From contig NZ_NWUS01000004.1 in NCBI RefSeq assembly GCF_014048475.1, positions 1 through 64,000 on the forward strand: DNA of 64,000 bases. The letters are read 5' to 3'. The stretch's first letter is position 1. Every line of letters starts with the position of its first letter. This DNA is from Bombella favorum. GTDB taxonomy: Bacteria; Pseudomonadota; Alphaproteobacteria; Acetobacterales; Acetobacteraceae. The notes under the pieces are model-generated. The model was given only the letters and a program-made list of their open reading frames with translations. It did not search any database and was not told the DNA's origin. Below are positions 1-64,000 of this stretch, in pieces. Position numbers and translations under genes: made by a program.

Positions 1-38
1 CCCTCGCTCACCCTCTCTCTATATATACCACCCACTAC

Positions 39-115
<77 letters not shown>

Positions 116-141
116 AATATACACCCCAAAAAAAACACATC

Positions 142-160
142 AATCCAAATCGCTTGGATT
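142..160 (+). terminator. Possible terminator hairpin after tRNA-fMet
   Basis: A 7-bp perfect inverted repeat (142-148 with 154-160, 5-nt loop) lies 27 bases after the tRNA CCA end. No clear T-run follows, so it may be a processing or termination structure rather than a classical intrinsic terminator. Confidence 0.35.
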
Positions 161-190
161 AATATCGCCTGGATGTTCTGCTGTGTAGAG

Positions 191-220
191 AAAAAGGGCT
201 CCATATCAGGAGCCCTTCTT
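191..220 (-). terminator. Intrinsic terminator of the ohr gene
   Basis: GGGCTCC at 196-202 pairs with GGAGCCC at 209-215 around a 6-nt loop. Read on the minus strand the hairpin is followed by a T-run (A-run at 191-195 on the plus strand). It lies just past the stop of the minus-strand ohr gene. The plus-strand side also has TTCTTT, so it may work in both directions. Confidence 0.8.
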
Positions 221-226
221 TATGTC

Positions 227-649
227 TCAGACCAAAGTAACAGTCGTTTTGATGTTACCCTTTGTAGCGTTGGCGTAAGGGCAGACAAACTCTGTCTTCT
301 TTACCAGTTCAACAGCTTTGGCTCGGTCCATACCCGGAAGAGAAACTTCAATGGCCACCTCAAGGCCAAAGCCACCATCAGAACGGGGACCAATGCCAAC
401 CGTCGCCTGAACATGCGTATCAGCAGGAATGTCGATCTTCTCTTCGCCAGCAACAAACTTCATGGCACCAAGGAAACAGGCTGAATAACCAGCAGCAAAA
501 AGCTGCTCTGGATTATTCCCCTTGCCGTCACCACCCATTTCTTTGGGCACACCGAGATCCACACGGAAGCTACCGTCAGTGGTTTCGGCAAAGCCGTCCC
601 GACCACCGGTTGCACGTGCTGTAGTTTTGTAAACAACGTTGATGGACAT
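227..649 (-). CDS. ohr: Organic hydroperoxide resistance protein (Ohr, OsmC superfamily)
   Basis: This 140-residue protein has the usual Ohr length. The two redox cysteines are visible: C58 in the context GYSACF and C123 in VCPYANAT, both typical of Ohr rather than OsmC. The N-terminal ATGGRDG motif also fits Ohr. The enzyme reduces fatty-acid and other organic hydroperoxides in the cytoplasm using a Cys-based mechanism, normally recycled by a lipoylated protein. The start is supported by GGAG about 8 bases upstream. It appears monocistronic, with its own terminator. No OhrR regulator is adjacent, so its control is not visible here. Confidence 0.93.
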   Translation of the reverse strand: MSINVVYKTTARATGGRDGFAETTDGSFRVDLGVPKEMGGDGKGNNPEQLFAAGYSACFLGAMKFVAGEEKIDIPADTHVQATVGIGPRSDGGFGLEVAIEVSLPGMDRAKAVELVKKTEFVCPYANATKGNIKTTVTLV

Positions 650-766
650 AAACCTACTCCCATCCCGTATAGGGCCTGTTATGGTTACAGGAGCCCCCCC
701 GGCCTTCGTAAGATTACCAGTCAGGGCTTCTGTTCTAGAGATGGGCGTTATGTCAGGCCAGACAAT

Positions 767-799
767 GGGGCTGCCTCATAAAAATATTGGAGCAGCCCC
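767..799 (-). terminator. Possible hairpin terminator downstream of opgH
   Basis: GGGGCTGC at 767-774 pairs with GCAGCCCC at 792-799 around a 17-nt AT-rich loop, 22 bases past the opgH stop. No T-run follows on the minus strand, so termination is only a guess. Confidence 0.35.
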
Positions 800-820
800 G
801 CAAGCGGAGAAGAGTGGCTG

Positions 821-3013
821 TTAATGACTAGCCGGCTCATCCGTTAGATTGGGAGAGGTAACAGGTAGGTCCGCTAGAATAGCAATGTCACTGCCGCAGC
901 TTAGGATAGCTGCCTTTTCGGCGAGTGTTAGTTGCGCTAATGCGTCTTCCAGTGTTGCGCTTTCTTGAAGTTTCAGAGACCCCGTCAGCAGCGGCACAGA
1001 AATAGGCTCTCCAACTTTTCGGGGAGCGGGGAGCGTCCGTAGATGTGCATGTCTCAGTTCCGTATTGCTGCGGAGCGCATGAAAGGCCTCCGTAATCACG
1101 GGGTGCGGATGATTCCGCTCTTCAAGGGCCCGTTGGATGATGGCTGGCGGTGTCGTTTCTTCCGGAATGAGAAGAAGTCCCGCCTTACGCATAGCTTGCC
1201 CGATGTGGCTGCTGCTAGTGAAACCAACTAGCGGAATGGCAAGCAACAGCCCGATCAAAACCGGCAGCATCCATAAAAACAGGGAGAGAGAGACCGACCA
1301 TGCGGCTGCACTTAGAATGATACCGAACAGGCTATAGAACCAGTATTTGCGGATGGTATCTGCCCAGGGGAGACTGCCATCATCACGGTTCTGTGCTTTC
1401 CAACCGGAATCGCGTCCTAGCAGAATGGACAGAATGGCGGATGTCTGGATCAGCATAGCAATTGGCGCAAGCAACGCACCAATCAGCGTTTCCAACAGAA
1501 TGGACCACCCAAGCCGCACTACACCCCCAGCCTCTTTACGCCCCGTCGGGTTAAGACAGATGGCGAGGAAGGCCAGAGCTTTAGGTGCGAGAAGCACAAT
1601 CATGGTCTGAATGAAGACCAACCGGGCCAGAATGGGGTCTACATGCGGCCAGTGCGGATAGAGGCTGCGCTGCGTGCTGAAATATTCAGGGTGATAGAAA
1701 TGTGCCTGTAGGGCAATGAGAATACCAAACAGTAGGAACAGCAGCCAGAGAGGCGACATGATGTAGGAGCCAATACCTACCAACATGTGGGACCGGCTGA
1801 CCCAATGCATCCCTTTGGTAAAGAGAATACGAGCATGCTGGAGATTCCCCTGGCACCAGCGGCGGTCTCGCACGGCAATGTCTGTTAGGGAGGGAGGGCT
1901 TTCCTCATAGGAGCCACTCAGACCGGGAACCATGTGGATGGCCCAGCCACCACGGCGCATCAAGGCGGCTTCGATGAAATCGTGGCTCAGAATATGCCCG
2001 CCAAAAGGTGGCTTCCCAGGCAGGTGCGGCAGCCCGGCTTGCTCGGCAAAGGCCTGCGTGCGGATAATGGCATTATGACCCCAATAATTGCCCTCAGAGC
2101 CATGCCACCAAGCGATACCCTGTGCAATCAAGGGGCCATAGACACGCCCAGCAAATTGTTGCATCCGGGCAAAAAGCGTTTGCCCTCCCACAATGACAGG
2201 CAAACTCTGGATGAGTCCAACCTGCTCATGCTGTTCCATGGCGGCTGCTAGGCGGACAATCAGCCCACCATCCATCAGACTATCCGCATCAAGGGTGAGC
2301 ATAGCCGGATAGGCTCCGCCAAAACGGGTCACCCAGTCTCCGATATTCCCTGCTTTGCGGTCCGTGTTTTTGAAGCGGCGGCGATAGAAGAGATGCTTGC
2401 GAGCATAATCCTGTTTGTAGAGGTCTAGAACGGCTTGCTCTTCCTGCACCCAGATATCCGGATCAGTCGTATCGGAGAGGATGAAGATGTCAAAATGGTC
2501 GCCCCGCCCTGTCTCCTGAAGGCTCTTGAGCATGGCCCGGAGATTGATCATCACCCGCTGGGGTGGCTCATTATAGGTCGGGAGGAGAATGGCGGTTTTA
2601 CCGGAAAGCTCTGGCAGGGGGCCAGTGCGGCGGATGCCGAGGCCCAGCCCGCCATGCCGTAACATGGCCCAGAACCCGCCCAGCGCGGATGCACAGGAAA
2701 GGGAGATCCAAAAGCTGAGGATGGTGAACAGCCCCAGCATGATGATGCCGAGCGTACTTGTTCCTAGCGAGTTGAAGACGGCATTAATCTTCACCACGCT
2801 GTAGCCAGTCAGTAGGAAGGCGACTCCAAAAACGGCCAGCCGCCGCAGCCAAAGCAGGGATGGCGTGGTTGGAAGCCGCCAAAAGGACCGACCATGGCGG
2901 TCTGGTGCTTTGTGCAGGTCCTGCACAGGCATGGCCAGTGGAGATTCAGGGGGAAGAAAGACGTTATGTTGTGGCGTGGTCATCGCTCTTACGGGGTCCA
3001 ACGGTATAGCCAT
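821..3013 (-). CDS. opgH: Glucans biosynthesis glucosyltransferase H (OpgH/MdoH)
   Basis: This 730-residue inner-membrane family 2 glucosyltransferase is expected to polymerise and export the linear backbone of osmoregulated periplasmic glucans from UDP-glucose. Visible signs are two N-terminal hydrophobic segments, a cytosolic GT domain with a DAD metal site (LDADS), a HDFIEAAL segment, an RRWCQGN acceptor/processivity motif, and a C-terminal block of several membrane spans. It follows the opgD-like gene on the same strand with a 25-base overlap. An in-frame ATG at 2983 would remove the overlap, and neither start has a strong ribosome site. The pairing with an OpgG/D protein supports the call. 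Confidence 0.92.
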   Translation of the reverse strand: MAIPLDPVRAMTTPQHNVFLPPESPLAMPVQDLHKAPDRHGRSFWRLPTTPSLLWLRRLAVFGVAFLLTGYSVVKINAVFNSLGTSTLGIIMLGLFTILSFWISLSCASALGGFWAMLRHGGLGLGIRRTGPLPELSGKTAILLPTYNEPPQRVMINLRAMLKSLQETGRGDHFDIFILSDTTDPDIWVQEEQAVLDLYKQDYARKHLFYRRRFKNTDRKAGNIGDWVTRFGGAYPAMLTLDADSLMDGGLIVRLAAAMEQHEQVGLIQSLPVIVGGQTLFARMQQFAGRVYGPLIAQGIAWWHGSEGNYWGHNAIIRTQAFAEQAGLPHLPGKPPFGGHILSHDFIEAALMRRGGWAIHMVPGLSGSYEESPPSLTDIAVRDRRWCQGNLQHARILFTKGMHWVSRSHMLVGIGSYIMSPLWLLFLLFGILIALQAHFYHPEYFSTQRSLYPHWPHVDPILARLVFIQTMIVLLAPKALAFLAICLNPTGRKEAGGVVRLGWSILLETLIGALLAPIAMLIQTSAILSILLGRDSGWKAQNRDDGSLPWADTIRKYWFYSLFGIILSAAAWSVSLSLFLWMLPVLIGLLLAIPLVGFTSSSHIGQAMRKAGLLLIPEETTPPAIIQRALEERNHPHPVITEAFHALRSNTELRHAHLRTLPAPRKVGEPISVPLLTGSLKLQESATLEDALAQLTLAEKAAILSCGSDIAILADLPVTSPNLTDEPASH

Positions 3014-4524
3014 GTTTCGGAAACAGGCCCTTGCGCATTAGCAAGCTGAACCTGAAGCTCGCAGAGTTTTGCCCCGCCCGGGTCGAGCTGGAAGAAGGCA
3101 CGCATGCCGTTGATCTCCGGATTGGGCATAATCGTGACACCCCCGATACTGCCAGCTGATGTCTGGGCGGTCAGATGATAGGCGGCGGGGTCAGACACGG
3201 TGTGGAATGGTTCGCCGTCAAAATCCAGAACGAATTGCACTTTGTCGGGATGGTCCGTTACGGCCCCGGCCCGGGTATCATGGATGCGGGCCTGATGGGT
3301 CGGCCATGGCGTATCCCACCCCCAATACATGCGATAGGTAAAATTATAGGTTTGTCCGGCTTTCATAGGGGATTGAGGACGCCAGAATGAGACAATGTTG
3401 TCGTTGACCTCACTGGGTGTGGGGATTTCCACTAGATTGACACTGCCTTTTCCCCAGTTGCCGACAGGCTCCACCCACAGGGAGGGGCGTCTCTCGTAAT
3501 GCAGAGCGAGGTCTTCATAGTCATGGAAAGACCGTTTGCGCTGCATTAGCCCATAACCATACGGCCCTGCATCGCTGAAAGAAGAGAGCTGAAGGTCAGT
3601 CGGGTTTGTGAGCGGGCGGTAAATGTTCTGGCCGGCACCTGTCCATATCTGGAGGGCTTCACTGTCATGAGCGGCAGGCCGCCAGTCATTTACGTGCACC
3701 CGGTCATTAGCATCGAAATAATACATACCCGTTAGCGGGGCGATGCCACCTGCTGAGATGTCCACACGGGGGAAGAAGGAGGATTGTACATCAAACAGGG
3801 TTGTTTCACCCGGCCGGATGGTAAAGCGGAAGGCCCCTGTTAAGGAAGGGCTGTCCATCAGGGCGTGTAGCACGAGGGATTGGCTGCCTGCGGCTGGTTT
3901 TTCCAACCAGAAGGCACGGAAGACGGGGAACTCCTCCCCAGTCGGAGTGCCTGTATCCTTGGCAAAACCACGGGCGGACAGACCATAAGCCTGCCCCTTG
4001 GCAACAGCTCGGAAATAGGAAGCCCCGAGGAAGACCGCACATTCTTCCATAACGCCGGGTTGATTGAGAGCATAGCGGATACGCAGGCCAGAAAAGCCCG
4101 CCTCGGTGCTGATATTTAACGAGGCATCCCGGCTGCTAAACGTGTCAGGCGTACAAGTGACGGGGTGGGCCGAACCGTTTATGACCTCAAAAACATCGAC
4201 ATTCTGTTTATAGAGATAGCCACGGGGAAAGAATTGGACATCAAACGCTAGATGATCCTGCCCCCAGAGGGTCTTTTCATTATTGAACTGGACGGATGAA
4301 AACTGGTCAAACGTCATGTGTGCCAGAGAGTCGGGCAGGTCCTTCTGTGGGGCACGGTAGCTTTTACTGGCCAGATTCTGGGCCAGAGAGCGGACGGTGC
4401 CGTCATCAAAACGTGTCGGAGCTACGTCTACGGTCTGCGCTTTCAGGGAGTGTCTTCCTGCAAAGGTTAGTCCAGCTCCAAAACCCAGACCCGCTTTTAC
4501 AATGTCACGACGATGCAGTTTCAT
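2989..4524 (-). CDS. Periplasmic glucan biosynthesis protein, OpgG/OpgD family
   Basis: This 511-residue protein matches the usual OpgG/D length and has family features (LASKSY, DQFSSVQF, WGWDTPWP). It acts in the periplasm on the nascent glucan made by OpgH. The N-terminus carries arginines 5-6 (HRRDIVKAG) before a hydrophobic stretch, which is a twin-arginine export signal. In E. coli that signal is a trait of OpgD rather than OpgG, so this may be the OpgD type, although it sits in the opgG position upstream of opgH. It starts 135 bases after bioD, with a weak ribosome site. Confidence 0.88.
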   Translation of the reverse strand: MKLHRRDIVKAGLGFGAGLTFAGRHSLKAQTVDVAPTRFDDGTVRSLAQNLASKSYRAPQKDLPDSLAHMTFDQFSSVQFNNEKTLWGQDHLAFDVQFFPRGYLYKQNVDVFEVINGSAHPVTCTPDTFSSRDASLNISTEAGFSGLRIRYALNQPGVMEECAVFLGASYFRAVAKGQAYGLSARGFAKDTGTPTGEEFPVFRAFWLEKPAAGSQSLVLHALMDSPSLTGAFRFTIRPGETTLFDVQSSFFPRVDISAGGIAPLTGMYYFDANDRVHVNDWRPAAHDSEALQIWTGAGQNIYRPLTNPTDLQLSSFSDAGPYGYGLMQRKRSFHDYEDLALHYERRPSLWVEPVGNWGKGSVNLVEIPTPSEVNDNIVSFWRPQSPMKAGQTYNFTYRMYWGWDTPWPTHQARIHDTRAGAVTDHPDKVQFVLDFDGEPFHTVSDPAAYHLTAQTSAGSIGGVTIMPNPEINGMRAFFQLDPGGAKLCELQVQLANAQGPVSETWLYRWTP

Positions 4525-4659
4525 AATAAGATTTAAAAACCCTGTCAGTCTGTAATGTGGACTCTGTCTACCCCGTCAGCGAAGGGCGGGGGAAATGGTA
4601 TTTTCATGGCAGACTACGCTAGAGAGTGTAGTGTCTTCACCATTGAAAGACTCAACATT

Positions 4660-5331
4660 CTACCACAGGCTTTTCCATGAAGGAATCTGTACAGCCATCT
4701 GGCTGACATCATACGGCCCTGGTGTCCCGGGCAAGGCGGGGATGTGATGGAGCGCGCGGCACTGGCCTAGTTTTTCCAATGTTTGGCTATTTTCCGGGCA
4801 TTCTGGCCCATTGGTGATGAACCCTAGGACGGGAATTCCCCGCTGATACAGTGCTTCGAGGCTGAGCAGCGTATGGTTGAGTGTCCCCAGCCCGCTGCGT
4901 GTGACCAGAATAACAGGTAGCCCCAAACGAGCGATGAGGTCGATCATCAACATGTTATCTGTCAGGGGCACCATGAGCCCACCCGCCCCTTCTACGATCA
5001 GGGGAGAATGTGTTGTTGGGGGTAGGGTAAGATGTTCAGGCTCTAGCGTTATACCTTCCAGAGCACTGGCAGCAGCGGGAGAAAGAGGGGCCTGTAAAGC
5101 GTAAGTCGGGGGTAGGATGTGATCTGCGGATAAGCCTGTCAGGTGCTGAATGGTGGGCGTGTCCCCGGCCTCTTCCGCAAGGCCGGTCTGAAAGGGCTTC
5201 CAGTATATTCCCTGCCATGCTTTCGTCAGTATGGCACTGGTGAGGGTCTTGCCAATGCCGGTGTCTGTCCCAGTGATGAAAACGCCCTTAGGAGTGGTCC
5301 GAGGTAGAGTTGGTGGAGCTTGAAGCAGCAT
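4660..5331 (-). CDS. bioD: Dethiobiotin synthetase (BioD)
   Basis: This 223-residue enzyme closes the ureido ring of 7,8-diaminopelargonate using ATP and CO2, the penultimate step of biotin synthesis. The P-loop GTDTGIGKT spans residues 21-29, KPFQTG is at 45-50 and VEGAGG at 113-118, all in family order. It is the last gene of the minus-strand bio operon, 5 bases after bioC. No bioB (biotin synthase) is in the window, so the last step must be encoded elsewhere. Confidence 0.95.
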   Translation of the reverse strand: MLLQAPPTLPRTTPKGVFITGTDTGIGKTLTSAILTKAWQGIYWKPFQTGLAEEAGDTPTIQHLTGLSADHILPPTYALQAPLSPAAASALEGITLEPEHLTLPPTTHSPLIVEGAGGLMVPLTDNMLMIDLIARLGLPVILVTRSGLGTLNHTLLSLEALYQRGIPVLGFITNGPECPENSQTLEKLGQCRALHHIPALPGTPGPYDVSQMAVQIPSWKSLW

Positions 5332-5336
5332 GGGGG

Positions 5337-6113
5337 TCAGTATCCTTTCAGGAAGATACCAAAGGCGGTTTGATAGGTTACATGGCTAAAATGGTTGTCA
5401 AAATGATGCATGGCTCTGCGAAGCCCGTGGGCGGGCTGGTGCCCGTCCCGTGGCAAGGAAGCACCAATCATGCGGAGGCCTTTTAAGAAGTGCCGTGCCG
5501 AAGGGGTTGGATCATGAAGCGCGCAGACATCCCATTCCCCATGCCCCCCAGTAGGCCAGTCCTCTTGGAGTTGGGCAAGGCTGGGGTAATCGGGCACACC
5601 GCAGGCTATGGCAGCGTTTTTGCAGCTTTCTTGCCATTCATGCAGGCTACCTGTCAGGAGGGTGCTGACTATCATGTGCCCGCCGGGGCGTAATAGAGCG
5701 GCAAGGTCACGGAACGCTGCGGCCCGGTCCTCAAACCACTGCAGGCAAAGGCTGGAAGTGATGAGGTCGAATCCCTCTGCTGCCCCCTGTGGCTGTGGAT
5801 TTTCCCCATCCATGACATAAAGCTGCACGGTCGCTGGAAGGGGAGCCAGATGCTGGCTGGTACGTTCCAGCATGGTAGGGGAAATGTCTGTGAGGTGAAA
5901 CTCTGCCTTTGGGAAGGCAGAGACTAGTTCTCGGCTTAATAGGCCTGTGCCGCAGCCAAATTCCAGAATCCGGCGGGGCGGTTGTGCAGCCCGATGCTGG
6001 CGGATGCGCTCGGCCAGTATCCGGGCGCATCGCTTCTGGATGAAAGCGGCTCGTTCATAGTCTTGGGCGGCATCAAAGCGGGCGGCGATGATGGTCTTGC
6101 GGCTGTCTGTCAT
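5337..6113 (-). CDS. bioC: Malonyl-ACP O-methyltransferase (BioC)
   Basis: This 258-residue SAM-dependent class I methyltransferase has motif I EFGCGTGL at residues 51-58 and a LCLQWFED-like segment typical of BioC. It methylates malonyl-ACP so that fatty-acid synthase can build the pimeloyl chain. The start overlaps the end of the upstream hydrolase gene by 4 bases, and bioD follows after 5 bases. The operon context makes BioC much more likely than another methyltransferase of the same fold. Confidence 0.9.
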   Translation of the reverse strand: MTDSRKTIIAARFDAAQDYERAAFIQKRCARILAERIRQHRAAQPPRRILEFGCGTGLLSRELVSAFPKAEFHLTDISPTMLERTSQHLAPLPATVQLYVMDGENPQPQGAAEGFDLITSSLCLQWFEDRAAAFRDLAALLRPGGHMIVSTLLTGSLHEWQESCKNAAIACGVPDYPSLAQLQEDWPTGGHGEWDVCALHDPTPSARHFLKGLRMIGASLPRDGHQPAHGLRRAMHHFDNHFSHVTYQTAFGIFLKGY

Positions 6114-6748
6114 ACAGAAGAAGCATTCTTGATGATGCGTGTCAGAAGGGTGGCGCAGTCTTGTGGGTGTGTGTGTGGTAGTAGGTGCCCGCCGGGCAGG
6201 GTACTGCTGGGGATGTCTGCCCCCAGCCCATTTCTGGCCGGAGAGAGTGGGTCATCTGGGCTGTGTAGGCTGTGGAGTCGCCCTTCCCAGCGGGGTAAGA
6301 GAGGGCGGTGGTCCATCTCTGCCAGTGTGGTGAGACCAGCTTTCAGGGCGTCACGATCCAGAGTGCTGGGAAGAATGGGGGCAGTCTCTCCGCACATCTG
6401 GCGGAACTGGTGAAGGACAGGGGCTGGTTGACGGTCTAATTGTCGGATCATGCGATGCAGGATGCGTTCTGGCACGCCTTCCGGAAAATCCTCGGCTTTG
6501 GTGAAGCGGGCAAAGCCATTGATGCTGATGATGCCAAGGCAGTGCGGCGCCTCCAGAGCCAGCAGAGAACAGGCCCCGGCAGAGTGTCCTATCGCCCAGA
6601 AGGGGGATTGAGGCAGGTTAGATCGTGCCTCCGCCCCAAGATAGCCTGCATCAGCACAAACATGCTGGAACTCCGGTAGGTGGTTCTGCAGTGGCATCCA
6701 GAAGCCGGCATCATAGCCCCAACCATGTTGAAAATAGAGAGTCGTCAT
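6110..6748 (-). CDS. BioH-like alpha/beta hydrolase of the biotin operon
   Basis: This 212-residue alpha/beta hydrolase has an N-terminal HGWG oxyanion motif, nucleophile S56 in GHSAG, a later SPDDP segment for the acid and GGHLLPH for the histidine. The lid region has the FTKAEDFPEGVP pattern seen in BioH-type esterases. It is embedded between bioF and bioC with 4-base overlaps on both sides. The expected reaction is removal of the methyl group from pimeloyl-ACP methyl ester. It is shorter than E. coli BioH (about 256 aa). The role is inferred mainly from context, and whether it belongs to the classical BioH clade or a substitute clade cannot be decided by eye. Confidence 0.78.
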   Translation of the reverse strand: MTTLYFQHGWGYDAGFWMPLQNHLPEFQHVCADAGYLGAEARSNLPQSPFWAIGHSAGACSLLALEAPHCLGIISINGFARFTKAEDFPEGVPERILHRMIRQLDRQPAPVLHQFRQMCGETAPILPSTLDRDALKAGLTTLAEMDHRPLLPRWEGRLHSLHSPDDPLSPARNGLGADIPSSTLPGGHLLPHTHPQDCATLLTRIIKNASSV

Positions 6749-7929
6749 TGGGGTGGTACACTCCGTAGGCTGCCCAGCAGGGCATCACCGAGCTGATCTA
6801 TGATCGTGGCAGAAAGACGACTTTCTAGGGCAATTCGTAAACGGGCTGTGCCAGGGGGGACAGTCGGTGGGCGGATAGCGATGCTGAGGAAGCCTTTCTC
6901 CTCCAGAGAGCGGGCAACATGCAGGGCTGTTTCACTGTCTCCAATCATGATTGGAATAATCTGCGTGCTGGAAGGCCCGGTCTTCCAGCCTGCGTTATTC
7001 AATCGCTGGCGCAGGCGGTCCGCCTGATGCTGGAGATGCTGGCGTTCAGCCTCCAGTGAGGGGACAATCTCAAGGGCAGCATCCAGTGCCCCGAGGCAGG
7101 CAGGGGGCAGGGCCGTGCTGTAGATGAAACCGGAAGCCTGATTGACCAGATAATCGCAGAGAGCCTGGCTGCCTGTTACGAACGCTCCCATGCCGCCAAG
7201 GGCTTTGCTGGCTGTGCTCATGGTGATGTCCGCCAGCCCGTTGGAAAGGCCGCTCCCTCCCGGCCCTAGAACAGCAGTGGCGTGGGCTTCATCAACATAG
7301 AGGAAGGCACCGTAACGGTCTGCCAGCGCCCGCAGGGCGGGGATGTCGGCCCGGTCCCCATCCATGGAGAAGACGCTCTCGGTGATGATGAATTTCAGGC
7401 CCTTCTGGTCGGCATGGCGCTCCAGCAGGGTTTCTAGATGAGCAAGGTCATTATGGTGGAAGCGTACCTGTCGCAGCCCGGCTGCCAGACAGCCATGATG
7501 CAGGCTGGCATGGTTCAGGCGGTCCATGAAGAGGATGGCCGGGTAGCCCACCTGCTGGCGGGACAGGTGGTTGAGGGCGGGCAGCAGGGACGCATTGGCC
7601 TGCCACCCGCTGGCGAACAGTAGGGCTGCCTCGCTTTTTTTAAAGCGGGCCAGCTTTTCCTCCAGCTGCGTATGTAGGGGTAGGGTGCCACTAACGAGGC
7701 GGGAGGCCCGTGCACCCGTGCCGTAGCGTTCTGCCCAGTCTGCCGCTCTCTGGCGTAGCAAGGGATGGTCCGCAAGGCCGAGATAGTCGTTGGAGGTGAC
7801 GTCAACCAGTTTGCGATCCTGACGGAGCAGAGAGCCGCCCTGCCGCTCCACAGGGACAAGATGGCGGCGGGTATGCTGGCGGTCCCGCTCATGTAGGGCT
7901 GCCTGAAGGGCCGATTGGAGGGCGTTCAT
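6745..7929 (-). CDS. bioF: 8-amino-7-oxononanoate synthase (BioF)
   Basis: This 394-residue PLP enzyme of the alpha-oxoamine synthase family condenses pimeloyl-ACP with alanine. SNDYLGLA at 46-53, the substrate-binding DEAHATAV near 213-220 and the PLP lysine K242 in STASKALGG are all in place. It overlaps bioA and the hydrolase gene by 4 bases each, which argues for translational coupling. Length and motif order match BioF rather than KBL or ALAS, and the operon confirms it. Confidence 0.95.
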   Translation of the reverse strand: MNALQSALQAALHERDRQHTRRHLVPVERQGGSLLRQDRKLVDVTSNDYLGLADHPLLRQRAADWAERYGTGARASRLVSGTLPLHTQLEEKLARFKKSEAALLFASGWQANASLLPALNHLSRQQVGYPAILFMDRLNHASLHHGCLAAGLRQVRFHHNDLAHLETLLERHADQKGLKFIITESVFSMDGDRADIPALRALADRYGAFLYVDEAHATAVLGPGGSGLSNGLADITMSTASKALGGMGAFVTGSQALCDYLVNQASGFIYSTALPPACLGALDAALEIVPSLEAERQHLQHQADRLRQRLNNAGWKTGPSSTQIIPIMIGDSETALHVARSLEEKGFLSIAIRPPTVPPGTARLRIALESRLSATIIDQLGDALLGSLRSVPPQ

Positions 7930-9182
7930 CCCAGATGGTCCTTTAGGACATGATGGATGCTGCTGGTGAGTGTGCTTAATTCGTCGGGTGTGATGGTAAA
8001 GGCAGGTGTGAGATAGACGATGCGGCGGAAGGGCCGCACCCAGACGCCTTTTTCGATAAAGGCCCGCTTAAGGGCTTCTGGGTCATCCAGCGTGTCCAGC
8101 TCTACAACGCCAATGGCCCCCAGAACACGGACATCCCTGACGCCGGGCAGGGAGCGGCAGGGTTCCAGCTCCGCAGCCATCTGGGTACTGATGGCCCGGA
8201 CCTGCTCCAGCCGTGGTTCCGTATCGAACAGGTCCAGCGAGGCATTGGCCACGGCACAGGCTAGCGGATTGGCCATGAAGGTCGGGCCATGCATGAGGGC
8301 ATGGAGCGGATCATCCGACAAGAAGGCCTCGAACACATGTTTCCGGGCAATGGTGGCAGCAAGGGGCAGGGTGCCGCCTGTTAGAGCCTTGGAGAGGGCC
8401 ACGATGTCCGGCGTGATCCCTGCCTGTTCGCAGGCAAAGAATGTCCCTGTCCGCCCAAAGCCGGTGAAGATTTCATCAATGATGAGGAGGATGCCATGTT
8501 CATCACAGAGGCGGCGGAGATGGCAGAGGGTTTCTGACTCATGGAAGAGCATGCCACCTGCTCCCTGCACGAGGGGTTCCGTGATGATGGCGGCAATCTC
8601 GTGCCCCCGTTTGGAGAGTAGGGCCTCCAGTGCTGCCAATGTCTCGGGCGTGGAGGGGAGGTCGGCGATGATTTGTTGCGTTAAGGCATCCCCAAAGAGG
8701 CGATGCATCCCTTCTTCTGGGTCGCAAACGGCCATCATGGCCAGCGTGTCGCCATGATACCCACCTCGGAAGGAAAGCAACTTGTGCCGTCCTTCCCGCC
8801 CCTGATTGAGCTGGTATTGGATGGCCATCTTGGCCGCCACTTCCATCGCCACCGACCCTGAATCGGTGAAGAAGACCCGTTCCAGATCGCCCGGTAGCCG
8901 GTCCGACAGACGCCGGGCCAGTGTCATGGCGGGCTGATGAACCATGCCTCCGAACATGACATGAGGCATGGTCTCAGCCTGTTGGATGAGTGCCTGCCGG
9001 ATATAGGGGTGATTATAGCCGTGGCAGGCTGTCCACCACGAGGCGATGCCATCAATAAGGGTGCGTCCATCCGCAAGGGTAATGGTGCTGCCAGAGGTGG
9101 CGGCAGCCTCTACGGGCATGGGAGCGGTCTGCATCTGGCTGTAGGGTAGCCAGAGATGGGGAAGGATACTGGCAGTGGTCAT
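7926..9182 (-). CDS. bioA: Adenosylmethionine-8-amino-7-oxononanoate aminotransferase (BioA)
   Basis: This class III PLP aminotransferase of 418 residues makes 7,8-diaminopelargonate, with SAM as amino donor. LWLPYSQM near the N-terminus, WWTACHGYNHP at 49-59, GGYHGDT and the PLP lysine K265 in ALSKALTGG are visible. The reading frame is open up to 9368, but homology begins right at the ATG at 9182, so that start was chosen. It is the first gene of the operon bioA-bioF-bioH-like-bioC-bioD, which shares one promoter region upstream of 9183. Confidence 0.93.
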   Translation of the reverse strand: MTTASILPHLWLPYSQMQTAPMPVEAAATSGSTITLADGRTLIDGIASWWTACHGYNHPYIRQALIQQAETMPHVMFGGMVHQPAMTLARRLSDRLPGDLERVFFTDSGSVAMEVAAKMAIQYQLNQGREGRHKLLSFRGGYHGDTLAMMAVCDPEEGMHRLFGDALTQQIIADLPSTPETLAALEALLSKRGHEIAAIITEPLVQGAGGMLFHESETLCHLRRLCDEHGILLIIDEIFTGFGRTGTFFACEQAGITPDIVALSKALTGGTLPLAATIARKHVFEAFLSDDPLHALMHGPTFMANPLACAVANASLDLFDTEPRLEQVRAISTQMAAELEPCRSLPGVRDVRVLGAIGVVELDTLDDPEALKRAFIEKGVWVRPFRRIVYLTPAFTITPDELSTLTSSIHHVLKDHLG

Positions 9183-9449
9183 GTCTTGAATGTCAGCCTG
9201 ACAGTCATGGAGGGAGAACCCTCTCACTATCGAACAGGGAGTGTTCCGTAAAGTTGAGGGTGGGGCAAGGAGGGAAAGCCGCCTTGAGGTGACTTGTAAA
9301 AATCTAACTTGACGATGTGGTGCCTGTTTCTGGAAAAGAGACAGGTTATGAAGCCTGCGGGAAGTCATGACCTACGGGCCTAGAAAAAGGCTTTTTCGTG
9401 TGGTGCCGTGTGTGCCTGTTGCGGACTATTCTGGAGATATGGAGAAACC
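9183..9449. other. Divergent intergenic region between bioA and the lipoprotein gene
   Basis: This 267-base region separates the minus-strand bio operon from the plus-strand lipoprotein gene and must hold both promoters. One imperfect hairpin is visible: CCTGTTTC at 9323-9330 with GAGACAGG at 9338-9345, one wobble pair, 7-nt loop. A small GCCT/AGGC stem followed by five T lies at 9378-9396. I found no convincing BirA operator and no BioR-type TTATNNATAA box. Confidence 0.4.
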
Positions 9450-9971
9450 ATGCTGAAAACTCGTGGCCTGATGGCTGTCATGATCGTGCCTTTTCTGACA
9501 CTTGGTGCCTGCACGACGCCCGGGCAGGAATCACGGCCTGATGTTTATGACCAGTCTCAGGTCAATACCGTGCAGAGAGGCCGTGCAGTGCAGATTATTT
9601 CCGTATCTGCTGCCCGGGTGAATGTGGATAATTCCAAAAATCGCGACACTGCAAGGGTTGTTGGTGGTCTTCTGGGGGCTGCTCTTGGCACGGGTCTGGC
9701 TGTGGGTGCCGGTCATGCAGGCTGGGGCGGTGGTCTGGCGGCAGGTGCTGGCGGTGCCTTGGGTGGTACCCTCGTCGGGGGACAGATTGCAGGTAGCCAT
9801 ACACTCGTTAGCGGCGTGACGATTGCTTATCAGGACCGTGCCGGCGGGGATGTTCTGCTTTCTACACAGGTAGGCAAAACATGCGAATACAAGCCTGGTA
9901 CAGCACTGCTAGTATCAACTGGTGGCAATGGAACTCGTGTCCAGCCTAATGCGGCCTGCCCGCGGCGTTAA
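9450..9971 (+). CDS. Glycine-zipper outer-membrane lipoprotein (SlyB/Pcp-like)
   Basis: This 173-residue protein has a lipoprotein signal ending LTLGAC, with the lipidated cysteine at 21. A glycine-zipper segment (GGLLGAALGTGLAVGAG and a second GGALGGTLVGG run) suggests a membrane-embedded helical hairpin, as in the SlyB/17-kDa antigen family. It ends in a small beta-rich part with two cysteines that may form a disulfide. The ATG at 9450 is preferred over an upstream in-frame ATG at 9408 because GGAG sits 7 bases before it and the signal peptide begins there. It leads a group of three envelope genes. The function is probably outer-membrane integrity, but this is inferred. Confidence 0.8.
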   Translation: MLKTRGLMAVMIVPFLTLGACTTPGQESRPDVYDQSQVNTVQRGRAVQIISVSAARVNVDNSKNRDTARVVGGLLGAALGTGLAVGAGHAGWGGGLAAGAGGALGGTLVGGQIAGSHTLVSGVTIAYQDRAGGDVLLSTQVGKTCEYKPGTALLVSTGGNGTRVQPNAACPRR

Positions 9972-9998
9972 GAGGCAGGCCTTCCGGAGGAGGATGGA

Positions 9999-10526
9999 AT
10001 GATACGTCCAGATAAATGGCATGTTGGGCTATTGTGTTTGACTCTGGGAGGCATCGGCCTGTGTAGGGCGGTGCCCGTTGTCTATGCACAGGCAATGGAT
10101 CCTGCCCAGCTCGAGGCACTGGCGCATATTCAGGATGGTCAGGACCAGCGCCGTGTGGCGCTGGAGGCCGCCCAGCAACAGGCTGCCCAGCAGGCACAGC
10201 AGCAGGAGAGAAGGCTGCGAGCACAGGCCTCAGCCAATGCGGCCCGTATTGCTGCGGCCCGTAATGCTCAGAATGAAGCAGATTGGCAAGATGACCGGCG
10301 TTACAAAGAGGCCAGCCGTGAGCTGGAGCTGAAAGAGCAGCAGCTCAAGCTGAAAATGTTGGAAGCCCGTGCCAGCCGAGAGGATGATCTCATCAAGGCT
10401 GAGCTTGCTCACAAGCAGGCGGAAACGGACAGTTTACTTCAGAGTTCGCAAGGTGATGCAAAGCTGAAAGCGGATGTGGGCGAGGCAACCAAAATGAGCC
10501 AGCGGCACTGGTGGGAGGGTAACTGA
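9999..10526 (+). CDS. Exported alanine/glutamine-rich coiled-coil protein (DUF5384-like)
   Basis: This 175-residue protein has an N-terminal signal sequence ending near VVYAQA and is followed by a nearly continuous charged helix rich in A, Q, R and E (roughly residues 30-165), which should form a coiled coil. No catalytic motif is visible. It resembles the small periplasmic DUF5384-type proteins from memory, but that assignment is tentative. It begins 27 bases after the lipoprotein gene with GGAGGA upstream, so the two are probably co-transcribed. A structural or envelope-tethering role is possible and unproven. Confidence 0.65.
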   Translation: MIRPDKWHVGLLCLTLGGIGLCRAVPVVYAQAMDPAQLEALAHIQDGQDQRRVALEAAQQQAAQQAQQQERRLRAQASANAARIAAARNAQNEADWQDDRRYKEASRELELKEQQLKLKMLEARASREDDLIKAELAHKQAETDSLLQSSQGDAKLKADVGEATKMSQRHWWEGN

Positions 10527-10601
10527 ACAGGCTGGTGACCAGTAGGTTCCAATGGTCTATAAGGCTGCACGGCAAGAAATAGTGCAGGGGCAGGAAAGAG
10601 C

Positions 10602-11153
10602 ATGGCAAAAGGCATGAGGATAGTGCAGCTGTTGGGGGGGCTCTGGGGTGTTGTGCTCCTGTTGGGAGGATCCGCCCATGCAGCAGCTAGCCTACCGAAT
10701 GGGGCGAGCATCCTGCGGGAACGCTATCAGGACTGGGAGGTTATCTGTCAGGCCCCGGCTGAAGGGGCGGCCAATGGTGGTACTGTGCAGTGCGCCACGC
10801 AGCAGCAGGCGTTGGAGCCCCGTTCACGCAGGCGGGTCATGACCATCCATTTTGAACCTGATGGTACGCAGGTGCATGGCGTGGTGACGGTGCCTTTCGG
10901 GCTGGACATTGTCCGGGGTTTAACACTGACTAACGCTTCCCAACCTGTAGGGGATGTCTATTCCTTCTCAACGTGCCTCCCGGCTGGCTGCCTGGTTCCC
11001 CTGACATTTGATGATCAGCAATGGGCTACTTTGCTGAAAGAGCCAAAGGCTACCTTCACGGCCATGACATTTTCCGGCAAGCCGATGAGGCTCATTTTTT
11101 CAACTAAAGGGCTGAGTCAGGCCCTTCAGCGTATCCAAAGCCTGACGCACTAA
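10602..11153 (+). CDS. Invasion-associated locus B (IalB) family protein
   Basis: This 183-residue exported protein has a signal peptide ending SAHA and then the IalB family pattern: a WEVIC strand, a second cysteine in VQCAT, a VPFGLDIVRG segment, and the paired STCLPAGC cysteines followed by an LTFDDQQWATLL helix. Proteins of this family are periplasmic or outer-membrane associated. The invasion name comes from Bartonella, and a free-living role is unknown. It is the third gene of the envelope group, 75 bases after the coiled-coil gene, and is followed by a strong hairpin. Confidence 0.82.
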   Translation: MAKGMRIVQLLGGLWGVVLLLGGSAHAAASLPNGASILRERYQDWEVICQAPAEGAANGGTVQCATQQQALEPRSRRRVMTIHFEPDGTQVHGVVTVPFGLDIVRGLTLTNASQPVGDVYSFSTCLPAGCLVPLTFDDQQWATLLKEPKATFTAMTFSGKPMRLIFSTKGLSQALQRIQSLTH

Positions 11154-11157
11154 TGGT

Positions 11158-11191
11158 GCCTCTGCCCCTTCTGTGTTGATGGGGCAGAGAG
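11158..11191. terminator. Hairpin between convergent ialB-like and selO genes
   Basis: TCTGCCCC at 11161-11168 pairs perfectly with GGGGCAGA at 11181-11188, and outer GCC/GGC bases extend the stem. It lies between two converging genes where transcripts should end. There is no T-run on either side, so the terminator call is moderate. Confidence 0.5.
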
Positions 11192-11201
11192 GCGATTGGT
11201 C

Positions 11202-12686
11202 TTATGTGCCACAAAATGTATGGTGGATTTCCTCTTCTCGCTTAGGTGCAGCTGCAAGTCCGTCATCGGCTTCTGCAAAAGGGGTTTTCAGAGCGTCATG
11301 CAGGGTATGGAACAGCCGGTAATCACCTTCGATCGCTTGTGATAGAGCCGCTTCGACCTGATGATTTCTGGGGATGATGCGGGGATTGGTTGCCTGCATG
11401 GCTTGCTGGCGCATTTCAGCGGGTCGTTTTTCGAGCGTCAGGCGATGAAGTATTTCTGTCCGGCAGAGGTCGAAATGGCCCTTATTACCGGGGAACAGTT
11501 CCCGCAGGGCTGAATAATCGTCCCGGATGGCGACGTCTGGCGAACTCATCATACGGAAGGCATTAGTAAAGTCTGCTTGGCCGGTGTGCATGGTTTCCAG
11601 AATATGCTCTAACAGGCGGATATCGTGCTCGTCCTGCTCCTCTAGCCCCAGCTTGCGCCGGAACCCTGCCAGCCAAGCGTGATGGAATAGCTGGTCGTAG
11701 CCCTGTAGAGCGTCCTGTGCTTTTTCAATGGCTTTATCTTCATCGTCATCAAAAAGCGGGAATAGACATTCCGCTAAGCGGCTGAGATTCCACAGGGCTA
11801 ATGCAGGCTGGCGGCCATAGGCATAGCGGCCGTCCTTGTCGATGAAGCTGAAGCGTTTCATCGGGTCGAACCGGTCCATGAAGGCGCAGGGGCCATAATC
11901 CAATGTTTCACCGGAGAGAGCGCAGTTATCGGTATTCATGACCCCATGAATGAACCCGACTTCCATCCAGCGGGCTACCAGCTGTGCTTGTTGCTGGATG
12001 GCGGTTTTTAGTAAGGCCAGATAACATTCCGGCCCTTCGTTGGTGAGGGCGGGGAAGAGGCGTTGGATGGTGAAGTCTGCTAACTGGCGGACATGGTTTA
12101 GGCCGCCATGTGCCGCTGCATATTGGAAACTGCCAACCCGAACATGGCTGCGGGCTACCCGGACGATCTGAGCCCCAGGAAAGGGTCCATTATCTCGCTC
12201 TACCATGTCCCCGGTGGTCAGTACGGCTAGTGCTCTTGTGGTGGGGATGCCAAGGGCGTGCATGGCCTCACTGATAAGATACTCCCGTAGGGCTGGCCCT
12301 AGTGTGTTTCGGCCATCGCCGTGGCGGGAGAAGGGTGTGGGGCCTGTTCCTTTTATCTGTAATTCCAGCCGATGATCGTCTTTAGTCTGGCAGTCAGCAA
12401 TGAGGGCCGCTCGACCATCTCCCAGAGATGGTACAAACTGGCCGAATTGATGCCCGGCATAGGCCGTAGCAACAGGCCCTGATGAGGCCTCATCCCGGTG
12501 GGGCAGTATTCCGCAGGAGAGAAAGGCCAGACCTTCGGCAGAGTGTAGCCAATCCACATCCAACTCTAATTGTTGGGCCAGCTCCGTATTTAAGGCAACG
12601 ATGCGGGGTGCAGGCGTAGGAGGCAGTGTAATGTTGCGGTGGAAAAAACTCGGCAGGGATGAGGCATAATGCGAGGGGGTGAGCAT
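11202..12686 (-). CDS. selO: Protein adenylyltransferase SelO (YdiU/UPF0061)
   Basis: This 494-residue pseudokinase-fold enzyme transfers AMP from ATP to protein hydroxyls. LGDGRA at 88-93, KGTGPTPFSR at 112-121, GDGRNTLGPALREY at 123-136 and the MNTDN...DYGPCAFMD block (the metal-binding Asp/Asn region) are all present. The C-terminus ends FCGT, keeping the conserved near-terminal cysteine that is selenocysteine in animal homologues. It appears monocistronic and convergent with the envelope genes. Its targets in bacteria are linked to redox stress, which is family knowledge and not shown here. Confidence 0.92.
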   Translation of the reverse strand: MLTPSHYASSLPSFFHRNITLPPTPAPRIVALNTELAQQLELDVDWLHSAEGLAFLSCGILPHRDEASSGPVATAYAGHQFGQFVPSLGDGRAALIADCQTKDDHRLELQIKGTGPTPFSRHGDGRNTLGPALREYLISEAMHALGIPTTRALAVLTTGDMVERDNGPFPGAQIVRVARSHVRVGSFQYAAAHGGLNHVRQLADFTIQRLFPALTNEGPECYLALLKTAIQQQAQLVARWMEVGFIHGVMNTDNCALSGETLDYGPCAFMDRFDPMKRFSFIDKDGRYAYGRQPALALWNLSRLAECLFPLFDDDEDKAIEKAQDALQGYDQLFHHAWLAGFRRKLGLEEQDEHDIRLLEHILETMHTGQADFTNAFRMMSSPDVAIRDDYSALRELFPGNKGHFDLCRTEILHRLTLEKRPAEMRQQAMQATNPRIIPRNHQVEAALSQAIEGDYRLFHTLHDALKTPFAEADDGLAAAPKREEEIHHTFCGT

Positions 12687-12999
12687 GAAGAGGCCTTCTG
12701 CTGTTGGATATTCAAGGGAGGCTGTGGCGGGCCTTGTCTGGTTTTTTCCAGATGGGAAGCTGATAGATGGAATGGAAGAGGATGAGGTAGAAAGTGTACT
12801 GCATTTGTCCTAAAAGCTGAAAGACCTTGCTTCAAGGGGGGGTGTTCCCCGTGTGGCGAGCAAAAAGTAAAGGGGAAATTATATTTGTGCCCTTGCTGTG
12901 CCTTGTAACTGCTTATAGATTCCCGGAAGGCATAGTGTGAGCGGGGTATCAGGCAGCAGGATGCCTGATGCAGATGACGAGACAAAGTAAGGATATTCT
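12687..12999. other. Intergenic region upstream of the type I secretion cluster
   Basis: This 313-base region separates selO (minus) from the ABC exporter (plus). No gene is apparent. A perfect 8-bp hairpin (ATCAGGCA at 12948-12955 with TGCCTGAT at 12962-12969, 6-nt loop) lies 30 bases before the exporter start and would be in its leader RNA. A smaller TCTGG/CCAGA stem lies at 12737-12752. AT-rich stretches near 12880 and 12912 could hold promoters, but no good -35/-10 pair stood out. Confidence 0.4.
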
Positions 13000-15294
13000 G
13001 TGGAGAACCAGCCTCCAACTGGCGAACAGTCTTCCGGGCAGGGTGCTGGAGGTCGTAAGTCCGACGCCCCCGGGGTAGATCATAACAGCACTGGGCAGAA
13101 GCCGCAGGGTGTCAGTCCGATCTATATCCGTTTGAGGGCTGTCATGGCCGCAGCACGGTATCACGGGATCGAACTGGACATACGCGATTTTGCAGCGGAG
13201 CCCGGTGAAGCATCACCATCGCCTGCAACCCTTGTCCGCTGGCTGAGGGATTACGGTGCCGTTGCTAAGGGCATGCGCCTGCGGTGGCGGTATCTCGTCA
13301 AGCTGGGGTATACGCCGCCTGTTGTGTTGCTGTTCCGGGATGGCTCTGCCGGCCTGCTGGTCCGCACGAACCCCGAGAAGGGTATCGTCTGGCTGCGTGA
13401 CCCTCTGAAGGGTGAGGGTGAGCCACCTGTTCCCATTGATGAACTAAGGCTGATGCAGCTCTGGACGGGTGATGTCGTCCTGATCAAGCGGCGCAGTGAT
13501 GAGTCGGAAGCAGATGCTAATTTCGACTTTTACTGGTTCGTTAAGATGGTTCTGCGGGAAAAGAAGGGCCTGCGGGATATCGTCTTCTCCTCTATGGTGC
13601 TGAGTATCCTGGGGCTATTCCCTGCCATGATCGTCATGCAGGTGGTGGACCGGGTCATTAACTATCACTCCATGGCGACCCTTGTTTCCCTTACGGGCTT
13701 TGTCGTCATTCTAAGCCTCTATGAAGTTTTGCTGACGTATGCCCGGCAGGAGCTGACACTGGTTGTTAGTACCCGGCTGGATGCTCGTATTTCCCTCCAT
13801 GCCTTTAACCGCCTTCTTGCGTTGCCGTTGGAGTTTTATGAACGCCAGCAGGCTGGTGAAGTACTCGGGCGGTTTAACTCCATCTTCAAAGTGCGTGACT
13901 TCCTAACCGGACAAGTGCTGAACACCCTTCTGGACGTGTTTATGCTGCTGGTTGTCATGCCCGTGCTGTTCTATATGAGCCCCTCTTTGGCATGGCTGAC
14001 TCTTGTCGCTGCTGGAGCGATTGGTTTGATTGTGGTCATCATGCTGCCAGTGGTGAGTCGTGTGGCTGGTAAGATGGTCAGGGCGGAGATGCAACGTGGG
14101 GCCGCGCTTTACGAAACCGTAGCCGGTATCCGGACAGTCAAGACATTGGCACTGGAGAATACCCGGCGTGCCACATGGGACAACCGCACGGCTGTTGTCA
14201 TTCATTGGCGTTTGGCATCTCAGCGTTTGGCCAACTGGGTCAGCACGATGGTGCAGCCGCTTAATATGTTTATTAACCGGGGCATTATTCTTGTTGGTGC
14301 CTATCTGGTGCTGACAGATGCTAACACCATGCAGGGTGGTGCGCTCATGGCCTTCATGATGCTGGGTGGCCGTGTTGCGTCCCCGCTGGTTAGTCTGGCC
14401 AAGATCATGGAATCCCTCAACGAGGTAACCGTGTCTCTGGGTGAGGCCGGTGAGGTGCTCAACCAGCCGACAGAAACTTACGCTCTGACTCATGGTATGC
14501 GCCCGCCTATTAAGGGGGCACTGAGCTTCAACAACATCAACTTTACTTACCCCGGGGCTGCGAATAGGGCCCTGACGGATGTAACCTTTGATGTGCCTGC
14601 AGGGACCATGCTTGGGCTTGTGGGGCGTTCTGGGTCTGGTAAATCGACCATCACACGTCTTCTTCAGGGTGTTAGCCGAGAGTATCAGGGGTATCTGCGC
14701 CTTGATGGTGTCGATTTGCGGGAAATTAACCTGCACTATTTGCGGCGGTCCTTTGGTGTTGTGCTGCAGGATAACTTCCTCTTCCGTGGGACTATCCATG
14801 ACAATATTACCGCTGGGCGACCGGGGCTGACGCTGGATGATGTCATCCGGGCGGCTCGTCTGGCTGGGGCAGAAGAGTTTATCGAACGTATGCCAGCTGG
14901 CTATGAGACGTGGATTGAAGAAGGCTCGACCAATATTTCTGGTGGGCAAAGGCAGCGTTTGGCTATTGCCCGTGCCGTGATTTCTGATCCTAAACTCATG
15001 ATTCTGGATGAAGCGACATCCGCATTGGACCCAGAATCTGAAGCCCTTGTTAATGCGAACCTCAAAAATCTGGCAAAGGGCCGGACGATGGTGATTGTCT
15101 CGCACCGTCTGTCATCACTGGTGGATTGTGACCAGATCGCTGTGATGGATCAGGGGCGTGCCATTGATATCGCACCACATGAAGTCCTGTTGGAACGCTG
15201 TGATGTGTATCGGACGTTGTGGCTCCAGCAGAACCGTCATCTTGCGCCGGAAACGCAGGCGGGCGGTAATCCGTCGGCAGGAGGACAGGAATGA
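13000..15294 (+). CDS. Type I secretion ABC transporter with degenerate C39-like N-domain
   Basis: This 764-residue HlyB-type exporter half has three parts. Residues about 25-170 resemble a peptidase C39-like domain, and the expected catalytic cysteine position is not evident, so it is probably a docking rather than a cleaving domain. Residues 180-460 form the membrane domain. The ATPase has Walker A GRSGSGKST (K548), signature SGGQ at 647-650 and the Walker B aspartate near 670 in LDEATSALD. The GTG at 13000 is chosen because an in-frame stop sits 9 bases upstream and AAGG precedes it. It overlaps the hlyD-like gene by 4 bases. No RTX or bacteriocin-like substrate is encoded nearby. Confidence 0.88.
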   Translation: MENQPPTGEQSSGQGAGGRKSDAPGVDHNSTGQKPQGVSPIYIRLRAVMAAARYHGIELDIRDFAAEPGEASPSPATLVRWLRDYGAVAKGMRLRWRYLVKLGYTPPVVLLFRDGSAGLLVRTNPEKGIVWLRDPLKGEGEPPVPIDELRLMQLWTGDVVLIKRRSDESEADANFDFYWFVKMVLREKKGLRDIVFSSMVLSILGLFPAMIVMQVVDRVINYHSMATLVSLTGFVVILSLYEVLLTYARQELTLVVSTRLDARISLHAFNRLLALPLEFYERQQAGEVLGRFNSIFKVRDFLTGQVLNTLLDVFMLLVVMPVLFYMSPSLAWLTLVAAGAIGLIVVIMLPVVSRVAGKMVRAEMQRGAALYETVAGIRTVKTLALENTRRATWDNRTAVVIHWRLASQRLANWVSTMVQPLNMFINRGIILVGAYLVLTDANTMQGGALMAFMMLGGRVASPLVSLAKIMESLNEVTVSLGEAGEVLNQPTETYALTHGMRPPIKGALSFNNINFTYPGAANRALTDVTFDVPAGTMLGLVGRSGSGKSTITRLLQGVSREYQGYLRLDGVDLREINLHYLRRSFGVVLQDNFLFRGTIHDNITAGRPGLTLDDVIRAARLAGAEEFIERMPAGYETWIEEGSTNISGGQRQRLAIARAVISDPKLMILDEATSALDPESEALVNANLKNLAKGRTMVIVSHRLSSLVDCDQIAVMDQGRAIDIAPHEVLLERCDVYRTLWLQQNRHLAPETQAGGNPSAGGQE

Positions 15295-16796
15295 TGAGCG
15301 AGAGCAAGCCCACCGGGTCCGGCCCTGCACAGGAGAAGGAGCAGCGGCAGGCTGCCCCTGAAGCCGCCCCCAACATGGACGAGGACAATCATAAGGGCCC
15401 TCGTAAGGCGGACGATCCGTTCGCCCCGGAGGATATGCCCCTAGCTTTGTTGGAGTTCCATTCTCCCACGCTGGGTATGGTCAACCTGCCCATGACAGCC
15501 TCAGCCCGCTATATTACGTGGCTTGTGGGGTCGCTGGTGTTGGCTAGCGTGGCGGCTATGGCGCTGTTTCCGCTCAACAAGGTTGTGACTGTTACGGGAC
15601 GAATCATCTCCACTGCACCGATTGTTGTGGTGCAGCCTGTCGCTGCTGGGCGTGTCCGGTCGCTTAATGTCAAAGTTGGTGAATATGTCCGCAAGGGACA
15701 GGTTCTGGCCCGACTGGACCCGACATTGAGCGATGTGGATATGGATAATCTGTCCGCTCAGATGCAGTCCCTACAGGAGGAAGTGAGCCGACTGAAGGCG
15801 CAGGCATCGGGTACGGAATATCGCACGGATATAAGTGTGCCAGCTTCCATCCAGCAGGAGCAGGTGTTCCTCCAGATGAAGGTGGATTACCAGTCCCACA
15901 TCGAGGATTTCGACCGCCGCATTGCCGGGATGCAGAACGACCTTCAGCAGGCTAGAGCTAACGCAGCCATGTATGCCAGTAAGTTGAAGGTCACACAGGC
16001 CGTGCTGGATATGAGAGAGCGTGAGCAGAAGGAGGCTGTGGGGTCTCGTCTTTCCACTCTCGGGGCGCAGGATGCCGTGATGGATACAGAGCGGGCGTTG
16101 ATTTCCGCTCAGCAGGTGGCTGGTGCTACGCAGAACCGTCTAGATGCCCTCAAGGCTCTGCGGGAAAGCTTTATCCAGTCATGGAAGACAAAGATTTATG
16201 AAACGCTTGTCACTGGTGAGCGACGGCTGGACCAGCTGAAGAGCGACTACCGCAAAGGGCGTGTGCGGCAAAAGGAGATTGACCTCCGGGCCCAGCAGGA
16301 TGGTGTTGTGTTGACCATTGCTCCCATTTCCGTTGGGGCGATGGTCGGGCCTACCATGCGGGTGATGACGCTGGAGCCAACCGACAGCGGGCTGGAGGTG
16401 GAAGCCCTCATGAGCCCGCAGGATAGTGCCTATGTGCGGCAGGGGCACCATGCCATCATCAAGTTTGCTAGCTTCCCTTATGTCCAGTACGGGGGTGCGA
16501 AGGGTACGGTCAGCCTCATCAGTGCTGATACGTTCTTGCCGCCTGAAATGGTCGAAGGGAACATCAGGGCCGGGATTGATCCATCCGCTATGGTAAAACA
16601 GGGTAATTCTGTCATTTTCTACCGTGTCCGGTTGAAGATTGATAAGTACACCCTGCATGGGCAGCCGTCTTTCTTCCATCCTAGTGCTGGTATGCCAGTG
16701 ACGGCGGATATTGATGTGGGTAAGCGGACTCTCCTGAAATATCTGTTCAGCCATGTTGTGCCCGCAGCAACAGAAGGCATGAGAGAGCCCTCTTAA
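15291..16796 (+). CDS. HlyD-family type I secretion membrane-fusion protein
   Basis: This 501-residue protein has a proline- and charge-rich cytosolic N-terminus, one membrane span at about 74-94, a lipoyl-like half motif (VVQPVAAGRVRSLNVKVGEYV), a long periplasmic coiled coil (about 145-335), a second lipoyl half and a beta-barrel domain. This is the standard HlyD layout. It bridges the inner-membrane ABC exporter to an outer-membrane channel. The gene overlaps the exporter by 4 bases. No TolC-like gene is in this cluster, so an outer-membrane factor from elsewhere would be recruited, possibly the one at 38322, but that is speculative. Confidence 0.9.
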   Translation: MMSESKPTGSGPAQEKEQRQAAPEAAPNMDEDNHKGPRKADDPFAPEDMPLALLEFHSPTLGMVNLPMTASARYITWLVGSLVLASVAAMALFPLNKVVTVTGRIISTAPIVVVQPVAAGRVRSLNVKVGEYVRKGQVLARLDPTLSDVDMDNLSAQMQSLQEEVSRLKAQASGTEYRTDISVPASIQQEQVFLQMKVDYQSHIEDFDRRIAGMQNDLQQARANAAMYASKLKVTQAVLDMREREQKEAVGSRLSTLGAQDAVMDTERALISAQQVAGATQNRLDALKALRESFIQSWKTKIYETLVTGERRLDQLKSDYRKGRVRQKEIDLRAQQDGVVLTIAPISVGAMVGPTMRVMTLEPTDSGLEVEALMSPQDSAYVRQGHHAIIKFASFPYVQYGGAKGTVSLISADTFLPPEMVEGNIRAGIDPSAMVKQGNSVIFYRVRLKIDKYTLHGQPSFFHPSAGMPVTADIDVGKRTLLKYLFSHVVPAATEGMREPS

Positions 16797-16810
16797 GGCG
16801 GAGGCTGGTC

Positions 16811-18616
16811 ATGGTGGGTAGGTTTACCTTTTTTTCCTCCAAGTCCCGTAGTCTCACCCGTGCGCAACGGTTGCTGGAGGAAGGGAAGGTACCGCAGGCT
16901 TTTTCCCTCTTTGCAAAACTTGCAAAAGCGGGCGTGCCAGAGGCGGCTTATAGGGTAGGGCAGTGTTATCTGTCCGGGCAGGGGACACCTTCTTCGCTGG
17001 AGGAAGGTGCCCGTTGGACACGTATCGCCGCAGAAGCTGGAATCAAGGAGGCCAGCTTCACACTGGCCACCCTCTTTGCCATGGGGGTGCCAGAGGGGTT
17101 CGACCCCAGCCCATCTGCTTCGGCAGGTAAGAGCCTTTACGACCGGGCTCAGGCTGATGAAGTAGAATCCTATAAACCGGATTTCGCTCAGGCCCGTATT
17201 TGGGCAGAGAAGGGTGCTGCTGAAGGATCGGTCGAGGCGCAAGCCCTTTTGGGGCATATCTTCAATCATGGCCCAGAAGGGATTCAGGACAGGCAGGCAG
17301 CCCGCCATTGGTACGGGGAGGCCGTGCAGGGTGGCTCTCTACAGGGGGCGTTAGGCCTTGGCCTCATTCTGCTGGATGAAGCAGAAGATGACAGCCAGCA
17401 GGCGCAGGCCATGGAGCTGCTCCAGCGTGCGGCAGAGGGCGGCCTTGGTCTGGCTAATGCCGCCATGGGTTGGATCTATGAGCATGGGGCCAATGGACAG
17501 CCTCGGGATGCTGAGATTTCTGCCCGTTATTACCAGAAGGCCGCTGAACAGAATATTCCTTCTGCACAGGCTCGTTATGGGTTGATGCTCCTGAAGGGCG
17601 TTGGGGTAGAGGCCAACGTCATTCAGGGTGAAAGCTGGTTGCGGCGTGCTGCCTATGGTGGTGATGCCGAGGCTGCGGCCCTTCTGGGAGACCTGTATAT
17701 TCGGGGAGAGGAACTCTTCCGTCGCCCTATGGAGGCCGCCCGCTGGTACCAGTTTGCTGCCGAGCAGGATCATACACCGGCTGCCCGTGTACTGGCTGTG
17801 CTGTATTTGACGGGTACCGGCGTCCCACGGGATGAGCGGAAAGCCGCATATTGGTTCAATCATGCAGCCATGTTGGGGGACCATATGGCTGATGCAGACC
17901 TCGGTAATTTGGTTCTCGCCGGTGTAACACGGCCAGATGAGGAGCAGCACAGCCTCCAGCAGCGTCTCAGGCAGCAGGCAGAGGGTGGGAATCCTCTCGG
18001 TGCTTTCAATCTGGGCGTTTGTCTGGCGCAAGGTGTTGGCGGTACGGCTGATGAGACAGAGGCCTTTTACTGGCTCGGTCTGGCACGGGAAGGTGTCGTG
18101 AATGCCCAGTACTGGTATGGCCGTTTGCTGTTCGAGGGGCGTGGCGTAGCGCAGAACAAGCAGGATGGCCTTTCATGGATGGATAAGGCCGCGCGGCAGG
18201 GTATGCCAGAGGCCTGTGTGAGTGTGGCGCAGATGCTCGTCACGGGGCAGGTGGATGGCGTCCGAAACCATGCCCGTGCGTTGGAGCTTTATCAGCAGGC
18301 CGCCGATGCGGGGCTGCCAGAGGCGTATTTCTCTCTTGGGGCCATGTATGGTGGGGGGCACGATGTGCCTGCCGATCTTCCACGGGCTCGTGAGTGTTTT
18401 GAGGAAGCCGCACAGCGTGGGCACGGCCTTGGGCAGATGATGTTAGGGCGCTATCTGCTTAGGGGGCTTGGGGGACCAGAGGATAATGAGCAGGCCCGGT
18501 ATTGGTTGGAGCAAGCGGCTGGCCAGGGGCTGGGGCAGGCACAAAAAATGCTGGATAGTTTAACAGCGACCTTGCAGCGGGAGCCCGCTTTGGTGGAGGC
18601 AGGACCTGGTCTGTGA
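16811..18616 (+). CDS. Sel1-like repeat (tetratricopeptide-type) protein
   Basis: This 601-residue protein is made almost entirely of roughly a dozen Sel1-like repeats of about 36 residues with the pattern A..WY..AAE.G...A...LG.LY..G.G. No signal peptide is visible, so it is probably cytoplasmic and acts as an interaction scaffold. GGAGG lies 6 bases before the ATG. It sits between the HlyD-like protein and a large glycosyltransferase and overlaps the latter by 4 bases. This suggests it organises the secretion or glycosylation machinery. The exact partner is unknown. Confidence 0.85.
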   Translation: MVGRFTFFSSKSRSLTRAQRLLEEGKVPQAFSLFAKLAKAGVPEAAYRVGQCYLSGQGTPSSLEEGARWTRIAAEAGIKEASFTLATLFAMGVPEGFDPSPSASAGKSLYDRAQADEVESYKPDFAQARIWAEKGAAEGSVEAQALLGHIFNHGPEGIQDRQAARHWYGEAVQGGSLQGALGLGLILLDEAEDDSQQAQAMELLQRAAEGGLGLANAAMGWIYEHGANGQPRDAEISARYYQKAAEQNIPSAQARYGLMLLKGVGVEANVIQGESWLRRAAYGGDAEAAALLGDLYIRGEELFRRPMEAARWYQFAAEQDHTPAARVLAVLYLTGTGVPRDERKAAYWFNHAAMLGDHMADADLGNLVLAGVTRPDEEQHSLQQRLRQQAEGGNPLGAFNLGVCLAQGVGGTADETEAFYWLGLAREGVVNAQYWYGRLLFEGRGVAQNKQDGLSWMDKAARQGMPEACVSVAQMLVTGQVDGVRNHARALELYQQAADAGLPEAYFSLGAMYGGGHDVPADLPRARECFEEAAQRGHGLGQMMLGRYLLRGLGGPEDNEQARYWLEQAAGQGLGQAQKMLDSLTATLQREPALVEAGPGL

Positions 18617-21600
18617 AGATGCAGGCCAGTTTTATTCCGGGGTATGGCCGTGTTCTTCGGGCGGCGGATGAAGCCCGCTGGACGTCTCGGCGTATGGAGG
18701 CGATTCAGACAGCTTTTGACAAGGGTAGAGACTGTCTAAAACAGGGGCAGCAAGCGGATGGCCTCTTCTGGTTAAAACGGGCTGAAGCATTATCGGGGCG
18801 TGACGATAATATCAGTTTCACCTGCGCTATGGCTCTGTTGGATAATGGAGCTATTCCGCAAGCTTTGCCCCGGCTGGAACGTCTATGGGCTCGTTATGGC
18901 CTGCGAGAAGCTGGATTGGCCCTGGCAGGGGGGTATCTACGGTGTGGGGCTGTTGGCCCTGCGGTTCGCATCATGGGGCAGGTCTTGTCCCGAAACAGCT
19001 TGATACATGAACATTATGCGCTAGCAGACAGCCTTTCCTTTCCTGTCGGGTTGCCGGGCTGGGGTGTGCTGTCCAACACGGGAGATTTACGCCTGCGTGT
19101 GGTTGGGCCAGTGGAGTTGGTGCTGGATGGCAGGCCGCTCGGCACTGTGCCGGCAGGTGTGCATGACCTGGCCCAGTTGGTGCCGGATGAGGCAGGGTGC
19201 TGGTGGCAGGGGCAGCAGCTTGTCATGCTGTGTGATGGCCGCCCGCTGCTGGGTAGCCCGATCGACATACAGGGCTTGATACGCTTCCAGTCGCTCGTCA
19301 TGGCGGAGGCCGAAGGCGTGCGGGGCTGGTTATGGTACCCCGGCGAGCCGGATTTTCTGCCCTCCTTGAAGGTAGAGGGGTATGGTGAGCCCTTGCTGGT
19401 GGATGATTCCGTGGAGGGCTTTAGCAGTACCGTCTTTCTGCAACGGCCTAGAGAGTTTTATCTGCCTTATGTGGATTGGCCCCGCCCATTGCATAGCTCA
19501 ACTGCTTTTTACGATCAGTATGGACGTCTGCTCAAAGGTGCCCCGCTTGACCCGGCCTTGGTAGGTCTGATGCGTCAGCCTGAGGCCAGCGGGAGCAGCC
19601 GTAAGGGCTGGACGAAGCAGGGGTGCCGTATGCCCCGGAAGAGCGGCGGAACCTCTGATGAGCGATGGGTGGTGGCCGTGGGGTGTGCTGTCATTATACC
19701 GGTCTATCGGGGGGAGAGTGAGGTACGGGCCTGTTTGGCGTCCGTGCTGGCGAGTATCCCGGAGACCTGCCGCCTGATTGTCGTGGATGATGCCTCACCC
19801 GAAGCCGGAATCCGGGCCTATCTGGATGAGTTATCCGAAGCGGGGCGCATTGTCTTGCATCGTCATGCTACCAATCAGGGGTTTGTTGGTAGTATCAATG
19901 CTGGATTGGGCCTTGTGCCAGAAGGGTGGGACGTCATCCTACTCAATAGTGATACGCTCGTTTCGGGAGATTGGACTGAACGGCTATGTCGCTGGTTGCG
20001 TCTTGAAAAAGCCGGGACTGTCACGCCATTCTCCAATACGGGGGGGCTGACGTCTTACCCTGATCATGAGCATGACAATCCGGCCTTGCCTCCCGTGGAT
20101 GTGGCGATGATGGACCGGCTCTTCCAGCATCAGGCAGAGAGCTTCAGGCCGGTGGTGGAGCTACCAACGGCTAATGGTTTCTGCATGGGCATCGCGGCGG
20201 CTTGCCTGGCAGAGGTAGGTTCTTTGAGAGGGGCCTATTTTGCCCAAGGCTATGCCGAGGAAAATGACTTCTGCCTTCGGGCGAGTGAGGCAGGTTTTCG
20301 TCATCTGGCCGCTGTGGATGTTTATGTTCTGCATCATGGGCATGGTTCTTTTGGGCAGGAGGCAGCCCCCCTTTTGCGCCGCAATTTGGAGATTCTGAAT
20401 CGTCTTTATCCCGGCTACGACGCTGCTATCCAGCGTTGGAAGAAAATTGATCCGCTAAGGGATTATCGGAGGATGCTGGACTGGCGAAGGGTCCGGCAGT
20501 ACCGGGAGGGGTTTACTGGAGCGGTGGTGTTGTTCCAGCATCGTGGGGGTGGAGGAGTCGCCCGTGCTGTGAGGGAGCAGGCGGCCCTTTTGAGGCAGGG
20601 CGGGCTCTTGCCCGTCATTGTAGAGCCAACGGAAACAGGGTGCCGGGTCGTTAGTCCGATAGTGGGATTAGAGGCTCCTAATCTGGTCTTTACTCTACCG
20701 GAAGAGCAGCCGGAATTTCTATCATATATGCGACAGTTAGGGGTACGCCTCGTCATCTGGCATCATATGTTGGGGCATGAGCCGGGATTGCGGGAGTTGC
20801 ATCAGCAGTTGGGCGTTCCTTATGACGTGCATGTGCATGATCATATCTGGTTTTGCCCCCGTGTTGCCCTGCTGGACAAGCATGGCCGCTATTGTGGGGA
20901 ACCCTCCATAGAGGGATGCATGGCCTGTTTGGAGCGGGGCCATGTGCTGGCAGACGATGGTCTAACACTGTCTGCTTTTTTGGCACGTTCAAAGAAAGAG
21001 TTGCACCAAGCACGCCGGGTTGTGGCCCCTTCTGTGGATGCTGCTCATCGGCTGGCGAAGCATATACCTTGCCCTGCTCCTATCAGTATCGAACCTCTAG
21101 AAGATGATCGGAAGATCAGGGCCAAAGCCCCCCCTCTGCTGGATGATAGCGGCCCGACACGGGAGCGGCCTTTGAAGATACTGGTTCTGGGGGGCATCAG
21201 TCGCTGGAAAGGTCATGATGTACTTCTGGCGTTAGGGCGGTACATTCAGAAGAATGAACTACCGTTACAGCTTGTTGTTGTAGGAAGTACGTATGATGAT
21301 GCTGCCTGTCTGGAAGCAGGTATCAGGGTGACGGGGGCTTATGAGGATAGCAATGTCCTGGCCTTGATAGAGGAAGTGCAGGCGGATGTTGGCTTTGTAA
21401 CATCCATTGCTCCAGAAACATGGTGTTATGCGTTGGGCTGGTTGTGGAAGGCCCGTCTTCCCGTGGTGGGGTTTGATATTGGTGCCTCCGCAGAGCGTAT
21501 CCGAAAGGCTGGCCCCGCATGGGGGCAGCTCATCCCGTTGGGCCTTCCAGTGGATCAGCTGGCAGATGTGTTTATGGCCATTCAGCATCTCCGTAGATGA
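18613..21600 (+). CDS. Large glycosyltransferase, GT2-GT4 fusion with helical-repeat N-terminus
   Basis: In this 995-residue protein the N-terminal 130 residues look like TPR helices (CLKQGQQADGLFWLKRAEAL). Next comes a beta-rich segment to about 330. Residues about 358-600 are a GT2 domain (AVIIPVYRG, IVVDDAS, LLNSDT, then GYAEENDFCLRA). From about 634 to the end is a GT-B fold GT4-like domain (HRGGGGVAR, LGGISRWKGHD, SIAPETWCYAL). Two active sites on one chain suggest it adds two sugars in sequence. It overlaps the Sel1 gene by 4 bases. Acceptor and sugars are unknown. A protein or polysaccharide acceptor linked to the adjacent exporter is the likely context. Confidence 0.85.
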   Translation: MKMQASFIPGYGRVLRAADEARWTSRRMEAIQTAFDKGRDCLKQGQQADGLFWLKRAEALSGRDDNISFTCAMALLDNGAIPQALPRLERLWARYGLREAGLALAGGYLRCGAVGPAVRIMGQVLSRNSLIHEHYALADSLSFPVGLPGWGVLSNTGDLRLRVVGPVELVLDGRPLGTVPAGVHDLAQLVPDEAGCWWQGQQLVMLCDGRPLLGSPIDIQGLIRFQSLVMAEAEGVRGWLWYPGEPDFLPSLKVEGYGEPLLVDDSVEGFSSTVFLQRPREFYLPYVDWPRPLHSSTAFYDQYGRLLKGAPLDPALVGLMRQPEASGSSRKGWTKQGCRMPRKSGGTSDERWVVAVGCAVIIPVYRGESEVRACLASVLASIPETCRLIVVDDASPEAGIRAYLDELSEAGRIVLHRHATNQGFVGSINAGLGLVPEGWDVILLNSDTLVSGDWTERLCRWLRLEKAGTVTPFSNTGGLTSYPDHEHDNPALPPVDVAMMDRLFQHQAESFRPVVELPTANGFCMGIAAACLAEVGSLRGAYFAQGYAEENDFCLRASEAGFRHLAAVDVYVLHHGHGSFGQEAAPLLRRNLEILNRLYPGYDAAIQRWKKIDPLRDYRRMLDWRRVRQYREGFTGAVVLFQHRGGGGVARAVREQAALLRQGGLLPVIVEPTETGCRVVSPIVGLEAPNLVFTLPEEQPEFLSYMRQLGVRLVIWHHMLGHEPGLRELHQQLGVPYDVHVHDHIWFCPRVALLDKHGRYCGEPSIEGCMACLERGHVLADDGLTLSAFLARSKKELHQARRVVAPSVDAAHRLAKHIPCPAPISIEPLEDDRKIRAKAPPLLDDSGPTRERPLKILVLGGISRWKGHDVLLALGRYIQKNELPLQLVVVGSTYDDAACLEAGIRVTGAYEDSNVLALIEEVQADVGFVTSIAPETWCYALGWLWKARLPVVGFDIGASAERIRKAGPAWGQLIPLGLPVDQLADVFMAIQHLRR

Positions 21601-21627
21601 TGAGATGGATAAAAATGTGCGTAGGTT

Positions 21628-21656
21628 TTGCAGAAAATTTTGAAATCGACTATAAT
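21628..21656 (+). promoter_or_regulatory. Near-consensus sigma-70 promoter upstream of the ChW-like gene
   Basis: TTGCAG at 21628-21633 and a perfect TATAAT at 21651-21656 are separated by exactly 17 bases, in an AT-rich segment that contrasts with the GC-rich surroundings. Transcription would begin about 21663, giving a leader of 50-70 bases. This is the clearest promoter in the window and would drive the last three genes of the cluster independently. Confidence 0.8.
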
Positions 21657-21732
21657 TACAGAGATCTTTTAGATTTTTTTGTGCAGTGCATGCACCTCAT
21701 CCTCAGGCAGGAAAATGGTAACCGGAGTTAAG

Positions 21733-22614
21733 ATGCCAGAAACGGACGCAGGACAGCCCCGTCATCGTGTAGTGGATCTGAAGGCAGGAGCTCACGTGAT
21801 GACGTTGGACGCCGGCGTCTTTTGCGTGTTCCATGCGCCGGGCCAGATAGAAGCCGGACCAAGTGGATTGCCGGGTGTACGGATTTCGCGGGCGCCGGGT
21901 GTACCAGAGGATGCCGTTGAGGTCGTCACATTTACAGCGGATGGCTGGATGGGTGCAGCTAATAGTGCTGCGCTGGTACGTGTGCGGCGTGGTCCGGCTG
22001 GTGTGATGGTAACCACGTATCAGGACGGCCAGGTCGGTAGTGAAGCACCTCGCCTTCAGGTGATTCGCCTTATAGGTGGGGTTCCAGCAGACCCAGCGTC
22101 TGCGGAGAAGGCGGCAGAGACAGGCCAGGCTAGCGGTAATAAGGCTTCTGTCACCGGTGCTGTTGATGGTGCTGCGCAGGAGGTTGTTGCCCATATTCAG
22201 CGTCGTGGTGACGTTGGTAGTGCCATTGGCGAGTGGGTCGGACAGGAAGGCAGTAAACGCTGGATAGAGGGTTTCTTTATTCGTCCTGCGGGTAAAGTCC
22301 GGGCTGAGGATATTGAATATCAGGCCGTGTTGGGGCGTGGCTGGCTTTCCCCGTGGGTTGAAGGGGGCCAGTTCTGTGGGTCGCGGGGTATGTCCCTGCC
22401 GATCTTGGGGCTGCGGGTCCGCTTGAAGGAGGAGGCTGCCCGTAAATGGACAGTCCGTTTAACGGCCAGCTTCACAGACGGTACGAAAGTGGGCCCCTCC
22501 GAAGGGGGAGAAGAGGCACTTCAGGCGGAGAATCTTGCCCCGCTTGAAGGCTTCCAGTTGGAGATTGTTCCCGTAAAAAAGCGGGGAAAAGAGGCAACTG
22601 CTAAGCGCGGGTAA
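21733..22614 (+). CDS. ChW-repeat-like (hydrophobic W) protein
   Basis: This protein has 293 residues from the ATG at 21733, which has GGAG 5 bases upstream. An in-frame ATG at 21715 is also possible. The N-terminal half (to about 115) is beta-rich. Residues about 193-231 match the pattern of the clostridial hydrophobic W repeat: an EYQA strand, then GW...WVEGGQ.CGSRG.SLPI.GLR.RL. That repeat is known mainly from Gram-positive surface proteins. No signal peptide is apparent, so a cytoplasmic role or leaderless export is possible. It lies between two glycosyltransferase genes behind a strong promoter. It could be cargo, or a subunit recognising glycans. Confidence 0.6.
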   Translation: MPETDAGQPRHRVVDLKAGAHVMTLDAGVFCVFHAPGQIEAGPSGLPGVRISRAPGVPEDAVEVVTFTADGWMGAANSAALVRVRRGPAGVMVTTYQDGQVGSEAPRLQVIRLIGGVPADPASAEKAAETGQASGNKASVTGAVDGAAQEVVAHIQRRGDVGSAIGEWVGQEGSKRWIEGFFIRPAGKVRAEDIEYQAVLGRGWLSPWVEGGQFCGSRGMSLPILGLRVRLKEEAARKWTVRLTASFTDGTKVGPSEGGEEALQAENLAPLEGFQLEIVPVKKRGKEATAKRG

Positions 22615-22681
22615 GGCTGTAGAGGGGAGTTACGGGCAGGGGCTCTGATAGAGAGCCGGGGCGATAGGCAAGCCGGGGGAA

Positions 22682-23917
22682 GTGGTGCGTTTTCTTTTTG
22701 TTCATCAGAGCTTCCCTGCGCAATATGCTCATATGGTGGCCCATCTAGCCCGTAAGCCCGAACACGATGTCGTGTTTATCACGGCGGGCAAGGGGCCCGA
22801 TATTCCGGGTGTTCGCCGTGTGTTGTATCGCCCGCCAGAGGTAAACCGGGAGGGGCCTCATCCATTTGTCCGAGAGCTGGACCATGCCATTAACCGGGCT
22901 GAAGCTATTGCGGTGGTGGCCCGGTCCCTCAAGAGTCTCGGTTTTCAGCCAGATATCATCATTGGGCATCATGGCTGGGGAGAGTTGCTGAATATTGATT
23001 CAGTTTTCCCCGGTGTGCCTGTTCTGGGATACTTTGAGTTCTATTACGGGCTGGAAGGCCGGGATGTGGGGTTTGACCCAGAGTTCCCCATGCCGAAGGA
23101 AGCCGGACTTCTGATCCGCTGTAAAAATGCTGTCAATCTTCAGGCTCTGGCTGGGCCTGGCGTGGGACAGACGCCGACACGGTTTCAGCGAGGGACGTAT
23201 CCTTCCTGGGCGCAGGAAAAAATTACCCTCTTGGATGAAGGGGTGGACCTACAAAAATATCGGCCCGACCCTTCAGTACGTCAGAAGCCATTTCAGTTGG
23301 GTAAAATCACCATTGCTCCTTATGAAAAATTGGTGACGTACGCCGCTCGTAATCTGGAGCCATACCGGGGGTTTCATAGCATGATGCGGGCCTTGCCTGC
23401 TTTGATGAAGGCTCGGCCGGATTGTCAGGTTATTTTGATGGGACGAGAGAATGTCAGCTATGGCCTCCCTCCAGCAGGTGGCGGTACATGGCGGCAAACC
23501 ATGCTGAAGGAGCTGGAAGGGAAGCTGGACCTATCTCGCATCCATTTTGTTGGCTGGTTGGAAAGGGATGAGATGATCCGGGTCCTGCAACGCTCGGATG
23601 CTCATGTTTATTTGACTTACCCCTTTGTTTTGTCATGGTCTTTGAGAGAAGCTATGGCAGTGGGGTGCCCGCTTGTGGGGAGTGATACAGCACCGGTGAG
23701 CGAATATCTGACCCATGAGGAAACAGCCCTTATGGCTCCGTTCCTTCAGCCGGAAGCCATAGGCGATGCTATTCTGCGCCTGCTGGAGAGCAGGACACTT
23801 GCAGAGACACTGGGGCATAATGTGCGGCAGCGGGCGGAGAAGCTGCTGGATATGCAACAGTATCTTGCCCAGTATGAGGCTCTGATAAGCAGAGTGACAG
23901 GTCGTGAGGTGATATGA
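22682..23917 (+). CDS. Glycosyltransferase, GT4 family
   Basis: This 411-residue GT-B fold protein starts at a GTG with GGGGGAA before it. The N-terminal Rossmann half opens with FLFVHQSFPAQY and contains GHHGWGE. The C-terminal half has the GT4 donor-site features YAARNLEPYRGFH, VILMGRE, HFVGWLER and the LSWSLREAMAVGCPLVGSD loop with the conserved glutamate. It probably transfers a sugar from an NDP donor on the cytoplasmic side. It overlaps the next small gene by 4 bases and belongs to the same cluster as the exporter. Donor and acceptor are unknown. Confidence 0.88.
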   Translation: MVRFLFVHQSFPAQYAHMVAHLARKPEHDVVFITAGKGPDIPGVRRVLYRPPEVNREGPHPFVRELDHAINRAEAIAVVARSLKSLGFQPDIIIGHHGWGELLNIDSVFPGVPVLGYFEFYYGLEGRDVGFDPEFPMPKEAGLLIRCKNAVNLQALAGPGVGQTPTRFQRGTYPSWAQEKITLLDEGVDLQKYRPDPSVRQKPFQLGKITIAPYEKLVTYAARNLEPYRGFHSMMRALPALMKARPDCQVILMGRENVSYGLPPAGGGTWRQTMLKELEGKLDLSRIHFVGWLERDEMIRVLQRSDAHVYLTYPFVLSWSLREAMAVGCPLVGSDTAPVSEYLTHEETALMAPFLQPEAIGDAILRLLESRTLAETLGHNVRQRAEKLLDMQQYLAQYEALISRVTGREVI

Positions 23918-24453
23918 ATATGGCAGAGATGGATAAGGCTGCGCTCCAGGCGTTGGTGGCCGGTTGGATTGTCAAGAAATCGCCTTCCTCTGCCCCGCAG
24001 AGGCTGACAGCAGAGGATCGTGCCCAGCTGGAGGATGCTGCATGGCGGAGCTGGTGGGCCACGCAGGCCGGCCCCGAGGGTGACCCCGCCGAGAAGGCCA
24101 TGTTGCAGACCGTGACAGAGGGCTGGATTGTTCAGCGTGAGCGGGGTGGAATGCCCGGGCATCTGTTGGAAGATGATTTCAAGGCGATCACGAATAGCCT
24201 GAAGCCGGAGAGGGTTCCCCCCGCCGTGCCGGAGCCTGTTGTGGAGAGTGTGCCAGAAGCTCCGTCCGAGCCAGAGCAGCCCATCACTCCGGTTTTACCG
24301 GCTGATGCCAAAGTTGAGGATTGGCGTGCCGACTATATGCCCGATGATCTGGGAGCAGGGAATAATGTGTTACCGGATGGGCGTGCCGTGAAGGATGTGC
24401 TGAAGGAAGACCCTTTCTATTTCGCACGGCTCCATCTGGCTTTGTCTCTTTGA
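23914..24453 (+). CDS. Small protein with duplicated GWIV helix motif, unknown function
   Basis: I do not recognise a family for this 179-residue protein. It contains an internal duplication: ALQALVAGWIVKK at about 10-22 and MLQTVTEGWIVQR at about 63-75, each followed by an acidic LxxxD segment. A proline/glutamate-rich linker spans about 96-125, and the tail is DWRADYMPDDL with a final aromatic segment FYFARLHLALSL. No signal peptide is seen. It has a good ribosome site (GAGG) and overlaps the GT4 gene by 4 bases. It is the last gene of the cluster before a strong terminator, so it probably serves the same pathway. Confidence 0.7.
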   Translation: MNMAEMDKAALQALVAGWIVKKSPSSAPQRLTAEDRAQLEDAAWRSWWATQAGPEGDPAEKAMLQTVTEGWIVQRERGGMPGHLLEDDFKAITNSLKPERVPPAVPEPVVESVPEAPSEPEQPITPVLPADAKVEDWRADYMPDDLGAGNNVLPDGRAVKDVLKEDPFYFARLHLALSL

Positions 24454-24476
24454 TAGCGATAGGCCATCATACGGGA

Positions 24477-24506
24477 GGGAGGCGGTTATTCCTGCCTCCC
24501 TTTTTT
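24477..24506 (+). terminator. Intrinsic terminator of the secretion/glycosylation cluster
   Basis: GGGAGGC at 24477-24483 pairs with GCCTCCC at 24494-24500 around a 10-nt loop and is followed by six T. It lies 24 bases after the last gene of the cluster. Confidence 0.92.
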
Positions 24507-24542
24507 ATGGCTGGAGCATGGGAGTGGGGCATAGCGTAAAAG

Positions 24543-24578
24543 AAAAGGCATACCCCCGTAGAGGGAGCATGCCTTTTT
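24543..24578 (-). terminator. Intrinsic terminator of dps
   Basis: AAAAGGCAT at 24543-24551 pairs with ATGCCTTTT at 24569-24577, with an inner CCC/GGG stem in the loop. On the minus strand it reads out into a T-rich tail, 40 bases past the dps stop. The plus-strand side also ends in T, so it is probably bidirectional. Confidence 0.85.
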
Positions 24579-24619
24579 CCATTTAGCTGAAGGTCCGAAG
24601 ACCCTCTGCAAGACCGCTC

Positions 24620-25126
24620 TTAGCGCGGGCCAGCTTCAGCCTGGAGGTGGGCCTCAAGGAACCAGAGGTTCTTGTCCAGCCCGCGGGAGATTTCGGTGAA
24701 GATGTCGGATGTGTCTTCATCACCGGCTTCGGCTGTCACCTTGATGGCTTCACGGACCTTGTTAGCCACAACGCCATAACGCTCTGCCAGAGCCTTCACA
24801 TGGTCGTGAACTGTGTAGATGTCCGTGGGGTACGGAGCACAGTTTGTGTGCTTCTGCACGGTCTGAACAGTGCCGAGAGCCACACCACCCAGCTGAACAG
24901 CACGCTCAGCAGCGGTATCAACAAAACCATCAAGCCCGGTACGGAAGCCGTCTAGCATCTCGTGAACACCGATGAAGTTGACACCCTTGAGGTTCCAGTG
25001 TGCCTGCTTGGTCACCAGAGCCAGGTCGATAAGGTCAGCCAGACGGGCATTCAGGGTTTCGATGGAAACAGCCTTTGTGTTGTCTGGGGTGTTGTTGCTT
25101 GTGTGATACTGATTGATCTTGCTCAT
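24620..25126 (-). CDS. dps: DNA-protecting ferritin-like protein Dps
   Basis: This protein has 168 residues, the normal Dps length. The inter-subunit ferroxidase ligands are present: the HWNLKG histidine, the H...D pair in GVHEMLDGF and the DTAAER acidic pair. It assembles into 12-mers that oxidise ferrous iron with hydrogen peroxide and store it, protecting DNA. Two adjacent ATGs occur at 25129 and 25126. The second gives GGAG a spacing of 7 and is preferred. The N-terminal tail (about 20 residues, few lysines) may bind DNA weakly. The gene has its own terminator, and an OxyR-type regulator is encoded at the window end, but a direct link is not shown. Confidence 0.95.
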   Translation of the reverse strand: MSKINQYHTSNNTPDNTKAVSIETLNARLADLIDLALVTKQAHWNLKGVNFIGVHEMLDGFRTGLDGFVDTAAERAVQLGGVALGTVQTVQKHTNCAPYPTDIYTVHDHVKALAERYGVVANKVREAIKVTAEAGDEDTSDIFTEISRGLDKNLWFLEAHLQAEAGPR

Positions 25127-25144
25127 CATGATACTCCTTCGTCT

Positions 25145-25169
25145 TCTCCCCTCCTTTATGGAAGGGAGA
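25145..25169. other. Hairpin in the dps leader
   Basis: A 10-bp stem with one mismatch (25145-25154 with 25160-25169, 5-nt loop) lies between the glycosyltransferase stop at 25215 and the dps ribosome site. It could end the upstream transcript or fold in the dps leader. There is no T-run. Confidence 0.4.
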
Positions 25170-25214
25170 AAAACCTTTTAGAAACCGGGAGGGACTCCTC
25201 CAAACTTCCTACCC

Positions 25215-27719
25215 TCAGGACCATAAATCTTCTGGGGCGTGGAGGTCAAAGAAGGTCCGCAGATCCTGTCGGAAATAATGTGGGTATGCCGGATCTTTTT
25301 TAAAGAGCGGATTGTCCTTCCATCGCTCCAGCATGACCTGTTTTTCATTGAAAAAGCGGGCTTCATGCTCTGGGCGGTCGTCACTTCCTCGGGAGTAGCT
25401 TTCATGGTGGACAGCCTCTGCCTCCGCACAGAAGATGATGCGGTGCCCGCTATCCCGGATTTTTAGGCAGAGATCGACATCATTATAGGCTACGGCCAAG
25501 TTGGCTTCATCAAAGCCGCCGACTTCATCAAAGAGTGGATGGGACACTAGCAGAGCAGCCCCAGTGACAGCCGTTACTTCATGGTTGAGGCGCAGCCGAC
25601 CGATATAGCCGAAGTCCTTGGATGACTGGAGGCGATGAACATGCACCCCGATGACATCCGGCCCGACAGCCACGCCAGCATGCTGGATAGTCCCGTTAGG
25701 ATAGAGCAGCCGTGCCCCTACGGCACCGACATTCGGTGTGGCCAATGTTTCCAGCACCATTTTTTTGATGAAGTCGGGCTGGGTAATGATGACGTCATTG
25801 TTGAGGAAGAGCAGCAGGTCGCTCTGGCTCTGTTTGGCGGCCAGATTGTTGAGCCGGGCATAATTGAAAGGCTCTTCTACATGGAGAACGCTGACCTGCT
25901 GGTGTGCGCTGATCTCCTCCAGCCATGCCAGCGTGTCCTTCTGAACGGAGAAATTATCCACAAGGATGATGTCAAACTGGCTGTAGGTCTGTGTTTTTAG
26001 AAGAGACTCGACACAGTTCCGCGTCATGTCCAGCTGATCCCGGAACGGGATGATAATGCTGACAGACGGCCGTTCGGCAAAAGGCCAGTCCACGGCATAG
26101 AGGCTCAGACGCTCCACAGAGGAAACAGCCGCTTCAATCCCTTTGCGCTTCAGGTGGTCTGCAACGCAGCTTATGCCAGCTTGGACGGCATAGCCTTTAT
26201 TGCCGATATTGCTGGCGGTGGAATTGGGTGTTTTGCGCCAGTGATACAGAATCTCCGGTACGTGATGGATGGCCTCACGTGGGATGATCTCTACGGTACG
26301 GAGGAGGAAGTCATGATCCTGCGCCCCGTTATAACGGCTCTCCAACAAGCCTACCTGACGGACCGTCTCTGCCTCCATAAAAGTGAGATGGCAGATATAG
26401 TTGCAGCCCAAAAGATAGCGGTAGTCATAAGCCGGCTTCAGGTTCGGCTCGAGGAAGTGGCCACCGGCATCTACCTTGTCTTCATCGCAGTAGAGTAGCT
26501 TGGCCCCTGTTTCCAGCGCAGCGCGCACCATGCGTTCTAGAGCGACATCAACCAGCAGGTCATCATGATCGAAGAAGGCGATGTAGTCACCTTTGGCATG
26601 GCTAATGGCCTTGTTGGTGGCCCCGGCAATGCCCCGGTTCACCTTTAGTGAGAAGGTGCGGATTCGTGCATCTTTTTTGCGATATTCTTTAAGCAGGTCT
26701 CTGGTCTGCTCACACTGGCTACCGTCATCGACAAGGATGAGTTCCCAGTTTTCATAGGTCTGATTCAGGACAGATTCGATAGCCGCCCGGAAGTCGGCCT
26801 CATCCGGCCGCCATGTAGGGCAGAGGACGGAGACGAGCGGTGCTTTCTTCAGCGGGTGAGCTTTTCGCAGTAGGGCTGTTTGCTCCCGCAGGAGGGGGTA
26901 ATAGCTTTTCGCCCATCTGTCATAATGCTGGAGATTAAGCGGCTTGCGGGGGATCAGCGAGCGTGTGGTGTTCCGCAGGGCTGTCAGCTGCTGGTGCAGA
27001 ACGGCAATGCTGTTCTCGATCTGCACGAGCTTGGTAGTCAGCTGGTCATCGGCCAGAGATGTGAGCAGTGGGCTACCAGATAGCGGGATGTCATCCGGCA
27101 TGCTGGTAACGGTGATCTCGTGGGAGAGGCCATCATGATACCGCTGAGGGATGGGCAGCTCGAAACCACAGTTAGGCGGCCCTTGCAGAGCCTCGGCAAC
27201 ATCGCCCCGGTAGCAGTTGGCCCGGACGGTCCCAATGGGCACACCATCAATTCGGACAGATACGACAACACCGTCTGACCAGGCAGCGTTCGGATGATTG
27301 CGGGAGATGACCCAGCCTCGCAGGAGACCTTCGGAGATGCCATCTACGCAGCTTTGATACTCAGTATGTGGCGTGAAGGAGAAGGGAAAGGATTCGTGGC
27401 CTTCTTCAGGCTTGTCCTCATTGGGCAAAAGGAGAGCAGTGCGGTCAGCAAAGCGGATGGAGATGTCATGAGACTCGCCATCAAAAGCTTCTTGAGGAAG
27501 TTTGAACCGGAAGCCCAGCTTATTGCTGGCAGTCCGCAGTACCTGGCGGACATCATCCCGAGGTAGGTCACAGAGAACCTGCATAACTTCCTGACCATCC
27601 ATCAGGATATGAAGGAGGGCAACACGCGCCGGGTTGTGCAGATTGACAGCCCAGCCACTTATGATGCCGCTTTGGCTGTCTATAGTATCAACAAAACCGC
27701 GGAACTGGTCTGTAGGCAA
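25215..27719 (-). CDS. Large glycosyltransferase with two GT2 domains and two N-terminal repeat modules
   Basis: In this 834-residue protein, residues about 8-95 and 124-217 are two copies of a beta-sandwich-like module (G.VD.I..G...GW....NP, a central IDG/MDG strand, DV, GF.LP, DG.SHDI/EI). A short coiled coil follows at 222-252. The first GT2 domain starts about 294 (VSVLCPTWRP, ILVDDGS, DHDD, CDEDK). The second starts about 548 (VSIIIPFRDQ, ILVDNFS, LNNDV, then VGGFDEANLAVAYNDVDLCL). The pair resembles O-antigen or rhamnan-type dual transferases. It is transcribed towards dps and faces away from pst. It probably works with the 13000-24453 cluster, by inference only. Confidence 0.87.
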   Translation of the reverse strand: MPTDQFRGFVDTIDSQSGIISGWAVNLHNPARVALLHILMDGQEVMQVLCDLPRDDVRQVLRTASNKLGFRFKLPQEAFDGESHDISIRFADRTALLLPNEDKPEEGHESFPFSFTPHTEYQSCVDGISEGLLRGWVISRNHPNAAWSDGVVVSVRIDGVPIGTVRANCYRGDVAEALQGPPNCGFELPIPQRYHDGLSHEITVTSMPDDIPLSGSPLLTSLADDQLTTKLVQIENSIAVLHQQLTALRNTTRSLIPRKPLNLQHYDRWAKSYYPLLREQTALLRKAHPLKKAPLVSVLCPTWRPDEADFRAAIESVLNQTYENWELILVDDGSQCEQTRDLLKEYRKKDARIRTFSLKVNRGIAGATNKAISHAKGDYIAFFDHDDLLVDVALERMVRAALETGAKLLYCDEDKVDAGGHFLEPNLKPAYDYRYLLGCNYICHLTFMEAETVRQVGLLESRYNGAQDHDFLLRTVEIIPREAIHHVPEILYHWRKTPNSTASNIGNKGYAVQAGISCVADHLKRKGIEAAVSSVERLSLYAVDWPFAERPSVSIIIPFRDQLDMTRNCVESLLKTQTYSQFDIILVDNFSVQKDTLAWLEEISAHQQVSVLHVEEPFNYARLNNLAAKQSQSDLLLFLNNDVIITQPDFIKKMVLETLATPNVGAVGARLLYPNGTIQHAGVAVGPDVIGVHVHRLQSSKDFGYIGRLRLNHEVTAVTGAALLVSHPLFDEVGGFDEANLAVAYNDVDLCLKIRDSGHRIIFCAEAEAVHHESYSRGSDDRPEHEARFFNEKQVMLERWKDNPLFKKDPAYPHYFRQDLRTFFDLHAPEDLWS

Positions 27720-27772
27720 TGTCTTCTTCTCCTCCTCAACAAGGCCCGACGAAAGAGAGGCGTTTCATAATT

Positions 27773-27829
27773 ATGCAATATTTCTATGCCAGGCACATGG
27801 CGTTCGATGTTCCAGAATGGGGAATATAG
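27773..27829 (+). CDS. Possible tiny ORF (18 codons) ending at a terminator hairpin
   Basis: An ATG at 27773 opens 18 codons (peptide MQYFYARHMAFDVPEWGI) and the TAG stop touches the hairpin at 27829-27876. The ribosome site is poor: GAGG lies about 12 bases upstream. It lies in the divergent region between the large glycosyltransferase and pstC. It could be a leader peptide, a real microprotein, a remnant or chance. No homology is claimed. Confidence 0.25.
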   Translation: MQYFYARHMAFDVPEWGI

Positions 27830-27876
27830 AAAAAAGCGGGCAGTTCCACCCCTTAAAGTGGGATAATCGCTTTTTC
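27829..27876. terminator. Bidirectional terminator-like hairpin in a divergent intergenic region
   Basis: AAAAAGCG at 27831-27838 pairs with CGCTTTTT at 27868-27875, and inside it CCAC/GTGG forms a second stem. Both strands read out into T-runs. The position is odd because both neighbouring genes start nearby and point away, so there is no obvious gene for it to terminate. Confidence 0.7.
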
Positions 27877-27980
27877 TGACGGTTGTTCTTTGCGAAGAGG
27901 GGCGGTAATGCACGAAGGCGGAGGCATCCTGCATCAGTAAGGAATGTCGCTGCAGTTGAAACGGTCAAGGCTTCGGACAC

Positions 27981-28925
27981 ATGCGCATGACGCCCGTATC
28001 GCGTTCATCACACCGCAGAGCGGGGTTTGATACCGTTTTTCATGGGTTGCTTCTGCTCTGCTCGCTCCTGGTGCTAGCCATGCTGGGCGGGCTGATCCTG
28101 CTGATGGCGACAGGAGGCTGGCAGGCTTTTACCAAGTTTGGCCTCTCCTTTTTCACCACGGCATCGTGGAATCCCGTAAAGGATGTATATGGGGTTCTGG
28201 CCCCTCTGCTGGGAACCCTCGTCAGCACGCTCATTGCCATGTTGATCGCCGTCCCCATGGCCTTCGGGACAGCTTTTTGGCTGACCTACATTGCTTCAGG
28301 GCGGTTTTCCTCCATTGTGGGAACCACCATCCAGCTTCTGGCCGCTGTGCCATCCATCATATTCGGTATGTGGGGATTCCAGACGATCGTCCCTTTCATT
28401 GCCCGTGATGTGCAGCCGTTTCTCAATCACCATTTCCGCCACACGCCCATCGTGGGGTCGCTTTTGTCCGGCCCGCCTGTGGGAACAGGGCTTGTAACAT
28501 CCGGCATCATATTGGCCGTGATGATCGCTCCTTTCATTACGGCTGTCATGGTGGATGTGTTTAGTGCTGTTCCCCCCATGTTGCGGGAAAGTGCCTATGG
28601 GCTGGGAGCAACGCGCTGGGAGATGATGCGCAAGATTGTCGTGCCGTGGTCCCGCAATGGTATGATCGGGGCCATTGTGCTGGGCATGGGGCGTGCGCTG
28701 GGCGAGACCATGGCGGTGACCTTTATCATCGGTAATGTGACAACGGTTGGTTGGTCCCTGTTTGCGCCACGCAGTACCGTAGCTTCCTTGATCGCCCTTC
28801 AGTTTCCGGAAAGCCCGGAAGGCTCTTTGCGTCTTTCCTCCCTTATGGCGTTGGGCTTCATTCTCATGCTTCTTTCCTGTGTCAGCCTGATTCTGGCACG
28901 CTGTCTCAGAGGGAAACGTCAATGA
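27981..28925 (+). CDS. pstC: Phosphate ABC transporter permease PstC
   Basis: This 314-residue inner-membrane permease has about six spans. The cytoplasmic EAA-like loop is LRESAYGLGATRWEMMRKIVVPWSRNGM in family position and binds the PstB ATPase. It forms the heterodimeric channel with PstA for high-affinity phosphate uptake. It is the first gene of pstC-pstA-pstB-phoU and overlaps pstA by 4 bases. No pstS (periplasmic binding protein) precedes it and I found no PhoB box pair (CTGTCAT direct repeats) upstream. Confidence 0.93.
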   Translation: MRMTPVSRSSHRRAGFDTVFHGLLLLCSLLVLAMLGGLILLMATGGWQAFTKFGLSFFTTASWNPVKDVYGVLAPLLGTLVSTLIAMLIAVPMAFGTAFWLTYIASGRFSSIVGTTIQLLAAVPSIIFGMWGFQTIVPFIARDVQPFLNHHFRHTPIVGSLLSGPPVGTGLVTSGIILAVMIAPFITAVMVDVFSAVPPMLRESAYGLGATRWEMMRKIVVPWSRNGMIGAIVLGMGRALGETMAVTFIIGNVTTVGWSLFAPRSTVASLIALQFPESPEGSLRLSSLMALGFILMLLSCVSLILARCLRGKRQ

Positions 28926-29830
28926 CGGCACCTGTAATCTCTTCGGCCTCTGCTGGTAAGGAAGGCAGTACCGGCTCCGAACCGGGACAATGGCGTCCAA
29001 GCCGCAAGGCCATGCGGCGGCAGTTGCTGGATTATGTGGCAACGGGTGTCAGCATTGCAGCGGGGAGCATCCTGCTGCTGGTTCTGGCCTCCATCCTGTG
29101 GACATTGCTTAGCCGTGGGTTGGTAGGTCTTTCATGGGCGACGCTGACGCATAAAATGGGGCCGCCCGGCTCTGGCGGTGGGCTGGCTAATGCCATTGTG
29201 GGCAGTGTGTTGCAGACGGGCCTTGCCCTGCTGATGGCCGCCCCGGTCGGGTTGATGTGCGGCATCTATCTTTCCGAATATGGGCGCAAAGGGAATCACT
29301 TTGCCAGTGCCGTGCGGTTTGTTGCCGACATGCTGATGTCCGCCCCATCTATCTTGATCGGCCTGTTTATCTATCAGCTCTTTGTTGTGCCGTTTGGTCA
29401 TTTCTCAGGTTTTGCTGGAGCGGTGGCCTTGGCTGTTCTGGCCTTGCCTCTCATCGTGCGGACAACGGAGGATATGCTCCGTCTGGTTCCGACAGCCATG
29501 CGGGAGGCCGGGGCAGCTCTGGGCGCAGCCCGCTGGCGTGTCATCCTGTTTCTCTGTTTGCGGTCTGCCCGTAAGGGGGTGACAACGGGCATCTTGTTGG
29601 CGTTGGCCCGTATGGGAGGGGAGACAGCCCCGTTGCTTTTCACCTCATTGGGCAACCAGACCATGTCCACAGATATGACCCGCCCTATGGCGAGTCTGCC
29701 TATTGCCATCTACCAGTATGCTGGTGCCTCTTATGAGGACTGGGTGCAGCTGGCCTGGACAGGCGCCCTGCTGGTGACCTTTGGCGTGTTGATCATCAAC
29801 ATCACCGTACGGCTTTCATCCCGTCACTGA
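28922..29830 (+). CDS. pstA: Phosphate ABC transporter permease PstA
   Basis: This 302-residue permease partner of PstC has six hydrophobic segments, and its EAA-like loop is [28 protein letters not shown]. The ATG at 28922 overlaps the pstC stop. The frame is open further upstream inside pstC, but the PstA homology starts at this ATG. PstB follows after 20 bases. The [12 protein letters not shown] segment and the [15 protein letters not shown] segment are typical of PstA. Confidence 0.93.
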
Positions 29831-29850
29831 AATCAAGGGAAGAGATTTTC

Positions 29851-30657
29851 ATGACTCCTGCTTCGATGTCGTCTACCGAGCCGTCAGGTAAGGCACCTGC
29901 TCAGGATGTGGCCCTTGCAGTGCGGGACCTGAACTTCCATTACGGCAGCCACCATGCCTTACATGGCATTTCGTTGGATTTCCCTGCCCGTTGTGTAACG
30001 GCCATGATCGGCCCCAGCGGGTGCGGTAAGTCCACTCTGCTGCGTGTCTTCAACAAGATATATGCTCTTTATCCCGGCCAGCGGGCCACGGGTGAAGTGA
30101 TGTTTGATGGCCGTAATATCCTTGATGATTCCATCAATCTAGACATGCTGCGCTCCCGTATCGGGATGGTGTTTCAGAAGCCTACACCGTTTCCTATGTC
30201 CATTTATGACAATATCGCTTTTGGCGTGCGCCTGCATGAAAAGCTAGATCGGACGGAAATGGATGAGCGTGTGCAGGACGTGCTGACCCGTGTGGCCCTC
30301 TGGAATGAGGTGCGGGACCGGCTAAATGCCCCGGCGACGGGTCTTTCCGGCGGGCAGCAGCAGCGTCTCTGCATTGCCCGTAGCATTGCAACCCGGCCGG
30401 AGGTCCTTCTGCTGGATGAGCCGACCTCTGCACTGGACCCGATCTCCACAGCCCGGATTGAAGAACTTCTTGATGAGCTGAAAGAAGAGTTCACCATTGC
30501 GATCGTAACGCATAACATGCAGCAGGCCGCACGTTGTGCCGATCGTGTCGCTTTCTTTTACCTCGGTAGGCTGGTGGAGGTGGATACGGCGGACCGTATC
30601 TTCACCAACCCCCGTGAAAAGCAGACGCAGGACTATATTACCGGCCGGTTTGGATAA
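29851..30657 (+). CDS. pstB: Phosphate ABC transporter ATP-binding protein PstB
   Basis: This 268-residue ABC ATPase has Walker [10 protein letters not shown], the PstB-specific [13 protein letters not shown] segment after the Q-loop, the LSGGQQQRL signature, Walker [12 protein letters not shown] and the THNMQQAAR switch histidine. It powers PstCA. A YITGRFG C-terminal end is typical of PstB. It lies 20 bases after pstA and 17 before phoU. Confidence 0.96.
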
Positions 30658-30674
30658 GCGAAGGGAGAGAGCCT

Positions 30675-31400
30675 ATGCCTCACGAGCGTTCTCACATTGT
30701 CTCAAGCTTTGAGCAGGAGCTGGAACAGCTCAGGGCGATGATGGTGAAGATTGGCCGTATTGTGGAGGAGCAGGTGGAACTTGCCCTTCGTGCCATTTCT
30801 GACCATGACGAATCCGCAGCCGAGGAAGCCACACGCCTCGACCCGGAAGTGGATGAGTTAGAGCGGGAGGTGGAAGGGCTGGTTATCCGTCTTCTGGCAT
30901 TGCGTAGCCCGATGGGGGCAGACCTGCGGGAGATTGTCGCTGCTCTAAAGATCACAGGTGACCTGGAACGCATTGGCGATTATGCTGCTTCCATTGCACG
31001 TAAGGCCATTAAGGCGGCTTCAGGTGATGGGCAGATTTCTTTGTCCGGCCTGCGGAGTATGGGGCGCCTGGTGCGGGATAATCTGGGCCGGACGGTAGAT
31101 GCCGTCATTGAGCATGATGCCTATCAGGCCATGGAGGTCTGGCACGCTGACCGAGGCGTGGATGAGCATTACGTGACTGTGTTCCGTGAGCTGGTAACGT
31201 ATATGATCGAAGATGCCCGGAACATCCGTGCCTGTACGGAGCTTCTCTTTATTGCCAAGAATCTGGAGCGTATTGGCGACCATGCTACCAACGTGGCTGA
31301 GCGTGTCTATTACGCTGTGACTGGTGAGAATCTGCCAACAACTCGCCCTCGTGGGGGCAGCCCGACACGAAGCAGTGGGTTGGGTGAAGACACAGACTGA
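30675..31400 (+). CDS. phoU: Phosphate-specific transport system accessory protein PhoU
   Basis: This 241-residue all-helical protein has two three-helix repeats. The two metal-binding signatures are visible: LERIGDYAASIA in the first half and LERIGDHATNVAE in the second. PhoU links PstB to the PhoR/PhoB two-component system and restrains phosphate uptake. GGGAGAG precedes the start. It is the last gene of the operon and is followed by a strong terminator. phoB/phoR are not in the window. Confidence 0.95.
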   Translation: MPHERSHIVSSFEQELEQLRAMMVKIGRIVEEQVELALRAISDHDESAAEEATRLDPEVDELEREVEGLVIRLLALRSPMGADLREIVAALKITGDLERIGDYAASIARKAIKAASGDGQISLSGLRSMGRLVRDNLGRTVDAVIEHDAYQAMEVWHADRGVDEHYVTVFRELVTYMIEDARNIRACTELLFIAKNLERIGDHATNVAERVYYAVTGENLPTTRPRGGSPTRSSGLGEDTD

Positions 31401-31452
31401 TTCGCCATCAGAGTGGATCAAGACGTAGGGTTATCATGTCCTTGTTTATATG

Positions 31453-31496
31453 AAAAAACCCCCGGCAGGCATCAAAGCCTGTCGGGGGTTTTCTTT
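31453..31496. terminator. Strong bidirectional terminator between phoU and the permease
   Basis: A 12-bp GC-rich stem (31459-31470 with 31477-31488, 6-nt loop, one wobble) is flanked by an A-run on the left and TTTTCTTT on the right, so both converging transcripts can end here. Confidence 0.95.
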
Positions 31497-31514
31497 AGGA
31501 GTCTTTGCGTATGG

Positions 31515-32939
31515 TCAGTCCTCGGAGTCGCTCTCTTTATCGTTGCGCTTGAGGATCATCCACCCGCCATAGAAGACCAGTGCCAGAATGGGGATGGACC
31601 CAACTGTGATGGTGCCGGACGGATAATCAAATGCCATCATGACTAGTACGAGCAGCAGGAAGGCTAGAGTCAGCCAGCCGGTATAGGGTGCTCCCGGCAT
31701 GGCAAACCCTGTTCTGGCGATGCGGCCCTGCCGGATGGCTTTGTGTAGGCGTAGCTGGCAGAGCAGGATAGTGGCCCACGTTCCCAAAATCCCCAGAGAG
31801 GATATGCTCAGCACGATCTCAAATATCTGCGTGGGGTACAGATAATTCATCAGAACGCCGATGAGGTAGATGAAGAGTGTCGCACCAATCCCCACATAGG
31901 GGACGGCGTTACGGTTCAGCTTACTCATAGCCTGTGGAGCGGAGCCCCCAAGGGCCAGAGCCCGCAGAATACGCCCAGTGGAGTACAAGCCAGAATTGAG
32001 GCTGGAGAGGGCTGCCGTCAGCACCACAAAGTTCATGATGCTGTCTGCTGCGGGCAGGCCCAATTTGTGGAAGAAGGTCACAAACGGGCTTTCACCAGCA
32101 TGATAGGCCGACCACGGCATAAGGCAGACCAGCAGGGCAACCGAGCCGACATAGAAGACAACAATACGCCAGATCACGCTGTTGACAGCATTGGGGACGA
32201 CTTTGCGTGGGTTTTCACATTCCCCGGCAGCAATGCCGATGAGCTCCGTTGCGGCATAGGCAAAGACGACACCCTGAATCAGCATCAGAGATGCCACGAC
32301 CCCATGGGGGAATATGCCGCCAAATTCGGTAATGAGATGGGCACCCGGTGCATAGGGGCCAACATGCGTGCCGCTTAGCAGGACATAGCCGCCTACACCG
32401 AGGAAGATGAGCAGCGTGAGGACTTTTACCAGCGAGAACCAGAATTCAATCTCGCCGAAATAGCGCACACCAGTAAGATTAACGGCCCCGACCACAAGCA
32501 ATGCGCCCAGTGCAATCAGCCATTGAGGGATATCGCCAAAGATCGGCCAGTAATGGATGTAGAGCGCAATGGCCGTAATATCGACAATGCCAGTCATGGC
32601 CCAGTTGAGGAAGAAGAACCACCCTGCCGCATAGGCGGCTCCCTCACCAAGGAACTCACGCGCATAGGTGACAAAGCTGCCACTGCTGGGGCGGTACATC
32701 ACCAGCTCTCCCATGGCCCGAAGGATCATGAAGGCACATAGGCCACAGATCGCATAAGTGATGGCAAGGGAGGGACCGGCAATCTGGAGACGGGATCCCG
32801 CTCCCAGAAACAGCCCGGTACCGATGGCGCCACCAATGGCGATCATCTGCACATGCCGGCGGCTCAGGTCTTTTTGATAGCCTTCATCTGCCGCATTGGC
32901 CTGTTTGGGGAGGTTCTGGTCGGGGGGAGAAGTAGTCAT
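31515..32939 (-). CDS. Amino-acid permease, APC superfamily (AnsP/CycA-like)
   Basis: This protein has 474 residues from the ATG at 32939. The frame extends to 33017, but only the inner ATG has a ribosome site (AGGA, 8 bases). Twelve membrane spans are expected. The first carries GGAIGTGLFLGAG, the unwound substrate site of APC transporters, and the following EYxxR-like region is MGELVMYRPSSGSF. It is a proton-coupled uptake system for an amino acid. The sequence looks closest to asparagine or D-serine/D-alanine/glycine permeases, but the substrate cannot be assigned. Confidence 0.88.
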   Translation of the reverse strand: MTTSPPDQNLPKQANAADEGYQKDLSRRHVQMIAIGGAIGTGLFLGAGSRLQIAGPSLAITYAICGLCAFMILRAMGELVMYRPSSGSFVTYAREFLGEGAAYAAGWFFFLNWAMTGIVDITAIALYIHYWPIFGDIPQWLIALGALLVVGAVNLTGVRYFGEIEFWFSLVKVLTLLIFLGVGGYVLLSGTHVGPYAPGAHLITEFGGIFPHGVVASLMLIQGVVFAYAATELIGIAAGECENPRKVVPNAVNSVIWRIVVFYVGSVALLVCLMPWSAYHAGESPFVTFFHKLGLPAADSIMNFVVLTAALSSLNSGLYSTGRILRALALGGSAPQAMSKLNRNAVPYVGIGATLFIYLIGVLMNYLYPTQIFEIVLSISSLGILGTWATILLCQLRLHKAIRQGRIARTGFAMPGAPYTGWLTLAFLLLVLVMMAFDYPSGTITVGSIPILALVFYGGWMILKRNDKESDSED

Positions 32940-33130
32940 GCGATGATCCTGCAATGGTCGGTCTGGAGGGCCATAGCCCGGCAGGTGGTACCTTTTCGCT
33001 TCTGTCTGGTCTGCCATGTGTTTTACGAATAGATTCTATAACCAACGCTCAAGGCTTTGCCAATGCGCAGTGCTACGAAAGCAGTTCTTAACAGGTTATT
33101 ATTGTATTGTTGCTGGTCTGCCCTGTTTTT

Positions 33131-33739
33131 TTATGGGGGAGTTGTGCGGCAGCCATGCAGAAAAATGCGTAAGCCCTCTTCGAGATAGTGATGCAGGTTG
33201 TCCTTATCTCGTGCGAGGTTGCAATGGGCGAGTCGGCTGAGCATAGGTGCCCCGATGGTTAGGCCGAAGAGATGGTCGGCCGCATCAGCCGCATTGTCGA
33301 AGTGCAGCCGCCCGGCTTTTTTCTGCTCATCTAGCCAGTTTCGCATGCTCGTTTTGCTATCAGCCGTATGAAATAGTTCAGTCATGAGCTGCTGAATGGA
33401 GGGGGAGCGGTTCGTCTCACCAATAATAGTCCGCAGCAGGCCAAGGCGTTTCTCACAAAGGAGGATGTCCGCCATTTTGAAGATCATGCCCCGGAGCTGT
33501 TCTTCCATCCCGATGTCTGGAGTGAGCGAGGGGGTTAGCGGTACAAAAAGCTCGGAAAGCAGAAGCTGCTCTACTAAAACTCGTTTGGAAGGGAAAAAAA
33601 GGTAGAGTGTCTTTTTGGACATGCCCGCATGGTGGGCGATGTGATCCATCGTGGTGCGGTGGTAACCCTGTTGCTGCAACAGGGTGCAGGCCACCCGGAG
33701 AATGGTTTCACGGCGGTCCGTGCCATCATGAGGCTGCAT
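33131..33739 (-). CDS. TetR-family transcriptional repressor of the RND efflux operon
   Basis: This protein has 202 residues from the ATG at 33739. An upstream in-frame ATG at 33808 lacks a ribosome site, while GGGAG lies 9 bases before the chosen one. The N-terminal helix-turn-helix is clear: TILRVACTLLQQQGYHRTTM then DHIAHHAGMSKKTLYLFF. The C-terminal ligand domain has a TetR_C type helical pattern. It is divergent from the RND efflux operon, the standard arrangement for an AcrR-like repressor that senses toxic compounds. The palindrome at 33884-33901 is a good candidate operator. Confidence 0.9.
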   Translation of the reverse strand: MQPHDGTDRRETILRVACTLLQQQGYHRTTMDHIAHHAGMSKKTLYLFFPSKRVLVEQLLLSELFVPLTPSLTPDIGMEEQLRGMIFKMADILLCEKRLGLLRTIIGETNRSPSIQQLMTELFHTADSKTSMRNWLDEQKKAGRLHFDNAADAADHLFGLTIGAPMLSRLAHCNLARDKDNLHHYLEEGLRIFLHGCRTTPP

Positions 33740-33869
33740 AATACCACACTCCCTGTGAGATGGAAAAGAAAGCCAACTTCTTGCCCGATCTTTGCATAGG
33801 GCTGTCAAGCTTTAATCAGAAAAGATGTCTCCAGCATGAGATTTTTGGCCTAGTTGGGAGGGGGAGGGA

Positions 33870-33901
33870 TTGACCGGTAGATAGGAAACTAATTAGTTTC
33901 C
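33870..33901 (+). promoter_or_regulatory. Palindromic operator and possible promoter of the RND efflux operon
   Basis: A perfect 18-bp palindrome, GGAAACTAATTAGTTTCC, lies at 33884-33901 between the TetR gene and the efflux operon. A TTGACC hexamer at 33870-33875 would put the -10 region of a plus-strand promoter inside the palindrome (TTAGTT at 33893-33898, a weak match). TetR bound there would block transcription. The palindrome is seen, and its function is inferred. Confidence 0.7.
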
Positions 33902-33999
33902 GTCTCCACTTGTTTTTTATGATGATACATGGTGCAGGTTGGCTTAGTTGCTTCTAGCCCCATTGTCCCATGTTTATTTTTTAGAGAGCCTGCCTGTCT

Positions 34000-35175
34000 A
34001 TGCCCATGATCCGCCCAAAATTGGCTGTCTGCCTGTCCCAAACGGTATTTTATGGCGGCGTGTCTTTGCTGGGCATGAGTGTTCTGGCGGGATGCCAGAA
34101 AAAAGCTCCGCCCGCCCCGCCGCCGCAGTCCGTAGCGGTTGTGACCCTCCATGCGCAGAGTGTCCCGCTGGAAACATCCCTCCCGGGGCGGACGGATGCT
34201 TACGAGCAAGCACAGATACGCCCGCAGGTCAGCGGGGTTCTGGTCGCTCGTATGTTTGAGGAAGGCAAGGACGTCCAGGCCGGGCAGCCTCTTTATCAGA
34301 TCTATATTGCACCATTTCAGGCTGCTTATGATCAGGCCCGTGGTCGGCTGATGGAAGCGCAGGCTAGTGCTATTCGTGCTCATGCCCAGCTAAAGCGGTA
34401 TAAGGCATTGGTCGGGCCGAGGGCGATCAGCCGCCAGGATTATGATAATGCTCTGGCCACATCCCGGCAGGCGGATGCTGAGGTAGTGCAGGCGCAGGCC
34501 GCTGTAGAAACGGCTGCGGTCAATCTCAATTATACTCATGTTCAGTCGCCGATTGATGGGCGTATCGGTAGAACGCTTTACACGGCGGGGACGCTGGTGA
34601 CGGCCAACCAGAGCACGCCTATTGCTGTGGTCACACGGCTGGACCCAATCTATGTGGATGTTAATCTGGCTGCTGAAGATATGATCCGCCTGCGGCGTGA
34701 ACTGGCATCCGGCCAGTTGGAACGTAAAGGCAACGAAGCAGCTGTGACGCTGGAGCTGCCTGATGGGTCCAGTTACGGACAGACGGGCCAACTGAAACTT
34801 TCCGAAGTTACGGTCGACCCCGGTACGGGGACGCTGGTGATGCGTGCTGTTATGCCCAACCCGGATAAATTGCTTCTGCCGGGTATGTTCGTTCATGCAC
34901 ATATTAAGGAAGGAAGTGACCCGAATGCGCTGTTGCTCCCTCAAATTGGAGTGCAGCGGACCCCAAAGGGTGAGCCTTACGTTATGGTGGTTGATGAGCA
35001 GAACCATGTCCATATGCGGCTGGTGTCGCTGGGGCAGACGGTTGGCTCTAACTGGATGGCCACCAAAGGGGTGAAAGCCGGGGAGAGGGTGATTGTAGAA
35101 GGGTTGCAGAAGGTCAGGCCGGAAGCGTTGGTCAAGCCCTATGAGGCCAATCTGGCCGAGATGGGGTTGGAGTAA
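34000..35175 (+). CDS. RND efflux periplasmic adaptor (AcrA/MexA family)
   Basis: This 391-residue lipoprotein adaptor has a signal ending SVLAGC. The lipoyl domain halves surround a short coiled-coil hairpin (RPQVSGVLVARMFEEGKDV, then YTHVQSPIDGRIGRT), followed by the beta-barrel and membrane-proximal domains (VDVNLAAED, VRAVMPNPDKLLLPGMFVHA-like). It links the inner-membrane RND pump to the outer-membrane channel. It is first in the operon, 7 bases before the pump gene. Confidence 0.93.
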   Translation: MPMIRPKLAVCLSQTVFYGGVSLLGMSVLAGCQKKAPPAPPPQSVAVVTLHAQSVPLETSLPGRTDAYEQAQIRPQVSGVLVARMFEEGKDVQAGQPLYQIYIAPFQAAYDQARGRLMEAQASAIRAHAQLKRYKALVGPRAISRQDYDNALATSRQADAEVVQAQAAVETAAVNLNYTHVQSPIDGRIGRTLYTAGTLVTANQSTPIAVVTRLDPIYVDVNLAAEDMIRLRRELASGQLERKGNEAAVTLELPDGSSYGQTGQLKLSEVTVDPGTGTLVMRAVMPNPDKLLLPGMFVHAHIKEGSDPNALLLPQIGVQRTPKGEPYVMVVDEQNHVHMRLVSLGQTVGSNWMATKGVKAGERVIVEGLQKVRPEALVKPYEANLAEMGLE

Positions 35176-35181
35176 TAGCGG

Positions 35182-38100
35182 ATGTCACTTTCACGTTTCT
35201 TTATTGACCGCCCCATTTTTGCTTGGGTGGTCGGGTTGATCATCATGCTTGTGGGGGGTGTGTCCATCACCCGCATGCCTATTGCCCAATATCCGACCAT
35301 CGCCCCGCCGCAGATCGCCGTTGCCGTGGATGACCCCGGTGCTTCGGCAGATACGGTCAATAATACGGTAGTACGGCCTATCCTTCAGCAGATGTCTGGG
35401 TTGGATCATCTGGAATATCTGTCTGCCCAGTCTTACGGCAGCGGTCATATGGAAATTGACCTGACCTTCGAGCAGGGGACAAATCCCGACATTGCTCAGG
35501 TGCAGGTGCAAAACAAGTTGCAGCTTGCCCAGCCGCGTTTGCCGCCAGAGGTAGTAAGCCAAGGGCTGAGCGTCACCAAGGCCGCCAAGAACTTCATGCT
35601 TGTTATTGGCTTCATCTCCACAGATGGCAGCATGAACGGGAAGGATATTTCCGATTATGTGGCGTCCAACGTGATGGACCCGCTCTCCCGTATTTCTGGT
35701 GTGGGGGATCATACGCTCTTCGGGTCTGAGTATGCCATGCGTATTTGGATGGACCCGGACAAGCTGTACAAATATGGCCTGACCGTAGGAGATGTGCAGA
35801 GTGCCATCCAGAGCCAGAACATTCAGGTAGCGTCTGGTGAGTTGGGCGGTCTGCCGGCTCGTAAGGGGGTTGGTTTCGATGCAAACATTATCGGGCCAGT
35901 CCGCCTGACAGAGCCAGAACAGTTCAATAGCATGCTGTTGAAGGTCCAGCAGGATGGCAGCCAGGTCCGCATGAAGGATATCGGGCATGTAGAGTTGGGC
36001 GCACAGAGCTACAATTTTACATCCCGCTATAACAACGAGCCTGCTACGGCTATGGCGTTGAAGCTGGCCCCCGGTGCTAACCAGATGGTGACGGAAGCGG
36101 CTGTTCGGGCCAAGATCGCCCAGCTGTCCCAGTTCTTCCCCAAAGGGCTGAAGGTTGTTTATCCGCTGGATACGGAACCTTTCATCACCCATTCCATTGA
36201 GGAAGTGATTGAGACATTGCTGGAAGCCATTGCCTTGGTCTTCATCGTAATGCTTGTGTTCCTTCAGAACTTCCGGGCTACGTTGATTCCGACCATTGCC
36301 GTGCCGGTGGTGCTGTTGGGGACATTCGGTATCCTGTCCGTGTTGGGTTACAGCATCAATACGTTGACCATGTTGGCCATGGTGTTGGCCGTGGGGCTGC
36401 TGGTGGATGATGCCATCGTGGTGGTGGAAAATGTCGAGCGTGTGATGAGCGAGAAAAAGCTTTCACCACGGGCGGCAGCACGGGAATCTATGGATGAGAT
36501 TTCCGGTGCGTTGGTGGGTATCGTGCTGGTTCTTAGTGCGGTCTTCCTGCCGATGGCGGCTTTTAGCGGGTCCACCGGGGTGATCTATCGCCAGTTTTCT
36601 ATCACGGTGGTGGCGGCCATGTGGTTGTCCGTTTTGGTCGCTATGGTCATGACACCGGCCCTCTGTGCCACCATGCTCAAGCCGACCCAGCATGAGGTCC
36701 ATTTCCGTCCGGCTGTCTGGTTCAACCGTCAGTTTGAATGGCTGACGAACCGCTATATCGGTGGGGTACGGCACATACTGCGTTTGCGTGTTCTGGCGAT
36801 GGTCATTTTTGCTGGCCTAACAGTTCTGGTTGGTTTCCTGTTCATGAAGGTACCAACAGGCTTCCTGCCGGATGAGGATCAGGCTCTCATTTTCGGGCAG
36901 ATCAGTATGCCCGCTGGGGCTACAGATGCGCAGACAGGGGCTGTTAACCGCCGGGTTACGGACTATGTGCTGAAGACGTATGGCAGGGATGTTGAATCCG
37001 TCTTTACCATGAACGGCTTTAGTTTTGCCGGTCAGGGGCAGAATGCCGGTGCGTTCTTCATCCGTCTCAAGCCGTGGGATGAGCGGCCGGGGTACGAACA
37101 TTCCAGCATGGCCATTGCCAACAAGATCATGAAGCATTTCTGGGGGGACCCTGCGGCGCAGATTTACGCACTGAACCCTCCCGCTGTGATGGAGCTTGGC
37201 AATGCCACGGGGTTTGATCTGGAGCTAGAAGATAACGGCCATATCGGTCATCAGGCCTTCCTTGCTGCCCGTAATAAGCTTCTTGCTGCGGCATCCAAAA
37301 ATCCGCTTCTTTCTGCTGTGCGCCCGATGGGGCTGGAGGATGCTCCGCAATTCGTGTTGGACCTCAATCGTGAGAAAGCCAATGCGCAGGGCATTAGCAA
37401 TGCGGATCTCAATACGACCATTCAGGGGGCATTGGGGTCGATTTATGTTAACCAGTTCACCCGGAATGACCGTGTGAAACAGGTTTACATTCAGGGTGAG
37501 CCTTTCTCCCGTATGACACCAGAGGACCTAAACCGTTGGTATGTCCGCAATAATGTGGGGGACATGGTGCCCTTTACAGCCTTTGCCTCAGGGCATTGGG
37601 TTGTCGGCCCGCAGAAGGTGGAAAACTATAACGGTCTGAACTCTTATGAGATTCAGGGTGTGCCTGCCGTGGGTGTTAGCTCTGGCCGAGCAGTGGAGGA
37701 GATTGAGAAGATCATCAAGACTCTTCCGCCGGGTGTCGGGCATGAATGGACAGGCCTGACCTTCGAGCAGCTAGCTTCTGGCAATGCTACGGGGCCGCTC
37801 TATGCGCTGGCTGTTATCGTGATCCTGCTTTGCTTGGCGGCCCTTTATGAGAGCTGGGCTATTCCGTTCGCTGTGCTGCTTGTGCTGCCGTTGGGCGTGT
37901 TGGGGGCCATTGGCTCGACCCTGTGGCGTGGGCTGAGCAACGACGTGTATTTTCAGGTCGGGTTGCTGACAACGGTCGGCTTGGCTGTGAAGAATGCCAT
38001 CCTGATCGTGGAATTTGCCAAATTCTTCTATGATCAGGGCGACACGTTAGAGGATGCCGTGCTGAAAGCTGGGCGGGAGCGTCTACGTCCTATCCTGATG

Positions 38101-38325
38101 ACCTCCATTGCCTTTGTCTGCGGTGTGTTCCCACTGGCGATTGCAACAGGTGCGGGGGCGGCCTCCCGTGTGGCTATCGGTACCTGCGTAGTGGGTGGGA
38201 TGGTTACTGCTACCGTGCTGGCCGTCTATTTTGTGCCGCTGTTCTTTGTGGTTGTGCTGCGTCTCTTCAAGGTCAAGCGACTTTCGGAACGGCACGAGGC
38301 AGAGCAGGAAGGAGACCACGCATGA
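35182..38325 (+). CDS. RND multidrug efflux pump (AcrB/MexB, HAE1 family)
   Basis: This 1047-residue pump is the standard HAE1 length. It opens with LSRFFIDRPIFAWV. Transmembrane helix 4 carries the proton-relay aspartates (GLLVDDAIVVVENVER). Helix 10 has the matching TVGLAVKNAILIVEFAK lysine. Large periplasmic loops between helices 1-2 and 7-8 form the drug-binding porter. It works as a trimer driven by the proton gradient. The stop overlaps the outer-membrane factor gene by 4 bases. The substrate range is not readable from the sequence. Confidence 0.96.
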   Translation: MSLSRFFIDRPIFAWVVGLIIMLVGGVSITRMPIAQYPTIAPPQIAVAVDDPGASADTVNNTVVRPILQQMSGLDHLEYLSAQSYGSGHMEIDLTFEQGTNPDIAQVQVQNKLQLAQPRLPPEVVSQGLSVTKAAKNFMLVIGFISTDGSMNGKDISDYVASNVMDPLSRISGVGDHTLFGSEYAMRIWMDPDKLYKYGLTVGDVQSAIQSQNIQVASGELGGLPARKGVGFDANIIGPVRLTEPEQFNSMLLKVQQDGSQVRMKDIGHVELGAQSYNFTSRYNNEPATAMALKLAPGANQMVTEAAVRAKIAQLSQFFPKGLKVVYPLDTEPFITHSIEEVIETLLEAIALVFIVMLVFLQNFRATLIPTIAVPVVLLGTFGILSVLGYSINTLTMLAMVLAVGLLVDDAIVVVENVERVMSEKKLSPRAAARESMDEISGALVGIVLVLSAVFLPMAAFSGSTGVIYRQFSITVVAAMWLSVLVAMVMTPALCATMLKPTQHEVHFRPAVWFNRQFEWLTNRYIGGVRHILRLRVLAMVIFAGLTVLVGFLFMKVPTGFLPDEDQALIFGQISMPAGATDAQTGAVNRRVTDYVLKTYGRDVESVFTMNGFSFAGQGQNAGAFFIRLKPWDERPGYEHSSMAIANKIMKHFWGDPAAQIYALNPPAVMELGNATGFDLELEDNGHIGHQAFLAARNKLLAAASKNPLLSAVRPMGLEDAPQFVLDLNREKANAQGISNADLNTTIQGALGSIYVNQFTRNDRVKQVYIQGEPFSRMTPEDLNRWYVRNNVGDMVPFTAFASGHWVVGPQKVENYNGLNSYEIQGVPAVGVSSGRAVEEIEKIIKTLPPGVGHEWTGLTFEQLASGNATGPLYALAVIVILLCLAALYESWAIPFAVLLVLPLGVLGAIGSTLWRGLSNDVYFQVGLLTTVGLAVKNAILIVEFAKFFYDQGDTLEDAVLKAGRERLRPILMTSIAFVCGVFPLAIATGAGAASRVAIGTCVVGGMVTATVLAVYFVPLFFVVVLRLFKVKRLSERHEAEQEGDHA

Positions 38326-39815
38326 GCATGAAGCAGCAGAGCAGGAACAGGGCTGTCCTTGCGGGGGTGATGGGGCTTGGCAGCCTGCTTCTGTCCTCCT
38401 GTAATTTAGCACCTAAATATCATCGGCCAGATCCGGCCGTCTCAAAGGCGTATCCGGCTGATGCCGAGATCAAACCGGGTCAGCCAGTTCATCAGCAGGT
38501 GTCCGATCTTGGTTGGGAGGATTTCTTTACCGACCCACGGCTGAAGGCTCTCATCGGCCTATCTCTTGCCAATAACCGGGACCTTGCTGCCCAGATGGCC
38601 GCTGTGGCTGCTGAACGTGGGCAGTATCAGGTGCAGAATGCAGCTCTGTTCCCGACTATCTCGGCTGGAGGAGGGGCCCAATATGCTGGGCCTTCCGATA
38701 CTGCGGGGTTCTCCTTTGCGCCGGGGGCGGGTGAATCCGTCTCTACGCTGCGTTTCTATCAGACCTCTATCGGGTTTTCGTCTTACGAGATCGACCTCTG
38801 GGGTCGCATTCGCAACATGAGCCAGGCCCAGAAGCAACAAACACTGGGCACGGCGGAGAATCTGCGGAATCTGTGGATTACGACTGTGTCGCAGGTGGCC
38901 AGTACCTACATTCAGTGGTTGGCAGATCGGCGTTTGCTGGACCTCGCCCACCATACGGCCCGCACGAGGGCGGATACGTGGCGTCTCAACAAGCTGGAAT
39001 ATGATCATGACGAGCTGGATGCTCTGACGTTGGCACAGAGTGCGGCAGAACTTGAGCAGGCTCGGTCGGATGAGGAAAAGGAAACACGGGCTGTAGCGGA
39101 TGACGAGCATGCGTTGCAGCTGCTTGTTGGCGTTCCACTGCCTGCGGATTTGCCACCCCCCTTACCTATGGGGCGGCAGACGATGATTTCCGATCTGCCG
39201 GCTGGTTTACCGTCTGATCTATTGCAACAGCGGCCTGACATCATGGCGGCTGAACATAGCTTGCTCGGCGCTCATGCCTCTGTAGGGGCGGCACGGGCGG
39301 CGTTTTATCCCCGTGTGACGCTGACAGCGAGTGAAGGGACCAGCTCCCTGCAGTTCCGTCGCTTGTTCAGTCGTTTGGCCGAGACATGGGGTGTGTCCCC
39401 CAATATCAGCGTTCCGTTGCTGACATGGGGTGTGAATGAAGGGAACCTGCGGACCGCCAAGGCGAAGCTGCGTCAGAGCGTTGCGGAATATCAGAAGGCT
39501 ATTCAGTCGGCTTTCCGGGAGGTTTCTGATGCTTTGACCGCTCGGGAAACCTATCGCAGGCAAGATAGTCATATGATCGTGTTGGAGACACAGGCTCAGC
39601 GGGCTTACGATCTCGCCCGTATGCGCTATCATGCTGGAATTGATAGTTATCTGACCACATTGGTGCAGGAACGTCAGCTTTATCAGGCCCAGCAGACTCG
39701 TATCATGGTCGAGGCGGCACGGTTCCAGAACATGGTGACCCTGTATCGTGCACTCGGTGGTGGCTGGAGCCGGAAAAGCCGGGGTGTAGCCGACACGCCC
39801 CCTGGCCATTTATAA
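38322..39815 (+). CDS. Outer-membrane efflux channel, NodT/OprM lipoprotein family
   Basis: This 497-residue protein has a lipoprotein signal ending LLLSSC and then the NodT family opening LAPKYHRPDPAV and W.DFFTDPRLKALI. Two OEP repeats form the trimeric beta-barrel and alpha-helical tunnel (the ANNRDL-like motif LANNRDLAAQM; QRPDIMAAEHSLLGAHASVGAARAAFYP). It completes the tripartite efflux system with the two preceding genes. It could also serve the type I exporter at 13000, which lacks a channel gene, but this is untested. Confidence 0.94.
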   Translation: MSMKQQSRNRAVLAGVMGLGSLLLSSCNLAPKYHRPDPAVSKAYPADAEIKPGQPVHQQVSDLGWEDFFTDPRLKALIGLSLANNRDLAAQMAAVAAERGQYQVQNAALFPTISAGGGAQYAGPSDTAGFSFAPGAGESVSTLRFYQTSIGFSSYEIDLWGRIRNMSQAQKQQTLGTAENLRNLWITTVSQVASTYIQWLADRRLLDLAHHTARTRADTWRLNKLEYDHDELDALTLAQSAAELEQARSDEEKETRAVADDEHALQLLVGVPLPADLPPPLPMGRQTMISDLPAGLPSDLLQQRPDIMAAEHSLLGAHASVGAARAAFYPRVTLTASEGTSSLQFRRLFSRLAETWGVSPNISVPLLTWGVNEGNLRTAKAKLRQSVAEYQKAIQSAFREVSDALTARETYRRQDSHMIVLETQAQRAYDLARMRYHAGIDSYLTTLVQERQLYQAQQTRIMVEAARFQNMVTLYRALGGGWSRKSRGVADTPPGHL

Positions 39816-39841
39816 GCGGTCGTGTCGAAGGGAGAGGGCGT

Positions 39842-40195
39842 ATGCGTTTTGTGAAACAGGCCGGTTTGCTGGCGGGAGCTGGCATGCTGCTGGTGGGCGT
39901 GGTCGGACTAGCCCCGGCGCAGGCTGATGACGTTAATACCATCGTCAGAAAGCCCATGCCTCGCTCCAGCCTGCCCCGTGTTCATGCTGATTATAGCATG
40001 TTTCATTTTGTGCCACGGGGTGATGAGGTGACTGTGCAGCCCGAGCGTGACCGCCTTCTTTTCCGTAAGAAAAGCGGTCAGCCAGATGGCTATGCGGAAC
40101 GTCGTGGGGCTGCCATTGTCTATTACGATGCCAGCGGTAAGCCTATTCGCATCCAGCATCTTACCCCGGAAGAGCTGGACCGGATGAATCAGTAA
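39842..40195 (+). CDS. Small periplasmic protein at the end of the efflux operon, unknown function
   Basis: This 117-residue protein has a signal peptide cleaved near PAQADD. I do not recognise a domain. The mature part is short and basic, with strands around FHFVPRGDEVTVQ and RRGAAIVYYDASGKPI. A good ribosome site (GGGAG) precedes the ATG and the gene starts 27 bases after the channel gene, so co-transcription with the efflux operon is likely. It could be an accessory or simply a rider. Confidence 0.75.
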   Translation: MRFVKQAGLLAGAGMLLVGVVGLAPAQADDVNTIVRKPMPRSSLPRVHADYSMFHFVPRGDEVTVQPERDRLLFRKKSGQPDGYAERRGAAIVYYDASGKPIRIQHLTPEELDRMNQ

Positions 40196-40221
40196 GAGGA
40201 TAGCGGTCCCTTGGCAGGGAT

Positions 40222-40794
40222 TTAGCGTTTCCACTTCCAGTAGCCGTACAGGCCGAGGCCGGTATAGCCTGCATAAAGCAGGGCCGTAATGGTGAGTGAG
40301 CGGTTGAGGAACAGGCCTGTATAGATCACATCAATGGCGGACCAGAGCAGCCAGCTTTCCCGGTGGCGGCGGGCAGTCCAGAGCTGGGCGAGCAGGCTGG
40401 CCCCGCTTAGCCCGCCATCTAGCAGAGGGGTGGGGTCATCACTCCAGTGTTTCAGGGCTAAAATCCAGAGAATGGAGAGAAGCAGGAAGAAACCTGTTTC
40501 CAGTACGGCCCGACTGAGGGGAAGAGGCCGGGCCGGAAGTGTGTCTGCTGGAATGGTGGGGAGGTGCTCTACCCCGCTAATGCGTCTTTTTTGTTCCCTA
40601 GCCCATAAGGCCCAGCCATAGAGGATGGCGATGCTGAATACTCCTTGCAGCACCGTATCCGCATAGAGATGGGCCTGAAAGAATACTGTGCCATAAAACA
40701 GCGTTGCCAGTAGGGAAATGGGCCAGCCGATCATGCGGCGTTGTGCTGTTAGCCAGACGCCAGAAGCACTGAGAAAAGCGGCGATTAGTTCCAT
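40222..40794 (-). CDS. PnuC-family transporter, probable thiamine permease PnuT
   Basis: This 190-residue membrane protein has about seven spans. The PnuC pattern is visible: an aromatic SGVWLTAQRRMIGWPISL start, LYGWALW, and the WLLWSAIDV segment that lines the substrate site. PnuC proteins facilitate diffusion of vitamin nucleosides trapped by phosphorylation. The TPP riboswitch at the head of this operon points to thiamine rather than nicotinamide riboside. It is the third gene, 4 bases after the kinase-like gene. Confidence 0.85.
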   Translation of the reverse strand: MELIAAFLSASGVWLTAQRRMIGWPISLLATLFYGTVFFQAHLYADTVLQGVFSIAILYGWALWAREQKRRISGVEHLPTIPADTLPARPLPLSRAVLETGFFLLLSILWILALKHWSDDPTPLLDGGLSGASLLAQLWTARRHRESWLLWSAIDVIYTGLFLNRSLTITALLYAGYTGLGLYGYWKWKR

Positions 40795-40798
40795 GAGG

Positions 40799-41923
40799 TC
40801 AGCTTCCTTTCAGCAGGGTGAGCAGAGCCTGTCCTCTGGCTGTATGGAACCATTGGGCATGACCAATGAGATAGTCCCGCCGGGAAACCTCAGCGGCGTT
40901 TTTATTGCCAAGGATATCGCTGTAATAGGCGATTTCCGAGAGGGCGAAGGTAACATGGCAGAGTGGTAGCCAGCAGGCGGTGAGGTGTTTTTCAGCGGGG
41001 CTACGGGGCCGCTGGGTATCATAAGCACGCAGGAAGGCCAGAAGCTGCTCCTCCTGCACGGCTGGGGTGCCGTTTGGGTCCAGCCAACTGATGAAGCTGC
41101 GTTCTATGGCGACAGCAAGGTCAAAGGCGGCACTGGTCTGGTCACACATGCCAAAATCGAACGCACGGGCAGCCGTGATGTCCTGCCCTTCTATGCGCCA
41201 GAGTAGGTTGGCCCCGTGCCAGTCTCCATGCCCCCAGAGTGGATGATCATCCGGAAGTAGAGGATGTAGGGCCGCATGAAAGGGAGCCAGCAGAGGCAGG
41301 ACATCCCGTTGTAGTGAGGCAGGCGGGTAGAAGGCTGCTAGTCCGCTCTGTTCTGCAGCCCACGGGATCAGACTGTCGGCCAGTCTGCTACCCAGAAGGG
41401 GGTGACGTGCCGAGATGAGTGGAGGGTTGTGGCGCGGTGGTGCTTGATAGGTCTCACTAGCCTGATGCAACTGCGCCAGAAGTGTGCCGCTGGATGCTGC
41501 TTGGGCTGTGCTGTGATAAGGCCGCCAAGAATCCAGCCCGCGATAGGCGTCTTGCTCCGTAAAGAGGGGGAAGGCTTCGTAAGTATAATCAGGCGTGGCG
41601 AGAGCTGTCTGTCCATCCAACATAGGTAGAGGGGCGGAGACGGGCAGGCCCTGCCTAGCTAGATGGCGAGCAAAACGGTGTTCTTCTGTCAGTGTGTCTG
41701 CAGAGCGCAGGGCTCGCCCGTGTCGTTTGAGGAACATCCGCCTGCCATCGTCCAGTGCTACGATGGCCGAGGAGGAGAAGGGGCGGCGGCTGTGCCAGAG
41801 GAGGGGATTATGGTCCGGCTGGACGCCCCAGCGTGGTAGAAGTGTGGTTATGTCGTTGTCTGTCAAATAGGGCCAGACGCAGCCATTATAACCACTCTCC
41901 AGACCAAGGGGGCGTGCCGACAT
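40799..41923 (-). CDS. Aminoglycoside-phosphotransferase-fold kinase, probable thiamine kinase
   Basis: This 374-residue protein of the APH/choline-kinase superfamily has an N-lobe nucleotide site with MFLKRHG, a catalytic loop HGDWHGANLLW (aspartate as base, asparagine for metal) and a metal aspartate in FDFGMCD. It lies between a TonB receptor and a PnuT-like permease under a TPP riboswitch, 2 bases after the receptor gene. This suggests phosphorylation of incoming thiamine, which would trap it in the cell. It is longer than ThiK, and the product (thiamine monophosphate or diphosphate) is unknown. Confidence 0.75.
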   Translation of the reverse strand: MSARPLGLESGYNGCVWPYLTDNDITTLLPRWGVQPDHNPLLWHSRRPFSSSAIVALDDGRRMFLKRHGRALRSADTLTEEHRFARHLARQGLPVSAPLPMLDGQTALATPDYTYEAFPLFTEQDAYRGLDSWRPYHSTAQAASSGTLLAQLHQASETYQAPPRHNPPLISARHPLLGSRLADSLIPWAAEQSGLAAFYPPASLQRDVLPLLAPFHAALHPLLPDDHPLWGHGDWHGANLLWRIEGQDITAARAFDFGMCDQTSAAFDLAVAIERSFISWLDPNGTPAVQEEQLLAFLRAYDTQRPRSPAEKHLTACWLPLCHVTFALSEIAYYSDILGNKNAAEVSRRDYLIGHAQWFHTARGQALLTLLKGS

Positions 41924-41925
41924 GC

Positions 41926-44313
41926 TCAGAATCCGGCTGTCAGGCTAGCAAGGGCGGCGAAGGGGGCACCGATATAATAACCCGGTGCCGAGCCGCTAAT
42001 CCGTGTGCCATGTAGCCCGGTAGTGTCATGTGCGTTCAGCGCGGTGGAGTTGACGCCAGAGAGGTAACGTTGATTGCTGATGTTGCTCAGGTTCAGTCGT
42101 AATGTGGGTTGATGAAGGAAGCCCACATTGTTGAAGCGGTAACCAAGGCTTAGATCAGCCGTCATAATGGAAGGGATACGCTCGTCATTCATGAAGGTAG
42201 AATATTGGTGGCTCATGTAATGCATGGTGATCATGCTGAAGAAGTGTCCATCATCATAGCGTAATCCGGCGCCCACCTGAAAATGGGGGCTGCGGATCGC
42301 CGTCTTGCCTGCTGTTGGTAAGATGTCCCCTCCGGTGGCGATATTATTATCAATACTCGTATGGAGATACTCGAAGGACGCATAGGGGCTAATATGATGC
42401 CAGGGCCGTGTACCAAGCTCCACATCCACGCCACGGGAGGTCTGTTTCCCAGCGTTGATGGTCGTGATGATGTTGGGGTTGTTCGCTTCGCCTGTTTGTA
42501 TCTGCCGGTTGCGGAAATTATAGTTGAAGAAGGTCAGGCTTGCTGTCAGCCAATCCCCCGTGCGGCGGTATCCGAATTCCTCGGCGACTGAATATTCATT
42601 CTTCAGGTGGTTGGTCCCGGCCTGACTGATGGAGCCATTGGCTGCTCCATTCGCATCTACGCCAGCATAGCTGTTATAATAGGCAGAGACAGCCGGTGCC
42701 CGGAAATTGGTGTTCACATTGAGGAAGATTTGATCCTGCTTCGTGATGTTCCAGCGTAAGCCGAAGCGGGGAAGGGGTTCCTGCCTGTTGCTGGTAACGT
42801 TGCGCTGCGAGCCGGGCACATCGTTCGTCCCCCAGCGGTGCAGCATGACCTCCTTAAAGCCAATATCCATAGCCAAGCTGTCATCCATTAAGGAGATATG
42901 GTCGCCAATGTAGAGGGCATTGGTCTGCGACATGGTGTGAAAAGCCCCGGCCAGATAGGGGTTGCCATCTGACATGAGGATGCGGTTGCGCCTTTTGTCA
43001 GCCCAGATGTTGGCAGCGGAGCCATCATCACCCACGCTCGTGAAGGGCTGACGCTCATTATCATCGGAGTAGTCGTACCAGTAGCCCATGACGAAATCAT
43101 TCCATTTGTAATGGGCATGGAAGGCCATGTTCACACCGGCCCGATAACTGCGCTGGGTGTAATCAGCCCGGACGGTCTGGCCGTCTCTAACAGGTAGGGA
43201 GGACACGGGCTGAGAGCCGTAATAATTCCCCGTGCTGGAGAGCGTGGAACCATAGGGAAAGTTGCCGTAGGCACTCTGGGCATAAGGGGTGATGTCGAAG
43301 GAAAAACGCTGGTTGAAGCGCAGATGCACCGGTGCGCCGACATAGAGCGTTTCTTCCGGGTCGCGGGCAAGACGCCAGTAGTTGGTGCTGTTTTCACCGG
43401 GCTGGAAATGCTGGGTTAGCTTGCCGCTATGGGTGCCGTAGGTTTTCCAGTCCGCAAGGGAGGTAAAGGGGTAATAGCTGGTATCGGCTTTGTTCCATGA
43501 CCCCAGAAGGCTGGCATGGCTTCCTTGTCCCCATTCTTTGAGAAGCCTGAAGTCGATATGCTGGCGGGTGTCATACCCTCCGCTGCGCCAGTTGTCCGCA
43601 TGAGTGTTGGAATAGGAGACAAATCCCCTTACACCGCTATGGCCTATCTCACCTGTTTCCAGCCGGATGAAGCCACGCCTTGTGTTGAAGGACCCATAAG
43701 AGAAGGAGGCAAAGCCGCCGGGCTTTAGGGCGGGGTCAAGAAAGGAGAGTTTCATCAGCCCGCCTGCGGCGTTGAGGATAGGGCTGTCCAGATCGGCTGA
43801 TCCCTGTTGGAGGCCAATCTTGCTGTAATTTTCTGTATCGGCAAACTGGTTGGGGTAGCCATTGTAGGCGGCAATGTCGTTAAGGGGCATTCCCTCCAGC
43901 ACATAGCCCAGCGCATCGCCATTTAGGCCACGCACGCTGATGTTGGTGTTAGGCGAAATTCCGAACGGGTCGGATGTCATGACATTAGCACCCGGCAGGA
44001 TGGAGACGAGCTGAAAGGCCGAGGCCATAGGGGCCTGAATGTCCATGTAGCTGCGGCCCACCTCACTGATGGACTGCGTACCATGCTGAGGGCGGATCAG
44101 TCCGCCGCCACGTTGGACGACCTCCGGGGTGGCACGGGTGGTGATGTACTCCACCTTTTTGGCCTGCATGGCGTGGGGTGCCTGATGCTTGGCGGGATGG
44201 TGGGGCGTGGCGGATTTATGAGCCTGCTTCTGGGAGGCTGCTAGTGCCCAGCCGGGGCTACAGAGAAGTAGAAAGAACGGAGCTGTTTTTCTACCGGAGA
44301 AAAATGAACGCAT
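41926..44313 (-). CDS. TonB-dependent outer-membrane receptor, probable thiamine uptake
   Basis: This 795-residue receptor has a signal peptide ending WALAAS, a His/Ala-rich linker, a plug domain (SISEVGRSYMD, ISVRGLNGDALGYVLEGMPLNDI) and a 22-strand type barrel with a C-terminal aromatic-poor end LTAGF. A clear TPP riboswitch lies in its leader RNA (44403-44506), which makes thiamine or a thiamine phosphate the likely ligand. It is the first gene of a three-gene uptake operon with the kinase-like protein and PnuT. The start is supported by AAGGCGAAGA upstream. Confidence 0.9.
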   Translation of the reverse strand: MRSFFSGRKTAPFFLLLCSPGWALAASQKQAHKSATPHHPAKHQAPHAMQAKKVEYITTRATPEVVQRGGGLIRPQHGTQSISEVGRSYMDIQAPMASAFQLVSILPGANVMTSDPFGISPNTNISVRGLNGDALGYVLEGMPLNDIAAYNGYPNQFADTENYSKIGLQQGSADLDSPILNAAGGLMKLSFLDPALKPGGFASFSYGSFNTRRGFIRLETGEIGHSGVRGFVSYSNTHADNWRSGGYDTRQHIDFRLLKEWGQGSHASLLGSWNKADTSYYPFTSLADWKTYGTHSGKLTQHFQPGENSTNYWRLARDPEETLYVGAPVHLRFNQRFSFDITPYAQSAYGNFPYGSTLSSTGNYYGSQPVSSLPVRDGQTVRADYTQRSYRAGVNMAFHAHYKWNDFVMGYWYDYSDDNERQPFTSVGDDGSAANIWADKRRNRILMSDGNPYLAGAFHTMSQTNALYIGDHISLMDDSLAMDIGFKEVMLHRWGTNDVPGSQRNVTSNRQEPLPRFGLRWNITKQDQIFLNVNTNFRAPAVSAYYNSYAGVDANGAANGSISQAGTNHLKNEYSVAEEFGYRRTGDWLTASLTFFNYNFRNRQIQTGEANNPNIITTINAGKQTSRGVDVELGTRPWHHISPYASFEYLHTSIDNNIATGGDILPTAGKTAIRSPHFQVGAGLRYDDGHFFSMITMHYMSHQYSTFMNDERIPSIMTADLSLGYRFNNVGFLHQPTLRLNLSNISNQRYLSGVNSTALNAHDTTGLHGTRISGSAPGYYIGAPFAALASLTAGF

Positions 44314-44402
44314 GGAATCTTCGCCTTCGGTATACGACGGTGAAGGTTCGCAGTAGGGGCGTCAGTTCAGGGGGAGTAACGGGGGATAAACCCGCTCTAT
44401 GC

Positions 44403-44506
44403 TGTTTCCTGTCCCTTCGCCGGTACGAACCGGATCAGGTTCAAAGGGTTAGATGGGCTAATAGCCATCTTCTCAGCCTTACATCGCAAAGGCACCCCTC
44501 GGAACA
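44403..44506 (-). ncRNA. TPP riboswitch (THI element)
   Basis: On the minus strand the conserved elements appear in order: GAGGGGTGCC (P1/P2 start), the pyrimidine-sensor core GGCTGAGA, a variable P3 hairpin, then TGAACCTGATCCGGTT and the GTACCGGCGAAGGGA end. The outer ends can pair to close P1. It lies 90 bases upstream of the TonB receptor start. Downstream, CGGG/CCCG bases can form a small stem before the start codon that could act in expression control. Thiamine diphosphate would be expected to switch off the receptor-kinase-PnuT operon. Confidence 0.95.
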
Positions 44507-44660
44507 TATCCCTTCGTTAGCAGAGAGGGCGGCCTGTGTCTATTTGCTTTCCCCTTCGCCAGGGTGGTTCCCATAGCCTGTGGGATTCCCTTGTAAAAAA
44601 GCCGTATTCTGCCAATATCGCATGCAAATATGCACTGTCGGTTCTTTATATGGAGGTTAC

Positions 44661-45338
44661 ATGCCCATCATTGCACCAAGTCTGCTTGCTGCTGATTTTT
44701 CCAATCTGCGTCACGAGATGGGCGCTGTTGCGGAAGCACCGTGGCTGCATCTTGATGTCATGGATGGACATTTTGTACCGAATATTTCCTTTGGTATGCC
44801 CGTCATCAAGGCGTTGCGCCCCCATAGTAAGGCCCGTTTTGATGCCCATTTGATGATTGAACCGGCCGACCCTTATCTGGCCGCCATGGCGGAAGCCGGT
44901 GTGGACCATATCACCGTGCATGTAGAGGGAAATGCTCATCTTCATCGCACATTGCAGACCATCAAAGCACTGGGGTGTAAGGCTGGCGTGGCCATCTGCC
45001 CCGCTACACCGCCAGAGGCTTTGTCAGAAGTGATGGACATGGTCGATATCATTTTGGTCATGACGGTCAATCCCGGTTTTGGGGGGCAAAAATTCCTGCA
45101 TGGTCAGCTGGCTAAGATACGGACCCTTGCTGAGATGATTCGTAAGAGCGGGCGTGACATCGTGCTGGGGGTTGATGGTGGTATTGATGAGACCACTACC
45201 CCGCTGGTGACAGAAGCTGGGGCAACCATGCTGGTGGCGGGCTCTGCTATTTTTGGTAAGGATGATCGCAAGGCAGCGATTGAGGGTATGCGTGCCGCTG
45301 CCCGGCCAGCCCAGCTTTCAGCCTCGGCAGGGGAATGA
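44661..45338 (+). CDS. rpe: Ribulose-phosphate 3-epimerase
   Basis: This 225-residue TIM-barrel enzyme interconverts ribulose 5-phosphate and xylulose 5-phosphate. Visible motifs: APSLLAADF, HLDVMDGHFVPNISFG (metal and catalytic residues), DAHLMI, MTVNPGFGGQKF and VDGGI. The frame is open from 44580, but GGAGG lies 5 bases before the ATG at 44661 and homology starts there. Divergent from the riboswitch-controlled operon. The heparinase-like gene follows within a few bases. Confidence 0.96.
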   Translation: MPIIAPSLLAADFSNLRHEMGAVAEAPWLHLDVMDGHFVPNISFGMPVIKALRPHSKARFDAHLMIEPADPYLAAMAEAGVDHITVHVEGNAHLHRTLQTIKALGCKAGVAICPATPPEALSEVMDMVDIILVMTVNPGFGGQKFLHGQLAKIRTLAEMIRKSGRDIVLGVDGGIDETTTPLVTEAGATMLVAGSAIFGKDDRKAAIEGMRAAARPAQLSASAGE

Positions 45339-45341
45339 TGG

Positions 45342-46985
45342 TTGTTTAGGGCTTGCTGGCGGTATTTCAGGCTGATGTTAGTCTCCATGCCCCGGCGACG
45401 GCGGCATGAGGGAGTAAGTCCTGTCTGTCTTTATCAGGACAGGGAGGAAGGCGATGTGGATCAGGGTGCCCTGCTAACGGGGGGCGTGTTTCGCTTCGGC
45501 CAGAAGACCTACAGCCTGCCCTTGCGGGGTGTCTGGCAGACCAATAGCTGGCCGGATGATGTTCGCCGCTGGTTCTATGGCTTCGATTGGCTGCGGGATT
45601 TGCGGACGCTCGGGACGAATGGGGCCCGGCTTTTGGCCCGGTCCATGGTGGCCTCATGGGCGGACCGCCCGCCAACTGATTCAGTCGCACGGGAAAGCGG
45701 CGTGATGGGGCGGCGGCTGGCTAATTGGTTGGGGCATTATGAATTTTGCCTCTCCACCGCTACGGAGGGGACACAGCAGCTGGTTTTGGATGCCGCCGTG
45801 CGGGAGGCTCGTCGCCTTTCAGCTATGTTGCCTCTGCCGCCCACGGGGTGGGAAGGGCTGGTCGCCTTGCGGGGGCTGCTGGCTGTTTATATGGCTGTGC
45901 CGTATTATGATGGTTTCTTCAAACGGTTTGAGCAGCAACTTCCGCTGGAATTAAAGCGTCTTATGGGTGAAGACGGCATTACCGCCGAGCGCAGCCCGGA
46001 GGCACAGTATCGGTGCGTGCAGGAGCTGACAGCCATTCAGGGTATGTTCAGCACCTTGCAATGGATGCCGCCGGATTGTGTGCCGGTGATGTTAGGCCGT
46101 GCCTGTGCTGTATTGCGGGCGTTTTGTCATGGTGATGGCGGGTTAGCCCTGTTCAATGGCTCGCAGGAGCGTGGCGCAAAAGCTGTGCAAGACCTGCTGG
46201 AACAGGCAGAACGCTATAGGGTTGTTGCGTCTAGCATCAGCAAAGGTGGGTTTGCTCGTCTGACAGCAGGGCGGGCATTGTTGCTGGTGGATGCCGCCGC
46301 TCCGCCCTCTGCTGGGATGGATCGTCTGGCTCATGCCGGGACATTGTCTTTTGAATTTTCCCACTATCGGCAGCGGTTGTTTGTCAATTGCGGTGCAGCA
46401 GAGGGGGGAGCTTGGCAACGGGCCCTCCGGGGCTCTGCTGCTCATACAATTCTGGTTGTGGATGGGGAGTCCTCGTCTGATTTTGGGGAGGATGGCCATG
46501 TGACCCGCCGCCCCTCACAGGTGCGCTACGAAGAGAAACGACAGGGCCGCACGCAGGAACTGCACTTATCGCATAATGGATATTATCCATCTTATGGGGT
46601 CGTCTGGTTCCGTTCCCTGTTTCTGGCACCGTCTGGTGAGGAGCTCAGAGGGCAAGAGGTGGTGGAAGGCGAGCGGGATGTGCCCTTTACGTTAAGGTTC
46701 CATATTCATCCCGATGTCCGTGTGGAGCGGGAGGATGATGAGATTCTACTCCATGCCCCGTCAGAGATATGGCGTTTTCATCAGGTGGGTGGTGTGTTGT
46801 CCTTGGAGGAAGACCTGTATATGGGCCGTGGTGCGCCAGAGCAGACATCCCAGATCACTGTTCAGTCTCTTCCGGGCCGGACTGTGCCCGTGGTGGGGGA
46901 TGCGGCCGATGCTGGTAGCAGGGCCACAAAGCCCCCCAAACGCCAGCAGAGAGTGGAATGGGTGCTGGAGTATGTGCCTCTTTAG
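45342..46985 (+). CDS. Heparinase II/III-like protein
   Basis: This protein has 547 residues if it begins at the TTG at 45342 (AGGGG upstream). ATGs at 45375 and 45387 are alternatives. The N-terminal two-thirds are an (alpha/alpha) toroid-like helical region (YGFDWLRDLR, ANWLGHYEF). The C-terminal part is beta-rich (FEFSHYRQRLFVNCG, HNGYYPSYGVVWFRSL, RFHIHPDVRV), as in heparinase II/III family proteins. In alphaproteobacteria such a gene commonly sits near rpe and purH and its substrate is unknown. It should not be taken as a true heparin lyase. No signal peptide is seen. Confidence 0.82.
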   Translation: MFRACWRYFRLMLVSMPRRRRHEGVSPVCLYQDREEGDVDQGALLTGGVFRFGQKTYSLPLRGVWQTNSWPDDVRRWFYGFDWLRDLRTLGTNGARLLARSMVASWADRPPTDSVARESGVMGRRLANWLGHYEFCLSTATEGTQQLVLDAAVREARRLSAMLPLPPTGWEGLVALRGLLAVYMAVPYYDGFFKRFEQQLPLELKRLMGEDGITAERSPEAQYRCVQELTAIQGMFSTLQWMPPDCVPVMLGRACAVLRAFCHGDGGLALFNGSQERGAKAVQDLLEQAERYRVVASSISKGGFARLTAGRALLLVDAAAPPSAGMDRLAHAGTLSFEFSHYRQRLFVNCGAAEGGAWQRALRGSAAHTILVVDGESSSDFGEDGHVTRRPSQVRYEEKRQGRTQELHLSHNGYYPSYGVVWFRSLFLAPSGEELRGQEVVEGERDVPFTLRFHIHPDVRVEREDDEILLHAPSEIWRFHQVGGVLSLEEDLYMGRGAPEQTSQITVQSLPGRTVPVVGDAADAGSRATKPPKRQQRVEWVLEYVPL

Positions 46986-46991
46986 GGGGGA

Positions 46992-48209
46992 TTACTGGGG
47001 TGTGTTCTTGCGGATGATGGTCTTCTGGTGGGGGTCATACTCGTAAAGGTGGAGTGTGCCCTCCTGTATGAGGTGGGCTGCCTGACCAATCAGGGCAGCG
47101 GGTAGTAGGAACCATTCCTTGGGGTAGATCAGCTTCCCCATACGGTCATGGACGTGCAGTATCGCCCGTGAGGGAGAGAAAAAGCGATGAAGGCAGTCTT
47201 CCACCTTGCGATAGGAGAGATTGACCAGCGTATAGGTGGCTACAATCTCCACGGGTGCCATGAGGAAGGTAGGGTCATTGCGGGCATCGGCAACCCGGCG
47301 GCGAACATCACCGCTTGTGACACCAATCTTATAAAGTTCTCCACGTAGTTTACGGATGGCCGGAACATCGGAGAGAGAGCGGGCAACATAAATGGTACCG
47401 GTGGCGTTGGTGATAGTTTCGCTACCGGCGAGTGGCCCAAGGCCGATGCGGGATATGAAGCGGGCTGTCTTATCTTCTGTTAAGGACTTGCGGAAGGACG
47501 ACATAAGCGGGTCACTTTCCGTCCCATTGGAGAAGATAATGCGCAGGCGATGTTCTCGGTCGCCGTGGCGATAGGTCTTTTCATATTTCTCGGCGACATA
47601 GGCAATGAGACCATTACGGATGAAGAAGTCGCCTTCCGCAGGTTCAAGAATCTGGTTCTTCTTTATACGCTTTGCTTTGCGGGTGCCGTTGGCTATTTCC
47701 TGCTGCACAGCCTCGAACAGGGCCTCATAATCTTGAAAATTGTCGCAGGGCGTGATGAAAGCTTGATGCTCTGGCACGGCCCGTTCCGCAGCAGGGCTGG
47801 AGTGCCGGAGGGTGAAGAGGCTTTCATCTATGTCCAGGCTATCATCATTGAGGATATCATCCAGTGATTGGGGGATATCCGTAAAGGCCTGTTCATCCCG
47901 CCAGTCGGGTAGGGTTGGGGAGGGGGTGGTGGACTCGGCAAGTAACCCCAGCTTGTCAGCCTCCTTCATGGCTGGGGATGGGGTTTGCGCCATACGAGTC
48001 CATGCCGCTGCAAGGCACATTTCGTCGTGATCTTCAGCCTTGTTATCTGGGAACCTGCCGTGCTCTTCGTAAAAACGGCTCACCTGTTCCAGAAGATCCA
48101 ACTCTGTTTTGCGGGTACCTCGCCCCTGTGGAGATGGTGAGGCATCGTCCATAAGTAGGCCGAGTTCGTCATCCTCAGCGAAAATATCTTCCAGTGTGAG
48201 GCGTTTCAT
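46992..48209 (-). CDS. GIY-YIG nuclease (T5orf172/Mug113-type) of a three-gene defence locus
   Basis: This protein has 405 residues from the ATG at 48209. The frame runs further into the helicase gene, but this ATG sits 4 bases past the helicase stop. The N-terminal 150 residues are acidic and contain an EQVSRFYEEHGRFPDN helix. The C-terminal catalytic domain has GTIYV at 271-275 and YKIGV at 293-297 (the GIY and YIG strands), the arginine cluster 303-305 and glutamate 337 in KVEDCLHRFF. These are the expected active-site residues. It is the last gene of the methyltransferase-helicase-nuclease unit and is convergent, 6 bases from the heparinase-like gene. DNA cleavage is inferred. Confidence 0.85.
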   Translation of the reverse strand: MKRLTLEDIFAEDDELGLLMDDASPSPQGRGTRKTELDLLEQVSRFYEEHGRFPDNKAEDHDEMCLAAAWTRMAQTPSPAMKEADKLGLLAESTTPSPTLPDWRDEQAFTDIPQSLDDILNDDSLDIDESLFTLRHSSPAAERAVPEHQAFITPCDNFQDYEALFEAVQQEIANGTRKAKRIKKNQILEPAEGDFFIRNGLIAYVAEKYEKTYRHGDREHRLRIIFSNGTESDPLMSSFRKSLTEDKTARFISRIGLGPLAGSETITNATGTIYVARSLSDVPAIRKLRGELYKIGVTSGDVRRRVADARNDPTFLMAPVEIVATYTLVNLSYRKVEDCLHRFFSPSRAILHVHDRMGKLIYPKEWFLLPAALIGQAAHLIQEGTLHLYEYDPHQKTIIRKNTPQ

Positions 48210-48213
48210 AGGG

Positions 48214-50292
48214 TTAGTCCTGCCGCTGGCGTGCTTTGGCTTTGGCTTTGCTAAGATAAAGCCGTACGATAGCAAGGCGTTGTTCCAGCTCGTCGGGTGA
48301 ATGGGGGTCGGGGTGGCGACCTTCTTGTAGGCAGAAGGCCCGGAAACGGGGCCAGAGGGCTCGAGCCTCGTCATCTGTCATGGGGTAATTCTGGGCGGTG
48401 AAAGCGGTCTTGATCTGCGCTAGCAGGGGGGCGTCCATATCACGGGAGATGATTTCAAACCGTTCCTGAAAACAGTTGACGCTGTCGATCAGCTCCATGT
48501 CGATATCTTTTACATTGATGAGCCGCCTGACGAGGCTGAGCAACGTGTTAGGCGCACTGGCTGTCTTTTCGTCCTCTGTGGTGGGGCTTGGGCCAATGTC
48601 GGGTGAAGGCCTGTTCTCATCGGGGGTGGGTGGAGTGATGTCTTCCTCCGGGAGGGTTTGCCGGGCCAATGTGGAAAGATTGATGCGAGCGGAAAGCTGT
48701 TGCCGGACAGATTGCGTCTCATCTTGTGTTAGGTCGGGGTAGCGTTTCTCGATGATGCCAGTCAGCATGGGCTGGTTGAGGACTTCCGGGGCTGTGCTGG
48801 GGTTTAGGGCACGGCTGGACATGTGTTGATGGGTGGTGGCGACGAGGTCGTTCATGTCCCGTTCGCAGATGTCACGGGCCCGCTGGGTTGGGGGTTCATC
48901 AAGATTGTGGATGCCAATGGTGACATGCCCCTGTGCATCCGTGCTGATAGGCGCACGGATATCACCATCCTCCCGCCTGTAGAACTTGAAGTTGGGTGCC
49001 AGAACCTGCTCCATGAGTAGAGAGCCTGAAATGGCCTTGAGCATGTCATTTACGGCATCCTGCACGGCCTGTGTTTCCACTCCCGGCTCGGCGACCAGAT
49101 TGGTGAAGACAGCCCGTGTTTTGGCGGGTGCGTCCCGTGTGGCTCGGCCGATAATCTGGACGATCTCCGTCAGGGAGGAGCGGTAGCCTATGGTCAGGGC
49201 ATGTTCGCACCAGACCCAGTCAAACCCTTCCTTAGCCATGCCGAGGGCAATGATGATGTCCACCTTGGCCCGGTCGGCTTCGTCATCCCGTTTGCCATCT
49301 GGCCCGGTGATGGTTTTGGCAAGGCTGGCCTTGATGAGGTCCCGGTTGGGGCCATCATCCACAAGGTCAGCCACTTTGAGCAGCTGGCCATCAGGCCGGC
49401 GGACCAGATCAAACCCGGTTTCTGGGTCCCGTCTCTCAATCGTGCCGATGAGGTCGATGATCTGCCCGACCTCATTATATTTATCGTCAAAGGCCTCGGA
49501 TGACCCACGGTGCGGAATATGGATGATGGTCTTGCGTGTGGGGTCCAGAACATCCTTTAGCCCGTTGATGTAGGTCCCTTTATAGAACTCGTAGGAGATG
49601 CCCAGTTTCTTGAGGAACTCATACCCCTCTAGCTGTTCGTAATAGCTGTAGGTAATGGGGGTGAAGCGGCTTTCATCTTCCGGGCGGAGAACGGGGATGG
49701 AATCCCCTCGGAAGTAGCTGCCCGTCATCGCCATGAGGTGGCAGCGGTCCCGGCTCAGCAATTCCCGCAGGATGAAGCCGAGGCGGTTATTATCCCCCGC
49801 TGAGACATGATGAAACTCATCCACAGCGATGAAGCAGGAATCGAAACGCTCCACACCATCTTGTGCGATGACGGCATCATACCCAAAGCGGAAGGTAGCA
49901 TGGGTGCAGACGAGCACCTGCGCCTTGTCATCCTGTAGAAAATCCTGAAAAGCCCGCACCTTGCGGGGGGAGCTTTCGTCACTGTCGAGGCAGAGATTCC
50001 AGCGGTCTTCCACCACCCAGTCACATTCAAAACCGGGGAGGGATGTACTGCGGAAGGAGCCGCCGATGGAGGTCTCCGGCACGCAGATGATGGTTTTTTC
50101 CACGTGCTGGTGGCGCATCTTGTCCAGCGCGACGAACATGAGGGCACGGCTTTTCCCGGCGGCGGGCGGGGCCTTGAGGAGAATATGCTGGGCCTGCCGA
50201 ACATTGTAGACACGCTCCTGCATGGGGCGCATCCCCTGTGCGTTGGTGCCTGCCTTGCTGTGGCCATAGGTCATGGTGAGCATGTTTGCCAT
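48214..50292 (-). CDS. SF2 DEAD/DEAH-type helicase or translocase of the defence locus
   Basis: This protein has 692 residues from the ATG at 50292, 4 bases after the methyltransferase stop. Motif I is APPAAGKS at 41-48, motif II DEFH at 158-161, motif III TGS at 190-192, motif V GMAKEGFDW at 351-359 and motif VI QIIGRATRD at 379-387. The order matches superfamily 2 ATPases related to type I and III restriction translocases. The C-terminal 250 residues are not recognised and contain a Pro/Asp-rich linker near 560-590. It probably moves along DNA using ATP and links the modification and cleavage subunits. Confidence 0.87.
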   Translation of the reverse strand: MANMLTMTYGHSKAGTNAQGMRPMQERVYNVRQAQHILLKAPPAAGKSRALMFVALDKMRHQHVEKTIICVPETSIGGSFRSTSLPGFECDWVVEDRWNLCLDSDESSPRKVRAFQDFLQDDKAQVLVCTHATFRFGYDAVIAQDGVERFDSCFIAVDEFHHVSAGDNNRLGFILRELLSRDRCHLMAMTGSYFRGDSIPVLRPEDESRFTPITYSYYEQLEGYEFLKKLGISYEFYKGTYINGLKDVLDPTRKTIIHIPHRGSSEAFDDKYNEVGQIIDLIGTIERRDPETGFDLVRRPDGQLLKVADLVDDGPNRDLIKASLAKTITGPDGKRDDEADRAKVDIIIALGMAKEGFDWVWCEHALTIGYRSSLTEIVQIIGRATRDAPAKTRAVFTNLVAEPGVETQAVQDAVNDMLKAISGSLLMEQVLAPNFKFYRREDGDIRAPISTDAQGHVTIGIHNLDEPPTQRARDICERDMNDLVATTHQHMSSRALNPSTAPEVLNQPMLTGIIEKRYPDLTQDETQSVRQQLSARINLSTLARQTLPEEDITPPTPDENRPSPDIGPSPTTEDEKTASAPNTLLSLVRRLINVKDIDMELIDSVNCFQERFEIISRDMDAPLLAQIKTAFTAQNYPMTDDEARALWPRFRAFCLQEGRHPDPHSPDELEQRLAIVRLYLSKAKAKARQRQD

Positions 50293-50296
50293 TGGG

Positions 50297-53047
50297 TCAG
50301 CCCTCCTGCTTTTTTGTTGTGGAGCGTTTTTTGCGGGTAGTCTGTTTCTTCCGGCTTTGTGCCACATGGGCAGCATAGCGGCGGAAGAGATGCTCAAGCC
50401 GCTGTGTATCGTTAGTGAAGGGCTGGCCCTTGTTATACAGCCCCTCCAGCAGGGCATCATTGGCCTGATGTGCCTCCCAGAGATCGGCAGGCATTTTGTC
50501 CGGGTCGTACAGTTCGGCCAGAGACTTGTCGAAATAGGACGCCCGTACCCGCATGATCGCCCGCCCGGACTGCTTCAGGGCCTCTTTGTCTGCCTCCGTG
50601 AGGGTAGGCACGGGGAAGGTGTGCCAGCCGAGCGTGTTGGAATATTGGAAATCTGTTTTTAGGCGTCCACATACCGTGCCGCTCCATACCCAATGCATGC
50701 GTGAAACCAGCAGGGCAAAGCACCATTCTGGGGCGTCATAGAGGACGAAGTTTTTGTTTGAGGAAATCGTATCGGACTTGACACGGAGGACCGGAAGATA
50801 GGGGCGGCGTTCCGAGCTGATGCTAGGAACGAGGTAGGCGTGGTTTTGTGGGGCATCATGCTCTCTGAACTGCCAAGGGCGGTCCAGTAGTTTCTGGTTG
50901 TTGCGGGCGTCTTTCATGGCAAGACGGGCCGCATATGTAGCCTCTATGCGTTCGGCAATGGGCGGAATCTGTTTTGCCTGTTCCAGCTCTGCATCATCAA
51001 TCCAGAGGCAATAACGCTCAAGGTCGTTGATCGCTTCTTTAGACCCCATGAAACGCCGGATGAAGGGCTCAGCCTGTGGGGCCTGTTGCAGAAGTCGGTC
51101 TTTCTCTTCTGGTGAGAGGATGAGATGGCCGTTATCGGTGGGTTTGTTGCCGTAAGTCATCACAGGCAGGCCAAAGAGGCTTTTGCTAGCTTTTTCTATG
51201 AAGACATCCGGAGCATCGAGCAGATAGGCATTGATGTTTGTGGCCTGATGCTCCGTCTCCCCGGTGAAGAGGCGTTTTAGTATTGTTGTGGTCTTGGTTT
51301 CCGGGCGGTTTCTCAACCCGACAATGATGCAGATGACAGCGGCATTATGGCTGGCATTGTTGCGCCATTTAAAGGAGGTATGGGCAAAGCTGATTTCTAA
51401 CGCTTCCCCTAATAAATCGGGCCAAAGGGCATTGACGGCTTGTCCCTGACAAAGTGAGTTGGTGGAAACCAGAGCGGCTTCTGCCTGTCGTCCCTGAATA
51501 TAGCGGGCGGCTTTGAAGAACCATGCCGCCACATAGTCCAGCCCCTTATAGTTTTTTACGGCACCGGAGAAGGTGATGGCCATGTCGGCTTTCTGCTCTG
51601 CGTTCTGGTATGTTGAACCCAGAAACGGCGGATTGCCGATGATGTACACCAGCTCACCATCCCCCGGTGGCGGGCAGACGGCCTCCCAGTCGAGCCGTAG
51701 CGCATTACCGCAGACAATATGGGCGGCCTCCCGCAGTGGCAGGGGGGCAATGGCCCGGCCAAAACGCTCGGCAAAGAGGGCATTGGCCTGATATTCCGCA
51801 ATGAACAGGGCCAGCTTGGCCGTTTCTGCGGCAAAATCGGCACATTCTATGCCATGAAAATTGGCAATCGGGATGGTAGAAAATAGCTCCATCGTGTCAT
51901 TGCCGTTCAGTGTGGCCAGCCGTTGCAGGATGGTCATTTCCAGCTCTCGCAGCTGGCGATAGGCAATGACAAGAAAATTCCCGGAGCCACAGGCGGGGTC
52001 AAAAATATGGATATGACCGAGCTTATGCAGGAGCTTCTGTAGGGCTGCGGGTTTGTCCCAGTCCTTCTGGACCTCGCTGCGTAGACCATCCAGAAAAAGA
52101 GGGTCGATGACTTTGCGGATATTGGGGACGGATGTGTAATGCATCCCCAGTTCGGCCCGGATGCCCGTATCCGCAACAGATTGGATCATGGAGCCGAAAA
52201 TATCGGGGTTGATGTCCTTCCAGTCCAGCGCGCAGGCATCTTTCAGGTAACGGAAGGCCGTAACATCAAAGGTTGGTATGGTGATGTCACCAGCAAATAG
52301 CCCGCCATTGACGTATTCTAGCGGGGCTGTCCAGTCCGGCAGGTGGCTGCGTTCATCTTTCGGCAGGTTCATGGCTTCAAACCCGGCCTGAAGGACAATG
52401 TGCAGGGCCTCGCCTTCTCTCCCGCCATAGTCCAGCACCAGGCGGCTGAACTGGTCTTTAGGGAAGATGCCGACATCCTCGGAGAATAGGCAGAAGATCA
52501 GCCGCATCATGAACTGGTTCATAATGTGTGTATGGCTGGGGTTCTTCCACTCCGGATTATGCCGGATGAGGGCATCATAGAGCTTGGCCAGCTTGCCCGT
52601 TGCCTGCACGTCAACGGGGTTTTCCTCTACGGCCCGGTAACGCTCCTTACCAGCAGCGGGGAGGAAGAAGCCAAAATGTTTGGCCATTTCATCCAACGGG
52701 CAATGCAGGCTCTCCCCGCTGGCAGGGTGAAAAGCGGCCAGCATGGTACCATCTGTTGTGAGGAGAATGGCCGGCTTTGCCTGCTTGTTGCGGGGCGAGG
52801 CCTTCAACTGCTCTAAAACGACATCAACTGTCGCCTGTTCCGTTCCTCCAGCAGGGGCAAAGTGGAAGCGGCGGCTTAGCAGCACGCCACCGGGGAGGTC
52901 GGAACGGTTGGTCGCACCTTTGCGGAGCTTATCTACGGTTGCTTTTGCGGCGTCCGTAGCGAGTGCAAAGTCGTAGGGAAATATACTGTCATCAAAGGGC
53001 TGAGATGCGAGGTCCGAGAGAGCATCATAGATTTCGGTCGGATTCAT
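50297..53047 (-). CDS. Large class I adenine-type DNA methyltransferase, MmeI-family-like
   Basis: This 916-residue protein has an LGMHYTSVPNIRKVI stretch at 300-314, SAM-binding motif I FDPACGSGNFL at 349-359, catalytic NPPF at 472-475 and a long C-terminal half that should include target recognition. This resembles the MmeI/type IIG family. In that family the N-terminus is a PD-(D/E)XK nuclease. Here the first 130 residues have a related-looking layout (ILLTTDG, FHPASGESLHCPLDEM), but no D...EXK is visible, so cleavage ability is probably absent. The C-terminus is a lysine/arginine-rich tail. It is the first gene of the unit, and AAGGA lies 8 bases upstream. Confidence 0.88.
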   Translation of the reverse strand: MNPTEIYDALSDLASQPFDDSIFPYDFALATDAAKATVDKLRKGATNRSDLPGGVLLSRRFHFAPAGGTEQATVDVVLEQLKASPRNKQAKPAILLTTDGTMLAAFHPASGESLHCPLDEMAKHFGFFLPAAGKERYRAVEENPVDVQATGKLAKLYDALIRHNPEWKNPSHTHIMNQFMMRLIFCLFSEDVGIFPKDQFSRLVLDYGGREGEALHIVLQAGFEAMNLPKDERSHLPDWTAPLEYVNGGLFAGDITIPTFDVTAFRYLKDACALDWKDINPDIFGSMIQSVADTGIRAELGMHYTSVPNIRKVIDPLFLDGLRSEVQKDWDKPAALQKLLHKLGHIHIFDPACGSGNFLVIAYRQLRELEMTILQRLATLNGNDTMELFSTIPIANFHGIECADFAAETAKLALFIAEYQANALFAERFGRAIAPLPLREAAHIVCGNALRLDWEAVCPPPGDGELVYIIGNPPFLGSTYQNAEQKADMAITFSGAVKNYKGLDYVAAWFFKAARYIQGRQAEAALVSTNSLCQGQAVNALWPDLLGEALEISFAHTSFKWRNNASHNAAVICIIVGLRNRPETKTTTILKRLFTGETEHQATNINAYLLDAPDVFIEKASKSLFGLPVMTYGNKPTDNGHLILSPEEKDRLLQQAPQAEPFIRRFMGSKEAINDLERYCLWIDDAELEQAKQIPPIAERIEATYAARLAMKDARNNQKLLDRPWQFREHDAPQNHAYLVPSISSERRPYLPVLRVKSDTISSNKNFVLYDAPEWCFALLVSRMHWVWSGTVCGRLKTDFQYSNTLGWHTFPVPTLTEADKEALKQSGRAIMRVRASYFDKSLAELYDPDKMPADLWEAHQANDALLEGLYNKGQPFTNDTQRLEHLFRRYAAHVAQSRKKQTTRKKRSTTKKQEG

Positions 53048-53110
53048 AGCATCAGTCCTTTAGTAAGAATAAGGAAGAAGCGAATCACATACTGTCAGTT
53101 TTGTCCAGAT

Positions 53111-53160
53111 ACGCTACTGCATAGCGTGTAGTCGGAGAGGAAGGTAACGCCTCTCCGACT
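53111..53160. promoter_or_regulatory. Two tandem inverted repeats between tyrS and the defence operon
   Basis: ACGCTA/TAGCGT (53111-53116 with 53122-53127) and an 11-bp perfect stem (53130-53140 with 53150-53160, 9-nt loop) stand side by side in the 126-base gap. The larger one could end tyrS transcripts, although no T-run follows. The smaller one lies in the region where the methyltransferase promoter should be and could be a protein-binding site. Confidence 0.5.
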
Positions 53161-53173
53161 GTATAACGTGACT

Positions 53174-54424
53174 TTACCCTACCCGGACGAGGATATGCTT
53201 CTTCTTGCCGGAGGAAAGTTTTAGCGCACCATCTGTCAGGTCGGCAGATGTGATGATTTGGTTCTCATCCTTAATGACCACATCATTCAACCGGGCACCA
53301 CCCCCACGGATGAGACGGCGGGCTTCGCCACCGCTGGCAGCCAGTCCGGCTTCTGCAAAGAGTTTGAAGGCCGGCATCCCCTCAGCAGGTAGGCCAGAGG
53401 CAAGCGTGACTTCCGGTAGGGCGGCCTGAACGCTCCCCTGTTCAAACACTTTGCGAGCCGTCTCGGCAGCTTCCTCGGCGGCTTCCCGACCGTGACAGAT
53501 GGCCGTGGCCTCGGTGGCCAGAATCTTCTTGGCCTCGTTGATCTCTGCCCCTGCCAGTGCACCGAGACGCTCACATTCTTCCACGGGCAGGTCCGTGAAC
53601 ATTTTGAGGAAGCGGCTGACATCGGCATCCTCGGTATTGCGCCAGAACTGCCAGTAATCAAACACAGGCCGCCGTTCCTTGCGGACCCATACGGCCCCGT
53701 TGGCGGACTTGCCCATCTTGGCACCGGAGGATGTGGTGACGAGGGGTGTCGTCAGCCCGAACAGGCGGGCACCGTCGGTGCGGCGGGCAAGGTCGATGCC
53801 GGAGACGATGTTGCCCCACTGGTCAGAGCCGCCCATCTGGAGGATGGCCCCGTGGCGGCGGTGCAGCTCCCGGAAGTCGAACGCCTGAAGGATGGAGTAG
53901 TTGAACTCCAGGAAAGTCAGCCCCTGTTCCCGGTCCAGCCGTTGCTTCACGCTCTCAAAGGAGAGCATCCGGCTGACAGAGAACTGCACACCGACATCTT
54001 GAAGCAGGCCGATGTAAGATAGTTTATCCAACCAGTCCGCATTATTGACGAGGCGGCATTTATCATCATCAAAGTTCAGGAATTGCCCAAGAGAAGCCCG
54101 CAGGCCGGCGAGATTATGGGTGATAGTCTCATCCGTCATCAGGGAGCGGGCTTCATCACGGAAGGAAGGGTCACCAATCTTTGCCGTGCCGCCGCCAATC
54201 AGGGCGATGGGGTTGTGCCCGTGCTTCTGGAGCAGCCGTAGCATCATGATCGACATGGCATTGCCCACATGCAGGGAGTCTGCTGTGGGGTCAAAACCGA
54301 TATAGGCCGTAATAGGGCCAGCCAGCATGAGTTCATCCAATGCTTCGAAATCTGTGCACTGGAAGATCATGCCACGGGCTTTTGCTTCCCGCAGGAATGG
54401 GCTTTTAAGCGTTATATCGGTCAT
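53174..54424 (-). CDS. tyrS: Tyrosyl-tRNA synthetase
   Basis: This 416-residue class I synthetase has the HIGH-type motif as LHVGN at 51-55 within YIGFDPTADS. The KMSKS loop is KMGKS in SSGAKMGKSANG. A C-terminal S4 RNA-binding domain (LIRGGGARLNDVVI) follows. It charges tRNA-Tyr. The start has GGAAGAAGG about 7 bases upstream. It is transcribed towards the defence genes, separated by the tandem inverted repeats. Confidence 0.97.
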   Translation of the reverse strand: MTDITLKSPFLREAKARGMIFQCTDFEALDELMLAGPITAYIGFDPTADSLHVGNAMSIMMLRLLQKHGHNPIALIGGGTAKIGDPSFRDEARSLMTDETITHNLAGLRASLGQFLNFDDDKCRLVNNADWLDKLSYIGLLQDVGVQFSVSRMLSFESVKQRLDREQGLTFLEFNYSILQAFDFRELHRRHGAILQMGGSDQWGNIVSGIDLARRTDGARLFGLTTPLVTTSSGAKMGKSANGAVWVRKERRPVFDYWQFWRNTEDADVSRFLKMFTDLPVEECERLGALAGAEINEAKKILATEATAICHGREAAEEAAETARKVFEQGSVQAALPEVTLASGLPAEGMPAFKLFAEAGLAASGGEARRLIRGGGARLNDVVIKDENQIITSADLTDGALKLSSGKKKHILVRVG

Positions 54425-54471
54425 GAAGGGCCTTCTTCCTGGTAGATGTCCTGTCGGCAGGGTGTAGGTAG

Positions 54472-55167
54472 TTAGCCGACAGCTTCTGCAGCGGGCTCGG
54501 GCATTAGGGTGTCTTCGGGGGCGAAGAGGTTCCGCTGCCGGGTTGTCACGTGGTCTTCCAACGCATCGGCAATCAGTTCTGCCTGCTGGGAGAAGATGTG
54601 ATCAGCCTCGGGGAAGACCCGGTAATCAACCGTGACATTCTTTTGCGTGTTGAGCTTGTCCACCAGTTTATGGATGACGGGCTCCGGCGCCATGCTGTCC
54701 TTGCCGCCAGCAATCATCAAGCCGCTGCACGGGCAGGGGGCAAGGAAGTTGAAGTCATAATCATCAGCCGGAGGAGCAACGCTGATCCAGCCACGGATCT
54801 CCGGGCGGCGCATAAGCAGCTGCATTCCCACAAAGGCACCGAAGGAGTACCCGGCAATCCACAACTCGGAGGAGTTGGGGTTGATCATCTGCATCCAGTC
54901 CAGCGCAGCGGCTGCATCGGAGATTTCCCCGATTCCCCCGTCATAACGCCCCTGAGAACGACCAACACCACGGGAGTTGTAACGCAGGACAGAAAAGCCC
55001 ATTGTCTGGAAACGCCGATACATGGTGTAGGCGATTCGATTGTTCATCGTCCCCCCATGTAACGGATGTGGATGGATGATCAGGGCAAGCGGGGCGTTTG
55101 GGTCTTCAGAGTGATGGTAATGGCCTTCGAGCCGCCCGTCCGGGCCGGCAAACATGACTTCAGGCAT
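54472..55167 (-). CDS. Alpha/beta hydrolase (COG2945-type)
   Basis: This 231-residue serine hydrolase has an oxyanion segment HPHPLHGGTMNN, an RYNSRGVGRSQG turn and nucleophile S108 in GYSFGA. The catalytic aspartate is probably in GGKDSM, and the histidine in EADHIFS. The ATG at 55167 is preferred over the one at 55194 because AAGGTGAG sits before it. The substrate is unknown, and esterases of this group act on small acyl compounds. The leader holds an unusual structured GC-rich element at 55233-55277. Confidence 0.87.
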   Translation of the reverse strand: MPEVMFAGPDGRLEGHYHHSEDPNAPLALIIHPHPLHGGTMNNRIAYTMYRRFQTMGFSVLRYNSRGVGRSQGRYDGGIGEISDAAAALDWMQMINPNSSELWIAGYSFGAFVGMQLLMRRPEIRGWISVAPPADDYDFNFLAPCPCSGLMIAGGKDSMAPEPVIHKLVDKLNTQKNVTVDYRVFPEADHIFSQQAELIADALEDHVTTRQRNLFAPEDTLMPEPAAEAVG

Positions 55168-55232
55168 GCGTCTCTCACCTTTTTGTCCACCCATTGCCCG
55201 TTGAAGGACCAGAGTGGTTGTGCAAACCGATA

Positions 55233-55277
55233 ATGCCCGGGTCCTGTCCGGGGCCCGGGCATAATTTTACGCCCCGG
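55233..55277. other. GC-rich inverted repeats able to form an H-type pseudoknot
   Basis: ATGCCCGGG at 55233-55241 pairs with CCCGGGCAT at 55254-55262. The loop of that hairpin contains CCGGGG (55248-55253), which can pair with CCCCGG at 55272-55277. The geometry fits an H-type pseudoknot on either strand. It is in the divergent region between the hydrolase (start 66 bases away on the minus strand) and the first cysteine desulfurase (213 bases away on the plus strand). No T-run follows. The role is unknown. Confidence 0.5.
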
Positions 55278-55489
55278 TCAGAAGGCACAGCCCCAGTCCG
55301 GGAGGAACATACCGGCGTTGTATATCGGTTCCACCCTCGCAATTTCTACCAAAATCGACTCTTCTCTTCTGGTTTTTTCAAAATGGTAAAGAAGATTGTA
55401 TCTATCATCGGTCATGAGCATGGCTTGTTGTAGAGTGTTTAGACAAGGCATGACTCTATGCGTATCAGGCAGAGCAGAAGGGGTTTTTC

Positions 55490-56698
55490 ATGATTCAGGA
55501 GGCGGCTTTGCGGCAGAGTCCTGTCTATCTCGATGCTAATGCAACCGAGCCCCTGCGCCCTGCTGCTCGGGAGGCTGTGTTAGCTGGGTTGGAGCAAACA
55601 GGGAATCCGGCTTCTGTTCATGCCGCAGGGCGTAAGGCCCGTATCATGCTGGAAGAAGTTCGTAAGCAGATGGCTGCAGCATTTGGCAGAGAGGCTGACT
55701 GCTGCATTTTTACATCAGGGGGAACAGAGGCGGATACACTTGCCCTGCATGGTTTTGGGCGTGCGGAAGGCCGTGCCATCCTCATTGGTGCTACCGAGCA
55801 TGATGCCATCCGTAAAGCTGCCCCGGATGCTGCTCTTATCCCAGTAGATGGGCAGGGTGTGATTGACTGCACGGCATTAGAAGAGATGCTGGCGACCCGT
55901 ACCGCCGGGGAGGGGGGACAGCGGGGGCCACTGGTCTGCATTATGGCCGCTAATAACGAGACGGGGGTATATGCACCTTTGCAGGATGTGGCCGCCCTTT
56001 GCCGCCGCTATGGTGCCTTTCTTCATGTGGATGCTGTACAGGCCGCCGGGCGGATGCGGGAACAGGATGAGTTTTCACAGGCTTTGAAGGATGGCTCGCT
56101 GGCCGGGGCGAGTCTGGCCCTGTCCGCCCATAAGATGGGTGGCCCCAAAGGGGCGGGGGCGTTGATTCTGCCAGAAGATAGGCCTCTATCCCCTCTGTTG
56201 CCCGGTGGTGGGCAGGAGAGGGGACGGCGGGGCGGTACGCCAGCTCTTGCCCTGCATAAAGGCATGGTCGCCGCCTTTGAGGAAAGCCGAAAGCAAGATT
56301 GGACCATGTTGGAATCCCTCCGGGACGAACTGGAATCCATCATGGTGAAAGCTGGAGCCCTCATCATGGGTGGTGGTGTGGCCCGTCTGCTCAATACCAT
56401 CAGTGCTGTTCTTCCCGGTGTAACAGCCCAGATGCAGCTTATGGCGTTGGATATTGAGGGGTATTGCGTGTCGGCTGGTTCGGCTTGCTCGTCTGGCAAG
56501 GTGTCTCGGTCTCATGTGCTGGAGGCCATGGGGCAGGGGGAGGCTGCTGGGCAGGCTATTCGTGTGTCCTTGCCGTGGAATGTGAGGGCTGCGGATGTCA
56601 GAGCGTTTGGGGAAGCTTATGCACGTATGGCACAGCGTTTTGCCGAACGTGGCTTGTTGAAAAGGCCTGCTTCCTCGGGAGGGTTAGATGGTCGGTAA
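55490..56698 (+). CDS. Cysteine desulfurase, NifS/IscS-like (first copy)
   Basis: This 402-residue class V PLP enzyme has YLDANATEPLRP near the start, the ATEHDAI segment, PLP lysine K215 in SAHKMGGPKG and catalytic cysteine C333 in SAGSACSSGK. It abstracts sulfur from cysteine as an enzyme-bound persulfide. The second copy begins inside its last codons (11-base overlap). It differs from the second copy in many positions (DANAT against DYLAT), so the two may not be interchangeable. A frameshift is not apparent. Which one serves Fe-S assembly and which tRNA thiolation is unclear. Confidence 0.9.
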   Translation: MIQEAALRQSPVYLDANATEPLRPAAREAVLAGLEQTGNPASVHAAGRKARIMLEEVRKQMAAAFGREADCCIFTSGGTEADTLALHGFGRAEGRAILIGATEHDAIRKAAPDAALIPVDGQGVIDCTALEEMLATRTAGEGGQRGPLVCIMAANNETGVYAPLQDVAALCRRYGAFLHVDAVQAAGRMREQDEFSQALKDGSLAGASLALSAHKMGGPKGAGALILPEDRPLSPLLPGGGQERGRRGGTPALALHKGMVAAFEESRKQDWTMLESLRDELESIMVKAGALIMGGGVARLLNTISAVLPGVTAQMQLMALDIEGYCVSAGSACSSGKVSRSHVLEAMGQGEAAGQAIRVSLPWNVRAADVRAFGEAYARMAQRFAERGLLKRPASSGGLDGR

Positions 56699-57854
56699 GG
56701 GGGCGTGTTCGTCCGATGGGGTAATCTATTTGGACTATCTCGCCACAACCCCCTGTGACCCCGCCGTGGTGGAGGCGATGCTACCGTGGTTCATGCAACA
56801 TCCTGCCAATGCGGGGAGTCTGCATGTGCCGGGGCGGCGGGCGGAAGAAGCGGTGGAGCAGGCCAGAGCAGAACTTGCCGCAGCACTTCACGTCAGCCCG
56901 CAGGAACTGATTTGGACCTCCGGCGCCACAGAATCCAACAATCTGGCTATTAAGGGGGCGGCCCGTTTCCTGAAAGAACAAGGTGACAAGCGGCGGCGCA
57001 TCATCACCGTAGCAACGGAACATAAATGCGTGCTGGAGAGTGTTCGCTCTCTGGCGGATGAAGGGTTCGAACCCGTCATCCTGCCCGTGGAGCCGGATGG
57101 TCGCTTGTTGCCTGATTGTCTGGAAGATGCTTTGAAGACGCCCGCCCTGCTGGTCAGCATCATGGCGGCGAATAATGAGACGGGCGTGGTACAAGACCTT
57201 GCCTCTCTCATACCGCTGGTCAAGCAGGCTGGGGCTCTACTGCATGTGGATATGGCCCAGATGTTCGGTAAGCTGCCTTGCACGTTGGAGGGGGTCGATC
57301 TCGCTTCAGTCTCGGCACATAAGATATATGGTCCCAAAGGGGTTGGTGCCTTGTATGTCCGGCGGCGGCCCCGTGTGCGGCTTGCCCCCCTGCTCTCTGG
57401 CGGAGGGCAGGAGCGTGGTGTGCGCTCTGGCACGTTGCCTGTGCCGCTGATTGTCGGCATGGGGGTGGCCGCCCGCCTCGCTGTGGAGACGCAGCTTGCT
57501 GAGGCAGACCGTCTTGCGGGCTTGCGGGATAGGCTGTGGCAGGGTATGCGGCAGCTGTTCCCGGTGGTGCACCTTAATGGCGCACCGGCCCCACGGCTGC
57601 CGGGCGTCTTGAACATATGCCTGCCCGCCGGGCCGGAGGCACGGCAAGCTCTGGCCCTTGTGCCGGGGGTTGCTTTTTCATCAGGTTCGGCCTGTTCGGC
57701 AGCATCCGGGGCCCCGTCTTACGTGTTGAAGGCGATGGGGCTGACGGATGTAGAGGCACGCAGGAGCTTGCGCCTGTCGGTAGGACGTTTTACCTCGGCA
57801 GGTGATGTGGAGTGCGCAGTGGCCCGTTTTGGGCAGGGCTTTGCCGGGAGGTAA
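56688..57854 (+). CDS. Cysteine desulfurase, IscS-like (second copy)
   Basis: This 388-residue class V PLP enzyme has [22 protein letters not shown] lysine K212 in [10 protein letters not shown] and catalytic cysteine C336 in [10 protein letters not shown]. The IscS hallmark [12 protein letters not shown] is clear. It overlaps the first copy by 11 bases and is followed 34 bases later by a 2Fe-2S ferredoxin and then mnmA. This places it in both Fe-S assembly and 2-thiouridine formation. No IscU, IscA, HscA or HscB gene is nearby. Confidence 0.92.
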
Positions 57855-57888
57855 AGGCTACTGCATGGATACAGGGAGTGAGGGATTT

Positions 57889-58203
57889 ATGCCTCGGATG
57901 GTTTTTGTTGAGCGTGATGGTAGCCGCCATGAGGTGGAGGCACAGGCTGGTCTTTCCGTGTTGGAGATCGCCCATGAAAATAATATCGACCTTGAGGGTG
58001 CCTGCGAAGGGTCACTTGCTTGCGCAACCTGCCATGTGATTGTGGACCCCGCTTGGGCAGACAAGCTGAAAAGCCCGAACGATGATGAGGAAGATATGCT
58101 CGACCTCGCCTTTGGTTTGGAAAAGACATCCCGTCTTGGCTGCCAGATCGTCATGACGGACGAGCTGGATGGTCTTGTCGTTCATCTTCCTAAGGCCGGT
58201 TGA
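57889..58203 (+). CDS. fdx: 2Fe-2S ferredoxin, adrenodoxin/Isc-Fdx type
   Basis: This protein has 105 residues. Cluster ligands C39, C45, C48 and C85 have the adrenodoxin spacing (CX5CX2C, then C). The ATG at 57889 has GAGG upstream. ATGs at 57865 and 57898 are alternatives. It supplies electrons to Fe-S cluster assembly. It sits between the second cysteine desulfurase and mnmA and ends within 11 bases of the mnmA start. Confidence 0.92.
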
Positions 58204-58214
58204 GGTTTCTGACC

Positions 58215-59297
58215 ATGCGTATCCTTGTGGCTATGTCCGGTGGGGTGGATAGTTCCGTCGTGGCAGCACTGCTGAAACAGCAGGGCCATGAGGTTATCGG
58301 GGCAACTCTGCAACTTTACGATCATAGTGGCCCGGCCAAGCCCGGTGCTTGTTGCGCTGGGCGGGACATTATGGATGCCCGCATGGTCGCCGAGCGTATC
58401 GGTTTTCCGCATTATGTTATTGATGCAGAAAGCCGCTTCCGGGAAAGTGTGATCGAGAGTTTCGCCGATTCTTATGCCAGAGGGGAGACACCTGTCCCCT
58501 GTGTGGCCTGCAATCAGGGTGTCAAATTCACGGACCTTTTGAATATGGCACGGGACCTCGGCTGTGAGGCCATGGCGACTGGCCATTATGTGCGCCGGGT
58601 AGAAGGCCCGGAGGGTGTAGAAATGCACCGTCCTGTGGACCGGGACCGGGACCAGAGCTGGTTCCTGTTTGCTACCACCCGTGAGCAGCTTGAATTTCTA
58701 CGCTTTCCACTCGGTGAGATGCCCGATAAAGCCCATGTGCGCGCCTTAGCGGAGGAGCTGGGGTTGGATGTGGCAACGAAGCGGGACAGTCAGGATATCT
58801 GTTTCGTGACGAATGGTTCTTACGCTGGGCTGGTGGAGAAGATGCGGCCCGAGATCGAAGGGCCGGGCGATATTGTGGATGAAAAGGGCAATGTACTGGG
58901 CCGGCATGAGGGCATTGCCCGCTATACGGTCGGGCAGAGCCGCCGTCTGGGGGATATTCATACCGGCACGGGTGAGAGGCAGATGGTCACAGCCATTGAT
59001 GTCCCCTCCCGCCGCATCATCGTTGGCCCCCGCCAGACATTAACCAGTGATGAGAGCCGCCGGGTTGTCCGTCTGCGGGATATGAATTGGCTGATTGATG
59101 CCCCATCAGAGGGGGTACGCTGTGGTGTACAGCTGCGTGCACGGGAGGGGCTGCGGCAGGCCCTTGTACGCCCTCTGGAGGGTGGACGGGCCGAAGTGCA
59201 GTTGGAGGAACCGGCTCTGCCTGCTCCGGGGCAGGCCTGTGTGATGTATGCAGGTGACCGTGTGCTGGGTGGCGGCTTTATTCTCGCTGACCGGTGA
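58215..59297 (+). CDS. mnmA: tRNA-specific 2-thiouridylase MnmA
   Basis: This 360-residue enzyme activates U34 of tRNA-Lys, -Glu and -Gln with ATP and transfers sulfur from a persulfide. The PP-loop SGGVDSS is at 8-14. The catalytic cysteine C99 is in CVACN and C196 is in SQDICF. The ATG at 58215 has GAGG 9 bases upstream and an open TTG 15 bases earlier is less likely. It uses sulfur made by the cysteine desulfurases just upstream, so the four genes form a sulfur-trafficking operon. Confidence 0.95.
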   Translation: MRILVAMSGGVDSSVVAALLKQQGHEVIGATLQLYDHSGPAKPGACCAGRDIMDARMVAERIGFPHYVIDAESRFRESVIESFADSYARGETPVPCVACNQGVKFTDLLNMARDLGCEAMATGHYVRRVEGPEGVEMHRPVDRDRDQSWFLFATTREQLEFLRFPLGEMPDKAHVRALAEELGLDVATKRDSQDICFVTNGSYAGLVEKMRPEIEGPGDIVDEKGNVLGRHEGIARYTVGQSRRLGDIHTGTGERQMVTAIDVPSRRIIVGPRQTLTSDESRRVVRLRDMNWLIDAPSEGVRCGVQLRAREGLRQALVRPLEGGRAEVQLEEPALPAPGQACVMYAGDRVLGGGFILADR

Positions 59298-59310
59298 ATG
59301 AGAGATGCCT

Positions 59311-59339
59311 GGAAAAGGGGGCGGAGAAATCCGCTTTCC
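59311..59339 (+). terminator. Hairpin downstream of mnmA
   Basis: GCGGA at 59321-59325 pairs with TCCGC at 59330-59334 across a GAAA tetraloop, and GGAAA at 59311-59315 pairs with TTTCC at 59335-59339 beyond a bulge. It lies 13 bases after the mnmA stop. Confidence 0.4.
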
Positions 59340-59363
59340 ATCACGCATTCTTTATCCTTGATT

Positions 59364-59389
59364 AAAAATGACGTTTTCCCGCCATTTTT
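59364..59389 (+). terminator. Probable intrinsic terminator after mnmA
   Basis: AAAAATG at 59364-59370 pairs with CATTTTT at 59383-59389, and CG/CG inside continues the stem with one mismatch. The 3' arm ends in five T, so it can work as a terminator on the plus strand. Confidence 0.5.
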
Positions 59390-59599
59390 GGCTGGGCTCT
59401 CTAGGGCGGGGAATGGATATTCCTTATTTTGGGGGCTGGCGGGCCTTTAGGAATGTTTCGACTTCCCAATATATTTTGCATGAATCCTGTTTTTGGATAT
59501 GGACAAAGCCCCATGTTTCATGGTCTGGCTGGGCGTAGAGAAGTTCTTTCTCCACAACAACAGGAAGTGATTGTCACGCTCTCAGCTTGAAGGTTTGGT

Positions 59600-62500
59600 A
59601 TGGCTTATTTTGCACGTCATTTTGGTTCATTGCCGGAACGTTCTGCCCTGCGGAAGGCCATTGCCGAGAAGATACGGTATCCGGAACAGGCCTGTGTGGA
59701 AGCCCTGCTTCCCGATGCTGAGCTGAAGTTCGATGAAGAGCGGGTCGCCGGTAGAATCAGCTTGGCACTGGCTCGTGCCCTGCGTGATCACCGTAAGCCC
59801 GGTCTGGTGGAAACGCTGGTACAGGAATTCAGCCTTGGCTCCGCCGAGGGTGTAGCCCTGATGAGCATGGCAGAGGCCCTGCTGCGGACACCCGACCACG
59901 AAACACGTGATGCTCTGATTCGGGATCAGGTCGGCGTAGGTGACTGGCTGTCCCATATGGGGCGGGATAGTGGCCTGATCATTAACGCCGCCTCGTGGGG
60001 GCTGGATATTACAAGCCGCCTGATTGCTCCCCAGAAGCGCATGAGTGTGATTCACAACATGCTGCGTAAGCGTGGTGAGCCGGTCGTCCGCAAGGCCGTG
60101 CAGTTTGCTATGCAGATGATGGGCCAGCAGTTCGTGCTTGGTCAGACCATCGAGGGAGCCTTGAAGGACTCCAGTAAGCGGCAGGCACAGGGTTTCACTT
60201 ATTCTTACGACATGCTGGGTGAAGCTGCATTGGATCGTACCGATGCCGAGCGTTATCAGGCCGCCTATCATGCCGCTCTGGAAGCTATCGGGAGCCGCGC
60301 CACGGGCGAGACGGTTTATGATCGTCCCGGTCTGTCCATCAAGCTGTCCGCTCTGCACCCCCGCTATGAGCGTGCTAAGCGTGAGCGTGTGCTGGGCGAG
60401 CTGCTGCCGACCGTTAAGGCTCTGGCCGTGCGTGCCAAGCACTACAATATCGGCCTGAACATTGACGCTGAAGAAAGCGAGCGGCTGGATATCTCTCTGG
60501 ATATTCTGGAAGCCCTCTGCCGTGACCCCGAGCTGGCCAACTGGGATGGTATCGGTTTCGTTGTGCAGGCTTATGGCCGCCGTGCCGCTACCGTGCTGGA
60601 TTACATCATTGCCCTTGGGCGTGAGACCGGTCATCGCCTCATGGTTCGTCTGGTCAAGGGTGCCTATTGGGATACCGAGCTGAAGAAGGCTCAAATTGAT
60701 GGCGTGCCGGACTTCCCGGTTTTCACCCGCAAATGTCATACGGATGTTAGCTACATTGCGTGTGCTCGTAAGTTGCTGGGTGCGACTGATGCTGTGTTCC
60801 CGCAGTTTGCCACGCATAATGCCCGCACGGTGGCTTCCATCTATGCCATGGCTGGTACGGACTTCCATGAAGGGCAGTACGAGTTCCAGTGTCTGCACGG
60901 CATGGGTGAGGCCCTCTTTGAGCGTGTCGTAGGCCCGAAGAATCTGGATCGTCCGTGCCGTATCTATGCTCCGGTTGGAACATATGACACGCTGTTGGCC
61001 TATCTGGTCCGCCGTCTATTGGAGAATGGGGCTAACTCGTCCTTCATCAACTTGTTGGGCGACCCAAACATCTCGCTTGAGAAACTGGTGGAAGACCCGG
61101 TTCAGGTTACACGCTCCTACAGCCCGGTCGGTGCGCCGCATCGTGAGATCAAGAAGCCGCTGGATATGTTCGAGCCGGAACGGCAGAACTCAAAGGGTAT
61201 GGACCTGAACGATGATTTCGTTCTGGCTCATCTCGGAAAAGAGCTGGATACTCTGCCAGAGACCTACGAGGCTACACCGCTTGTGCCGGGTCTTGGTGAG
61301 GCAGAACGTCCGGTTCATCCAGTAACCAACCCGGCAGAGCGTAGCGATCAGGTTGGTCAGGTGACCTTTGCTATCCCAGAGGATATCCCTCACGCCGTGG
61401 ATGTGGCGGAAGAGGCCTTTGCAGGCTGGGCAGCACGCTCTTCTGATGAGCGTGGCGAGATTCTCGAGCGGGCAGCTGATCTGCTTGAGGAACGCTACAT
61501 CGCCTATATGGGGCTCGCTGTGCGTGAGGCTGGCAAGTCCTATCCCAATGCTGTGGCCGAGGTGCGCGAGGCGATCGACTTCCTGCGCTATTATGGCGGC
61601 ATGGTCCGGCGGGAATTCAGCAACAAAACGCATCTCCCGCTGGGGACGGTTGTTTGCATCAGCCCGTGGAACTTCCCGCTGGCCATTTTCCTTGGGCAGG
61701 TTTCTGCTGCTCTGGCCGCTGGGAACACCGTTCTGGCTAAGCCAGCAGAGGAAACACCGCTGATTGCTATGGAGGCTGTCAAGCTTCTGCATGAAGCAGG
61801 CGTGCCGAAAGAGGTTCTCCAGTTCCTGCCTGGTGAAGGTGATGTGGGCGCCGCTATGGTGGCCGATAAGCGTGTTGCTGGGGTGATGTTCACTGGTTCC
61901 ACAGTCGTGGCGCAGATTATTGCCCGTCAGCTCGCAGGCCGTCTGGGGCGGAATGGTCAGCCTGTACCGCTCGTGGCGGAGACAGGTGGGCTGAATGCGA
62001 TGGTGGTTGATTCCTCTGCTCTGCCGGAGCAGGTGGTCAAGGATATCGTATCTTCCGCATTCGATAGTGCTGGTCAGCGTTGCTCGGCTCTGCGTGTTCT
62101 CTGTGTTCAGGATGATGCAGCCGACCGTATCATTTCCCTCTTGAAGGGAGCCATGGAAGAGCTGCGCATTGGTATCCCGGCTAAGCTGGCTACGGATGTC
62201 GGGCCGGTTATCAGTGAGGTGGCCCGCAAAGGCATTGTAGATCATATCGAGGCACTGCGTGCCCGGAATCATCCGATCTTCCAGGCCCCAACCGTGGAGG
62301 AAGAAACCAAGGGTGGAACTTACGTTCCGCCGACCCTGATTGAGGTTAACTCCATCGCCGATGTGGGTGGTGAGATCTTCGGGCCGGTGCTGCATGTACT
62401 CCGTTATCGGCGTGAGGAGCTGGAGGCTCTGATCACCCGTAGCAACGCTGGTGGTTATGGTCTGACCTTTGGCGTGCATAGCCGTGTGCCGTCCCGGATT

Positions 62501-63235
62501 GAGTATCTGGTTGAGCGGGTTGAAGCTGGGAATATCTACGTCAACCGTAACATCGTTGGGGCCATTGTGGGCGTTCAGCCGTTCGGTGGGCATGGGCTTT
62601 CTGGTACAGGCCCCAAGGCTGGTGGTCCGCTGGCTTTGCGCCGTCAGCTGGCTCATGCGCCGCGTACGCCGCTGGTGAAGGCGGATGCCATGCCTGCTAT
62701 GGCTCGCTCATGGCTGTTGTGGCTGGGCACGGATGACCGTGAGCTTTCCCGTGAGGTAACACCGTGGATGGATCATGGTCTGCTGGATTGCCGTCTGGAG
62801 TTGCCGTCCCCAGTGGGTGAAAGCAACACCTATACGCTGGAGCCCCGTGGTCGTGTGCTGATCGTAGCTGAGACCGTTCGTGGCCTGAAGCGCATGATCA
62901 GCTATGCCGTCAGTTGTGGTAACGAGGTTGTGGCTCTGGCTGCTCCGGCTGTGATCAAGTCTCTCGATACGCTGCCTGATGTTCTGCGGAACGTGATACA
63001 GCCGGCGGATTCTCTGGAAGATGTGGGGGGCTGCTCTCTCATCCTGACGGAGACCATCAATGAAGGTCTATGGCAGATCGTCAGTGACCATCTGAAGAAC
63101 CCGGATGCGCCTGTGCCGCTGGTGTATTGGGCGGATGAAGAGACGCTCCAGCCGGAAGCTCTGTTGCAGGAGAAGCTGGTAAGCATCAATACGGCTGCTG
63201 CTGGTGGTAATGCTGAGCTGATGACACTGAGCTGA
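59600..63235 (+). CDS. putA: Bifunctional proline dehydrogenase / L-glutamate-5-semialdehyde dehydrogenase
   Basis: This 1211-residue PutA oxidises proline to glutamate in two steps with substrate channelling. Residues about 190-490 are the FAD-dependent proline dehydrogenase barrel (KLSALHPRYE, VRLVKGAYWDTE, FATHNARTVAS, FECLHG-like FQCLHGMGE). Residues about 600-1040 are the NAD-dependent aldehyde dehydrogenase (ISPWNFPLAIFLGQV, glutamate in VAETGG, catalytic C828 in GQRCSALR). The last 170 residues are the extra C-terminal domain of type B PutA. There is no ribbon-helix-helix domain at the N-terminus, so it should not repress its own gene. Confidence 0.95.
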   Translation: MAYFARHFGSLPERSALRKAIAEKIRYPEQACVEALLPDAELKFDEERVAGRISLALARALRDHRKPGLVETLVQEFSLGSAEGVALMSMAEALLRTPDHETRDALIRDQVGVGDWLSHMGRDSGLIINAASWGLDITSRLIAPQKRMSVIHNMLRKRGEPVVRKAVQFAMQMMGQQFVLGQTIEGALKDSSKRQAQGFTYSYDMLGEAALDRTDAERYQAAYHAALEAIGSRATGETVYDRPGLSIKLSALHPRYERAKRERVLGELLPTVKALAVRAKHYNIGLNIDAEESERLDISLDILEALCRDPELANWDGIGFVVQAYGRRAATVLDYIIALGRETGHRLMVRLVKGAYWDTELKKAQIDGVPDFPVFTRKCHTDVSYIACARKLLGATDAVFPQFATHNARTVASIYAMAGTDFHEGQYEFQCLHGMGEALFERVVGPKNLDRPCRIYAPVGTYDTLLAYLVRRLLENGANSSFINLLGDPNISLEKLVEDPVQVTRSYSPVGAPHREIKKPLDMFEPERQNSKGMDLNDDFVLAHLGKELDTLPETYEATPLVPGLGEAERPVHPVTNPAERSDQVGQVTFAIPEDIPHAVDVAEEAFAGWAARSSDERGEILERAADLLEERYIAYMGLAVREAGKSYPNAVAEVREAIDFLRYYGGMVRREFSNKTHLPLGTVVCISPWNFPLAIFLGQVSAALAAGNTVLAKPAEETPLIAMEAVKLLHEAGVPKEVLQFLPGEGDVGAAMVADKRVAGVMFTGSTVVAQIIARQLAGRLGRNGQPVPLVAETGGLNAMVVDSSALPEQVVKDIVSSAFDSAGQRCSALRVLCVQDDAADRIISLLKGAMEELRIGIPAKLATDVGPVISEVARKGIVDHIEALRARNHPIFQAPTVEEETKGGTYVPPTLIEVNSIADVGGEIFGPVLHVLRYRREELEALITRSNAGGYGLTFGVHSRVPSRIEYLVERVEAGNIYVNRNIVGAIVGVQPFGGHGLSGTGPKAGGPLALRRQLAHAPRTPLVKADAMPAMARSWLLWLGTDDRELSREVTPWMDHGLLDCRLELPSPVGESNTYTLEPRGRVLIVAETVRGLKRMISYAVSCGNEVVALAAPAVIKSLDTLPDVLRNVIQPADSLEDVGGCSLILTETINEGLWQIVSDHLKNPDAPVPLVYWADEETLQPEALLQEKLVSINTAAAGGNAELMTLS

Positions 63236-63250
63236 GGGATCAGCTTAGAG

Positions 63251-63277
63251 GGATCGGGTTGTTGATCGACCCGATCC
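63251..63277 (+). other. Hairpin downstream of putA
   Basis: GGATCGGGT at 63251-63259 pairs perfectly with ACCCGATCC at 63269-63277, 9-nt loop, 15 bases after the putA stop. Only TT follows. It precedes the stronger terminator at 63314-63356. Confidence 0.5.
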
Positions 63278-63313
63278 TTCATCTAGAAGGGTGTTTCTGC
63301 CATAGGGTGGAAT

Positions 63314-63356
63314 AAAAAAACGGGTGGGAGAGATTGGCTCTTCCACCCGTTTTTTA
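63314..63356. terminator. Strong bidirectional terminator between putA and oxyR
   Basis: A 12-bp stem (63321-63332 with 63338-63349, one wobble) is flanked by seven A on the left and six T on the right. It serves putA on the plus strand and the OxyR-type gene on the minus strand. Confidence 0.95.
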
Positions 63357-63397
63357 TTGTGTTGGCGGGGATAGGTAGCCCCGTTTGGGATTGTTTT

Positions 63398-64000
63398 TTA
63401 GCTCGGTATTTTTGTTTTTGGCAGGGGGAGACAGCCATCCGGTGTGGCAACCCGGAGGAAGTTAGCCAATTCCCGGAAGGAGGTTGCCCGTGGGTCGGAA
63501 GGACGCCAGACGAGGCTGATGGTCCGCCGCGCTTCGGTTTCGTTCAGTTCCCGGATGGTCACGAGGTCATCGAACTCCTGACGGTTATTCAGCGCTAGAC
63601 GGGGAATGAGGGAGAAGCCTTCTCCAGCCCCAATCATATGCCATAGCATTTCCAGACTGGTGGCAAGCCGTTGATCCTGCGAGCGGAAATTGCTGGGGCA
63701 GAGAGACAGGGCTTGATCCCGCAGGCAATGTCCATCTTCCAGCAGTAGTAGGTCTGGCCGGGCTAGATCGGAAATGGAAAGATGTTTTTTGCTTGCCAGC
63801 TCATGATCTTTGGGGAACACCGCTAGAAAGGGTTCCTGAAAAAGCGGTGCATGTTCCAGTGATTCGGTGGCTGCTGTAGGTGCCATGAAGGCAACGTCCA
63901 AGTCCCCCTGTCGGAGCGACTGCACCAGGTTGGGGGTGGTGTTCTCGTTCAGTCGGAGGCCTAGCTGGGGGTATTTCTGTCGCAGGCGCGGCAATAGGCC
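63398..64000 (-). CDS. OxyR-type LysR regulator, C-terminal part (cut by window edge)
   Basis: About 200 residues of the regulatory domain are visible and the frame continues past the window edge with no start codon needed inside. The diagnostic segment EDGHCLRDQALSLC carries the two redox cysteines with the OxyR spacing of nine residues. They form a disulfide on hydrogen peroxide exposure and switch the regulator on. The N-terminal DNA-binding helix-turn-helix would lie beyond 64000. Peroxide-stress genes such as dps (24620) are plausible targets. The terminator at 63314-63356 ends this gene too. Confidence 0.88.
   Translation of the reverse strand, partial: GLLPRLRQKYPQLGLRLNENTTPNLVQSLRQGDLDVAFMAPTAATESLEHAPLFQEPFLAVFPKDHELASKKHLSISDLARPDLLLLEDGHCLRDQALSLCPSNFRSQDQRLATSLEMLWHMIGAGEGFSLIPRLALNNRQEFDDLVTIRELNETEARRTISLVWRPSDPRATSFRELANFLRVATPDGCLPLPKTKIPS

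Follow-up and report, generated by a model that had tools for sequence, protein, structure and literature searches.

A three-gene locus in Bombella favorum is probably an intact restriction-modification (R-M) system of the DnmA-YeeB-YeeC kind, built of three subunits and working in a Type I-like manner. It lies in a 64,000-nucleotide stretch of DNA, here called the window (contig NZ_NWUS01000004.1, positions 1 to 64,000), and encodes a methyltransferase, a helicase and a GIY-YIG (T5orf172) nuclease, in that order on the minus strand, with gaps of 4 nt at both junctions. The original prediction had read the region as three minus-strand genes separated by 4-base gaps, and an open reading frame check returned the same coordinates and lengths:

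50297..53047, minus strand: MmeI-family (Type IIL-like) N6-adenine DNA methyltransferase, DnmA/YeeA homologue, 916 aa (five Pfam MmeI domains; PDB MmeI 5hr4, E=2.4e-154)
48214..50292, minus strand: SF2 helicase/translocase, YeeB homologue, 692 aa, starting MANML (key residues; weak DEAD/ResIII/Helicase_C matches; fold search)
46992..48209, minus strand: GIY-YIG nuclease, YeeC homologue, 405 aa, starting MKRL (Pfam MUG113 and T5orf172; conserved residues)

An AGGA-type ribosome site is found ahead of each start codon. Across 73 aligned family members the catalytic residues of the methyltransferase core, the helicase and the nuclease show little or no variation, and they are intact in the window copy. 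All three genes are under purifying selection, with dN/dS values of ~0.11-0.18 in most Bombella comparisons and no higher than 0.28 (closest pair). Because the catalytic residues are conserved in 73 members and dN/dS is low, the signal is not due to chance. Promoter and terminator scans of the locus gave chance-level results, and no compositional mark of recent import was seen at the trio, the GC content of which (0.54-0.58) is the same as that of the flanks.

Loss of the fused nuclease

The methyltransferase matches all five Pfam domains of MmeI (MmeI_N, MmeI_hel, MmeI_Mtase, MmeI_TRD and MmeI_C), and its motifs FDPACGSGNFL (residue 349) and NPPF (residue 472) are intact. It is close to MmeI in length (916 vs 919 aa) and shares the same framework for the target-recognition domain (TRD). 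Unlike MmeI, which carries its own nuclease (V69-D70...E80-M81-K82), it lacks these residues, and separate helicase and nuclease genes take their place. The domain concerned is:

52562..53047, minus strand: MmeI_N-like N-terminal domain (residues 1-162) without the MmeI nuclease residues D70, E80 and K82 (Pfam PF20464, E=8.5e-23; alignment with seven intact MmeI-type proteins)

In the alignment, 7/7 full-length MmeI proteins that stand without a helicase carry the D-x9-ExK nuclease motif, as against 0/18 of those accompanied by one; the fused nuclease is lost in all the trio methyltransferases examined. The absence of D...EXK from the methyltransferase N-terminus, noted in the original prediction, is thus borne out, and the alignment indicates that the N-terminal nuclease site of the window protein is dead or lost. 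A D..ExK pattern search of 73 trio methyltransferases gave two matches (loci L060 and L061); both lie at the non-homologous place 'VDQGLSMIRSDKK' and for that reason are judged to be chance occurrences rather than surviving nuclease sites.

It is very improbable that the methyltransferase is a Type IIL/IIG enzyme cutting through a diverged nuclease site, with the helicase and the GIY-YIG protein as unrelated neighbours. The MmeI_N domain is still recognisable by Pfam and PADLOC labels the window protein a Type IIG restriction enzyme-methyltransferase, but the motif split described above, the obligate co-location with helicase and nuclease genes, and the lack of endonuclease activity in DnmA in earlier work (as related in PMC7261158) all speak against self-cutting. 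The MmeI Mtase, TRD and C domains of Type IIL enzymes are present, whereas a PD-(D/E)XK site within the same polypeptide is lacking, and the self-cutting candidate was rejected because the nuclease motif is lost. The trio methyltransferase is predicted to place m6A on a single strand of an asymmetric site, position 6 of which would be G according to the equivalents of K806/D808. For the window protein, a site with AG as its last two bases is predicted, and C is the probable base at position 2.

The helicase and the GIY-YIG nuclease

Walker A, DEFH, TGS and QIIGRATR motifs are present in the helicase, with key residues invariant among the 73 members; K47 is an active-site residue. Its Pfam scores (DEAD, ResIII, Helicase_C) are weak, under the curated cut-offs, and the confidence of the predicted model is modest (pLDDT 67). 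A fold search with this model placed it nearest to the DUF1998 helicase MrfA and to HsdR helicases. The catalytic domain of the third protein is:

47079..47399, minus strand: GIY-YIG catalytic domain, ~residues 271-377 (Pfam, residue conservation, model)

This protein carries GTIYV at 271, YKIG at 293, R305 and E337; residues G271, Y274, K294, G296, R305 and E337 are invariant among the 73 members. All the methyltransferase, helicase and GIY-YIG features named in the original prediction were located, with Pfam support for the first and third and weaker support for the helicase. The suggestion that the separate nuclease is the likely cutter is supported. Sequence searches of solved structures gave nothing useful for the helicase or the nuclease. 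In a fold search with the GIY-YIG model, eIF5A/EF-P proteins alone were matched, weakly and at low TM-scores, and the N-terminal half, in the model perhaps a small beta-barrel, had no convincing structural match.

Distribution and insertion site

A neighborhood survey found the trio conserved as a unit. The full methyltransferase-helicase-nuclease arrangement, in the same order and strand, is present in 78 of the best 80 relatives, the remaining two being cut by contig ends. Twenty of 299 Pseudomonadota genomes (~7%) contain the helicase, with the methyltransferase upstream on the same strand in 20/20. Except at contig ends, no helicase without a methyltransferase was found among the relatives or the sampled genomes. 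Many plasmids carry relatives of the trio; phage records hold none, apart from one short piece of a helicase that bears a phage label.

Within Bombella the trio is present or absent at one fixed site, from which it is missing in 6/11 genomes. The edges of the site are two core genes that lie outside the system:

53174..54424, minus strand: tyrS, upstream of the trio (flank comparison)
45342..46985, plus strand: heparinase II/III-like gene, downstream of the trio (flank comparison)

Across the family, extra genes are found between the methyltransferase and the helicase in 36/106 loci, and several of these are of defence type.

Exchange of the target-recognition domain

One part of the methyltransferase is divergent among near kin:

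50600..51217, minus strand: TRD, residues 611-816 (Pfam PF20466; identity and dS comparison)

Between the window copy (G000) and that of Bombella intestini (G001), the TRD is 80.0% identical and the rest 97.9%, with dS values of 0.46 and 0.06, respectively; by this comparison the TRD alone has been replaced. The predicted DNA-reading (specificity) residues of the TRD are different in all five Bombella copies. In the 73-member alignment, distances correlate at 0.95 for helicase and nuclease and 0.93 for helicase and methyltransferase core (r 0.91-0.95 across the three parts), and TRD distances correlate with those of the other parts at only 0.37-0.43. Judged by these distances, methyltransferase core, helicase and nuclease co-evolve and the TRD does not follow. 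This co-evolution, combined with free exchange of the TRD, suggests direct contact with the methyltransferase core. Active restriction is also favored by the TRD exchange and by how cleanly the fused nuclease has been lost.

The same correlations weigh against a different role for the helicase and nuclease, as an effector (Type IV-like or abortive) sensing damage or replication intermediates. Methylation would then be a separate off-switch or addiction element, and no methyltransferase-containing complex would recognise the site directly. The fold match to MrfA as well as HsdR and the defence-type genes lodged at other loci fit such an effector, and the methyltransferase-helicase-nuclease complex is a putative one. 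However, the tight co-evolution with a methyltransferase core whose TRD is freely exchanged, and the absence from the trio of any modified-base reader or other sensor domain by Pfam, make a sensing effector improbable.

Relation to known systems

The trio itself is already known from the Bacillus subtilis DnmA(YeeA)-YeeB-YeeC cluster (M.BsuPY79I, GACG-m6A-G), an arrangement tested in publications of 2020 and 2023 (PMC7261158, PMC9973331), including a cross-bacterial survey and phage tests (PMC9973331). Morgan et al. 2009 (cited after PMC7261158) described MmeI homologues without the endonuclease motif adjoining yeeB/yeeC-type genes. The arrangement is labelled 'Type I-like' (PMC7261158) or 'noncanonical' R-M and bears no further formal defence-system name (PMC7261158, PMC9973331). 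At the Bombella locus the three families, their order and their strand are as described for B. subtilis (PMC7261158, PMC9973331), namely, an MmeI-family methyltransferase without an endonuclease motif, an SF2 helicase and a T5orf172/GIY-YIG protein, kept together across bacteria. The Bombella locus differs, as far as published descriptions rather than direct alignment allow the two to be likened, in keeping all the family-conserved motifs, and its recognition residues probably specify another motif. B. subtilis, used as a control genome, matches the MmeI families, and the helicase of locus L126, a complete trio from Bacillus, is 44% identical to that of the window. The original prediction saw no match to the classical type I, II or III systems, BREX or DISARM; this holds for the core genes of Type I, BREX and DISARM, but the implied novelty is not supported, the trio largely matching a named arrangement, DnmA-YeeB-YeeC. 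New here are the nuclease-motif split, the co-evolution pattern, the TRD exchange, the site polymorphism and the inserted defence-type genes.

The B. subtilis cluster protected against neither three phages nor plasmid uptake and was described as a relic; deletion of dnmA altered gene expression and left phage and plasmid uptake unchanged (PMC9973331, PMC7261158). In Vibrio crassostreae, by the account in PMC9973331, deletion of homologues increased sensitivity to some phages. The literature found on the family reports biochemical proof of restriction activity for no trio member, and no established mechanism. The dnmA phenotype favors orphan methylation, in which the methyltransferase alone would matter, through expression or epigenetic signals, and helicase and nuclease would be relics, the view put forward for B. 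subtilis DnmA. In Bombella this is unlikely: helicase and nuclease are under purifying selection like the methyltransferase, their catalytic residues are intact, no helicase was found without the methyltransferase except at contig ends, and near-identical genomes have exchanged the TRD, a change that would be disfavored if the domain set a conserved regulatory mark.

Classical Type I R-M was rejected since HsdS, HsdM and HsdR are lacking at the locus. The trio resembles Type I in its methyltransferase-borne specificity, in an ATP-driven helicase that is HsdR-like by fold search, and in the decoupling of restriction from specificity. It differs in placing specificity in one MmeI-type protein and in having a separate GIY-YIG nuclease, that of HsdR being PD-(D/E)XK. 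BREX and DISARM were also rejected: the DrmMI (DISARM class 1) and PglX (BREX) models match parts of the methyltransferase weakly, BREX far under cut-offs; PglZ, BrxC, DrmA, DrmB/DUF1998, phospholipase D and other core genes are lacking at the locus; and the flanks are tyrS and the heparinase-like gene.

A model for the trio

A methylation-linked defence system, in keeping with the defence role originally proposed, is the best reading, and on sequence grounds the trio is most likely active and Type I-like. Its presence or absence at one site in the genus, its plasmid carriage, the inserted defence-type genes and the V. crassostreae result also speak for this, and the B. subtilis results, the modest helicase model and the unmatched N-terminal half of the nuclease speak against it. 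The MmeI-family protein would read an asymmetric ~6 bp site through its TRD and methylate one adenine, the penultimate base, marking host DNA. At an unmethylated site, the methyltransferase, or a complex built upon it, would recruit or activate the ATP-driven SF2 helicase, which would travel along the DNA and bring the GIY-YIG nuclease to make the cut, and the trio would act against phages. Helicase and nuclease would have no specificity themselves, so a TRD swap would change methylation and restriction together. In Type III and ISP enzymes, cleavage requires two oppositely oriented sites. Since an asymmetric site would be methylated on one strand, cleavage by the trio probably needs two opposed sites as well.

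The trio may further represent a distinct, formally unclassified R-M class, in which a dead-nuclease MmeI-type methyltransferase is the exchangeable specificity subunit of a co-evolving helicase-GIY-YIG effector and the methyltransferase-helicase gap is a recurrent docking site for defence genes; the chances of this wider reading are put at a little under even. The family is common in the sampled Pseudomonadota and plasmid-borne, yet its best-studied member looks dead. Bombella, to which this bee-associated acetic acid bacterium belongs, is a small, culturable host genus. With near relatives that have or lack the trio, varied TRDs and one fixed site, the choice between active restriction and orphan methylation is directly testable in this genus.

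The methyltransferase-helicase-nuclease trio

The trio consists of three minus-strand genes with gaps of 4 nt between neighbors. ORF and Pfam analyses agree with the coordinates of the original prediction.

50297-53047 (-), methyltransferase (MTase), 916 aa; all five MmeI domains (Pfam)
48214-50292 (-), helicase, 692 aa; DEAD, ResIII and Helicase_C, each no more than weakly matched (Pfam)
46992-48209 (-), GIY-YIG protein, 405 aa; MUG113/T5orf172 (Pfam)

MmeI itself (PDB 5hr4) matches the MTase with E=2.4e-154. The same arrangement has been described in B. subtilis, in which the MmeI homologue DnmA (YeeA) methylates GACGAG and yeeB (helicase) and yeeC (T5orf172/GIY-YIG) lie directly downstream of dnmA (PMC7261158, PMC9973331). 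According to these papers, it was Morgan et al. 2009 who noted that MmeI homologues lacking the endonuclease motif adjoin such genes; for the defense-island association they cite Makarova et al. 2011. All motifs are intact in the window trio, for which no earlier report in the present host was found in the literature. Thus, the trio belongs to a described arrangement and is not as novel as the original prediction implied; the other part of that interpretation, restriction by a separate nuclease, is supported as likely, a Type I-like restriction-modification model being the best supported.

In this model, which is probably correct, the MmeI-type protein would recognize a DNA site, methylate adenine on one strand, and target a helicase-nuclease effector whose restriction depends on it. 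Its basis is the sequence motifs and the loss of one of them, the linkage and co-evolution of the genes, the exchange of the recognition domain, and selection; that the proteins form a complex, translocate with ATP, cleave DNA and act in defense is what we infer. The chief evidence against it is the negative B. subtilis data: three phages and transformation were unaffected, and the cluster was termed a relic (PMC7261158, PMC9973331). Orphan methylation, with the MTase alone at work, is the reading to weigh beside these data and beside the selection on all three genes (below); it is unlikely. In Vibrio crassostreae, according to the account in PMC9973331, deletion of homologues led to higher sensitivity to some phages.

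Loss of the fused nuclease

Cleavage by MmeI requires V69-D70...E80-M81-K82 (PMC4833311). Its counterpart, [VI]D-x9-E-x-K, is present at one aligned place in 7/7 full-length MmeI-type MTases without a helicase from a 299-genome Pseudomonadota sample, and in 0/18 trio MTases with a complete N-terminus. With the helicase-less MTases as positive control, this confirms the claim that the window MTase lacks a D...EXK site. A MTase retaining all five MmeI domains might still be self-cutting; with this site missing, that is very improbable. Across 73 family members there is no variation in the key helicase residues (Walker A, DEFH, TGS and QIIGRATR), nor in G271, Y274, K294, G296, R305 and E337 of the GIY-YIG protein.

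A fold search with the helicase model (moderate quality, pLDDT 67) ranked MrfA first and placed EcoR124I HsdR among the top matches. This fits, but does not single out, a restriction-type motor. The GIY-YIG model (pLDDT 82) is good in its folded parts; the search gave no convincing match for its N-terminal half.

Conservation and co-evolution

Scanning GTDB species genomes with the helicase alignment confirmed at least 558 relatives. In 78 of the best 80 of these, MTase, helicase and GIY-YIG genes have the same order and strand; the remaining two stop at contig edges. The helicase occurs in 20/299 genomes of the evenly drawn Pseudomonadota sample, and in all 20 it is preceded, on its own strand, by a strong MmeI methyltransferase. 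The order is also kept in 8/8 plasmid loci opened (Kozakia, Gluconobacter, Zymomonas, Arthrobacter, Synechococcus, Aeromonas, Bosea and Klebsiella). Many Acinetobacter baumannii plasmids (e.g., NZ_MG954378.1, NC_025109.2) carry a helicase reduced to its first 139 residues, fitting the yeeB/yeeA remnants reported within the blaOXA-23 transposons Tn2006/Tn2009 (PMC9258068).

Pairwise distances across 73 loci correlate strongly, with r=0.95 for helicase against nuclease, r=0.93 for helicase against MTase core, and r=0.91 for nuclease against MTase core. The last two values suggest a pair tied directly to the MTase core; that helicase and nuclease form a separate sensing effector is quite unlikely. 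The recognition domain tracks the other parts weakly (0.37-0.43), which makes it unlikely that helicase and nuclease are adapted to a particular DNA sequence. Most simply, specificity would come from the MTase.

Exchange of specificity

Outside the recognition domain, the MTases of the window genome and Bombella intestini share 97.9% identity, against 80.0% within it; synonymous divergence is 0.06 outside and 0.46 within. Judged from these sequences, the pattern is the mark of a swapped segment, not of slow drift. Five Bombella MTases have five differing sets at the specificity positions taken from MmeI (PMC4833311). The window MTase has Y/K at the position-2 pair (C expected) and K/D at the position-6 pair (G expected), thus a predicted motif with the pattern N-C-N-N-A-G and methylation at the A; the code is uncertain for its position-4 pair, K/Q. 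Outside the window, the host has one other N6_Mtase-family gene (G000:C2:262929-263933, 522-aa frame), which may be a Type I HsdM.

Selection and insertion site

Among Bombella copies, dN/dS (Nei-Gojobori) is ~0.11-0.18 for all three trio genes, bar two values near 0.28 from the very close window genome-B. intestini pair: that of the MTase is inflated by the recognition domain, that of the nuclease reflects few changes. Such low values indicate that all three genes are maintained in Bombella. Neighboring core genes have 0.02-0.11.

B. intestini is the closest relative among the named matches listed (helicase 99% identical). The trio of the 1.97-Mb window genome is flanked by tyrS and a heparinase II/III-like gene. 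Both flanking genes occur in 11/11 genomes of the genus and the trio in 5/11; a helicase match is absent genome-wide from the other six. In 4/6 trio-less genomes the flanking genes lie side by side, separated by ~20 bp (G009, G005 and G010) or ~100 bp (G008); in G006 they lie on separate contigs. The trio's GC content equals that of its surroundings, which gives no hint that it was acquired very recently from a distant source. Beside the insertion site in G002, tyrS (L036:1501-3657) reads through in frame for 718 aa, with ~300 additional residues, matching no Pfam family, inside the C-terminal S4 region. Elsewhere in the window, a TPP riboswitch (44394-44509, minus strand) precedes a gene (41926-44313) for a TonB-type receptor, which is probably a thiamine-related transporter.

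Genes lodged between methyltransferase and helicase

The window copy has no insert between MTase and helicase. This spacing exceeds 280 bp in 36/106 loci where it was measurable; loci with extra sequence include L051, L058, L067, L072, L078, L091, L092, L094, L112, L119, L123, L156 and L157. The wide spacers often contain defense or toxin-antitoxin genes: their ORFs encode, among others, Abi_2, GmrSD N-terminal, Schlafen AlbA_2, YhcG PD-(D/E)XK, RhuM, FRG and PIN domain proteins, and the Synechococcus plasmid carries a RelE-type toxin-antitoxin pair there. The spacer thus seems to serve repeatedly as a docking place for defense genes, which are known to lodge in a similar way inside other restriction loci.
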